Below, in pieces: positions 1 to 39,103 of a DNA stretch of 39,103 bases; within the stretch, counting starts at the first letter, position 1, and each line of letters opens with the position of its first letter. The position numbers and the translations under genes are program-made. Below the pieces are notes generated by a model. That model searched no databases. It was not told the origin of the DNA and saw only the letters and a program-made list of their open reading frames with translations. Source of the DNA: Cryobacterium sp. (GTDB lineage: Bacteria > Actinomycetota > Actinomycetes > Actinomycetales > Microbacteriaceae); assembly GCA_019639015.1 (NCBI GenBank), contig JAHBSS010000014.1:1-39103 (forward strand), written 5' to 3'.

Positions 1-1182
1 ACCAATTTTCGCGTCCGGCAAAGAGTCGTCGAAGCCGTGATCGAGTGGCCTGGCCGCACCGGGAGCCGGAATCAACTCGGTCCAATTTGGGATGCTGCTC
101 CAAGCTTGCTTGCTTCCGAAGAAAGCAGCGACCTTCTCGAGCTGATTGTGTTCAATCCAGTGCAACGGGCCTTCCGGTGCCTTCGCCATCGGCTTCATGA
201 CAAATTGCTTGACAATCCAACGCGGAACTAGCCGTCCGAATCCGAACCTTAGTGGCCATGCTGAGTGTGCGACGACTTGCTTTACGTATTCGTCCATCCC
301 GTCGCGCCGAAACTTCAGAAAATTCTCCAACCGATCGGAGTCCAGATACCACTGACAATGAAAGTTCCTTAGCGCAAACCAATTCCGCTCGACCAGTTGC
401 GGCAATTGACCTAGCCCCAACGCACCAAAGATCCGGTTCAAGTAATCGAGGTAATTGGTTCTGCAACGCGGTCCTCCGCCAATGTTGTAGACCTGTCGCC
501 AGAAGGCTTCTGGCACGGATTCCTCACAAGCATTCGCCATGAGCAACCCAGAATCTCTAGCTGTCACAAACTCAAACACCGTATTGAGAGGTTGATGAAA
601 CAAAATCGGGTGTAGCAAGCTCAGCAACTTTGGAATGCAAATAAAGGTCTGCCGAAGCGAAACCCAGTGTTGAAGTCCAGACTCAATGACCAATCGCTCA
701 GCTTCAATCTTGCTCACGGCATAGTGATCATCGATGGACGGCGTGACAGGATCGCCAACCCGGCCCCAGTGGATCGGCGGCAACCGGTCACCGGTCATGG
801 CGACGGATCCAACCGAGACAAGTCGAATTGCGCTTGGGTTCGGTTGTGCGTTTATTGCGCGAAGAATGTTCCGAATCGAGCCGACATTGATTTGCTCAGC
901 AGCAACCGGGTTCTTGTCGGCGGCAGGTGAAATCAACGCAGCCGTATGCAACACGAAATCCGCACCGGTCACACATTCGAGCACGGTTTCGTAATCACGC
1001 AAGTCACCCCAGACGATTTTCACCCCGGGTTCCTTACGGTATCGTCGCAGAAACTTCCTGCCGTGTCTCGTGTCGTGAGCGAGAAGAACGATGTTGAACC
1101 GATCTCGACGCTCAAGTAGCTCCGTTAGAGTTGCCGACCCCATCGACCCTGTTGCACCCGTCAGGAACACCGTCTTCTTCAC
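1..1182 (-). CDS. NAD(P)-dependent epimerase/dehydratase family protein (extended SDR), 3' end outside window
   Basis: The frame is open from a GTG at 1182 to the left edge, so at least 394 residues are visible and the C-terminus is missing. The N-terminus has the Rossmann glycine motif TGATGSMG (residues 8-15), and a YAVSK catalytic motif lies near residues 154-158, with an upstream Ser-rich strand (LVSVGSVA). These mark an extended or atypical short-chain dehydrogenase that uses NAD(P) on a sugar-nucleotide, sterol-like or other hydroxy/keto substrate. The substrate cannot be read from sequence. The visible part already exceeds the roughly 320 residues usual for epimerases, so a C-terminal extension exists. 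It begins 2 bases after the VKOR stop and is probably the last gene of the modABC-VKOR operon. Start choice is moderate: a G-rich stretch precedes the GTG, but no strong Shine-Dalgarno is seen. Confidence 0.8.
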   Translation of the reverse strand, partial: MKKTVFLTGATGSMGSATLTELLERRDRFNIVLLAHDTRHGRKFLRRYRKEPGVKIVWGDLRDYETVLECVTGADFVLHTAALISPAADKNPVAAEQINVGSIRNILRAINAQPNPSAIRLVSVGSVAMTGDRLPPIHWGRVGDPVTPSIDDHYAVSKIEAERLVIESGLQHWVSLRQTFICIPKLLSLLHPILFHQPLNTVFEFVTARDSGLLMANACEESVPEAFWRQVYNIGGGPRCRTNYLDYLNRIFGALGLGQLPQLVERNWFALRNFHCQWYLDSDRLENFLKFRRDGMDEYVKQVVAHSAWPLRFGFGRLVPRWIVKQFVMKPMAKAPEGPLHWIEHNQLEKVAAFFGSKQAWSSIPNWTELIPAPGAARPLDHGFDDSLPDAKIG

Positions 1183-1184
1183 GG

Positions 1185-1784
1185 TCAGAATATGACCCCC
1201 AGAACATCAAGTTGCCACTGCGCGAGCACCGCGATGATGAGATAGCAGACAATCGTGATCAGCGGGATCCACGAGAACATCTTCGCGGATGATGACCGAA
1301 GCCGAGCTGGCACGCTTAGCTTTGAGTATCCAAGTGTGTAAAACCAGGCGATAAAGAACAGCGGAATCGTTACCGCCCAAGTGACCATGCACCACGGGCA
1401 AAGCACTCGAAGACTGAAGATACTTTCTGACACAAACCAGACGACCAACGCGAAAGCTCCAGTTGCGGCGAGACTGAACAGCGCCCAAAACCAGCCGGCC
1501 ATGCGCGCTCCAGCCAGCAATGCGACCCCGATCGCGGCTACGGCTGGCCAAAACGCTAGCCCAAGTACCGGGTTTGGAAATCCGAACACTTGACCTTGAG
1601 CCGAGTTCAAATTCGTACTGCAAGCAACAAGCACACTGAAATCGCAATTGAGGCTTGTGTTGGGATTCTCGAGTAACGCGATCTTGTCCATGATGAGTGC
1701 GAACGCAGCGTACGCCCCAATTGCGCCGAACACTATTAGCGAAATTGCAAGACTTAAGGGCTTCTTAGCTACCGCTTCATCCAC
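1185..1784 (-). CDS. Vitamin K epoxide reductase (VKOR) family membrane protein
   Basis: This 199-residue protein has about five hydrophobic segments. It carries the VKOR cysteine set: a loop pair Cys47/Cys55 (in NCDF and VACST) and a membrane CPWC redox motif (Cys129-Cys132). Bacterial VKOR homologues reoxidise a DsbA-like thiol oxidase and pass electrons to menaquinone, promoting disulfide formation outside the membrane. Many actinobacterial VKORs stand alone as here, while others are fused to thioredoxin; no thioredoxin domain is fused. The GTG start lies 12 bases after the modC stop, so it is probably co-transcribed with modABC. Why it sits with molybdate uptake is unclear; it may simply be operon hitch-hiking. 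Family assignment is strong, and the specific partner is not visible in the window. Confidence 0.9.
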   Translation of the reverse strand: MDEAVAKKPLSLAISLIVFGAIGAYAAFALIMDKIALLENPNTSLNCDFSVLVACSTNLNSAQGQVFGFPNPVLGLAFWPAVAAIGVALLAGARMAGWFWALFSLAATGAFALVVWFVSESIFSLRVLCPWCMVTWAVTIPLFFIAWFYTLGYSKLSVPARLRSSSAKMFSWIPLITIVCYLIIAVLAQWQLDVLGVIF

Positions 1785-1796
1785 CTATTAATTGTC

Positions 1797-2684
1797 TCAT
1801 TTACGGCTGGGTGCGCTTTCGGGATCGACCGTGACAATACGCGGTTCGAACCCAATGAGTACCTTTTGCCCTGGCCTCAATGAACTGTTGCGACCGAAGG
1901 AAGGCGCGAAAGTGGCGCCTTCCACAAAGCGCACGTTTCCGTCGTCATCTATTTCACCTTCAACGAGGTTCGGCCCAAAAATTGAGCTTGCAAAACCCGC
2001 ACTCGATTGCAAAAACAATGCGGATGCCTCACCAATTGCGGTAATCTTGCCCTCCTCGATGATCGCAATTCGATGCGCGAGTTCGAGGGCGTCGTTCACA
2101 TCGTGAGTCACGAGAATTGCCGATGTGCCGGATTCCCTAAGTTGCTCCCGGAGCAATTCGCGCAATATCGATGCCGTATCAACATCCAACCTCGCCATTG
2201 GTTCATCCAATAGCAGCACTTCTGGCTCAGTAGCAAGCGCTCTGGCAATCGCAACCTTCTGTTGCTGGCCGCCTGAAAGCTGCGCTGGCTTGCGCTTCGA
2301 GAACTCGGTTAGGTGCACACGGTCCAACCATTCACTAGTCAACCGCAAAGCGTCCGTCTTGGATTTGTTTGAACTGCGAAGTGCGAATTCAATATTCTTC
2401 GCGACACTCAAGTGTGGGAACAGCAAAGGTTCTTGACCAAGTAGTCCAATTCGTCGCTTGGCTGTGGGGATCGCGACCCCACTTGCGACATCGGTAAGCA
2501 CTCGACTTCCTAGCCGAATACTGCCCTGGGAAACAGAAGCCAGTCCCGCGAGCGCATTCAGTAATGTGGATTTCCCAGCGCCGTTTGGTCCGAGGATCGC
2601 AAGAACCTCGCCGTTTCCAAGCTCGAACTCGGCTTCAAGTTCAAACTTTCCGCGATTGGCGCGAACATCAACCTTGAGACTCAA
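1797..2684 (-). CDS. modC: Molybdate ABC transporter ATP-binding protein ModC
   Basis: This cytoplasmic ATPase powers molybdate import. It has Walker A GPNGAGKST, the signature LSGGQQQKVAIARAL, Walker B LLLDEP and the switch His in VTHDV. After the ATPase domain there is only a short C-terminal stretch (about residues 215-295) that may hold one weak TOBE-like fold. The start chosen is TTG at 2684, overlapping the modB stop as TTGA and preceded by GGAGG six bases upstream; an in-frame TTG at 2711 would lengthen the protein to 304 residues but has no Shine-Dalgarno. Position directly after modA and modB supports molybdate rather than another anion, though tungstate cannot be excluded. Confidence 0.9.
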   Translation of the reverse strand: MSLKVDVRANRGKFELEAEFELGNGEVLAILGPNGAGKSTLLNALAGLASVSQGSIRLGSRVLTDVASGVAIPTAKRRIGLLGQEPLLFPHLSVAKNIEFALRSSNKSKTDALRLTSEWLDRVHLTEFSKRKPAQLSGGQQQKVAIARALATEPEVLLLDEPMARLDVDTASILRELLREQLRESGTSAILVTHDVNDALELAHRIAIIEEGKITAIGEASALFLQSSAGFASSIFGPNLVEGEIDDDGNVRFVEGATFAPSFGRNSSLRPGQKVLIGFEPRIVTVDPESAPSRK

Positions 2685-3574
2685 TTCAAGCCTCCGGGGC
2701 TTCGGCGCCAACTACGGAGCATTAGCAAGATGATGATGGCAACGAAAATGAGCAGGAGGGAAAGTGCAACGGCAGAGTCTTGCCCAACCCCGGCACCGTT
2801 GAACGCTGTGTAGATTGCCAACGGCATGGTTTGCGTGATTCCCGGTGCATTTCCCGCAAATAGTGCTGTGGCACCAAATTCGCCTAACGCGCGGGCGAAG
2901 CACAAAATTATTCCCGAGGCGAGCCCAGGCAAAACCAACGGCAACGTGATTTGAGCAAACACTCGCCACCTTCCTGCACCCAGGGTCGCAGCAACCGTTT
3001 CGAAGCGAGTTCCCGCCGTGCGAAGCGCACCTTCAACCGAAATCACTAGGAACGGCAAAGCCACAAAAGATTGAGCCAGAACAACCGCGGCGGTCGTGAA
3101 CGGGATCCGAACTCCAAACCACAAATCAAGGTATTGCCCGACCAACCCGTTTCTGCCAAGCAAGTACAACAGTGCCATACCCCCAACAAGCGGCGGCATG
3201 ACGAGCGGTAGCGTTGTTAGCGTTCTGAGGATGCCCGCAAGCCACGATCTTGAGCGAGAGATTAGAACCGCTAGCGGAACACCGACGACCGCGCAAAGTA
3301 CGGTGGCAATTGTTGAAGTTTGCAAAGAGAGCCAGAGTGCCGACTGCGATTCAGTTGAAGAGATCGCGGTCGGCAGATTTGGCCAATCTGCTCTGGCGAT
3401 CAAGCCGAGAATCGGTAGCACAAGCAGTGCAAGTCCAATGAATGCTGGAATCGACAATAGCCTTGGTGCGGCGATCGCCTGACTGTAGGTTCTGCCTGCT
3501 GCCTTTCGTCGCGCTGGGTCTCGCTCAGTCTCGGTCGCGCCGCCAGCTCGGTTGGGTTGTGCCAGTTCACTCAC
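2681..3574 (-). CDS. modB: Molybdate ABC transporter permease ModB
   Basis: This 297-residue inner-membrane permease has five to six hydrophobic segments and the ABC coupling (EAA-type) loop around AATLGAGRWRVFAQITLP, followed by LPGLASG and the ModB-typical ARALGEFGAT. The N-terminal 35 residues are polar and charged (Arg/Glu rich), longer than in the typical E. coli protein. It overlaps modA by an ATGA junction at 3571-3574 and modC by a TTGA junction, so translation is probably coupled through the operon. It would form the membrane channel for molybdate handed over by ModA. Family and role are clear from sequence plus neighbours. Confidence 0.93.
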   Translation of the reverse strand: MSELAQPNRAGGATETERDPARRKAAGRTYSQAIAAPRLLSIPAFIGLALLVLPILGLIARADWPNLPTAISSTESQSALWLSLQTSTIATVLCAVVGVPLAVLISRSRSWLAGILRTLTTLPLVMPPLVGGMALLYLLGRNGLVGQYLDLWFGVRIPFTTAAVVLAQSFVALPFLVISVEGALRTAGTRFETVAATLGAGRWRVFAQITLPLVLPGLASGIILCFARALGEFGATALFAGNAPGITQTMPLAIYTAFNGAGVGQDSAVALSLLLIFVAIIILLMLRSWRRSPGGLN

Positions 3575-4359
3575 GCCGAACCAAATCCGTACTTTTTCAA
3601 AATGGCTTGACCTTCACTTGAGAGCACAAACTCCACGAATTTCTTCGCGATTGGATCCGCGCCCTTCATGGTTGCGATTGGGTATTTGTTCCTGACTTGA
3701 TCCGCAATTGAGATTGCAACGCCTTCGACAGAGCCTTTCGTGGATGCAACATCGGTTGCGTATACCAATCCAGCGTCCGCTTCACGAGCTTCAACTTTCG
3801 CCAAAACAGCCCGCACGTTCTGTTCCTCGCTGACTGGCTTCACGGTGACTCCCGCAAGTCCAAATATTTTCAACGCGAGTGCGCCACAGGGCACAGCGGA
3901 AGCACAAACGACCACTTGCAGTTTCGGATCTTCCAGGTCCCTAATCGATCTGATACCGCTCGGGTTTCCCGGAGAAACTGCAATCTCCATGACATTGCTC
4001 GCGAAAAACTCTGGTTCTCCGTCAATCTCGGGCGCGACAGCCTGCATATTTGGCGAGTCGGCTGATGCGAATATGTCAGCCGGAGCGCCCTCGTTGATTT
4101 GAGTTGCAAGCGTAGCCGAGCCGTCAAAATTCACTGGAGCGATCTTCACGCCCGGGTGTTGTTCTTGAAACTTTGCGACGAGTTCAGCAAAAGATTCGGT
4201 TAGAGAGGCCGCCGCAAAGATCCGCAGAGTTCCATCTCCATCGACTACGGGTTTGCTGGAAGAATCAGTTGGGGCACTCGGTACGAAACCCGAGCACGCC
4301 GACACCGACCCAACAAGAATGAGCGAGATCGCAGCTCCGAGAAACAACTTCTTTCTCAT
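3571..4359 (-). CDS. modA: Molybdate-binding lipoprotein ModA
   Basis: This 262-residue substrate-binding protein is anchored as a lipoprotein. The signal peptide is MRKKLFLGAAISLILVG, followed by a lipobox ending SVSAC with the lipidated Cys near residue 22. The mature part starts with the ModA-type strand LRIFAAASLTESF, and the later blocks NEGAPADIFASAD and GLVYATD are typical of molybdate/tungstate-binding proteins. It captures the oxyanion at the cell surface and delivers it to ModB/ModC. It overlaps the preceding HTH-Mop gene by an ATGA junction at 4356-4359, so the regulator and transporter are translated together. Confidence 0.95.
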   Translation of the reverse strand: MRKKLFLGAAISLILVGSVSACSGFVPSAPTDSSSKPVVDGDGTLRIFAAASLTESFAELVAKFQEQHPGVKIAPVNFDGSATLATQINEGAPADIFASADSPNMQAVAPEIDGEPEFFASNVMEIAVSPGNPSGIRSIRDLEDPKLQVVVCASAVPCGALALKIFGLAGVTVKPVSEEQNVRAVLAKVEAREADAGLVYATDVASTKGSVEGVAISIADQVRNKYPIATMKGADPIAKKFVEFVLSSEGQAILKKYGFGSA

Positions 4360-4766
4360 GAGTGGCGCGGCGTTTCGATCACAACCATGGTTGCCTTGAC
4401 GACAGCAACCGCGAGGGTACCGACTTCTAACCCAAGTTCCTTGACGGCCTCAGTAGACATGAGCGAAACGATTCGGTACCTGCCGCACTGCAATTCAACT
4501 TGCGACATGACCGGATCTGAATGCACTGCAGTGACAAGCCCCGTCAACTGATTTCGGGCGCTCGTCGCGATTGGGGTTTCACCACTTTGGTTTTGCGAGT
4601 TCTGCTTCAACCATGCCGCTAGTTTCGACCCTTCAATTTCGAGTCGACCCGTCTCGCCTTTGCTGGCATCCAAATCACCGCTAGTCACCCAGCGACGAAC
4701 AGTGTCATCACTAACACCCATCAATTCTGCAACTTCACTGATTCTGAATCGCGTCACAAAATACAC
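4356..4766 (-). CDS. HTH-Mop (TOBE) molybdate-responsive regulator, first gene of the mod operon
   Basis: This 136-residue protein has two parts. Residues 6-52 form an excisionase/MerR-type helix-turn-helix (FRISEVAELMGVSDDTVRRW). After a Ser/Asn/Gln linker, residues 69-133 form a single Mop domain beginning SARNQLTG and ending VKATMVV, the fold that binds molybdate oligomerically. By analogy with ModE, which combines winged-helix DNA binding with Mop domains, it is inferred to sense molybdate and regulate mod and perhaps moeA; the DNA-binding half is of a different type from ModE. It could instead be a molybdate storage protein with a DNA-binding head. The GTG start at 4766 has a TACGGT hexamer six bases upstream, consistent with a leaderless mRNA. 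A second in-frame GTG lies nine bases further in. Confidence 0.8.
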   Translation of the reverse strand: MYFVTRFRISEVAELMGVSDDTVRRWVTSGDLDASKGETGRLEIEGSKLAAWLKQNSQNQSGETPIATSARNQLTGLVTAVHSDPVMSQVELQCGRYRIVSLMSTEAVKELGLEVGTLAVAVVKATMVVIETPRHS

Positions 4767-4778
4767 TATATAACCGTA
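4767..4778 (-). promoter_or_regulatory. Predicted leaderless -10 promoter for the mod operon
   Basis: On the minus strand TACGGT (4778-4773) is followed by TATATA and then the GTG at 4766. A TANNNT hexamer six bases from a start codon, without a Shine-Dalgarno, matches actinobacterial leaderless promoters. No convincing -35 box is seen. Confidence 0.5.
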
Positions 4779-4833
4779 TTTGCGTCTGTAATTACCGTTT
4801 TCCGCCGGAGGAATGCACCGCTCGCTCAGAAGC

Positions 4834-4845
4834 TAGAGTTGAACT
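4834..4845 (+). promoter_or_regulatory. Predicted leaderless -10 promoter for moeA-moaC
   Basis: TAGAGT (4834-4839) is followed by six bases and the GTG of moeA at 4846. There is no Shine-Dalgarno in the spacer, so transcription probably starts at or next to the GTG. The 79-base divergent gap also holds the mod operon promoter, so a shared regulator could control both. Confidence 0.55.
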
Positions 4846-6129
4846 GTGGCGCATTCGGGTAGCGAGCAACAGTTTGTGACTGTCGAGGAGTACCGCTCTC
4901 GCGTACTCGAATTGATAGCCCCGCTTCCACCGGTTACAACCGCGCTTTCTAATTGCTTGGGCCGCACTTTAGCGGAAGCCGTTATCGCCAAAGTAGACGT
5001 TCCTGGCTTCGATAACTCAGCGATGGATGGTTACGCGATTCGACTTTCCGATGCGCTTGGCGCTAGCGAATCCACCCCGATTGAACTCGAAGTAACCGGA
5101 GATATCGCCGCGGGTTCCGCCCTCAACCTTGAACTACTACCGGGATGTGCAATTCGAATCATGACTGGCGCACCGATTCCAAGTGGTGCGGACTGTGTGG
5201 TCCCAGTTGAGGATACTGACCGAGATTTTGAAAGGGGAGCACTCTGTGGCTCGATGCGGATTCAAGTGCTACGCGAGCCAAAACCTGATGCACACATTCG
5301 ACCCGCCGGTGCCGACATCCGGTTAGGCGCCCAAGTTCTAAGCAAAGGAATCGCACTTACCGCAAGAGACCTCTCTGCAGCAGCGGCAACCGGCAACGCA
5401 CAGTTGCCTGTAATCCCGGCACCGAGAGTCGGAATCATCTCAACCGGAACCGAATTACAACGACCCGGCGAACCACTTGGGTCGGGTCAGATTTACGACT
5501 CGAATTCGATGTTACTTGCTGGCCTTGTAATAGAAGCGGGTGCGATAGCTGTTCCGCTTGAGTCAACTACCGATGATCCCGCCCAGTTGTACCGACAACT
5601 CGAAGTCCAAGCCCCGAAACTCGATCTGATAGTTACATCAGGTGGCGTGAGTGTTGGCGCTTACGACGTTGTAAAGGAAGTGCTCACTCCACTCGGTTTC
5701 TGGTTTGGAAAGGTAAAGATGCAGCCGGGAAAGCCTCAAGGCTGCGGAACGCTCGAGGACGGCACACCTCTCATCGCACTTCCCGGAAACCCCGTGAGTG
5801 TGTTCGTGTCTTTTGAAGCATTCGTCAGACCGGCTATTCAAAAGTTGAGTGGTCGACTCGAGTTGATGAGACCAACGACTACGGCTGTTGCGAAGCAAGC
5901 CTGGCGCTCACCTGCTGGCAAAATCCAATTCATGCCGGTACAAATCATCAACGAATCATCAATCGACGAATTGAACCGCTGTGAACCATTCGTCATTCCG
6001 GCAACGTCCGGGGGTTCGGGTTCTCACCTTGTGGCGAGTCTCGCTAAAGCGGATGGCCTAGCGATCATCCCCGAGTCCGTTGAAGAAGTGCGTGAAGGCG
6101 ATCAAGTAGAGATAATCGATGTGCGATGA
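4846..6129 (+). CDS. moeA: Molybdopterin molybdenumtransferase MoeA
   Basis: This 427-residue enzyme inserts molybdate into adenylylated molybdopterin to give active molybdenum cofactor. Diagnostic blocks are NSAMDGYA (about residues 61-68), TGAPIPSGADCVVPVE, SGGVSVGAYD and the nucleotide-binding ALPGNPVSVFV, followed by the C-terminal beta domain. Length is normal for the family (about 400-430). The start is a GTG with an apparent leaderless promoter just upstream. It overlaps moaC by an ATGA junction at 6126-6129 and is divergent from the mod operon, so molybdate uptake and insertion are encoded back to back. Confidence 0.96.
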   Translation: MAHSGSEQQFVTVEEYRSRVLELIAPLPPVTTALSNCLGRTLAEAVIAKVDVPGFDNSAMDGYAIRLSDALGASESTPIELEVTGDIAAGSALNLELLPGCAIRIMTGAPIPSGADCVVPVEDTDRDFERGALCGSMRIQVLREPKPDAHIRPAGADIRLGAQVLSKGIALTARDLSAAAATGNAQLPVIPAPRVGIISTGTELQRPGEPLGSGQIYDSNSMLLAGLVIEAGAIAVPLESTTDDPAQLYRQLEVQAPKLDLIVTSGGVSVGAYDVVKEVLTPLGFWFGKVKMQPGKPQGCGTLEDGTPLIALPGNPVSVFVSFEAFVRPAIQKLSGRLELMRPTTTAVAKQAWRSPAGKIQFMPVQIINESSIDELNRCEPFVIPATSGGSGSHLVASLAKADGLAIIPESVEEVREGDQVEIIDVR

Positions 6130-6605
6130 ACGAACAACCATTCACCCATCTTGATTCCGCCGGTAAGGCGCGAATGGTCGATGTGACCGAGAAACAACCA
6201 ACCGTACGAGAGGCAACTGCCGAAGGATTCGTGACTTGCGCTGCAGAAGTAGTCAAGGCCTTGCGCGACGGGACGGTGCCGAAGGGTGATGTGCTAGCGG
6301 TGGCCCGAATTGCCGGAATTCAAGCTGCTAAGCGCACTCCGGAACTACTTCCGCTAGCGCACCTCATCGGTGTACACGGCGCAACTGTCGACCTCGAAAT
6401 TACGGATGATGGGGTGGCAATTTCTGCAACCGTCAGAACCGCTGACCGGACCGGTGTGGAAATGGAAGCACTCACATCCGTGAGTGTTGCGGCCCTGGCA
6501 ATTGTTGACATGGTGAAAGGAATCGACCGCACAGTGGAAATTAGCGGCGTGCGCCTTTTGTCAAAATCTGGTGGGCGCTCAGGTGAATGGCGCCGTCCCG
6601 TTTGA
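6126..6605 (+). CDS. moaC: Cyclic pyranopterin monophosphate synthase MoaC
   Basis: This 159-residue enzyme forms cyclic pyranopterin monophosphate from the product of MoaA in the first stage of molybdenum cofactor synthesis. Family blocks seen are HLDSAGKARMVDVTEK near the N-terminus, KGDVLAVARIAGIQAAKRT, LPLAHLIGVHG and EMEALTSVSVAALAIVDMVKGID. Length matches the family (about 160). It is coupled to moeA by an ATGA overlap. The partner moaA is not in the window. Confidence 0.96.
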   Translation: MNEQPFTHLDSAGKARMVDVTEKQPTVREATAEGFVTCAAEVVKALRDGTVPKGDVLAVARIAGIQAAKRTPELLPLAHLIGVHGATVDLEITDDGVAISATVRTADRTGVEMEALTSVSVAALAIVDMVKGIDRTVEISGVRLLSKSGGRSGEWRRPV

Positions 6606-6622
6606 ATCCGAAACCAAGCTGA

Positions 6623-7111
6623 CTAGTGATCGCCGTCTCGTAATTGGTCAAGCACATGTGGAACTAGCGGCAAAAGTGTTCCCAAACCTTGCTCAACCGC
6701 TGAAACCGAACCCGGCAGATTAACAACGAGCGCTCGATTGCCGCTTGCAACACCAACGACGCCCCGGCTGAGCACCGCCAGCGGATTGGATTTCGCCCCC
6801 TCTAGTCGCAATAGCTCGGCGAAGCCAGGAATTTCAAAATCGATTACCGCTCGGGTTCCCTCCGGGGTGCGATCTCTCGAAGTTACCCCGGTTCCACCAG
6901 TCGTGACTATGAGCGTTGCACCATTTGCGAGCGCGGACTTTAGCGCCTCTTCAACACTGGCGGCGCCATCCGAAATGATTCTGGAACCCACCTCGAAACC
7001 GGCGTTCTCAAGTAGTTCAACCGCTTTGGGGCCCGACAGATCGACCCGTTCACCGCGAGCGCTTCGATCTGAAACGGTAATCACAAACGCTTTCTCACGG
7101 TCTGCACTCAT
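6623..7111 (-). CDS. moaB: MogA/MoaB family molybdenum cofactor biosynthesis protein
   Basis: This 162-residue protein has the molybdopterin-binding fold with TTGGTGVTSRDRTPEG (about residues 70-85), the adenylylation-site signature of MogA/MoaB proteins, and a C-terminal NLPGSVSAVEQGL block. It adenylylates molybdopterin before MoeA inserts the metal. Whether it is better named MogA or MoaB cannot be settled from sequence alone; MoaB is the usual label in actinobacteria. It is convergent with moaC (17 bases between stops) and divergent from the DUF2249 gene, with a leaderless-type TAGGGT six bases before its ATG. Confidence 0.9.
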   Translation of the reverse strand: MSADREKAFVITVSDRSARGERVDLSGPKAVELLENAGFEVGSRIISDGAASVEEALKSALANGATLIVTTGGTGVTSRDRTPEGTRAVIDFEIPGFAELLRLEGAKSNPLAVLSRGVVGVASGNRALVVNLPGSVSAVEQGLGTLLPLVPHVLDQLRDGDH

Positions 7112-7144
7112 ACTCCAACCCTAAGTGAGGGTTAGGCTGGAGTC
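7112..7144. promoter_or_regulatory. Symmetric divergent leaderless promoter pair (moaB / DUF2249)
   Basis: The 33 bases between two divergent ATG codons are nearly palindromic: ACTCCA and AACCCT on one side match AGGGTT and TGGAGT on the other (7112-7122 against 7128-7143). Read rightward it gives TAGGCT plus six bases then ATG at 7145; read leftward it gives TAGGGT plus six bases then ATG at 7111. Both genes thus appear to have leaderless promoters whose -10 boxes lie within one inverted repeat. Confidence 0.55.
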
Positions 7145-7459
7145 ATGGCTGTAGAACCGATTCAAATTCAAACTTCCGCTCCGACAAACGCCCCAACCTC
7201 AAGCACGGGTTGTGCTTGTGGGCACGCAGATGAGAGCGAGATTGTGCTCGACACAAGGCAGATTCCGCACGCAATCCGCCATGCAACAATCTTTGGTGCC
7301 CTTGGCTCCTTGCAACCCGGGATCAGCCTTGACCTTGTTGCCAACCACAATCCGCTGCCGTTGCTCGCACAGTTGAACGACCGGATGCCTGAAGCATTCG
7401 ATGTCAGCTACATCGACAATGGTCCCGATGTTTGGAAGTTGCGCTTCACTCGCAACTAG
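7145..7459 (+). CDS. DUF2249 domain-containing protein
   Basis: This 104-residue cytoplasmic protein has a Thr/Ser/Pro-rich N-terminus with a CACGH segment (about residues 24-28), then a DUF2249-like domain starting at IVLDTRQIPHAIRH and containing PGISLDLVANHNPLPLLAQL and a C-terminal strand VWKLRFTRN. DUF2249 proteins are small TusA-like-fold proteins often found near nitrite, nitric oxide or hemerythrin genes; the function is not established. The context between molybdenum cofactor genes and a copper nitrite reductase suggests nitrogen-oxide metabolism, which is inference. The CxC-H segment could bind a metal. Confidence 0.75.
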   Translation: MAVEPIQIQTSAPTNAPTSSTGCACGHADESEIVLDTRQIPHAIRHATIFGALGSLQPGISLDLVANHNPLPLLAQLNDRMPEAFDVSYIDNGPDVWKLRFTRN

Positions 7460-7480
7460 AAGTTCGCACTCTTGCGGCTC

Positions 7481-7492
7481 TAGAATTTCCAG
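7481..7492 (+). promoter_or_regulatory. Predicted leaderless -10 promoter for the 7493 lipoprotein
   Basis: TAGAAT (7481-7486) is followed by six bases and the ATG at 7493. It is close to the TATAAT consensus, and no Shine-Dalgarno is present, so a leaderless transcript is likely. Confidence 0.55.
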
Positions 7493-8365
7493 ATGCCGCA
7501 TCCAACTCGCCGAGTGGCACTACTCGGTTTGGCTTTGCTTGCCGCGTTGCTAAGCGGTTGCGTGAGCGCGCCTAAAACGGCGCTGCTTGGAATGCCGGAG
7601 GGCATTTCGATCGATGTTTATCAAGCTCGAATGGATGTTGCCGACCACGTCATCGAAGTTGCCATTCGAAACGACTCAAAGAATTTGCTGACGGTAAAAC
7701 AAGCTTCGTTCGAATCCGATGTGTACCCCAAAACTGCATACACGAAAGTCCCAACGATGGTCTTGGCTGGAAACACAACAACACTTCGCATTCAGCTACC
7801 TGCGGCAAATTGCGAGAACAAGAGTGGCGGCGAACGAATAACGCTCAGCTACGAAGTGAACGGCACCGAAGGAAAAGCGACCGTACCGGTAAAGGATCGA
7901 ATGAATCAACTTCCGGCGATTGTCGCGGATGACTGCCGAAGCGAAGCGATAGCGAAAGTTTCAACAATTTCAATCGCCGATTCGCTTTCATATTCAACTA
8001 TCGATGGTGAGAAAGTTGCCGTCATTAAGTTCACGTTTACGCCTACCGGCAAGAAAGGAACACTCGTCTTTGAGGATGTTCGTGGAACCGACTTGCTTAG
8101 TATGCGCGATCCGCAATCTCGAGTTGTCGTAGACACTTTGCACCTTGGATTGAACCTCGGTGAAACTACGACACCGACCAACATGGACATTTACGTCGCT
8201 CCTGCGCGCTGCGATCCGCACGCGGTACTGGAGGACAAGCAAGGCACAATCTTCAGGTTCCACGTAACAACTGACGACGGCACAGGGCTTCTCTACCAAA
8301 AAGTCCCCGATGACGTCCGTACCGAACTGTACGACTACGTTGCTGAGGTGTGTAACTACAGTTGA
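7493..8365 (+). CDS. Hypothetical lipoprotein
   Basis: I do not recognise this 290-residue protein. The N-terminus is a clear lipoprotein signal: Arg-rich start, hydrophobic LLGLALLAALL and lipobox LLSGC with the Cys near residue 23. The mature protein is rich in Thr, Val and Asp with alternating beta-strand-like segments, suggesting two beta-sandwich domains (about 30-140 and 150-285). Cysteines near residues 103, 143, 241 and 288 could form disulfides, which would fit an extracytoplasmic location. It is convergent with the copper nitrite reductase gene, 7 bases away, and downstream of DUF2249 but with its own predicted promoter. No catalytic motif is visible. Confidence 0.8.
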   Translation: MPHPTRRVALLGLALLAALLSGCVSAPKTALLGMPEGISIDVYQARMDVADHVIEVAIRNDSKNLLTVKQASFESDVYPKTAYTKVPTMVLAGNTTTLRIQLPAANCENKSGGERITLSYEVNGTEGKATVPVKDRMNQLPAIVADDCRSEAIAKVSTISIADSLSYSTIDGEKVAVIKFTFTPTGKKGTLVFEDVRGTDLLSMRDPQSRVVVDTLHLGLNLGETTTPTNMDIYVAPARCDPHAVLEDKQGTIFRFHVTTDDGTGLLYQKVPDDVRTELYDYVAEVCNYS

Positions 8366-8372
8366 GCTTGTT

Positions 8373-10982
8373 CTACTTGGTTACCTGGAACACTCCCATT
8401 GCACCCTTTTCGGCATCCGACATGATGTGGGAAACAAACGAATAGTTGCCCGCCTCCGGGAAAGTCAGTTCAACAAAGCCGCCTTGAGCCGGTTGAAGCG
8501 CAAGCGTTTGCGATCCACCGGTTCCAGTACTACCGCCGTTTCTAAGCAAGTAATCGCCTTCAAAATACACGGTGTCGAACTGGCCACCGACCACATGGAA
8601 TGAGGTAGGCCGATTAGGTCCGGCATCCAGCACCCAAATTCGTACCTTCTCGCCAACTTTCACCTGAATCGGGCGGTACTTGTACTGATTTGCGTAGCCA
8701 TTGAATGCGAGAAGATCGGGGTTTTGGGTTGCGATGCGACGTACATCCGCAACTCCGGATTGAGGACCAAGGTAGAACTCTGATTGCACCATTAGGAACT
8801 CTTGATCAACCGCATCCAATCCAGGCGGGTTGATAATTACCGCGCCGAACATGCCGTTGGAAATGTGCATCGACATTGGGGCGGTCGAGCAGTGATAAAG
8901 CCAAATCCCCGAGCGTGTTGCGGTGAACGTGTAGGTGAGTTGCTCTCCAGGCTGGATGGTTCGCATCGGTTGATCTGGCGCTAGTGCCCCTGCATGGAAG
9001 TCGATCGAATGACCGATTGTGCCGTCGTTGATTAGCGTGATCTCGAACTTGTCGCCGACGTTACCGCGCAAGGTTGGACCGGGCGCTGTGTCGTTGTACG
9101 TCCAGAGCGTCTGTTTAATTCCGGGTGCAACTTCTCGCTCAGTATCCCCGACCGTGAACGTGAATTTGTGGGTAGTTTCGGACGGGGCGGGCGCCAACGA
9201 AGGATCTCTTGCCACGAAGTCTGTGGCCGGTTGCTTGATTAGGTCGACGTCCTTTGCAGCCGAAGGTCCGGTCGCTTCGCTATGTTCGTTGTGACCCGGT
9301 TGCGCTGTTGAACTCGCAGTCGGGGCACCGAGCATCTTTACCGTCATAACCATTCCAAGCAACTTGTGGCCGGCAATTGAACACCAGCCGTCAATGTCGC
9401 TTCCGACCAGTTTCACTTTGACGTCTGTGCTCTCACCGGGATTTAGAAGCCCGGATGTCACACCGTTTGCCAGCACAAGGTCGTGTACTTGATTGTCTTT
9501 GTTGCTCAACTTGATGACGAGTTTGTCGCCTGCTGGCACCTCAATAACGCTCGGATGAAAGCGCATATCTTTCATGGATACTTCAACTGTTGTCGTATGA
9601 CCGGTTGCTTTTATGCTTGGCGCTACCGGTTCTAGGTTCAAGCCGGCAGCAACCGGGTCCATTGCAATTCCAGCAGTCATCGCAAGCACGACAGTGGCGA
9701 CGGCGGCAGCTAAGGCACCTCCACGTTTCGCCGGCGAAGGTTCCGGTCTAGTTTCGACCGGCTTTTTCTTGGCTGCTCGTTCGACGTCAACCTTCTTTCT
9801 CGCAACGGTCGCGGCTCGAATCGCAAGTACGAAGAACACGAGAAGAATCACAAATACTAGGAGCGAGTCGACAACTTTCACGTAACTTGGCACCGGCAGC
9901 AAGTAGAGCACGATCCCAAGATTCACAACCGCGACGCGATAGAGCGCACCTTTTTCAAGAATTGCGATTGTGCGCCGTGACTGTTCTGGGCCTCCGCCCA
10001 GTACAACCGGCAACAAATAGCCGAGCGCGCCAAACAGTACTTGGGCAGCGAAACCGACCGCGAACGGTCCGATGAGCCAAGCGATGTTTGCTGAGACTTG
10101 AGTCCAACTTGTTGAAGCGGCAACAACGATTGCGAAACTGGCAACACAAAAAAGGAACCAAGCGTATGCGAACGTAAGGCTCCAACTGGCGAACGTCCAC
10201 TGACGTGATCCCTTGGCCAGTCTTGCCCCTTCTATTGCGATGAGGATTGCGCCAGCAAGGTAAACAACCACACCCGCGCTGAACAGCATCCTGAGGCTGA
10301 CGGCGCTTCCAACTCCGACGACCACCAATCCGGCGACGCAAAGCCACAGTGCCCAGCGGCCGACGTCATCCACTCGTTCGGACACTTTGATGTGAAGAAC
10401 GGTCGGCCAAAGAATCACGAGCGTTCCGACAACCGTAAGTCCCACCCAACCCAAGAGGTTGAACGCGACGTGGGCGGGATAAAGCTGATCGTGCAGCGCT
10501 TGAGTGGTTGAGGCTCTCGCCATGAACACTCCGAGGCCGACCCCGACGGCGAGGGCTAGAGGTGCAATAACGTAATACCGTGCGAGCGGGCGAAACCGGG
10601 CCGGTAGCGAACCGCGCGATTGCAGGACCAATACAGCGATGTGGGCGAGCGCAACGATTGCAACAACAATCGCACCAGCCAGCACCAACGGCCATACGTT
10701 TGTAATCATCCCCGCTACGACGATTGCGGCACCGAGGGTGTGGGTGAACAATCTGATCCCGTGAAAGAACCTTCCGCCAGGTGCCGGACGCCGGAGGATC
10801 GTGTCAGCGAAATGCTGGCTCCAAATCAGAATTGCAGTACTCACTGCCCCGAGCAGAAGTAAATGAACCATTAGCCATGATCCATTGGGCAAGAATCGGT
10901 GCGCGACAACAGCGACAGCGGTTGCTACGAGCCACAGCGCCACAAGACTGTTCATTATTAGGTACCAGCCGCGACGATTCAT
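8373..10982 (-). CDS. nirK: Membrane-anchored fusion: NnrS-like domain, cupredoxin and copper nitrite reductase (NirK-type)
   Basis: This 869-residue protein has three parts. Residues 1-395 are a polytopic membrane domain with conserved His in HVAFNLLGWVGLTVVGT and HLLLLGAV. After a Lys/Pro linker and one more membrane span, residues 460-550 form a cupredoxin with type 1 copper ligands His500, Cys534, His539 and Met544. Residues 600-869 form a two-domain nitrite reductase: type 1 ligands His658, Cys698, His706, Met711; type 2 ligands His663, His697, His852; catalytic Asp661 and His796. All the expected NirK metal and catalytic residues are present, so reduction of nitrite to nitric oxide outside the membrane is likely. 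The chosen ATG at 10982 overlaps the upstream stop (ATGA) with AGGAAG upstream; a longer in-frame start at 11123 lies inside the neighbouring gene. A multicopper oxidase of other function is less likely. Confidence 0.88.
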   Translation of the reverse strand: MNRRGWYLIMNSLVALWLVATAVAVVAHRFLPNGSWLMVHLLLLGAVSTAILIWSQHFADTILRRPAPGGRFFHGIRLFTHTLGAAIVVAGMITNVWPLVLAGAIVVAIVALAHIAVLVLQSRGSLPARFRPLARYYVIAPLALAVGVGLGVFMARASTTQALHDQLYPAHVAFNLLGWVGLTVVGTLVILWPTVLHIKVSERVDDVGRWALWLCVAGLVVVGVGSAVSLRMLFSAGVVVYLAGAILIAIEGARLAKGSRQWTFASWSLTFAYAWFLFCVASFAIVVAASTSWTQVSANIAWLIGPFAVGFAAQVLFGALGYLLPVVLGGGPEQSRRTIAILEKGALYRVAVVNLGIVLYLLPVPSYVKVVDSLLVFVILLVFFVLAIRAATVARKKVDVERAAKKKPVETRPEPSPAKRGGALAAAVATVVLAMTAGIAMDPVAAGLNLEPVAPSIKATGHTTTVEVSMKDMRFHPSVIEVPAGDKLVIKLSNKDNQVHDLVLANGVTSGLLNPGESTDVKVKLVGSDIDGWCSIAGHKLLGMVMTVKMLGAPTASSTAQPGHNEHSEATGPSAAKDVDLIKQPATDFVARDPSLAPAPSETTHKFTFTVGDTEREVAPGIKQTLWTYNDTAPGPTLRGNVGDKFEITLINDGTIGHSIDFHAGALAPDQPMRTIQPGEQLTYTFTATRSGIWLYHCSTAPMSMHISNGMFGAVIINPPGLDAVDQEFLMVQSEFYLGPQSGVADVRRIATQNPDLLAFNGYANQYKYRPIQVKVGEKVRIWVLDAGPNRPTSFHVVGGQFDTVYFEGDYLLRNGGSTGTGGSQTLALQPAQGGFVELTFPEAGNYSFVSHIMSDAEKGAMGVFQVTK

Positions 10983-12154
10983 TTGGATTCTTTCTTCCTT
11001 AATTTTGCTGTCGGCTTTGAAGGTGGGCCCAAGGCCGCCGAAGTTACAGCCAAGATTGCGAACAACAAGACAGAGATGACATTTAGAGCACCACCAAGGT
11101 GCAGCGAGAACACACTCCCCCAAGCATCCCCACCGAGCAATCTCAAAACAAGTGAGGCATGAAGGAGCACGACGGGGATGTAAAGAAACGCGCGATACGG
11201 CAGGGGCTTTCGAAGTACTGCTGGCAAGATTACGGGCGCGTGAGCCATGATCATCGACATGACAAAACCGAGAAAGATCGAATGCAACGTCGCATCATAA
11301 AGCGGCCCGGTTGATGTTGGACCGTTGATCAACCAGACACCGGTCGGCACCAAGAGCCAGATGTACCCAGTCATTAAACAAATCGCCATATAACGAGGCA
11401 GACCTGAAGTACTAATGAGCTTGGGTGCGACATCGAACTTGAGTAGCCAGACAACTTGTAACCCAATGCACACCGCCAGGAGTGGATAGCAAACTTGTGG
11501 AAACAGCGGTGCAAGCGGCGTGAAAATTACTAGAAGGATCGCAACAGCCAACCCAAACGACTCCGAGCGCACATCCACCGTTGGGGAAACCCGGGCGAGT
11601 TCAAGTCGTTCTCCAACGATCGTGAGAATTAGGAACACGGCCATCCCGGGCACCATCGCTGGTATCAACGATCCAACCAGCCAAAGCAATGTTGCGATCA
11701 AACCCGCAATTGCACCCAATGCTTGAATCGCAATCGCCGCCGCCGCAAGCCTTTTCCAGATCACTAAGTAGATTCCAACAAGCCCAATGAAGCCGAATGC
11801 AATCATGGTTTTGCCGACAGCGCTCGGAGCTTCGCTCAAGAGCACGAGACTTCCGACGCCAAGTAGCGCAGGCGAAAGGTAACCCCACGGCTTTCGGGCC
11901 GCGACCGCGCGCTCCAGGACAATGAGAGTTCCAACAAAACCAAACACCATCAAAGGCGCGTGCAAACTCGCAATCTTCGCGAAGTTAAGCGGTGCCCACA
12001 CTCCGAGCAAGAGCAAAGCCGCGTTGAGTCCTAGAAGTAGCGACAATCCGCCGGGGATCAGAAACAACAAGCGCAAGCCAGTACGATCAAGAACCGGTCG
12101 GTCGTTAGATCCGGTCCCGATCCCCTGGCCAGTTGGCCGAAGGGCGGAGGTCAC
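10979..12154 (-). CDS. NnrS-like polytopic membrane protein
   Basis: This 391-residue protein is almost entirely hydrophobic, with about eleven to twelve predicted spans. It shows His-containing motifs of NnrS-like heme/copper membrane proteins: SLHAPLMVFGFVGT near the N-terminus, and LHSIFLGFVMSMIMAHAPVILPAVL and LHASLVLRLLGGD in the C-terminal half. NnrS proteins are associated with denitrification clusters and tolerance of nitric oxide. The protein lies directly upstream of, and overlaps by ATGA, the nitrite reductase fusion, so a joint role in nitrite or nitric oxide handling is inferred. The GTG start at 12154 has a TACGAT hexamer six bases upstream, giving the operon a leaderless-type promoter. 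Exact cofactor and reaction are unknown. Confidence 0.75.
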   Translation of the reverse strand: MTSALRPTGQGIGTGSNDRPVLDRTGLRLLFLIPGGLSLLLGLNAALLLLGVWAPLNFAKIASLHAPLMVFGFVGTLIVLERAVAARKPWGYLSPALLGVGSLVLLSEAPSAVGKTMIAFGFIGLVGIYLVIWKRLAAAAIAIQALGAIAGLIATLLWLVGSLIPAMVPGMAVFLILTIVGERLELARVSPTVDVRSESFGLAVAILLVIFTPLAPLFPQVCYPLLAVCIGLQVVWLLKFDVAPKLISTSGLPRYMAICLMTGYIWLLVPTGVWLINGPTSTGPLYDATLHSIFLGFVMSMIMAHAPVILPAVLRKPLPYRAFLYIPVVLLHASLVLRLLGGDAWGSVFSLHLGGALNVISVLLFAILAVTSAALGPPSKPTAKLRKKESK

Positions 12155-12166
12155 TCTTCAATCGTA
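12155..12166 (-). promoter_or_regulatory. Predicted leaderless -10 promoter of the nitrite reductase operon
   Basis: On the minus strand TACGAT (12166-12161) is followed by TGAAGA and the GTG at 12154. No operator typical of a nitric oxide regulator (for example an FNR/NnrR-type TTGAT-N4-ATCAA box) is seen just upstream. Confidence 0.5.
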
Positions 12167-12191
12167 GTCAATGCGAGCCGGGAACATCCCG

Positions 12192-12197
12192 TAGAAT
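12192..12197 (+). promoter_or_regulatory. Possible -10 box for tRNA-Ser
   Basis: TAGAAT lies 32 bases upstream of the tRNA, a plausible -10 element. No good -35 box is present at the expected distance, so this is tentative. Confidence 0.35.
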
Positions 12198-12228
12198 CTT
12201 TGAGGCTGTGGCTTGCTCACAGCTGACC

Positions 12229-12316
12229 GGAGGATTCGCCTAGTGGCCTATGGCGCACGCTTGGAAAGCGTGTTGGGTGAAAGCCCTCGGGGGTTCGAAT
12301 CCCCCATCCTCCGCCA
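12229..12316 (+). tRNA. tRNA-Ser (anticodon GGA)
   Basis: The 88-base gene folds as a class II tRNA: acceptor GGAGGAT pairs with ATCCTCC, the anticodon loop CTTGGAAAG carries GGA (serine, UCC/UCU codons), there is a long variable arm, and the T arm is GGGGG-TTCGAAT-CCCCC. The discriminator G is followed by an encoded CCA at 12314-12316. A G+C-rich, probably acquired islet begins about 60 bases downstream, as often seen at tRNA genes. Confidence 0.97.
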
Positions 12317-12344
12317 TGTGATGAGTCGGGTCATTGTTGACATG

Positions 12345-12364
12345 CTCCACCGGGTGTGGTGGAG
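12345..12364. repeat. Perfect 7-bp hairpin after tRNA-Ser
   Basis: CTCCACC (12345-12351) is inverted as GGTGGAG (12358-12364) around a six-base loop. No T-run follows on either strand, so this is a weak terminator candidate for the tRNA or for the convergent CPBP gene. Confidence 0.4.
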
Positions 12365-12378
12365 TTACACGCTGCGGC

Positions 12379-13179
12379 TTAGGCTTGCGCCGGCTCGAGC
12401 GGATAGCGCTCAAAGCGCTTCAAGCGCAACAAGTTCATGGAAACGGCTAGGGCAGCTATGACTTGCAACGTGATAAAGCCCCAGAACAACAGTGCGCCGG
12501 AAGACATGACTCCGGTGAAGGCGATTCCCACATCCATGACCGCGTGAAACAGCGCGGCGATCAGCACGCTGCCTTTCGCGTGGTTGAACAACCAACCGAT
12601 GAGCACCGAAGTCGCGACGGTCGAGAGGAAGAATCCGAGAAACGGAATCTGGGACTGAAACGAATCCTTGATGAAGAACAGCGGCAGATGCCACACCGCC
12701 CAAATCACGCCGAGAATGACGGATGCCGTGAGCGGGTTGAAGCGGGACTGCAATCTCGGCAGGGCGAAGCCTCGCCACGCTGTCTCCTCGGTGAGCAGCC
12801 ACATCCACGCGTTGAAGGCGAGCAGCCCGACGAGCGCGCTCGCCGGCACGGCGACGCCCACTGCGGCCGGGGTACCGAGCAGCGAGCCGAGCAGCACGCC
12901 GAGCGTTACGAGCACAGCAGGCAGGAACAAAGCCACCGCGTACCAGATCGGATTCACGACGACGCGAATGATTCGAAGCAGGAGGTCTTTCACGGCGGGC
13001 CATCCGCCAGTGAGGGCCGCTGTGCCGAAGCTCGCGATCGGAAGGCCGAGCCAGAACGCGAGCGACTGCGGGATGTGCCAGCTAATCAGGCCGTTCTGCT
13101 CTGCGATGCTCGTGCCCCAAACGAACCACGTGAGCAGGAACGCGAGAACAAAGAAGGTGATGAGAGGGTAGCGCTTCAT
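12379..13179 (-). CDS. CPBP family intramembrane glutamic endopeptidase
   Basis: This 266-residue membrane protein has about seven to eight spans and the three CPBP (Abi/CAAX protease-like) motifs: EETAWRG with Glu131/Glu132 and Arg136, WHLPLFF with His164, and FHAVMD with His212. These residues form the intramembrane catalytic site. Such proteins process prenylated or small peptides and, in bacteria, are often linked to bacteriocin immunity; the substrate here is unknown. GAAAGG lies ahead of the ATG. It follows the TMEM175-like gene by 17 bases and shares its high G+C, so the two were probably acquired together and may be co-transcribed. Confidence 0.9.
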   Translation of the reverse strand: MKRYPLITFFVLAFLLTWFVWGTSIAEQNGLISWHIPQSLAFWLGLPIASFGTAALTGGWPAVKDLLLRIIRVVVNPIWYAVALFLPAVLVTLGVLLGSLLGTPAAVGVAVPASALVGLLAFNAWMWLLTEETAWRGFALPRLQSRFNPLTASVILGVIWAVWHLPLFFIKDSFQSQIPFLGFFLSTVATSVLIGWLFNHAKGSVLIAALFHAVMDVGIAFTGVMSSGALLFWGFITLQVIAALAVSMNLLRLKRFERYPLEPAQA

Positions 13180-13196
13180 TGTGTTGGCCTTTCGGG

Positions 13197-13856
13197 TTAT
13201 TGATGCGATTTGGACTTGCGTACTTCGCGGCGTTTGGCCCGAAACACGCGGTTGATGATGAGGGAGAGCGGCACGGCCGCGATCCAGGTGAACTCGGCCG
13301 CGGTAGCGCCAGCCAGCGCAGCGACAGGGATCGATAGGAGGAAGATTCCGGGAATCGAGAATGACTGCACTAGCACGTAGCGGAAGACATCAACAGTGAC
13401 ATCTTTCGCTATGAGCCCCTTGTGCCACGCGTAGATCCACAGGGCGCTCATGAGAAATCCGATGGTGGCTATCGTCGCGGCATAGAGGTACACGCTGATG
13501 CGGTCGTCCCCGTAACGCCCGAGTAGCGAAGTCGTGAAGGGGAGTGACGCGACGGCGAGCAACATCACGAGGTTGATGCGCACGAGAGTCTGGGTGTAAC
13601 CGGTGATCGCACGGAACTTGCGGTGGTGAGACATCCATACGGTGCCTATGACGACGAAGCTCAAGATGAAGGACAAGAACTCGGGGGTCAACTCGGCGAG
13701 AGCCTTCCCCAACTCAGCGTTGGCAACGTGCGGAACTTTGAGCTCAACGACGAGCAAGGTCATCGCGATCGCGAACACGGCGTCGCTGAAAAACACGAGT
13801 CGCTCGGGGCTACCTCCGCCGGCGATGGTGCGGAGGTACCGTTCGTAAGTTGTCAC
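13197..13856 (-). CDS. TMEM175 family potassium channel-like protein (DUF1211)
   Basis: This 219-residue membrane protein has the family signature FSDAVFAIAMT in the first helix (residues 23-33), followed by VVELKVP, and about six hydrophobic segments. Bacterial TMEM175 proteins assemble as tetrameric potassium-conducting channels. The C-terminus is basic (RAKRREVRKSKSH). The GTG start is preceded by TAATCT nine bases upstream, without a clear Shine-Dalgarno. The gene is markedly G+C richer than its flanks. Confidence 0.88.
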   Translation of the reverse strand: MTTYERYLRTIAGGGSPERLVFFSDAVFAIAMTLLVVELKVPHVANAELGKALAELTPEFLSFILSFVVIGTVWMSHHRKFRAITGYTQTLVRINLVMLLAVASLPFTTSLLGRYGDDRISVYLYAATIATIGFLMSALWIYAWHKGLIAKDVTVDVFRYVLVQSFSIPGIFLLSIPVAALAGATAAEFTWIAAVPLSLIINRVFRAKRREVRKSKSHQ

Positions 13857-13982
13857 AGTGTCGAAAGATTACTCGGAGGTACGAAGCTTTGTAAATAGGG
13901 CACGACGAGCAAATTTCTGCCTGCAGCGTCAACGATGACCGCATACGATTCCCTTGATCAAAAAGCCGAGTCTGATCCTGAG

Positions 13983-14507
13983 TTAGCGGCTAGCCCTGGC
14001 AAAGGCTCCAGGGTAGCTGACGACCAACCCAAAGTCGTCAACCGTGATCACATTCTGGTAGCTAGAGCTTCGTGACTCGTAGCGATACGTATGATCAGTG
14101 AGTCGAGTGTAGCTCTGAGGGTGAGCTTGCACAGAGAGCTCTGGAACCGCGATATATGCTGTCGTGATGGCCGCACGTTCCCCGATGGTCAGTCCGAGCC
14201 TTCGGATAGGCAAAGTGTTGCTCATTGGCGAGACTGCAATATCCACTTCGCGGGCAGGGTAGAGGTCGTGCCGCTCGAGGCCGTCGACCTTCCACAAGGT
14301 ACCGTCAAACTCGATCTCGAGTTTCCTGGAGCCAATCTGAATGGTTAGTGAGCGAAAATTCCAGTGCTCGTCAGCTCTCAAAGAGTAAATACATTCTCCG
14401 AAGGACGCTGTGACAGTGCTTTCGACCCAAACACCATCCTCGAATTCACTCACGGTGCAAGTCTCACTACTATCCACTTCGAGACCAACCCAGCTAACTG
14501 TGGTCAT
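13983..14507 (-). CDS. Putative glycolipid-binding protein (PF06475-like)
   Basis: This 174-residue soluble protein matches my memory of the putative glycolipid-binding family: WVGLEVDSSETC near the start, a central YSLRADEHWNFRSL strand, the hallmark SNTLPIRRLGL (about residues 96-106), then VPELSVQAHPQSYTRL and VDDFGLVVSYPG at the end. The family is found in proteobacteria and actinobacteria; its biochemical role is not well established. Base composition has returned to that of the chromosome here. A CATTAT hexamer lies six bases before the ATG, a possible leaderless -10. It is monocistronic by spacing. Confidence 0.75.
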   Translation of the reverse strand: MTTVSWVGLEVDSSETCTVSEFEDGVWVESTVTASFGECIYSLRADEHWNFRSLTIQIGSRKLEIEFDGTLWKVDGLERHDLYPAREVDIAVSPMSNTLPIRRLGLTIGERAAITTAYIAVPELSVQAHPQSYTRLTDHTYRYESRSSSYQNVITVDDFGLVVSYPGAFARASR

Positions 14508-14908
14508 GAATCCATAATGTCAGGTTGGGTAGATAGTGCCACTCGTTTCAAGCTGAGTCGAGCGCAGTCAGTGTTCACCGCTAACCCGAGCTTCTTTTCA
14601 CTCGGTCAGCGTGCTCCAGCAGACCGAACTCATCGACGACACCCCCTCTGAAACACGCGAGCCGAGGGGAAGACAACTCGCGTAGCATGCCCATCCGGTG
14701 GCTCTTCAATTTCAATCCTGCCAGTGTTTATAACAGTCATATTTTAGGTCTACAAGTCGATTCACAAAGTTTTAAGTTTTCTATTGCCTAGTCCGACAAA
14801 GTTTCTATTTTGCGAAAGATTTCCTTGTGGTATTGCCAAAATTGGGCGTAATCTCTCGTTATTCATTGCCGGACCTAGGCAATACCGGGCATTCAAAAGG
14901 AGACCAGC
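14508..14908. other. Intergenic region with repeated ATTGCC elements
   Basis: About 400 bases without a convincing gene; the open frames here are short and look like chance. The left half shows nothing I can interpret. The right half is A+T-rich and contains a set of inverted ATTGCC/GGCAAT elements just upstream of a lipoprotein gene (listed separately). Confidence 0.6.
14782..14886. repeat. Interleaved inverted repeats upstream of lipoprotein gene
   Basis: TATTGCCTAGTCC (14782-14794) is the inverse of GGACCTAGGCAATA (14871-14884) with one extra base. GGTATTGCC (14829-14837) is a perfect inverse of GGCAATACC (14878-14886), and a third ATTGCC at about 14865-14870 can also pair with the same right arm across a short loop. 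The right arm ends 22 bases before the GTG at 14909. Confidence 0.55.
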
Positions 14909-15586
14909 GTGAAACGCATGGCAATCGCCCTCACCGGGGCAGCAACCGTATCTTTGCTTCTTTCTGGTTGCATCACAATTCACACCGAACCGCCTCGAGT
15001 AAACGGTTCCTACGCGGCGACCCCGTACGCAGGGCCACCGACACCAACGGCAGCCCCAACCCCAACCGCACCAACGTTCCCAACACTAAATGGTTGCCCT
15101 TCTGGGTTCCGGCAAGATTTTCTGACAGCGACGGATGTGGGTAAGGGGCCTGGGTATCGGCACTTCAGCGATGATATGACCGAGGATGATTTCTTCTACG
15201 GCGTCGGTGTTCCGGCGACTGGCTGCTTCGTCACAATGAACGGTGAAGGCCAATCAGAAGACGGGAACCCGAACTGGATCGGAGTCGTACCTGGGGACTA
15301 CTCGGTCGTGCAGTCATTCACCGCTGCCCTAGTTTCCGGGGGATTCACGAACCTTGTCGAAAATCCCGGCGCGAAGTGTTCCGCGGTAACTAGTCCAAAT
15401 GGACGTCAGATATTTGACTTTTACGTGAATGATTCGGTACCTACGAACCAACCTGGGAATGTTTCAGATGTGTTTGGCCGGTATTTCTCGCAATACCCAT
15501 ACATCAGCATTCATGCCGTGCCGCTGGGCTTAGTCGAAGCATACGCAAGCTTTGAACCATTCGCGGCGGATTGCACCGCGCCCTAG
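14909..15586 (+). CDS. Hypothetical lipoprotein
   Basis: I do not recognise a family for this 225-residue protein. It has a lipoprotein signal with hydrophobic IALTGAATVSLLL and lipobox LLSGC, then a Pro/Thr/Ala-rich linker (about residues 35-62) typical of surface-tethered actinobacterial lipoproteins. The globular part is rich in aromatic, Gly and Asp residues, and has Cys near positions 63, 107, 158 and 222 that may pair as disulfides. The GTG start is preceded by AAGGAG with good spacing, so this gene is not leaderless, in contrast to many neighbours. Upstream inverted repeats could regulate it. It is convergent with the hydrolase gene, with 11 bases between stops. Confidence 0.8.
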   Translation: MKRMAIALTGAATVSLLLSGCITIHTEPPRVNGSYAATPYAGPPTPTAAPTPTAPTFPTLNGCPSGFRQDFLTATDVGKGPGYRHFSDDMTEDDFFYGVGVPATGCFVTMNGEGQSEDGNPNWIGVVPGDYSVVQSFTAALVSGGFTNLVENPGAKCSAVTSPNGRQIFDFYVNDSVPTNQPGNVSDVFGRYFSQYPYISIHAVPLGLVEAYASFEPFAADCTAP

Positions 15587-15597
15587 AAATCAAACCC

Positions 15598-16383
15598 CTA
15601 GGAATCAAACGATTTCTTGAAGAAAGCAGTTGCGAGGCGGTCATAAGTTATGGCCGCCTCGATCTGCGGTGCGGGTTCGTTACCTGGGAACTCAGCGAGT
15701 GGATGCTCGACCCCTTCAACAAACACCACCTCACCAAGGTCAAGCTTGTCGAATTCTCTTGCCGGTTCTAGAAACGCGGGTTCGTCTGCGGTTCCGTCTA
15801 TTAGGAGAACCTTCGCCGGAGCGAACTCACTCGCTCTAGCAATGAAGTCCATATTTGCGGCAATCGCATCCGATTCAGCATCCCAAACGTATGGCGAAGG
15901 CATGAACTCGTTCGTCGCATCGATCATCGGTCGAAGTTGAAGCATCGGACTCACCAACACGCAAGCAGAAGACCCGAACCGCATGGTCGCCCCGGCCGCA
16001 ACTGCCGATCCCGCCGAACCCCCAAAGAAGCCGACTTTCGCCAGCTTCGAGACCCCCAACCGTTCGCGAATCTCCCCGATCGCCTCCGGATATTCGTCGA
16101 GAGCTTGATCGAACAGCGGACCGAAGTAGCCGGTTACCAAGTCGACTCCGCTACGCAGCATGTCCTCAAAATCCTTGAAAGTGGATCGTTCGCCAAACAT
16201 CGGCAACGCAAAATACACAACATTCGCATCGAGATCTGCGAGAGGTAGCGCTGCGGCCATCGCTGCCGGAGTGTTCGGCGGATCCATCAGGTGCCAGGCT
16301 GAAATTAGTGGCGCACCTGAGGTTGCCGCTTTGCGGGCAACAAACGGCACTCCGTTTGCAGTGTTTCCAGAAATCGTCTCCAC
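15598..16383 (-). CDS. Alpha/beta hydrolase fold protein
   Basis: This protein of about 261 residues carries the nucleophile elbow GGSAGS (Ser near residue 123), a later acidic turn LLIDGTADEP that could supply the Asp, and EHPLAEFP with the probable catalytic His. These fit a serine hydrolase of the alpha/beta fold; the substrate is unknown. I chose the GTG at 16383, which overlaps the TAG stop of the preceding dehydrogenase gene; an in-frame TTG at 16404 would add seven residues. Neither has a strong Shine-Dalgarno. The overlap implies co-transcription with the saccharopine dehydrogenase-like gene. Confidence 0.75.
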   Translation of the reverse strand: METISGNTANGVPFVARKAATSGAPLISAWHLMDPPNTPAAMAAALPLADLDANVVYFALPMFGERSTFKDFEDMLRSGVDLVTGYFGPLFDQALDEYPEAIGEIRERLGVSKLAKVGFFGGSAGSAVAAGATMRFGSSACVLVSPMLQLRPMIDATNEFMPSPYVWDAESDAIAANMDFIARASEFAPAKVLLIDGTADEPAFLEPAREFDKLDLGEVVFVEGVEHPLAEFPGNEPAPQIEAAITYDRLATAFFKKSFDS

Positions 16384-17648
16384 TAGAGTTCTTTGATTCC
16401 CCAAGCCTGCCCGTAACCGCCCTCCGATTCGGATGCTGCCATCAAGTCGAGGAACGGTTTTGCATCGAACGCTTCAGGTCCAAGTACGCCCGAACCGGTC
16501 CAAGTGCCATTCGCGAGCAATTCAAGGGCAACGACCGGGTTCAGTGCGGTCTGCCAAACGACGCATTGGCTCTCGTACTCCGCCATCGTCCACTCGTTGT
16601 CACTCACGTGGTACAGATAGGTGGAGCGAGGTTTGCCGTCCTTACCGGTTCCGGTGACCCAAACACCAGCGCAAGTTTTTCCGGTCATTCGCGGACCAAT
16701 CGTTGCCGGGTCGGGCAGAGCGGCTGCCACCACGTCTCTCGGGGCCACCATTACCGGGCCGTCAGCGGAGCGAACCCGAATGGGTTGCACTTTGTCGAGA
16801 CTTAATTGGTTCAAAGTTTTCAGAATGCTAATGAATTCGTTGCCGAGACCGTACTTGAACGTGACGCGCTTTGCTGGCAACCACCGTGGCATAAGCAACA
16901 CTTCTTCGTGCTCGACGTTTACACATTCGACCTTGCCGATGCCTTCTGGGAAGTCGAAATCTTCCGGTTCGCTAAACGGCGCAGTTGTGTACCAACCGCG
17001 TTCCTTTTCCCAAATGACAGGAGGGTTTAGGCATTCTTCGATCGTCGTCCAAATGCTGAAGGATGGCGCAAAAATTTCGTTACCGTGCTCATCGCGAACA
17101 ACTAGGTTTGCTCCGTCACGCACACCGAGTTCTTCCACTTCGTTGAAAAGGTGGTCGACTGCGTATCTGGCGAACACGTCCGAAAGGCCAGGCTCTACGC
17201 CGATTCCGACAAGTGCAAGTCGACCGGCTTTTTCCCAATCGGAGCCTTGAGCGAACTGGTCGTCCCCGAGTTTGACACCGGTTTCTTCATACGGCTTGGT
17301 CGGGTGGGGTTCAGACAAGCTCATCGCCATGTCGAGGTAGTTCGCTCCGGCGGCAAGAGCACCCGCAAAAATTGAGGGAACAAACTTCGGTTCGACCGCA
17401 TTCATGACGTGCGTTGCGCCATGCTGCTTTGCAACCTCGGCAACATTGTCCGGGTTGGAGGCGTCGATCTTTGCGGCAACAAATCGGCCGTTTTGGTCGC
17501 CGTGCTTCGCCTCGATCCACGCAACCGTTGCCTCAGCGCGCGCCAAGTCGTAGTCGCAAACGATCATTGTTTCAAAGAAGGATCGCCGCGCTGCGATCTT
17601 TGCGATAGCGTTGCCGACCCCGCCGGCTCCGACTAGAAGTATTCTCAT
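16383..17648 (-). CDS. Saccharopine dehydrogenase family protein
   Basis: This 421-residue protein starts with a Rossmann dinucleotide motif GAGGVG (residues 7-12), has VMNAVEPKFVPSIF and GANYLDMAM as in the saccharopine dehydrogenase/carboxynorspermidine synthase family, then GIGVEPGLSDVFARYA and a long C-terminal catalytic domain. Members interconvert amino acids and keto acids by NAD(P)-linked secondary amine chemistry (lysine or polyamine metabolism). The exact reaction is not readable here. A TAGCGT hexamer six bases before the ATG suggests its own leaderless promoter, just beyond the MFS stop. The alpha/beta hydrolase follows with a one-base overlap. Confidence 0.88.
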   Translation of the reverse strand: MRILLVGAGGVGNAIAKIAARRSFFETMIVCDYDLARAEATVAWIEAKHGDQNGRFVAAKIDASNPDNVAEVAKQHGATHVMNAVEPKFVPSIFAGALAAGANYLDMAMSLSEPHPTKPYEETGVKLGDDQFAQGSDWEKAGRLALVGIGVEPGLSDVFARYAVDHLFNEVEELGVRDGANLVVRDEHGNEIFAPSFSIWTTIEECLNPPVIWEKERGWYTTAPFSEPEDFDFPEGIGKVECVNVEHEEVLLMPRWLPAKRVTFKYGLGNEFISILKTLNQLSLDKVQPIRVRSADGPVMVAPRDVVAAALPDPATIGPRMTGKTCAGVWVTGTGKDGKPRSTYLYHVSDNEWTMAEYESQCVVWQTALNPVVALELLANGTWTGSGVLGPEAFDAKPFLDLMAASESEGGYGQAWGIKEL

Positions 17649-17660
17649 TGCTCGACGCTA
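17649..17660 (-). promoter_or_regulatory. Predicted leaderless -10 promoter for the saccharopine dehydrogenase-like gene
   Basis: On the minus strand TAGCGT (17660-17655) is followed by CGAGCA and the ATG at 17648. The hexamer overlaps the stop region of the upstream MFS gene. Confidence 0.5.
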
Positions 17661-18887
17661 TCGCACGAGTGGCGGTACCGTCCACGGTCTCACGATTAGC
17701 CATAGCGACAGCACCGAAACGCAAGCCGTAACTGCCATAACCGAACCCATTGGGATCGCGGTTTGAATACCCAAGACCCCGACGATTGGTGAAATCGCGC
17801 CGGCCAAACCGAAGTTCATTGCACCCAAAACGGATGCCGCGGTTCCGGCCTCTTTCGGATGATTTGAAAGCGCCAACACTTGCACGAGCGGAAAGATGAA
17901 CCCGCAAGTTGTTATGAAACACCAAAGCGGAATGAGTACCGCCCAAAGCCCAAGCTGAAGCAAGTCGGTGACAACAATTGCGGTGCCAAACACCACAAGC
18001 AGGCAAATCGCTACAGCCATGATCCACTGTGGACCAAAGTATTTTGCAAGTCGCGCGCTCACTTGCACACCGGCTACAACACCGATCGAGTTCGCGGCAA
18101 ACAGCACCCCGAATTCTTGAGGGTTCATACCATAAACCTCCTGGAACAAGAACGACGAAGAAGAAAGGTAAGCGAACAATCCCGAGAATGTCATCCCGGA
18201 AATTACGGCAACACCGATGAAGATGCGATCCCGAAAAATCGAACCGTAACGCTGCCAAACCGTAGCGTGACCTCGATCGACGCGCCGTGCGGGAGGGAGA
18301 GTTTCAACAATGAAGCTCGCCGTCGCAACGACAACGATCACACCGTAGGCTGCCAAGAACCAGAAGATACCTCGCCAATCGAAAATTCGCAGCAGTTGTG
18401 ATCCGATTACCGGAGCCAGTATCGGCGCTAGTCCGTTTACCAGGGAAAGTCGAGACAGCATCCGCACGAGTGGCAAACCACCAAACAGGTCGCGCACCAT
18501 CGCCATAGCGACAACACCTCCAGCCGCGGCACCGAAGCCTTGAAGCAACCGGAATATTCCGAGCCAAACTAGATTCGGTGAAACCGCAACTGCGACGCTT
18601 GCCGCGACATGCACGGATGTTGCAAGCACTAGTGGCAGGCGACGGCCGACTCGATCACTCCACGGGCCAACAAGCAACTGCCCAAAACCGAAACCGACGG
18701 CCGTTGCGGTCAAAGTCAGTTGAATAGCCGCGCTTGAAGCAAAGAATTCGTGCTCTAGAACCGGGAACGCTGGCAAATACAGGTCAACTGTGAACGGCCC
18801 GAGGGCGGTTAGTGCGCCGAGTACTAGTACGTATGCGAGCCTCTGTCTAAGAGAAAGAGAGTCTCCCGGGTGGACTACGATCGTCAT
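17658..18887 (-). CDS. MFS transporter, Bcr/CflA drug-resistance type
   Basis: This 409-residue transporter has twelve predicted spans. The first helix reads PFTVDLYLPAFP, and the loop GPWSDRVGRRLPL is the major-facilitator motif A; RLLQGFGAAAGGVVAMAMVRD is the family-specific motif C-like segment of the Bcr/CflA (DHA1) group. These export drugs or small metabolites such as bicyclomycin, chloramphenicol or cysteine-pathway compounds by proton antiport. It overlaps the APC permease stop by ATGA (18884-18887), so it is the second gene of that operon. Substrate is unknown. Confidence 0.9.
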   Translation of the reverse strand: MTIVVHPGDSLSLRQRLAYVLVLGALTALGPFTVDLYLPAFPVLEHEFFASSAAIQLTLTATAVGFGFGQLLVGPWSDRVGRRLPLVLATSVHVAASVAVAVSPNLVWLGIFRLLQGFGAAAGGVVAMAMVRDLFGGLPLVRMLSRLSLVNGLAPILAPVIGSQLLRIFDWRGIFWFLAAYGVIVVVATASFIVETLPPARRVDRGHATVWQRYGSIFRDRIFIGVAVISGMTFSGLFAYLSSSSFLFQEVYGMNPQEFGVLFAANSIGVVAGVQVSARLAKYFGPQWIMAVAICLLVVFGTAIVVTDLLQLGLWAVLIPLWCFITTCGFIFPLVQVLALSNHPKEAGTAASVLGAMNFGLAGAISPIVGVLGIQTAIPMGSVMAVTACVSVLSLWLIVRPWTVPPLVR

Positions 18888-20161
18888 CGTCTAGATCGAA
18901 TCCGCTTAATTACCGTAATGACGATCGCAGCTAGCGCAAGTGAAACCGGAATCAACAGATTCCATCCGGCGAGAATAAGTAGTCCGAGCACAAGTACGCA
19001 AGAGGTAAGTGCCATCCACCATCCGAATGAATACTTGCCTAGTAGCCTGAGTGCTGCAAGCATTCCCGCGGCGTAAATCGCTACCATGCAGCTGGTGTGG
19101 ATCAGAATGAATGGCGCTAAGTCTAGGTCCTTCAAGATGATTGCGACAAAGTAAGTGAGCATGATTAGGCAAGCGAGCCCCAAGCTTCGTCTGGCGATTC
19201 CGCCCGACTCTGAACCTTTCGCAAACCATTTCGGGAGGTCACCGTCCCGGCCAAGCGAAGCACCCAGTTTTGCGAACGCGCCAAGGTAGGTATTTTGCAC
19301 GCCTACCGAAACAACCCCGGCAATTATCGCGATTGCGATAGGACCAACACCTGGTGCGTTCTCCTTGACTAGCTCCAAGAGGGGCACAGGGCCATTTCCA
19401 GCGTTCGTACCTAGAACCGCAATCGTGACAATCTGAAGGGCAAGATAGGCAGCGCCAACAATTACTATCGCGATCGCTGTCGCCAAGGGGATGACTCGTC
19501 GCGGGTTCTTAAACTCCGCCGCGATATGAGTAACGGCCTCCCAACCCGCAAAGGCCCACACAAATAAGCTGATTGCCGCCCCAACACCGACCCAACCGTG
19601 AGGCAAGAATGGTTCGAAGTTTCGGGCATCACTTGACGGGCCAGCCACAGCGATAACCCCAATTACGATCGCAACTAGCAAAGCGGTCAGAAACAATTGC
19701 ACAGCGCCTGAGACTTTCAACCCGTAAAGATTTGAAATGAGCGGCGGAATGAAGATGCAAACCGCAAGCAAAACCACGAGCCACTTAGGCGCACCAAGCA
19801 CTTCGCCGATGTATGAAGCGCCAAGAATTGCAACGATTGGTGCACCGACGGCGACGCCCAAATAGAACCAATAGCCTGCCATCCGCGCTGCCGTTGGACC
19901 AAGCGCAAGTCGAACATAGTGTGCGACTCCGCCGGGATCCGGGTGCCTAGCAGCAAGCGCAGCGAACGTACCGGCGAGCGGAATCGAAAGCAGCAGTACT
20001 GCCACAACCGCGAGAATGGATGCCGGTCCGGCAACTTTTGCGGCAAGCGCGGGCAATACTAAGATTCCCGTTCCGAGCACCGACGCAACGTAAAGCGAAG
20101 ATCCTTGCAGTAGTCCAACGCTCGCTTCAGGTAGTTCCGCCGGGAGCCTCCGATCGCTCAA
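18884..20161 (-). CDS. APC family amino acid permease (YjeH-like)
   Basis: This protein of about 425 residues has twelve hydrophobic segments and APC motifs: GSSLYVASVLGTGILVLPA in helix 1 and FVWAFAGWEAVTHIAAEFKNPRR in helix 6. The pattern is closest in my memory to YjeH-type transporters that export methionine and branched-chain amino acids. I chose the TTG at 20161, preceded by AAAGGG nine bases upstream. The frame stays open to 20398, but that extension would overlap the divergent exporter gene, lacks membrane character, and is probably the 5' leader. The Bcr/CflA gene follows with an ATGA overlap. Reverse transsulfuration genes nearby make a sulfur amino-acid substrate plausible. Confidence 0.82.
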   Translation of the reverse strand: MSDRRLPAELPEASVGLLQGSSLYVASVLGTGILVLPALAAKVAGPASILAVVAVLLLSIPLAGTFAALAARHPDPGGVAHYVRLALGPTAARMAGYWFYLGVAVGAPIVAILGASYIGEVLGAPKWLVVLLAVCIFIPPLISNLYGLKVSGAVQLFLTALLVAIVIGVIAVAGPSSDARNFEPFLPHGWVGVGAAISLFVWAFAGWEAVTHIAAEFKNPRRVIPLATAIAIVIVGAAYLALQIVTIAVLGTNAGNGPVPLLELVKENAPGVGPIAIAIIAGVVSVGVQNTYLGAFAKLGASLGRDGDLPKWFAKGSESGGIARRSLGLACLIMLTYFVAIILKDLDLAPFILIHTSCMVAIYAAGMLAALRLLGKYSFGWWMALTSCVLVLGLLILAGWNLLIPVSLALAAIVITVIKRIRSRR

Positions 20162-20179
20162 CTGGACGCACCCTTTCAA

Positions 20180-20196
20180 GTGGCAAATTTGGCCAC
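20180..20196. promoter_or_regulatory. Near-perfect palindrome, candidate operator
   Basis: GTGGCAAATTTGGCCAC has a perfect CAAATTTG core and GTGG/CCAC arms. It lies 19 bases upstream of the APC permease start, where a repressor could block it; it may also affect the divergent exporter. Confidence 0.4.
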
Positions 20197-20221
20197 GGTA
20201 GTTTGAAGCAACTTTAGAAAC

Positions 20222-20238
20222 AGTGCGAGAGCCGCACT
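20222..20238. repeat. Short hairpin in divergent transporter gap
   Basis: AGTGCG (20222-20227) is inverted as CGCACT (20233-20238) around a five-base loop. On the minus strand this would fold in the permease leader, and related AGTGC/GCACT copies occur at about 20264-20276, so alternative pairings are possible. Confidence 0.35.
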
Positions 20239-20310
20239 CAAGTAATTCTTTCACCTGTCGAACGCACTGCCTGCACTGGCGATCCGAAAATATCTTGCTC
20301 AACTTTGGCT

Positions 20311-20322
20311 TAGTGTCGATTT
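20311..20322 (+). promoter_or_regulatory. Predicted leaderless -10 promoter for the RhtA-like exporter
   Basis: TAGTGT (20311-20316) is followed by six bases and the GTG at 20323; no Shine-Dalgarno is present. Confidence 0.5.
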
Positions 20323-21210
20323 GTGAATCGAATGGGCCAGCGCTCCGCGGGGGCAACGAGCCTAATTGCGGCTGAGTTGAGTATCGGGTTCGGTTCATCT
20401 CTCGCAGGAATCTTGATCCCGATTGTTGGAAGCGTTGTGGTAGTTGCAGCGCGGCAACTCGTCACGGTGCTAATACTGCTTCCGACCGTTCGCCCACGCC
20501 TTACCGGAAAGAGTTTCAAGTCACTATTGCCAGTGATTGGCCTCGGCGTCGTGCTCGCAACAATGAACCTAAGCTTCTACGAGTCACTAGGAAGGATCGG
20601 TCTGGGACTCGCAGTAACGATCGAATTCTTCGGACCCCTTTCAATTGCGCTGCTCACGTCGCGGAGGTTCTTGGATTTTTTGTGTGTCGCGGCGGTTGGT
20701 CTCGGTGTCTACCTACTTGCCGACGGGGAAAAGCACCTCGACCTAATCGGTGTGATTCTCGCGATCGTTGCCGGTGCAAGTTGGGCGTGCTACATCCTGC
20801 TGGCCAAAACCGTGGCGCGAAGATTCAAAGGTTTAGAGGGATTGAGTATGGCTAGCGTGATTTCGCTCGCAATCCTCGCCCCCGCCGCCCTAGCACTTAT
20901 TGATTGGTCACAATTGAACTGGTGGGTAATCGGTCTGTTGCTTGCTACCGGAATACTTTGCTCCGCCATTCCCTACAGCCTTGACGCATTCATTCTTAGA
21001 CGAATTACCGCTCGTCTCTATTCGATCATTCTCAGTACAGCGCCAGCGATTGCGGCTCTGTTCGGTTGGCTGGTGCTTGGCCAACAGTTGACTTGGTTGC
21101 AAGTTTTCGCAGTGATTCTTGTGACGCTTGCCGCAGCAATCACATTCGCCACCCAAAAGGATGAGGGGCCAAGCTCTGAACTTGAGGGTGCGGCTACAGT
21201 TACGCCTTGA
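20323..21210 (+). CDS. EamA/DMT family transporter, RhtA-like amino acid exporter
   Basis: This 295-residue protein has ten predicted spans in two EamA repeats. Segments such as LGLAVTIEFFGPLSIALLTSRR, AGASWACYILLAKTVA and AIPYSLDAFILRRI follow E. coli RhtA (threonine/homoserine exporter) closely. It probably exports an amino acid such as threonine or homoserine. The GTG start fits a leaderless promoter and gives the expected N-terminus. Its stop overlaps the end of the convergent cystathionine gene by 11 bases. It is divergent from the APC permease. Confidence 0.88.
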   Translation: MNRMGQRSAGATSLIAAELSIGFGSSLAGILIPIVGSVVVVAARQLVTVLILLPTVRPRLTGKSFKSLLPVIGLGVVLATMNLSFYESLGRIGLGLAVTIEFFGPLSIALLTSRRFLDFLCVAAVGLGVYLLADGEKHLDLIGVILAIVAGASWACYILLAKTVARRFKGLEGLSMASVISLAILAPAALALIDWSQLNWWVIGLLLATGILCSAIPYSLDAFILRRITARLYSIILSTAPAIAALFGWLVLGQQLTWLQVFAVILVTLAAAITFATQKDEGPSSELEGAATVTP

Positions 21211-22342
21211 GCGCGCTAAGCACGTCATCGATCAAGTCTTTAGCCGACTCAATTCCCACTGAAAGTCGCACAAGGTTCGCCGGTACTTCAAGTTCAGTTC
21301 CTCGAACGGATGCGTGGGTCATTTCGCTTGGGTAATTCACGAGTGACTCAACTCCACCTAGAGATTCCGCGAGTTGGAAGATCTTGGTTGATTCGGCAAA
21401 CTTTCTAGCCGCAACTTCACCATCCTTGAACGCGATCGAAAGCATCCCGCCGAATCCGCGCATTTGCCGTTTGGCTAGTTCGTGGCCGGGGTGATCCTCG
21501 AGCCCTGGGTAAAGCACTGCAGACAATTTCGGATGTCCGACTAGCGCCTCAGCAAGCGCACCAGCGTTTTCTGAATGCCTCTCCATCCTCAACGAAAGCG
21601 TCTTTATCCCTCTGGTTGTGAGCCAAGCATCCATCGGGCCTGAAACCGCGCCGGCTGCGAATTGGGTAAAACCGACACGGCTTGCAAGTTCTTCGTCATT
21701 CAGAATCACCGCGCCACCGAGCACATCCGAATGCCCGCCCAAATATTTCGTTATCGAATGAACAACAACATCCGCCCCAAGAGTTAGAGGATTCTGTAGG
21801 AACGGAGAAGCGAATGTGTTGTCAACCACCGCGAGCGCTCCGCGTTCGTGCGCGAGCTTTGCAACAGCGGCAATATCGGTGATTTTCATGAGCGGATTGC
21901 TTGGAGTTTCAATCCAGACGATTTTTGTAGAGTCAGTCAGTGCGCTTTTTACTGCCTCTAGGTTTGCAAAGTCCGCAACGCTGAGACCAATCCCCCAACC
22001 GTTATACAGTCGCTTCACGAGTCTGTGCGTTCCGCCGTAAACATCATTACCCATGAGCACGTGATCCCCCGGCGCGAGCACGGATCGAAGTAACGCATCC
22101 TCAGCGGCGAGCCCCGAGGCAAAACTGTAGGCGAATCGACCGTTTTCCAAGCTCGCTAGTTGAGCTTGAAGATTGTCTCTAGTTGGGTTTGCACCGCGAG
22201 CGTACTCGTAACCACCGCGCAGATCACCGATCGCCTTTTGTACAAACGTTGAGGTGAAATACACCGGCGGCGTTACGGCGCCAGTGCTTGGGTCAAATTC
22301 TTGACCGTCGTGGATCGCTCTAGTGCTGAAGTCGTTAGTCAA
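21200..22342 (-). CDS. metB: Cystathionine gamma-lyase / gamma-synthase (PLP, Cys/Met metabolism family)
   Basis: This 380-residue PLP enzyme has FSTRAIHDGQ at the N-terminus, YEYARGANPTRDNLQ, and SITKYLGGHSD with the PLP lysine at residue 199. The chosen TTG at 22342 has GAGG six bases upstream and yields the standard family N-terminus; in-frame starts at 22354 or 22387 lie in or over the preceding gene and lack a Shine-Dalgarno. Because it follows a cystathionine beta-synthase by 8 bases, cleavage of cystathionine to cysteine (reverse transsulfuration) is the likeliest role; gamma-synthase activity cannot be excluded from sequence. Confidence 0.9.
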   Translation of the reverse strand: MTNDFSTRAIHDGQEFDPSTGAVTPPVYFTSTFVQKAIGDLRGGYEYARGANPTRDNLQAQLASLENGRFAYSFASGLAAEDALLRSVLAPGDHVLMGNDVYGGTHRLVKRLYNGWGIGLSVADFANLEAVKSALTDSTKIVWIETPSNPLMKITDIAAVAKLAHERGALAVVDNTFASPFLQNPLTLGADVVVHSITKYLGGHSDVLGGAVILNDEELASRVGFTQFAAGAVSGPMDAWLTTRGIKTLSLRMERHSENAGALAEALVGHPKLSAVLYPGLEDHPGHELAKRQMRGFGGMLSIAFKDGEVAARKFAESTKIFQLAESLGGVESLVNYPSEMTHASVRGTELEVPANLVRLSVGIESAKDLIDDVLSALKA

Positions 22343-22350
22343 TGTGTTCC

Positions 22351-23313
22351 TCACAAGCTTGATTCGAAACCGTTGTTGCGCATCCAATCGTCGTTGAATA
22401 CTTTCCCAAGGTAGCCCCGCCCACCGTCTGGCAATAACACGACAACTATTGCTTCTGCCGGTAACTCGCGCGCGATTGTCAGCGCGGCATGCGCGGCCAT
22501 CCCGCTGGAACCACCGACCAGAATGCCTTCCTCTCGCGCCAGCCGACGGGTGAGGCTAAATGAGTCGGCATCCGAAACTGTAACAATTTGATCCACGACA
22601 CTGGGATCGTATGCTTCTGGCCAGAAGTCTTCGCCGACGCCTTCCACGAAGTACCCGTGAACTGGACCGCCACCGTAAATGGACCCAACCGGTTCAGCAC
22701 CAATGATCTTGACCTTGCCTTCGGAAGTTTCCTTCAAATAGCGCCCGGTACCAGAAATAGTGCCACCCGTTCCGACACCGGCAACGAAGTGGGTGACTTT
22801 GCCGTCTGTGTCTGACCAAACTTCTGGGCCGGTCGTTTCGTAGTGGCTACGCGGGCCGTTTGGGTTCGAATACTGGTTCGGCTTGAACGCTCCAGGGATT
22901 TCTTTCGCGAGCCGATCTGAAACGCTGTAGTACGACTGTGGATCTTCAGGTTCGACGTCAGTGGGGGTGACAACAATCTCCGCGCCGTATGCCGTAAGCA
23001 CGTTCCTCTTATCAACACCAACTTTGTCCGGCAACACAAACACGCACCGGTAGCCGCGTTGCTGAGCCACCAAAGCTAGCCCCACTCCGGTGTTTCCGCT
23101 TGTGGGTTCGACAATTGTGCCGCCTGGCTTCAACTTGCCTTCGCGCTCAGCCGCATCAATGATCCTGCTGGCAATTCGATCTTTTGAGGATCCTCCCGGA
23201 TTTAGATATTCAAGCTTGGCAAACACGCTCGCCTCGATACCGTCAGTGACCGAGTTCAACCTCACGAGTGGCGTGTTCCCGACCAATTCGAGGATGTTGT
23301 TTGCGATCTTCAT
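22351..23313 (-). CDS. cbs: Cystathionine beta-synthase, catalytic domain only
   Basis: This 320-residue PLP enzyme has NPGGSSKDRIA with PLP lysine 44, the phosphate loop TSGNTGVGLA, and GVGTGGTISGTGRYLKE. Features shared with actinobacterial cystathionine beta-synthases rather than plain cysteine synthases are PDKVGVDKRNVL, SYYSVSDRL, PNQYSNPNGPRSHYETTGPE and VEGVGEDFWPE. It condenses serine and homocysteine to cystathionine. Mycobacterial homologues are about 460 residues with a C-terminal pair of CBS (Bateman) domains; here the protein ends soon after FNDDWMRNNGF, so the regulatory module is absent. TAGTTT lies eight bases before the ATG, suggesting a leaderless or near-leaderless mRNA. 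The gamma-lyase gene follows in the same operon. Confidence 0.88.
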   Translation of the reverse strand: MKIANNILELVGNTPLVRLNSVTDGIEASVFAKLEYLNPGGSSKDRIASRIIDAAEREGKLKPGGTIVEPTSGNTGVGLALVAQQRGYRCVFVLPDKVGVDKRNVLTAYGAEIVVTPTDVEPEDPQSYYSVSDRLAKEIPGAFKPNQYSNPNGPRSHYETTGPEVWSDTDGKVTHFVAGVGTGGTISGTGRYLKETSEGKVKIIGAEPVGSIYGGGPVHGYFVEGVGEDFWPEAYDPSVVDQIVTVSDADSFSLTRRLAREEGILVGGSSGMAAHAALTIARELPAEAIVVVLLPDGGRGYLGKVFNDDWMRNNGFESSL

Positions 23314-23327
23314 TTCAAGCCAAACTA
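23314..23327 (-). promoter_or_regulatory. Predicted -10 promoter for cbs
   Basis: On the minus strand TAGTTT (23327-23322) precedes the ATG at 23313 with an eight-base spacer, giving a leaderless or one-to-two-base leader transcript. Confidence 0.45.
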
Positions 23328-23359
23328 TCAGTGCCTCATGCTTCGTTACCGCGAGGACG

Positions 23360-24793
23360 TTATGCGTTGAAGCTGTCCTCCGGGTTTTGCGCTAACCCAA
23401 GTTCGGTGATTCGTTTTTTGGCATTAGTCCTTCGATTGTCAATCTCTTTCCCAATGGCAACTGCGAGGTCAGGATTGGAGTCCGCCAACTGGTCGACAAC
23501 GTTCGTGGGGATAACGATGACGGATAAGTCTGTATCGGCGGTGACGATCGCACTGACCTTTTGTCGTGTGAGTGAGGCTAAACCGATGAATTCGAGTTGG
23601 TTTAGCTGACTTACTGCGATTTGCGTGCCGTCACTTGCTTTTACTGAAAGGGTCGCGGAACCCGTGAGCACAATTCGCACCCCGTTTGGAACAGAACCAT
23701 AACTTTGAATAGTCTCGCCCTCACCGTAACGTTCAAGCCTCACTTCGCCTCTAATGGCGTTGGCTTGTTCGTCCGAAATACGCAAGATTGGGGCCACTCG
23801 CTTGAGGGCTTGACTGTAGTTTTCGTCGCTTTGAAAGTTATCCGTCAAATCTTTGTCGTAGTGAAGGCCAGCCCGTCTAGCCGCGTACCAAAGTCGAGTC
23901 TTGAATAGTCTTGGTCCGCTGTATTGGTCTGCGACCGAATTCAAGGTCAGGTAAACCGAATAGTGTCCCTTTGGCTGCGGGGTAACGACAGCATCCACCC
24001 CTGTCGCACTTTGCGGCATTCCTCTTGCAACTTCACGACAAAGCGAGGCGACTTCTTGAGGCGGGTCATCAGTTGAGAATCGGACAAGAGTCGAAACCCC
24101 GAAACTAGTTGCTTCCCGACTCAAGTTCACAATTGAACTAGAGGCGAGGTTGGCGTTAGGAATAATCCGAATGCCATCATCAGTTTGAATGTGAACCGAA
24201 CGCCAATTGACTTCCACAACTTGGCCGCGCACTCCGTCGGCATCAAGCCAATCCCCAAGCTCAAACGGTTGTTCAAATAGCAATAGCAGCCCCGAGACCA
24301 CTGAACCAACCGCATTTTGAAGCGCGAGTCCAATCACGATCGAGCCAACACCTAGAGCGGTGAACAGTCCGCCGATGTCCGCTCCCCAAACGAATGAGAA
24401 CAACAACGCAACAAAAACAACAATTAATAACAATCGGATGAGTTCAACAAAGATCGAAGGAAACCGCTGTCGCCAGGTGCCCCGCTTTGCTGTTTCAAAA
24501 AAGGCGAGGTTGAATCCGTTGATCAATAGAAGGATTACCAAGAAGCCAAATACGGTAGCGACGACTCTTGTCCAAGTCCAGTCAACCCTTAAATAACTGG
24601 CCTGACTCAGTAGCAGTAACAGTGCCCCGACGGGAACAACAAAGTTTCGAAGCAAAGCAACTAACTTGCGAGCCGGGCTGTTCCGATTCTTGAGCGAATT
24701 GTGAATTTCGGTGAGAACTATTAGCGATAGCGGTAGTGCAAAAACGATTACGACCCCTGGCCAAAACCAAGGTTGACCGATTATTTCAGACAT
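23360..24793 (-). CDS. MscS-like mechanosensitive channel with C-terminal cNMP-binding-like domain
   Basis: This 477-residue protein has four to five membrane segments (about 11-29, 44-66, 76-98, 113-137), then an MscS pore helix and beta domain: LGVGSIVIGLALQNAVGS and LLLFEQPFELGDWL (residues 147-183), and TDDGIRIIPNANLASSSIVN. Residues about 340-450 resemble a cyclic-nucleotide-binding domain, as in bCNG channels. In the phosphate-binding cassette (FIGLASLTRQKVSA, 402-415) the usual Glu and Arg are Leu405 and Val413, so cNMP binding is doubtful. The ATG lies inside the end of the cyclase-like gene (8-base overlap), indicating tight coupling to that receptor. Confidence 0.88.
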   Translation of the reverse strand: MSEIIGQPWFWPGVVIVFALPLSLIVLTEIHNSLKNRNSPARKLVALLRNFVVPVGALLLLLSQASYLRVDWTWTRVVATVFGFLVILLLINGFNLAFFETAKRGTWRQRFPSIFVELIRLLLIVVFVALLFSFVWGADIGGLFTALGVGSIVIGLALQNAVGSVVSGLLLLFEQPFELGDWLDADGVRGQVVEVNWRSVHIQTDDGIRIIPNANLASSSIVNLSREATSFGVSTLVRFSTDDPPQEVASLCREVARGMPQSATGVDAVVTPQPKGHYSVYLTLNSVADQYSGPRLFKTRLWYAARRAGLHYDKDLTDNFQSDENYSQALKRVAPILRISDEQANAIRGEVRLERYGEGETIQSYGSVPNGVRIVLTGSATLSVKASDGTQIAVSQLNQLEFIGLASLTRQKVSAIVTADTDLSVIVIPTNVVDQLADSNPDLAVAIGKEIDNRRTNAKKRITELGLAQNPEDSFNA

Positions 24794-26939
24794 TGGCGGA
24801 GTTCAAATCCAGGCTCCAGACGGACTGGGCGCCGATCGCTGTTTCTACTGTGCCGACCGAGTTCAATCGCGTTCCCGCGGGCAAATGATCCTTCACTCTT
24901 TGGGTTATCAGCACACCTGGTTCGCTCGAGTCTCCCCTTAACTTGAGAGCCAACGTCACAGCATCTCCCCAAAGATCGTAAACAAGCTGGGACCTGCCGA
25001 TTAGTCCGCTTGTGACCGTGCCGGTGTCAATACCAGCCCTAATAGAAAGATTCGTTCCCAGCTTCTTTCCGTATCTCGCGAGGATCTGCTGAATATCAAG
25101 CGCGAAGTCTACGATTCGTCTTGCGTTGTCGACTCTTGGGACATTCAGTCCGCAACAAGCCAAGTACCCGTTTCTTGTGGTTCTAACCTTTTCCACCCCG
25201 TGAGCTTCGGCAGCTTCATCAAAACTTTTCAACACTTCATTGAGTTCTTCCAGGGCAGCGTTGGATTTGAGTGAGCGACTGTAATCGTCAAAACCCATGA
25301 TTTCGGCGTAGATCACCGATACCTCTTGATGATCTTCGACAATGTTTTGATCACCGTTTCGGAAACGTTTCGCAACGGATTGAGGCATGAGAGTCAAAAG
25401 TAGCCGTTCGTTTTCAGCAATTTGTTCATCGAGAAGCTTCGCTTTCACTTGCAAACTTTGGCTCATGTCATTGAAGGCATTGCCGACGTCAGCCAGTTCG
25501 TCGCTACTGCCAGCATCAACTTGCACATCCTGCTCCCCGGCTGCAATCTTGCTGGCAGCCAACTTCAGTCTCCGAAGTGGTCGAACAATGATTTGCGCCA
25601 AGATTAGCGAGAGTAATGACACGATAACGATCAACACCGTTGCGGAAAGCGCCAAGTTTCGGGTGAACGTTTGAACTGGAGCGAACGCTTCTGCGCTGCC
25701 AATCTCTGCAACGATCACCCAATTCAAACCCTCAAGTTTCATCGGACGATAAGCGGCTAATGAACTCTCACCCAAATAGTTGGCGCCAACAATCGTGCCA
25801 GTCTCGCCCGCAAGTGCCTTAGAAACCGCAATCGTGTCGACCGGTTGAGCCAGGAGCGTGACTCCCGTATTTGCAACTCGAGCCGCCAATTCAGCATCGA
25901 GCCCCGTCGCGACAGCGGATTTCTTGTAATCGTCTGGCTTCTCGATTACTTCTCTTGAGCTGGAGCGCATTAAGTTGTCGGATCCGACCAGATATGTTTC
26001 ACCGGTCTTTCCGAGTCCTTTTGCCTGCCATTCAAAGTCTCCAGTCATGACCTGGTTTATCGCATCTACCGGAAGTTCTACTGCTATTGCTCCAACCGGT
26101 TGACCCTCAATGCCGATCGGTGCAACCGCCCACGCTGCGGGGATACCAATCGATGGAGGATAATCTCCAAAGTCGGTGAATTGAACAGAACCGAGCAGGT
26201 TAGAATTCATGGATTTACGGTAGGCGTCAGCGAGGTTGCTAAACGAGTACGCTCCATCCAAAAGGTTGGTGCCAAGGTCCACTCCTTTATAGACGGAGTA
26301 CACGACATTGCCTTTCGAATCGATTAGCAGCAAGTCTTCATACTTCAACAATTCGACGATTCGACGAAACTGGTCATGGTATTTGGCATTCGCTGCGCTC
26401 CACGGGCTGCCGTCGCCAGCATCTACCGTTTCAATTGACTTGGAAAAGTCGTCGAACGGGATCGTGTAATGCAATTGAAGGTAGCTCTCCGCCGCGTCTT
26501 GAGGTAAGAAGCCTGCGACATCCGCATCGGCACCGATTGCCGTGTTTAGCTTTTCTGAAAACGGTCCTTCGTAATAGTCGCGGATTTTCTTTGTCTCATC
26601 ATCGGTCAGTTTCGAATCGGACAGCTCATCAAATGCGGTTGCAAAATCCGTGGCGGCTGCAACAGTCATGGAACTGCGGCCCTGAATTAGTACCGAATTC
26701 TTAATTTGCTCAAAGAGACTTGATATTTCGCGGGCCCTGGAATCTCGCACACCGATCAGCCGGTCGAAGGCGGCATCGCGCAATGAATCCGAACCATTGA
26801 CATAGCCGATCAAGCCAACGACAACGCTAGAAAGCAAGCTCACAATCATGAACATGATTAGCAAGCTTGACTGGATGCTCAAGCCGTGCCTTTTTCGTTT
26901 TGGAGCTACATCTGGCTTTGATTTTGATGCGGATGGCAC
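24786..26939 (-). CDS. Cache-HAMP receptor with divergent class III nucleotide cyclase domain
   Basis: This 717-residue membrane protein has a cytoplasmic basic start, a first span (about 25-47), an extracellular double Cache-like sensor (about 48-425), a second span (about 428-452), HAMP (453-505), a cyclase linker helix containing LMPQSVAKRF, and a class III cyclase homology domain (about 540-700). The active site is degenerate: metal Asp positions are Glu546 (AEIMGF) and Asn590 (RNGY), the base-selecting Lys is Arg586, and the transition-state Asn and Arg are Thr662 and Lys666; only Asp655 in YDLWGD is kept. Loss of ordinary cyclase activity is likely. The start is GTG at 26939 with AGGAG seven bases upstream; a TTG at 26945 is too close to it. 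It overlaps the channel gene. Confidence 0.85.
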   Translation of the reverse strand: MPSASKSKPDVAPKRKRHGLSIQSSLLIMFMIVSLLSSVVVGLIGYVNGSDSLRDAAFDRLIGVRDSRAREISSLFEQIKNSVLIQGRSSMTVAAATDFATAFDELSDSKLTDDETKKIRDYYEGPFSEKLNTAIGADADVAGFLPQDAAESYLQLHYTIPFDDFSKSIETVDAGDGSPWSAANAKYHDQFRRIVELLKYEDLLLIDSKGNVVYSVYKGVDLGTNLLDGAYSFSNLADAYRKSMNSNLLGSVQFTDFGDYPPSIGIPAAWAVAPIGIEGQPVGAIAVELPVDAINQVMTGDFEWQAKGLGKTGETYLVGSDNLMRSSSREVIEKPDDYKKSAVATGLDAELAARVANTGVTLLAQPVDTIAVSKALAGETGTIVGANYLGESSLAAYRPMKLEGLNWVIVAEIGSAEAFAPVQTFTRNLALSATVLIVIVSLLSLILAQIIVRPLRRLKLAASKIAAGEQDVQVDAGSSDELADVGNAFNDMSQSLQVKAKLLDEQIAENERLLLTLMPQSVAKRFRNGDQNIVEDHQEVSVIYAEIMGFDDYSRSLKSNAALEELNEVLKSFDEAAEAHGVEKVRTTRNGYLACCGLNVPRVDNARRIVDFALDIQQILARYGKKLGTNLSIRAGIDTGTVTSGLIGRSQLVYDLWGDAVTLALKLRGDSSEPGVLITQRVKDHLPAGTRLNSVGTVETAIGAQSVWSLDLNSANV

Positions 26940-26978
26940 GGGCAATCTCCTGTCTGGCCTCCAGAGTTACTGGCAAAT

Positions 26979-26984
26979 ACTGTA
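26979..26984 (-). promoter_or_regulatory. Possible -10 box for the cyclase-channel operon
   Basis: TACAGT on the minus strand lies in the 73-base gap after the ABC exporter stop and about 40 bases before the GTG. It would give a short leader carrying the AGGAG ribosome site. No clear -35 box is seen. Confidence 0.35.
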
Positions 26985-27012
26985 GTGGTCCCGGTTCTTG
27001 CGCACTAGTCGC

Positions 27013-28866
27013 TCATTTCGGCGAATTAAGTTGCTCGTTGTAGAGCTCGAAATAGGCGCCCCTTCGAGACAGTAATTCTTCGTGCGTTCCGGATTCGCGT
27101 ATTTGGCCGTTTTCGATAACAAAGATCACGTCGGCGGAAATAATCGTTGAAAGTCGGTGCGCTATGGCGATTGTGGTTCTGCCTTTTGAAGCCTCATCCA
27201 AGGCGTTCTGGACTGATCTTTCCGAAATGGAATCAAGGGCGCTGGTTGCTTCATCCAGAATTAGAACGGGAGGGTCTTTCAAAAGCACTCGAGCAATCGC
27301 GATTCTTTGCTTCTCGCCTCCGCTCAATCGGTAACCTCGCTCACCAACCACCGTTTCGTAGCCTTCAGGGAACTTCAAGATCGCGTCGTGAATGTTTGCT
27401 GCCCGACACGCGTGTTCAATTTCCGATTGCGTCGCACCCGGTTTTGCATACTTCAGGTTTTCCAGAATCGTCGAGTGAAACAAGTATGTCTCTTGACTAA
27501 CTATTCCGATGTTGGCTTGCAGCGAATCCAATTTGAGGCTCTTGACATCCTCACCGGCGAATCTCACAACACCAGCGGTTGCGTCATGCAGCCGTGGAAT
27601 CAAATAGGCGATGGTCGTCTTTCCCGCCCCCGAAGGTCCGACAAAAGCCGCGAACTCTCCCGGTTTGATCGTAAAACTCACGTCTCGCAAAATGGGCGCG
27701 AGATTCGTCACTTGATCGGGGTAATGAAAGTCAACATTCTCAAACTCGACCAACCCTAGCGGAGCTTGTGTCGATAGTTGTTTCGCACCTGGAAGGTCCG
27801 AAATTGCGGGTTTCAAATCCAAGTACTCAAAGATTCGCGCAAACAAGGCGCCGGAGGTCTGTAAGTCAAGCGCCAGCCTAAGCAAACCCATCATCGGGGA
27901 CATGAGTCTTGCCTGCACGGTTGTGAACGCGACAATGGTTCCGGCGGTCACTGGTACCTCGTGCTCAATTAGCCACGCCGCCGTGATGTAGATGATTGCT
28001 GGAATTACGGCAAGAAAGATTTGTACGAGCGCAAAGAACCATTGGCCGCTCATTTGAAGTTTCACTTGGAGGCCAACTTGATTTTGGTTCTCGCGTTCGT
28101 ATCGACGGATTTCGCTGTCTTGCTGATTGAAACTTTTGGCTAGCAGAATGCCAGAAACTGACAACGACTCTTGCGTTATGGCCGTTAGTTCACTCAGCGA
28201 CTCCTGTGTCTTCGTTGCGATCCGAGCTCTCACCTGACCAACTCGCCTTTGAACAATCACGAGCAGAGGCATGAGGATTACCGCTACAACGGTAAGTTGC
28301 CACGAGAGCAGCAGCATCGCAATTAGAGCAGCAGCTACCGAAACCGTATTGCCGAGCACGCTAGAAACGGTGTTTGTTAGTACCCCCGCAACACCACCGA
28401 CGTCGTTTTGGAGTCGCGATTGGATTACTCCCGTGCGAGTACGTGTGAAGAATGCGAACTCCATACTTTGCAAGTGACGAAACAACTTGACCCGCAGGTT
28501 ACTCATTACCTTGTTGCCAACGGTTGCCGTGAGTCGAGTTCGAATAACGCTCACAGCTCCAGAGGCGACATAAATCGCAACCATCAAAGTTACGATCTCG
28601 ATGAGCACCGGCATGTTGGGGCCACCCTTAGGGAACAGCCCGAGATCAAACGCTTTTTGAGTAAGTAGCGGCGGGATGACAGAAAGAGTCGCGCCCAAGA
28701 TCACGAGAATCCCGGTGAAAATTAGAGCCGTCTTGTGGAGTTCAAACAGTTGCGCAATTCGTCGAAATAAGCCATCGATCTTCGGTGCTGCCTGATTGGC
28801 AAGCTTTTGTGCTTTTGCGTCGGGGCTACCGATCCTGCCGCGACCGCGGCCACCGTCCATGCTCAT
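27013..28866 (-). CDS. ABC exporter, fused permease and ATP-binding domains
   Basis: This 617-residue half-transporter has an N-terminal six-span membrane domain (about residues 50-345, beginning FTGILVILGATLSVIPPLL) and a C-terminal ATPase: Walker A GPSGAGKTT, Q-loop GIVSQETYLFHSTI, signature LSGGEKQRIAIARVL, Walker B VLILDEATSALD and His-switch IAHRLST. It is of the MsbA/LmrA multidrug or lipid exporter type and should work as a homodimer because all ATPase motifs are intact. The N-terminal 20 residues are Gly/Arg-rich. TAGCCT lies seven bases before the ATG, indicating a leaderless promoter. Substrate unknown. Confidence 0.92.
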   Translation of the reverse strand: MSMDGGRGRGRIGSPDAKAQKLANQAAPKIDGLFRRIAQLFELHKTALIFTGILVILGATLSVIPPLLTQKAFDLGLFPKGGPNMPVLIEIVTLMVAIYVASGAVSVIRTRLTATVGNKVMSNLRVKLFRHLQSMEFAFFTRTRTGVIQSRLQNDVGGVAGVLTNTVSSVLGNTVSVAAALIAMLLLSWQLTVVAVILMPLLVIVQRRVGQVRARIATKTQESLSELTAITQESLSVSGILLAKSFNQQDSEIRRYERENQNQVGLQVKLQMSGQWFFALVQIFLAVIPAIIYITAAWLIEHEVPVTAGTIVAFTTVQARLMSPMMGLLRLALDLQTSGALFARIFEYLDLKPAISDLPGAKQLSTQAPLGLVEFENVDFHYPDQVTNLAPILRDVSFTIKPGEFAAFVGPSGAGKTTIAYLIPRLHDATAGVVRFAGEDVKSLKLDSLQANIGIVSQETYLFHSTILENLKYAKPGATQSEIEHACRAANIHDAILKFPEGYETVVGERGYRLSGGEKQRIAIARVLLKDPPVLILDEATSALDSISERSVQNALDEASKGRTTIAIAHRLSTIISADVIFVIENGQIRESGTHEELLSRRGAYFELYNEQLNSPK

Positions 28867-28879
28867 CCAGTAAAGGCTA
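28867..28879 (-). promoter_or_regulatory. Predicted leaderless -10 promoter for the ABC exporter
   Basis: On the minus strand TAGCCT (28879-28874) precedes the ATG at 28866 with a seven-base spacer and no Shine-Dalgarno. Confidence 0.5.
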
Positions 28880-29107
28880 ATCTTTGCGTGAATGAAAATT
28901 GTTTCTTAATGTTGCGCAAAACTTCTCACTTTGTGGTTTGATTGGGTTCGCAGTTGAACAGACTGAACCCGAAACTCGCGAAACCTGCTTAGAACTCGGG
29001 TTCTAGGTACACGTTTCGTAAAAAGCCAGGAAAACTAGTCCGTCAGGTTTTCCGCAGATTGAATACCGAGAGATTCGTCCCTGATCCCGAATTTCTCGGA
29101 TAAGACG
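28880..29107. other. Intergenic region with GAACCC/GGGTTC inverted repeats
   Basis: No gene is supported here. GGGTTC (28944-28949), GAACCCGA (28965-28972) and TCGGGTTC (28996-29003) form alternative pairs, so at most one of two hairpins can form at a time. The stretch lies upstream of the ABC exporter promoter and downstream of the rplL terminator. Confidence 0.4.
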
Positions 29108-29150
29108 GAAAAAACGCGGGACATACCTTTGGTCAAGGTATGTCCCGCGT
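29108..29150 (-). terminator. Rho-independent terminator of rplJ-rplL
   Basis: A perfect 16-base-pair stem (29114-29129 against 29135-29150, starting ACGCGGGACATACC) with a five-base loop is followed on the minus strand by a run of six T. It begins 12 bases past the rplL stop. Confidence 0.95.
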
Positions 29151-29161
29151 ACTTATTGGTA

Positions 29162-29554
29162 TTACTTGAGGCTAACTGTCGCGCCGGCTTCAACAAGCAC
29201 AGCCTTAGCCTTCTCAGCGGTCTCCTTGTTGACACCCTCAAGAACCTTGCTTGGGGCACCGTCAACAACGGCCTTTGCTTCGCCAAGTCCGAGGTTGGTG
29301 AGGGCACGAACCTCTTTGATGACCTGGATTTTCTTGTCACCAGCGGACTCGAGAACAACATCAAAGCTGTCCTTCTCTTCCTCTTCCTCAGCGGCAGCTC
29401 CACCGCCACCTGCGGCCGGAGCCGCGGCAACAGCAACTGGGGCAGCAGCGGTGACCTCGAAGGTCTCCTCGAACTTCTTTACGAATTCACTGAGCTCGAT
29501 AAGGGTGAGCTCCTTGAACGCGTCGAGCAGCTGATCTGTGGTCAGCTTCGCCAT
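29162..29554 (-). CDS. rplL: 50S ribosomal protein L7/L12
   Basis: This 130-residue stalk protein has an N-terminal dimerisation domain ([22 protein letters not shown]), an Ala/Gly/Glu-rich hinge (about residues 36-62) and the C-terminal factor-binding domain with [25 protein letters not shown] and [20 protein letters not shown]. It recruits and stimulates translation GTPases. AAGGAG lies seven bases before the ATG. It follows rplJ in the same operon and is closed by a strong terminator. Confidence 0.98.
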
Positions 29555-29617
29555 GATTTTCTCCTTATGTGATTTTGTTGGTTTTCAACCACCGAAAGTT
29601 CGGCGGATTCGTGGTCT

Positions 29618-30127
29618 TTAGGCGGCCTGCTTCTCGCGCAAGGCATCGACCGTGCGAACGGTCTTTGAAAGCGGAGCGTTGAACAGGTATGCGGCACCGA
29701 AAAGTGAAGCCTTCATGGCACCTGCAAGCTTTGCAAGTAGCACCTCACGGCTTTCCAGATCTGCGAGCTTGTTGACTTCTTCGGCGGTGACATAATTTCC
29801 GTCGAAGAAACCACCCTTGACCACCAGCAGTGGGTTCGCCTTGGCGAAGTCACGAAGCGCTTTTGCGACGGCGACAGTGTCACCGTGTACAAATGCGATT
29901 GCCGAAGGACCAGTTAGGTGGTCATCTAAGGCGCTGATTCCGGCAGCGTTTGCCGCAATTTTGCTCAACGTGTTCTTCACCACGGCGTAGCTCGCGTGAT
30001 CCGCGATTGACCCGCGCAATTGCTTGAGCTGGGCAACCGTGAGTCCGCGGTACTCGGTCAGCAATGCGGCGCTAGAGTTCTGAAATTTCTCAGTTAACTC
30101 GGCTACCGCAGCGTCCTTGTTCGCCAT
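29618..30127 (-). CDS. rplJ: 50S ribosomal protein L10
   Basis: This 169-residue protein anchors L7/L12 dimers to the ribosome. It begins [15 protein letters not shown] and has the L10 blocks [17 protein letters not shown] and [11 protein letters not shown]. The ATG at 30127 has AAAGGAG five bases upstream; the frame stays open to 30238, but that extension is the structured leader. The leader upstream probably mediates feedback control by L10 itself. Confidence 0.97.
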
Positions 30128-30311
30128 GGCACTCCTTTTGTTGGTTGGTCGCCGGTTTGAAGGATGGTGCAAAATAAAAATGCTCCGGCGCAGGGCACGG
30201 AGCAAAGCATCCGAAATTCGGATGTCAGTCACATTCACCTGCGCGGGCGTTAGCTTTCGCTAATCCTTCGCGGTGTTTCCTTGCGGTCACACCGTACCGG
30301 CGGTCTTTGGC
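30128..30311 (-). promoter_or_regulatory. Ribosomal protein L10 leader (rplJL 5' UTR)
   Basis: The leader of about 184 bases has L10-leader features as I know them: a GCGCAGGTG stretch (minus strand, about 30244-30236) preceded by stem-loops, an internal palindrome CATCCGA/TCGGATG (30208-30224) and a hairpin with a T-run. L10, as the L10(L12)4 complex, binds such leaders to repress its own operon. The exact boundaries are set by the predicted promoter and the rplJ start. Confidence 0.75.
30171..30204 (-). terminator. Attenuator hairpin in the rplJ leader
   Basis: On the minus strand TGCTCCG (30204-30198) pairs with CGGAGCA (30187-30181) around a ten-base loop and is followed by TTTTTATTTT. 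This is an intrinsic terminator placed 44 bases before the rplJ ATG. Its loop contains CCTGCGC, fully complementary to GCGCAGG in the upstream L10-binding region, so the two structures could be mutually exclusive. Confidence 0.7.
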
Positions 30312-30317
30312 GCTAAT

Positions 30318-30323
30318 AGTTTA
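30318..30323 (-). promoter_or_regulatory. Predicted -10 box of the rplJ-rplL operon
   Basis: TAAACT on the minus strand lies just upstream of the L10 leader. Transcription from about 30311 would give the full leader. A -35 box is not clear. Confidence 0.5.
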
Positions 30324-30361
30324 GCAGACGGATCCGCGGGAAAATTGCGATCCAAATCGAT

Positions 30362-31123
30362 TCAACCTGCATCCGGTTCAGCTGTAGTCCGTTGACTGAT
30401 TAGGTAAACACCTAAAACACCGAGCCACGCTAGTGCGATCGTTGTAGCTACGAGTTCGCACGCACTTCCAAAGTCGGTAGCGAAATGAGCTAACGACAAG
30501 ATTCCACCGAGCCCGGCAATGAGTGCAACCAGGATGCATGCGGTCATCGAGAACACCCGAAGCGCCTTGTGCCCTGCCGCAAATGCACATTGAAGCATTG
30601 CCAAGCAAGCGAATGCAAAAGCCAGGACGGCACAATTCGTGTGAATGAAATCTTGCCAAGTGAACTCAGGGCCGTACGGAATCGGGCAAGTAAGGGTGCA
30701 AGTCACTTGTGATGCAACTAGGAAGAAACTTGAACCGATCCACAAAGAGATCGCCGGAGTCCAGAAGCTCAGTATTCGCAAGCTCGAGCGCAAACGTCTT
30801 GCCGACCAACCAATCAATACTCCAGCAACGACAATCAATAGCAGTGCAAGCTCAAACCAGCCGGCGGTTTTTTCGCCTTGAGCACCGAGCTCGCTAACGT
30901 ACATGGCTCGCGGGATCGATAGCCTCGCCAACCAAATTATTAGTAAAGCGACCACAACAAGAGCACTACCCAGTCCCGCCGCAATTTTCTCTGCAGTCCG
31001 AAATGAGCGTTCTCTGGGTATAGCCAAAGATTCAATTCGCTCGGTCGGCGAAGGTGCGGTCACTCGGTCAATGCTAGAGGCGAGTTTGCGTAACTCAAAC
31101 CTCGTCGGGGCCACTATCCGCAT
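30362..31123 (-). CDS. DUF998 family membrane protein
   Basis: This 253-residue protein has a cytoplasmic N-terminal stretch of about 45 residues and about seven membrane spans. The segment RAMYVSELGAQGEKTAGWFELALLL, followed later by an Asp/His-containing FIHTNCAVLAFAFACLAMLQCAF helix, resembles DUF998 proteins; function unknown. Cysteines near residues 147 and 151 (TCTLTCP) face the same loop and may pair. The start is only 12 bases from the divergent oxidoreductase start, so the two promoters must overlap coding sequence. No convincing -10 is visible for this gene. Confidence 0.75.
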   Translation of the reverse strand: MRIVAPTRFELRKLASSIDRVTAPSPTERIESLAIPRERSFRTAEKIAAGLGSALVVVALLIIWLARLSIPRAMYVSELGAQGEKTAGWFELALLLIVVAGVLIGWSARRLRSSLRILSFWTPAISLWIGSSFFLVASQVTCTLTCPIPYGPEFTWQDFIHTNCAVLAFAFACLAMLQCAFAAGHKALRVFSMTACILVALIAGLGGILSLAHFATDFGSACELVATTIALAWLGVLGVYLISQRTTAEPDAG

Positions 31124-31135
31124 TAGTTTTGAAAC
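31124..31135 (+). promoter_or_regulatory. Predicted leaderless -10 promoter for the quinone oxidoreductase-like gene
   Basis: TAGTTT (31124-31129) is followed by six bases and the ATG at 31136. It occupies the entire 12-base gap between the two divergent start codons. Confidence 0.5.
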
Positions 31136-32095
31136 ATGGAAATGATGCGCGCTGCTCTATTACCGGGTTTTGGTGGCCCAGACGTTTTGCAGATTGAAGG
31201 CACACCGATGCCCACACAAGCAATAGGTGAAGTCTTTGTGAAAGTGCTTGCCGCTGGAGTGAATCCAATTGATGCTAAGACGCGCGCTGGCGGAGGCGCG
31301 GCCAAGCTCATCCGGCAGTTTCCCGCGATAATCGGGGTGGACTTTTGCGGAGTGGTCGAGAAGCCCGCGTTTGACTCCCACCCACTGCAACCTGGAGCTC
31401 TCGTTTACGGTCTATTGCCAGTCCCGCGAGTTAGTGGGAGCTACGCGGAATATGCAACCGCACATGTGTCGATGATCGCGCGCGCCCCCTCATCAGTATC
31501 TCCGACGATTGCGGCTGGCCTACCGTGTGCTGCGCTGACTGCTTGGGGTTGCGTAGTCTCAACCGGAAAAGTTGAAAGAGGCCAACGGGTGCTTATTCAC
31601 GCGGGTGCGGGTGGAGTGGGTCATGTCGCTGTGCAACTTGCAAAGCGAGCCGGAGCGCACGTCGTTGCTACGGCATCCGCAAGAAACGTCGATTGGCTAT
31701 TGCAACTAGGCGCCGATGAGGTTATTGACTATTCAAGCAAGCGGTTTGAAGTCGAGACCGGCGACATCGATCTGGTGATCGACCTCATTGGAAACGTGAA
31801 GGATGAAACCGGAACGCGGTCGCTCAAGGTCATGCGCAAAGGCGGATTGCTGATAAGCGTTCCGACCGGCAGTTGGCCGACATTCCGCGAAGAGGCGGCA
31901 GCGGCCGGAATGCGAGCGAGCGATATCAAAGCGATTTCGGATACAAGCACCCTCAACGCGATCGCTGCAATCGTAGATTCTGGCGAACTCAAGCTCGAAG
32001 TTTCGGAAACTCTGCCGTTGGCTCAAGTAGCTGGAGCACACGAATTGCTTGAGCGCGGGCATGTGCGAGGCAAGATTGTGCTGGAGATTCCGTAG
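31136..32095 (+). CDS. NADP-dependent quinone oxidoreductase-like protein (MDR superfamily)
   Basis: This 319-residue enzyme has the zinc-free medium-chain reductase layout: GFGGPDVLQIE at the N-terminus, AAGVNPIDAKTRAG, and the nucleotide-binding segment HAGAGGVGHVAVQLAKRAGA (about residues 158-177). It probably reduces quinones or enones with NADPH in the cytoplasm. Zinc-ligand cysteines of alcohol dehydrogenases are absent. Its stop lies 41 bases from the convergent serine hydrolase stop. Substrate unknown. Confidence 0.9.
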   Translation: MEMMRAALLPGFGGPDVLQIEGTPMPTQAIGEVFVKVLAAGVNPIDAKTRAGGGAAKLIRQFPAIIGVDFCGVVEKPAFDSHPLQPGALVYGLLPVPRVSGSYAEYATAHVSMIARAPSSVSPTIAAGLPCAALTAWGCVVSTGKVERGQRVLIHAGAGGVGHVAVQLAKRAGAHVVATASARNVDWLLQLGADEVIDYSSKRFEVETGDIDLVIDLIGNVKDETGTRSLKVMRKGGLLISVPTGSWPTFREEAAAAGMRASDIKAISDTSTLNAIAAIVDSGELKLEVSETLPLAQVAGAHELLERGHVRGKIVLEIP

Positions 32096-32136
32096 ATGTC
32101 GAACGGTGAATTCGTAGCGAGTGCCGAATACCGAAC

Positions 32137-33783
32137 CTAGAAGATTCGAGTGTATTTACATCCATTGATCTCGGCAAATGTTGCGGAACCGTCGACAATT
32201 CCGCGAAAAACTATTCGTTCAGGAAGCATCGGGTTTTCGCCAATTCGAAATTTCCGATTGTCAATCTGGATAAGTTCTTGCTCCCCAGACGGTGCCTCAA
32301 CCCCACCTACAGCAGCCAAATACAAGCAACCATCTCTCTGATACACACGGAAGTTACTAAACCACGGGGAATACGCGCGATAATGACCTTCGAATCCGTA
32401 CCATTCGCTTATCGGTACAGTTGCCTCGTTCACGAGACCCTTTGAGAATGATTGCGATCCACAATTCCAAAATGCACCGTTACTCTCGACTGAAAAACTC
32501 AAGTGGTGATCCCTGAGTTCTTCAAGATCGGTTGCAAAACGATCAGAAAGAGTACGAAACAAAAGCCCCTTAGCCCCCTGTGTTTCAATTTGAACTTGTC
32601 CGTCACTCTTAGAGACTCGAACCTCACCTTTCTCAGTTCTAAATTCGCCGAGCATCACATCCTTCGGATCCCAGATAGACGGATCTAACTCGAATGGTTC
32701 TTTGCCTAAATCACCTAGCAGTTCTGCGTGAATTTCTCGAGCCAAGTATTCAGCGATCGGGGTGTCTCCGTTCGAGTTAGTTAGAACAATGACGCCAATA
32801 TCATTTGCCAAGTCAGCAATTAGAAATGTGGCGTAGCCGACCATCCCCCCACCGTGAGTTAGTTGAGTTCCGTATTTTGTCTTTTCAACATTTAGACCGA
32901 GTCCGTAATTGCTAGAAAGTACTTCGACGTGCCTGCCCGCTGTAAAGATGTCCTCGCCCCCGACAGATAGGAGACTGTGAATTGCTCCAAATGATCGCTC
33001 GTCGACTACCGTTCTTCCTTCAAGCGATCCGGAACCTAGAAGCATTTCAACGTAACGCACCATGTCCGCGGCATCAGAAATCACGTGACCATCACCTGCC
33101 TTGGTTTCAAGGATTCCCGATGGCATCAACGGGTCCCCTGGTAACCACGGCTGATCGTCCCTGCTCGGTACGGATCCTTGAGCCAACCAGCCTGTGTCAC
33201 TGTAGCGAATTCTGCCTTTGCTTGCACGCATGCCACTCGGCTCGAAAACGATGCGGTTAGTCAGTTCCTCCAAACTTTCTCCGGTAGCAGATTCAGCAAT
33301 AAGTCCAAGTAGCACGTATCCGCTATTTGAATAATGGAAGAGTGAGCCTGGCCGTGCGGTTGCTTCGGTTTCTCGCAAAAGAACGGCATGCGCTTTTTCA
33401 TCCGCGAACTGATCCAACCCCGCAACAATGCCGCTCGAATGATTTAGAAGATGCCGAACTGTTGCGGAACTTGCGCTTTTGGGCAGTTCAATCCACGGAA
33501 TTAGCTTCGTTATTTTGTCATCGATGCTGAACTCATGACGGTTCACAAGTGAAAGCACAACCATTGCAGTCATTGATTTGCTGATCGAACCGATCTCGAA
33601 GCCGTGATCTATTTTGGTGGGAATCTTTGAGTATGGATCTGCAAATCCAAATGGTTGGATTTGAACATTCTTGACCCCACTCTTGGCACCGTGAACAATC
33701 GCCGCAACCCCTCCAGGGATTGGCCAGTGCTCAAGTAACTTTGAGAGTCGAGGCTCAAGTACTTGTTCCAATTGCGCCTTCAC
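32137..33783 (-). CDS. Serine hydrolase of the class C beta-lactamase family
   Basis: This 548-residue protein has a beta-lactamase/D-Ala-D-Ala-peptidase-like domain (about residues 5-350) with SISK (nucleophile Ser66, Lys69), YSN (Tyr151) and an HGGG third motif near residue 317. A C-terminal region of about 180 residues, rich in beta strands, resembles the accessory domain of D-aminopeptidases and esterases in this family. No signal peptide is visible, so it is probably cytoplasmic. The GTG start lies 4 bases after the upstream decarboxylase stop with AAGG close by. Its position at the end of an amino-acid-type operon makes a peptidase or amidase role plausible. Confidence 0.85.
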   Translation of the reverse strand: MKAQLEQVLEPRLSKLLEHWPIPGGVAAIVHGAKSGVKNVQIQPFGFADPYSKIPTKIDHGFEIGSISKSMTAMVVLSLVNRHEFSIDDKITKLIPWIELPKSASSATVRHLLNHSSGIVAGLDQFADEKAHAVLLRETEATARPGSLFHYSNSGYVLLGLIAESATGESLEELTNRIVFEPSGMRASKGRIRYSDTGWLAQGSVPSRDDQPWLPGDPLMPSGILETKAGDGHVISDAADMVRYVEMLLGSGSLEGRTVVDERSFGAIHSLLSVGGEDIFTAGRHVEVLSSNYGLGLNVEKTKYGTQLTHGGGMVGYATFLIADLANDIGVIVLTNSNGDTPIAEYLAREIHAELLGDLGKEPFELDPSIWDPKDVMLGEFRTEKGEVRVSKSDGQVQIETQGAKGLLFRTLSDRFATDLEELRDHHLSFSVESNGAFWNCGSQSFSKGLVNEATVPISEWYGFEGHYRAYSPWFSNFRVYQRDGCLYLAAVGGVEAPSGEQELIQIDNRKFRIGENPMLPERIVFRGIVDGSATFAEINGCKYTRIF

Positions 33784-33787
33784 TGCC

Positions 33788-35038
33788 TTAACTCAACACC
33801 TCCCTAGCAAGCAGCTCTTCATAAGTTTGTCTGCGTACGGCTAGGCGAGATTGACTGCCACCACAAAACACGATTGGAGCGGCTAGCGCCGCATTGTAGT
33901 TATTTCTCATTGTGTAGCAATACGCACCAGTAACTGGGTTCACCACAAGATCACCGACACTTGGCTTTCTTACGAGGATGTCGCGAACGAGAGTGTCCCC
34001 AGATTCACAATGTTGACCAACGATATCGACCAATTCTGTTTGGTCGGCGTGGTTAAACACCGCGGGTTCAAACGGTTGTCCGTACAGAGATACTTCGAGG
34101 TTGTCACTCATTCCACCATCAACCGCGACGTGAACTCGTTCACTTCGTTTGACCGTTACCACTTGATATACGGTTACTACCTGTTTAGCAATCATCGACC
34201 GCCCAGGTTCGACCATGATCTGCACGTTTTGGTCAAAATAACGATGCATCGCCTTCACCAAACACTCCGCGTAGTCATCAACCGATGGAACCACATCCGA
34301 ACTCAAATAGCGGACCCCGAGCCCACCGCCCAAGTCATAAACTTCAAAATGTTCGTACTGAGCAAGCGCTTCAACTTCTGCCTCAAATTGGTCCAGATCA
34401 AGCACCTGGGAGCCGATATGAGCGTGCAATCCCTTCAAGTCGATCAGTGGTTCGCGGCGAATCGCCGCAATTGCATCAGCTACTTGATAGGACGGAATTC
34501 CAAATTTCGAGGAGTCTTGGCCAGTAATCATCGCTGAATGGGTGCTAGCCGCAACGGAAGGACTGACACGAAGAAGAGCGGGAACCGGTTTTGAAGCGAG
34601 TCGGCTAATTCGTTCAACATCGTCGAGATTGTCGATTACGACATAGCCAACGCCCGCACCAATGGCCTCCGAAATATCAGAATCTCTCTTGGCATTGCCG
34701 TGCAAAACCATTCTTGACGGAGCCGAACCGGCGGCCAGTGCAATCTCAAGCTCGCCACGAGAGGCGACGTCTACACCACAACCTTCTTGGGAGAGAACTT
34801 TGATGACACTTGCAGAGGGAAACGATTTCGCTGCAAAAAGCACTTCGCTTCGTTCGTGCCTAGATTTGAATGCATTAACGTATTCGCGTGCACGGCTTCG
34901 AAGAGCCTCCTCGTCGACGACAATTAACGGAGTGCCGTACTCCTCGGCTAATTCGTCAATTCGACAGCCACCTATGCTTAGCATGTCACCCGAAAGCTCG
35001 GCGGTGCCCGGGTATATTCCCAAATCAATCAACTTCAA
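33788..35038 (-). CDS. Diaminopimelate decarboxylase-like PLP enzyme (fold type III)
   Basis: This 416-residue protein has the alanine-racemase-fold PLP lysine in FAAKSF (Lys71), then GVDVASRGELEIAL, HIGSQV, DLGGGLGVRY, EPGRSM, CESGDTLVRD and GAYCYTMRNNYN. These are the active-site blocks of meso-diaminopimelate and related basic amino-acid decarboxylases. It may make lysine, but it is not in the argS-lysA-hom context common in actinobacteria and sits with a sugar kinase and an aminotransferase, so a paralogue acting on another D-amino or diamino acid is possible. The start is a TTG overlapping the kinase stop (TTGA), with GGGGTGAG just upstream; another in-frame TTG lies six bases later. Confidence 0.85.
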   Translation of the reverse strand: MKLIDLGIYPGTAELSGDMLSIGGCRIDELAEEYGTPLIVVDEEALRSRAREYVNAFKSRHERSEVLFAAKSFPSASVIKVLSQEGCGVDVASRGELEIALAAGSAPSRMVLHGNAKRDSDISEAIGAGVGYVVIDNLDDVERISRLASKPVPALLRVSPSVAASTHSAMITGQDSSKFGIPSYQVADAIAAIRREPLIDLKGLHAHIGSQVLDLDQFEAEVEALAQYEHFEVYDLGGGLGVRYLSSDVVPSVDDYAECLVKAMHRYFDQNVQIMVEPGRSMIAKQVVTVYQVVTVKRSERVHVAVDGGMSDNLEVSLYGQPFEPAVFNHADQTELVDIVGQHCESGDTLVRDILVRKPSVGDLVVNPVTGAYCYTMRNNYNAALAAPIVFCGGSQSRLAVRRQTYEELLAREVLS

Positions 35039-36477
35039 CTCACCCCAAAAATGTTCTCTCTAGCCTGCTCATAGCGGTCGAACGCTTCAGCCCAATCGGC
35101 GGCAGCCCCAGGATTCGGGGCAACTACCTCGGACCTTGAAACGAATTCGAATGCTGAGTCACCTACTACCCGACCCGCCAGTATTGCAGCGCCAATTGAC
35201 GTGTGCTCTGACTCCCTAGTTGTGTCTGACACAACTGCGAATCCCGAGATATCCGCTAAAGCCTGCTTGAACTCTCCCGATTGCGCAGACCACCCGCTCA
35301 CATGAACCGTCGGTGCTAGCGAGTGAAACAATTCGCTAAGTACTCGTAAGCAGCGAGCCGATTCGATAAGAATGCCATTTAAGAGTCCCCGTGCAATTTC
35401 ATTCCTTGTGTTCGCAATCGATAGGTTCAAAAGGGTGCCCTGGAGATTAGGATTCCACAGGGCGCCTTGTTCTCCTGGCGCTAGGTAGGGCAAAAAAGTC
35501 GGTGCGGTGTAAATAGGTGTATCGAATGCGGCCTGAACTACTTGACGTTGATCGGCGAATCCAAATAGACCGCCGATCCATTTAATTGCGGAACCGGTAG
35601 CGAGCAAATCCATTTCGACCCCAAATCCGCCAACTGCCATCGGAGTGACCAAATAACGTTGCTTTGAGTCCGGGACATATTTGTCTTCAACCCCAAGAAC
35701 CACCGTGCTCGTACCAGAGATATACGCGATATCCCCACGACGAGAAACATTCAGGCCAAGCGCTCCTAGTACTGAATCAGCGGCCCCAAGAACTATCGGG
35801 AGCCCCGGCTCGATTCCGATTTGTCTTGCGATGGTTTGCTCTAACGGTCTAATAGTCTCACTTGGCGCTAGTTCGGGGACCCCGGGCAAGAGCGATACCG
35901 CTTGAGTCCAAGAATTTGCTTTGATGTCGTAGCAACCGAATCCGGTAGCAGTGCTCGGGTCGGTGAGTAGCGTCTTGGTGAGTGCGTGGAAAAGATAGTC
36001 CTTAGCTCCGACCACGAATGCTGCAACATCCGCAACGTATCGATTCTGGCTCTTTTGCCTCTCGAACATTGGAATCAGATACCGAGCATCGACACGCTGT
36101 CCAGTGACTTGATAGAGATCAGCTCCGTGCTTCGAAAGGAACGCTTGCGCTTGCGTTTCGGCCCTTGAATCCTCCCAGGTGACCGCAGAACCGACCGGCT
36201 CCAGTTTGCTATTGAGGATGACAAGTGTTGGCAGCATTCCAGCTAGTGCAATGCCGGCCCATCGGGAACCCCGCGTCTTGTCGTTGAGTTCTCTTAGCGC
36301 ATCGATGGTCGCTTTTACCCACAACTCAGGGTCTTGAAGCGCGGCACCAATTTCAGGGCGCTGAGTTGGGTAACCGGCGCTAGTTTTTGCGACTACTCTT
36401 CCCTTCTCGGAAAGAGCTGTCACTTTCACGCTCGAAGTCCCAAGATCGACGCCAACAAAAAGAAGTGATTGGGTCAT
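35035..36477 (-). CDS. FGGY family carbohydrate kinase (xylulokinase-like)
   Basis: This 480-residue kinase has the N-terminal phosphate motif GVDLGTSSVKV (residues 9-19), a TWEDSRAETQA segment, DPSTATGFGCYD and a GAADSVLGALG motif, then VSGWSAQSGEF and HTSIGAAILAG in the C-terminal ATP domain. It would phosphorylate a pentulose or related polyol with ATP. Xylulokinase is the nearest family; substrate specificity cannot be read. It follows the aminotransferase by 21 bases and overlaps the decarboxylase start by four, so all three are one operon. Confidence 0.88.
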   Translation of the reverse strand: MTQSLLFVGVDLGTSSVKVTALSEKGRVVAKTSAGYPTQRPEIGAALQDPELWVKATIDALRELNDKTRGSRWAGIALAGMLPTLVILNSKLEPVGSAVTWEDSRAETQAQAFLSKHGADLYQVTGQRVDARYLIPMFERQKSQNRYVADVAAFVVGAKDYLFHALTKTLLTDPSTATGFGCYDIKANSWTQAVSLLPGVPELAPSETIRPLEQTIARQIGIEPGLPIVLGAADSVLGALGLNVSRRGDIAYISGTSTVVLGVEDKYVPDSKQRYLVTPMAVGGFGVEMDLLATGSAIKWIGGLFGFADQRQVVQAAFDTPIYTAPTFLPYLAPGEQGALWNPNLQGTLLNLSIANTRNEIARGLLNGILIESARCLRVLSELFHSLAPTVHVSGWSAQSGEFKQALADISGFAVVSDTTRESEHTSIGAAILAGRVVGDSAFEFVSRSEVVAPNPGAAADWAEAFDRYEQARENIFGVS

Positions 36478-36498
36478 CTTTAGGATTTTCGAATTGCC

Positions 36499-37854
36499 CT
36501 AAGCACGAACCAATTCTCTCGCCACAACCTTCATTGAGTCGCTAGCCGCCTCCAAAGTCTTATCGATGTCTTCATTTGTGTGCACTAGAGACACGAAAAG
36601 GTTCTCAAACTGAAGAGGATGAAACAGCACGCCTCTCAAAGACATTTCTTGGAACCATCTAGTGAATGCTGCTTCGTTTGCGTATTTCTCTGCGTCCCGC
36701 CAATTCTTGATCGGTTTGTCTGCGAACCAAAGTTGAAAAACCGTTCCTAGGCCCTCTACGTACGCATCGACACCATTCTCTTCGGCGATTTTCTTCAAGC
36801 CAACGGCGAGCCGATCTCCGATCGCTCTTTGACGCTCATAAAGCCCCGGAGCAGCCAGTTCGTCCATTGTTGCTGAGACTGCTGCACACTGCACAACATT
36901 TGCGTTGTAAGTTCCAGAATGTGAATAGGTGCCATCCGCGATCATGCGCATCGCTTGTTTGCTACCTCCGATGGCGGCAACTGGGAATCCTCCCCCGAGC
37001 CCTTTGGCCAAGGTCGTCAAGTCCGGAGTAATCCCGAAATGAGCTTGAGCACCACCACGATTGAAACGGAATCCAGTAATCACTTCATCAAAGATGAGCA
37101 TCGCGCCATGCTTTGTGGTTTCGGATCTCAGAAGTTCCAAATAACCGGGCTCCGGAAGAATGCAACCAGTGTTGAACACGGCCGGCTCGGTGATTACCGC
37201 GGCTATTTCGTCGCCGCGCTCATTCATCACTCGAGTAAAACTTTCGGGATCATTCCAAGTCAGAACAATTAGAGAGTCTTCTAACGCTGCTGGGATTCCT
37301 GGACCCATGGCAACAGGCCGCGGGTGATCGGCCGGACCTGCCAGCTTTGGATCAACGTGATTTGACCAGTAAACAGTGTCTTGCCAGCCGTGATATTGGC
37401 CTTCAAATCTAAGCAATAACTTTCGCCCGGTTGTTGCCCGAGCAAGCCGCACGGCGGTTCCTACTGCCTCCGAGCCAGAGTTTGTAAACCGAACGTGCTC
37501 AATACTTGGCACCGCCTCGATAACTTTCTCGGATGCTTCAATTTCGAGTTCGTAGGGAAGTCCAAAGCATGTCCCGTAATTAGATATGGCGTCGATCACT
37601 GCCTGGGTAACTTTAGGTGGGCGATGGCCCAAGATCATTGGACCCAACCCAAGCAGATAGTCGATGTATTCATTACCGTCTACGTCAACGATTCTTGAAC
37701 CTGTACCGTGGTCAATGTAAAGCGGGTATGGTTCCCAACCATTACGTGGCAATCGTGCTGTGCTCCCTGCCCCACCTGGGACACTCTCTAATGCACGTCT
37801 AAACATTGCCCGGGAATTGGGAGTTCTTGTATCGAAGTCAGCATCAAAGCTCAT
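36499..37854 (-). CDS. Class III aminotransferase, glutamate-1-semialdehyde aminomutase-like
   Basis: This 451-residue PLP enzyme has RFTNSGSEAV (about residues 122-131), QYHGW, the cofactor Asp in FDEVITGFR, and the PLP lysine in LAKGLGGGFP (Lys284), followed by SHSGTYNANV. These match glutamate-1-semialdehyde 2,1-aminomutases and related aminotransferases. It is not beside heme genes but heads an operon with a kinase and a decarboxylase, so it more likely moves an amino group within or between catabolic intermediates. The ATG has GAGG seven bases upstream and a promoter-like TATACT about 30 bases upstream. Confidence 0.87.
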   Translation of the reverse strand: MSFDADFDTRTPNSRAMFRRALESVPGGAGSTARLPRNGWEPYPLYIDHGTGSRIVDVDGNEYIDYLLGLGPMILGHRPPKVTQAVIDAISNYGTCFGLPYELEIEASEKVIEAVPSIEHVRFTNSGSEAVGTAVRLARATTGRKLLLRFEGQYHGWQDTVYWSNHVDPKLAGPADHPRPVAMGPGIPAALEDSLIVLTWNDPESFTRVMNERGDEIAAVITEPAVFNTGCILPEPGYLELLRSETTKHGAMLIFDEVITGFRFNRGGAQAHFGITPDLTTLAKGLGGGFPVAAIGGSKQAMRMIADGTYSHSGTYNANVVQCAAVSATMDELAAPGLYERQRAIGDRLAVGLKKIAEENGVDAYVEGLGTVFQLWFADKPIKNWRDAEKYANEAAFTRWFQEMSLRGVLFHPLQFENLFVSLVHTNEDIDKTLEAASDSMKVVARELVRA

Positions 37855-37877
37855 GCAACAGCCTCATTTCTTATCTT

Positions 37878-37890
37878 TATACTTAGTATA
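37878..37890. promoter_or_regulatory. A+T-rich palindrome and probable promoter of the aminotransferase operon
   Basis: TATACTTAGTATA is a perfect 13-base palindrome in the 49-base gap between the M17 peptidase stop and the aminotransferase start. Read on the minus strand, its first six bases TATACT form a good -10 box about 30 bases before the ATG. Palindromes of this A+T-rich kind are typical of GntR-type operators, so it may be both promoter and operator. Confidence 0.5.
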
Positions 37891-37903
37891 TAGAGTTTTG
37901 AAG

Positions 37904-39103
37904 CTAAGAAGCCAGAAGCTCTATTAGCATGCGGGTAGGTGAGCCTGTAGCGCCAACACGCCAAGGGTAAAGAGAGAACTCTTGCCATGCATTCGATCCG
38001 TTATCAACATGAAGCCAGGGCAGATCCCCCGCAAATGCACGCAAGAAAGTAGCAGCGGTTTGGCCGGTATCCGCTCGATCCAACGGAGCGTTGATGCTGT
38101 CTGCGATTGGAGATTCAAGCCATGAACTATATGAATCGCGTAGCGGTAACGCCCACCCGGGATCCCCAACACGTTCACCAGCAGCCAACGCTGAGCCGGT
38201 CAAAGCTTCGTTCGTACCCCAGCATCCCCAAAGTTCTGGCCCGACCCCTCCACCATCCGTCAAGGTGCCAACGTCCACTAGTTGCTCGCAACCCGATAGT
38301 TTCAGCCAAGCGAGCGCGTCTGCAAGTACAAGACGCCCTTCTGAGTCAGTATCACTAACTTCCGTCGTCCGTCCGTCCGGATGGCGAACCACATCGCCGG
38401 GGCGCAATGCATTTGCCCCTGGCATGTTCTCAGCAATTGGAAGAATGACCTGCAAATCAAGCTTTGGATTGAGCACGAACGCTTCAATAGCAGCGGCCGC
38501 CACAGCGGCGGCTCCAGCCATATCCGACTTCATCCACGCGAGTTCCGCGGGATCCTTCTTAAGGTTCAAACCCCCTGAATCGAAGGTGATCCCCTTGCCA
38601 GCCAAGCCCCATCGAGTGCCTACGCCTTCGTTTCGAAGCTCGACTACACATGGCGCAAAACTGCTTGCCGCGCCGACCGCTAGAGTCCCTCCAAAGCCAT
38701 TCTGTTCAAGAAGGCTATGGTCCCAAATTCGGGCACTCAATCCAACCTTTGTTGCGCGTTCGACAATATTGGTTGCAAATTGAGTCGGGTTCAGTTCGCG
38801 AGCGGGTGTTTCGACTTCTCGCCTGACCCAATTGGTCGCTTCGGCTCTACCTAGAGTTTGCTCAACTTTTGAATCCGCTGGCGAAGTCAGGGCGGAGAAA
38901 TGAGCTGATATGAACTGGGGCTCATCGTTTGACTTGGCAGTGGTCGTCTTATTTGGCCGATAGGACCCGAGGACTGCACCCTCGAGGCAGGCAAGAGCAC
39001 CGTCAATTTCGTTCTCGGCTGCGACCCCCAAGAGGCTAATTAGTCGAGTCTCGTCCGAATTTGCGACTAGGTGCATCGTCGCATCACGAATTGCATTCGA
39101 ACT
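37904..39103 (-). CDS. Leucyl aminopeptidase (M17 family), 5' end outside window
   Basis: About 400 residues are visible and the frame runs open through the right edge; the ATG at 39076 is probably internal, since M17 enzymes have a longer N-terminal domain. Catalytic blocks are present: GKGITFDSGGLNLK and MKSDMAGA with metal ligands Lys and Asp, and SDTDSEGRLVLADAL with the second metal Asp/Glu and the catalytic Arg. It removes N-terminal amino acids from peptides in the cytoplasm as a two-metal enzyme. It lies upstream of the aminotransferase operon, separated by the palindromic promoter region. Confidence 0.92.
   Translation of the reverse strand, partial: SSNAIRDATMHLVANSDETRLISLLGVAAENEIDGALACLEGAVLGSYRPNKTTTAKSNDEPQFISAHFSALTSPADSKVEQTLGRAEATNWVRREVETPARELNPTQFATNIVERATKVGLSARIWDHSLLEQNGFGGTLAVGAASSFAPCVVELRNEGVGTRWGLAGKGITFDSGGLNLKKDPAELAWMKSDMAGAAAVAAAAIEAFVLNPKLDLQVILPIAENMPGANALRPGDVVRHPDGRTTEVSDTDSEGRLVLADALAWLKLSGCEQLVDVGTLTDGGGVGPELWGCWGTNEALTGSALAAGERVGDPGWALPLRDSYSSWLESPIADSINAPLDRADTGQTAATFLRAFAGDLPWLHVDNGSNAWQEFSLYPWRVGATGSPTRMLIELLAS

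Follow-up and report, generated by a model that had tools for sequence, protein, structure and literature searches.

A degenerate cyclase-type receptor and a CNBD-bearing MscS channel as a candidate cAMP-independent pair in actinobacteria

Introduction

What gates a channel whose cyclic nucleotide-binding domain (CNBD) has an altered phosphate-binding cassette, when the cyclase-like receptor encoded next to it lacks most catalytic residues? This question is raised by two genes of Cryobacterium sp., located in a stretch of 39,103 nucleotides (contig JAHBSS010000014.1), hereafter called the window. In excerpts of the literature, M. tuberculosis is credited with 16 or 17 cyclases, which is taken to indicate rich cAMP signalling, and Rv2435c is counted among its adenylate cyclases (PMC3961136, PMC4822843). 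If this type of receptor makes no cAMP, the M. tuberculosis cyclase count and the assays depending on it would need revision, and harmless species would offer access to a bacterial analogue of CNBD-type channels regulated by contact. A literature search, judged by titles and abstract openings, found no paper on the double loss.

The Receptor–Channel Locus

Both genes lie on the minus strand. The channel gene (23360..24793) encodes a 477-residue MscS-type protein with a C-terminal CNBD-like domain, and the receptor gene (24786..26939) encodes a membrane receptor with an extracellular Cache-like domain, a HAMP domain and a degenerate class III cyclase homology domain. As originally described, the receptor stop and the channel start overlap by 8 bases (24786..24793). 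The receptor could alternatively start with a TTG, extending the open reading frame to 24786-26945, but the GTG is the better start because an AGGAG motif is located 7 nt before it and only 1 nt before the TTG. Receptor residues are given in GTG numbering, which is the TTG numbering minus 2.

The Cyclase Homology Domain of the Receptor

The extracellular stretch (25707..26345) resembles dCache_1, with a Pfam score of 27.1 bits that is below the cut-off of 45; in the structure model, residues 31-440, which include the Cache-like part, are predicted in blocks with a mean pLDDT of at least 83 each. The HAMP domain (25449..25601) scores above its cut-off (51.5 bits) and is modelled with low confidence. 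The cyclase homology domain (24843..25337) reaches 108.6 bits for Guanylate_cyc, also above cut-off, and together with its cyclase fold this places the receptor in the class III fold family.

Catalysis by class III cyclases depends on two metal-binding Asp residues, a Lys/Asp pair for the base and an Asn/Arg pair for the transition state. The metal-binding Asp residues are also given in an excerpt of PMC3961136. Aligned to M. tuberculosis Rv1625c, the window receptor has E546, R586, N590, D655, T662 and K666 in place of the canonical D, K, D, D, N and R. It retains only D655, one of the six residues of an active enzyme, and the five substitutions are those named in the original prediction.

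The same state is found throughout the family, which comprised 106 rows and 105 distinct receptors after removal of L009, a sequence identical to L053. The base-binding Lys is absent from all 105 receptors, the window included, and is replaced by Arg in 102 and by His in 3. None has both metal Asp residues; the second is present in two receptors, both of which lack the first. Every family receptor read is thus without the base Lys and without at least one metal Asp, and the residue loss, being common to all of them, exceeds chance. The remaining positions are more variable: carboxylates occupy both metal positions in 8 of the 105 receptors, the transition-state Asn and Arg are both kept in 27 of 106 rows, and five of 106 rows (DREDNR in four, EREDNR in one) deviate from the canonical set by conservative changes only. 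Receptors with both carboxylates or with only conservative changes may retain cyclase activity. Weighted conservation of the base-site positions R586 and D655 is 96% and 94%, a pattern compatible with continued nucleotide binding.

Other cyclases of the carrier genomes served as a control. In two carrier genomes, 20 of 28 cyclase matches were read, two of them family members; the 18 non-family cyclases all retain both metal Asp residues and the Arg. The loss on the receptor side is therefore supported as both family-wide and specific. In 13 of 15 carriers outside the mycobacterial group, the search for class III cyclase domains (PF00211) gave no match beyond the receptor, which is the sole match in five of six carriers of the genus (E <= 0.001) and in eight of nine further carriers (E <= 1e-8). 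PF00211 matches number 16 and 12 in two carriers from the mycobacterial group. Since the receptor loss is family-wide and specific and no other cyclase that could feed the channel was matched in these 13 carriers, function of the pair without cAMP, as first proposed, remains the best reading of the sequences.

The Nucleotide-Binding Domain of the Channel

The window channel matches the solved MscS and YnaI chains and contains the beta domain of the MscS superfamily (PF00924, MS_channel_2nd; 24116..24313; 70.1 bits, cut-off 20.2). Its C-terminal CNBD-like domain (PF00027, cNMP_binding; 23474..23734; 41.7 bits, above cut-off) has the fold seen in bacterial cyclic nucleotide-gated (bCNG) channels, predicted to be intact. 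The Glu and Arg of the phosphate-binding cassette of bCNG channels are lost. In the altered cassette (G404-S414; 23552..23584), L405 and V413 stand where Glu and Arg are expected, in line with the initial assignment when longer relatives are aligned. The alignment is ambiguous by one gap, and the Arg of CRP falls on V413 only when eight longer relatives are included.

The cassette was readable in 101 family channels, as four of the 105 receptors (L087, L089, L097 and the second copy in L121) are without a channel readable at this site. None of the 101 has Glu or Asp at the cassette Glu position or Arg or Lys at the cassette Arg position. The Glu loss is independent of gap placement, as residues 402-409 include no Glu or Asp in any of the 101 channels, and the Arg loss is slightly dependent on it. 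A basic residue is found at position 410 in 97 of 101 channels (R410 in the window, part of a near-invariant T409-R410) and at 412-414, within one residue of 413, in 20 of 101, including K412 of the window and excluding 413 itself (0/101). Either R410 or a shifted basic residue at 412-414 could hold a ligand and compensate for the cassette Arg. Nearby compensation, named beforehand as a point that would speak against loss of the site, may thus be provided by R410 and K412. The region following the C helix was examined for a KCNH-type intrinsic-ligand strand, and residues 470-477 are modelled with a pLDDT below 50.

Pairing, Selection and Divergence

In 78 of 80 named loci, the channel gene follows the receptor gene in the same orientation, and both occur in the same 17 of 396 genomes of the phylum, which bears out the suggestion of a widespread pairing. 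Of 76 pairs measured, 55 have overlapping genes, and the gaps range from -8 to +31; the measured pairs derive from 75 loci of the 78 in which a channel is present, while L069, L082 and L089 gave no value. One locus (L121) carries a tandem copy of the whole pair, and in L097 the family receptor is not followed directly by a channel. A mycobacterial counterpart had been named as well, Rv2435c, which we take to be paired with Rv2434c in M. tuberculosis; such pairing is seen in numerous loci with Mycobacterium and Mycolicibacterium names. This arrangement may already have been published, perhaps together with the missing residues, in a 2004 survey, known here from excerpts, that mentions Rv2435c 10 times and Rv2434c 3 times (PMC2447327). 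The family forms a single clade (SH-aLRT 98), and in this old family of actinobacteria the residue losses have become fixed.

No third conserved partner is apparent among the 14 largest neighbour clusters shown, since none combines Microbacteriaceae and Mycobacteriaceae loci in bulk. An upstream ABC transporter gene and two downstream cysteine-metabolism genes, named from reading their sequences and not from a family search, are shared by 14 to 17 loci. The ABC neighbour cluster includes two mycobacterial loci, L084 and L109.

In close pairs (dN <= 0.1, dS <= 0.6), dN/dS by simple counting is 0.04-0.18 for the cyclase domain (14 pairs) and 0.05-0.33 for the CNBD (15 pairs). Wider pairs, with ratios up to 0.79 and 1.41, respectively, are near saturation and were not used. 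Recent decay into pseudogenes was rejected, because both genes have open frames, the residues are lost throughout the family and close pairs are under purifying selection. Receptor and channel distances correlate when three neighbouring genes are taken into account (r 0.84, 11 loci, 0/2000 permutations as high); the neighbours also correlate mutually (ABC-CBS 0.60, ABC-CGS 0.58). A set of 18 loci with the ABC gene alone gives r 0.88, and the smaller sets are preferred because the ABC genes of L084 and L109, included in the larger set, may be paralogues. Joint horizontal transfer could also produce the correlation between receptor and channel.

Channels without a Partner and Distant Triads

The original prediction regarded the substitutions as parallel loss on both sides, a claim that is not supported in this form. 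The losses are common to the whole sampled family and do not represent two recent events, and they occur in channels without a receptor as well. As an outgroup, 11 of the 37 plasmid records with a channel match were taken, and the 3-4 kb of flanking sequence fetched around each of them contained no match to a cyclase; three have no CNBD in the open reading frame, and the other eight, proteobacterial MscS-CNBD channels, were read. Glu is kept in four of these eight, Arg in one and both in one, so that seven of eight lack Glu, Arg or both. The loss on the channel side is therefore not specific to pairing, and this result speaks against pairing as its cause. In the proposed comparison of homologous pairs, no family member retains either site intact, which leaves no unaltered reference inside the family against which joint degeneration could be measured.

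Distant relatives form A-channel-B triads, in which a single channel lies between two distinct pseudo-cyclase receptors that may together make up an asymmetric receptor. In four complete triads, neither the first metal Asp nor the transition-state Arg is present in any of the eight receptors, and the base Lys is kept in the A receptors (4/4). Of three triad channels read, none has the Glu, and Arg is present at the cassette Arg column in L167 and not in L165 or L166. Triad channels and seven triad receptors were excluded from the family counts.

Models for Coupling between Receptor and Channel

We give an even chance to the view that both genes encode one functional unit, in which a non-catalytic cyclase module and a non-cAMP input at the CNBD are coupled by contact. 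The sequence basis of this putative unit is the pairing, the gene overlap, the family-wide site losses, the retention of predicted folds, purifying selection and correlated divergence, and the pair is most likely a cAMP-independent receptor–channel complex. In this model, a signal from outside would bind the Cache-like domain and thereby alter the HAMP domain and the pseudo-cyclase dimer of the receptor, and the pseudo-cyclase would pass this change by direct contact to the cytosolic domain of the channel, where the contact would set the ease of opening. We infer that the receptor makes no nucleotide and that gating of the channel depends on neither cAMP nor cGMP; the receptor is probably dimeric, and control presumably runs from receptor to channel. 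Direct contact is plausible from the overlapping genes and the distance correlation. More tentatively, and with somewhat less than even probability, the pairs could be ancient actinobacterial receptor-operated MscS channels, in which the dead pseudo-cyclase dimer of a former nucleotide-maker now acts directly on the dead nucleotide domain of the channel, replacing its product.

A change of ligand is a rather unlikely alternative to coupling by contact alone: the pseudo-cyclase or the CNBD would bind another small molecule (an NTP, a nucleoside or a differently bound cyclic nucleotide) that gates the channel. The ribose-cassette Glu that marks nucleoside-binding CNB domains of trypanosomatids is absent, with Glu or Asp at residue 407 in 0/101 channels (the position being matched by motif, not by structure), and the cassette Glu is gone too. 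Still less probable is that the channel and receptor are merely co-expressed, the receptor signalling elsewhere, or the CNBD being a structural leftover of a channel that answers to tension alone. Tension gating is reported by two papers on bCNG (MscS-CNBD) channels, judging from their titles as cited in PMC4560390, and both the partnerless degenerate channels and the receptor in L097 would suit this model, but the near-strict pairing, the gene overlap, the duplication as a pair, the correlated divergence and the selection on both domains weigh against it.

Surviving catalysis, in which the substituted cyclase, alone or as a heterodimer, still makes a nucleotide that is read by the altered channel residues, appears the least probable. 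It would draw on the receptors that keep carboxylates at both metal positions or the transition-state Asn and Arg, and on the numerous PF00211 matches in the two mycobacterial-group carriers. Against it stand the single canonical residue of the window receptor and the 13 of 15 carriers without a second PF00211 match as a mate, for which cut-offs differ (0.001 and 1e-8). Nor would a mixed dimer in the triads assemble a complete site, since the two residue losses described above are common to all eight triad receptors.

Comparison with Known Systems

The cAMP-independent complex favoured here shares its parts with several known systems. Rv1625c-type (mammalian-like) class III adenylate cyclases carry a six-helix membrane domain, whereas the family receptors have lost the catalytic set and have a Cache-HAMP input. 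Excerpts of the literature describe Rv2435c as a double-Cache adenylate cyclase (PMC4822843) and place it with Rv1625c in the mammalian-type cyclase group (PMC3961136). The bCNG channels (Caldwell 2010, Malcolm 2012; as cited in PMC4560390) are alike in the MscS beta domain, the pore region and the C-terminal CNBD fold. Unlike them, the family channels are without the cassette Glu and Arg (101/101 readable), and a receptor gene adjoins in the loci read. A precedent for regulation by contact is the PAS-CNBHD interaction of KCNH channels, as described in an excerpt of PMC7515569, although these (EAG/ERG/ELK) are voltage-gated K channels with the sensor in the same chain. The trypanosomatid PKA regulatory subunit, according to an excerpt of PMC10959531, contains a CNB domain in which the cassette Arg is replaced, as in the family channels, while its ribose-binding Glu, which corresponds to A202 of PKA RI-alpha, marks nucleoside binding and is absent from the family channels.

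Residues at the Cyclase and Cassette Sites

The six key positions of class III cyclases bind metal (two Asp), contact the base (Lys and Asp) or stabilize the transition state (Asn and Arg), and a Glu in the phosphate-binding cassette of cyclic-nucleotide-binding domains (CNBDs) helps to hold the nucleotide. Aligned with Rv1625c (D, K, D, D, N, R), the window receptor (24786..26939, minus strand) has E, R, N, D, T and K, bearing out the original prediction of substitutions at five of six positions. Keeping one of the six, it is among the ten lowest of 105 distinct family sequences (window counted), none of which keeps more than four. Degeneracy of both sites, cyclase and cassette, is fixed across the family. 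In the 105 receptors, metal position 1 is D (70), E (29), Q (5) or N (1), and metal position 2 is N (52), G (15), S (13), Q (8), E (7), T (4), A (2), D (2), R (1) or K (1); eight are acidic at both, and 5/106 receptor rows show conservative changes only, two results that tell against a simple reading. The base Lys is absent from all 105 (R 102, H 3), while the remaining positions hold D 99, A 5 and S 1 (base Asp), N 53, S 37, D 12, T 2 and H 1 (Asn), and R 57, Q 43 and five others once each (Arg). As a control, Asp, Asp and Arg are kept in 18/18 non-family cyclases read from two f22 genomes; the f22 group is treated as mycobacterial on the strength of its members' placement among named Mycobacteriaceae in the tree. 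Cyclases need the two metal Asp, according to an excerpt of PMC3961136. Metal position 2 is more variable than 81% of cyclase-domain columns, whereas adjacent G593–L595 are conserved at 92–99% and R588 and D657 (TTG numbering) at 96% and 94%. From this pattern, catalysis looks released from selection, which apparently still acts on the fold and on some of the base-site positions.

In the channel (23360..24793, minus strand), the cassette Glu and Arg positions align with L405 and V413. The predicted loss holds in that none of 101 family channels readable at the cassette has Glu/Asp at residues 402–409 or Arg/Lys at 413, but the Arg assignment is less firm: CRP has two more residues in this loop, which leaves room for the alignment to shift, and the CRP Arg meets V413 in one alignment and not in two others. 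The role of this Arg is given in the portion of PMC10959531 consulted. Nearby compensation, which would count against the prediction, finds candidates in Arg/Lys no more than one position away from the lost Arg (20/101 channels, including window K412) and in R410 (97/101), so that a shifted basic residue could possibly make the phosphate contact. The near-invariant T409-R410 of the altered cassette (window 23564-23569) may serve as a contact point or bind a ligand.

Eight partnerless proteobacterial MscS-CNBD channels (L181, L182, L183, L218, L219, L220, L222, L225) lie on large plasmids and have mixed cassette residues. Glu is kept in 4/8 and Arg in 1/8, L181 alone having both; independence from cAMP on the channel side may therefore predate the pairing with the receptor or have arisen separately from it.

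Distribution and Evolution of the Pair

Receptors occur in 13/149 relatives (E ≤ 1e-20, window genome counted), and the channel adjoins in all 13. Phylum-wide, receptors (E ≤ 1e-50) and family-level channels (profile search, E ≤ 2.6e-30) occupy the same 17/396 genomes; weaker profile matches listed (E ≤ 1e-20) stop short of the CNBD, and a plain channel search (E 1e-40) finds 15/396. The best 80 of 447 relatives in named genomes are mainly Microbacteriaceae and Mycobacteriaceae, with a small number from other groups and a single MAG labelled Acidobacteria. The channel lies downstream on the same strand in 78 of these 80, in support of the guess that the pairing is widespread; L087 stops near a contig edge, and a Mycobacterium MAG receptor (L097:2139-4244) has no channel directly downstream. 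The genes overlap in 55/76 measured pairs (gaps range from -8 to +31 bases, with a median of -4), which would fit co-assembly. The pair is duplicated in tandem in Mycobacterium simulans (L121:4501-11074, the locus end cutting the second channel) and present twice in phylum genome G527. In the window, the pair (flanks 21200-23313 and 27013-28866) has two cysteine-metabolism genes on one side and an ABC transporter gene on the other, all named by reading of their sequences, with just 46 bases between the channel gene and a cysteine-synthase-like gene. This setting recurs in 14 to 17 loci, mostly Microbacteriaceae.

A tree built on 60 cyclase domains recovers the family as a single clade (SH-aLRT 98); the nearest canonical group is that of Rv1625c, with branching order unsettled and several long branches. 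Receptor and channel distances stay correlated once three neighbouring genes are controlled for (r 0.84; 11 loci, 0/2000 permutations as high) or two (r 0.81; 15 loci); under such control, receptor or channel versus neighbours gives r 0.09 to 0.48, and neighbours mutually up to 0.60. If the pair were transferred jointly, a correlation of this kind could arise too. Close pairs show purifying selection on the cyclase domain (dN/dS 0.04–0.18, 14 pairs) and CNBD (0.05–0.33, 15 pairs).

Distant families of the phylum contain four complete triads (L214-L217; G669, G178, G231, G450) ordered receptor A, channel, receptor B, with A and B of two distinct types; G300 has part of a triad-type locus only. 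Triad receptors form a separate clade (92). Receptor A keeps the base Lys and base Asp in 4/4 and the second metal Asp in 3/4, more than the main family. Neither the first metal Asp nor the transition-state Arg is present in any of the eight receptors; pairing A with B would therefore not give a catalytic dimer either. One of three triad channels read (L167) has Arg at the cassette Arg column.

Other Cyclases and CNBD Proteins in Carrier Genomes

The receptor is the sole PF00211 match in the window genome (88% complete), and 5/6 genus members with the pair have no further match at E ≤ 0.001; in the sixth, G006, a single match scores 22.4 bits and carries D, D, D, V, N and K at the six positions. 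Among nine further carriers of the same family or order, eight show nothing else at E ≤ 1e-8 and G485 has a partial match. PF00211 matches number 16 and 12 in two f22 carriers. In the actinobacteria known at the time, class III cyclases were the only ones found, according to the abstract of a 2004 survey (PMC2447327). Non-channel CNBD proteins occur in 4/6 genus carriers and in neither G000 nor G002.

Mode of Action and Comparison with Known Systems

The most economical reading is that receptor and channel form a complex and that the pseudo-cyclase influences the channel through direct contact. Alternatively, the pair may have switched to a different ligand; the trypanosomatid type of switch is unsupported because the Glu present in the PKA-type CNB, as the source excerpt describes it, is missing from the family channels. 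The component parts of the pair are already known, and the mycobacterial pair probably is too; literature searches, covering the key 2004 survey by its abstract, turned up nothing on the loss at both sites across the family. For action by contact, KCNH channels offer a precedent: in the part of PMC7515569 consulted, their CNBD homologue can serve as a contact site and not as a cAMP sensor, much as proposed for this pair.
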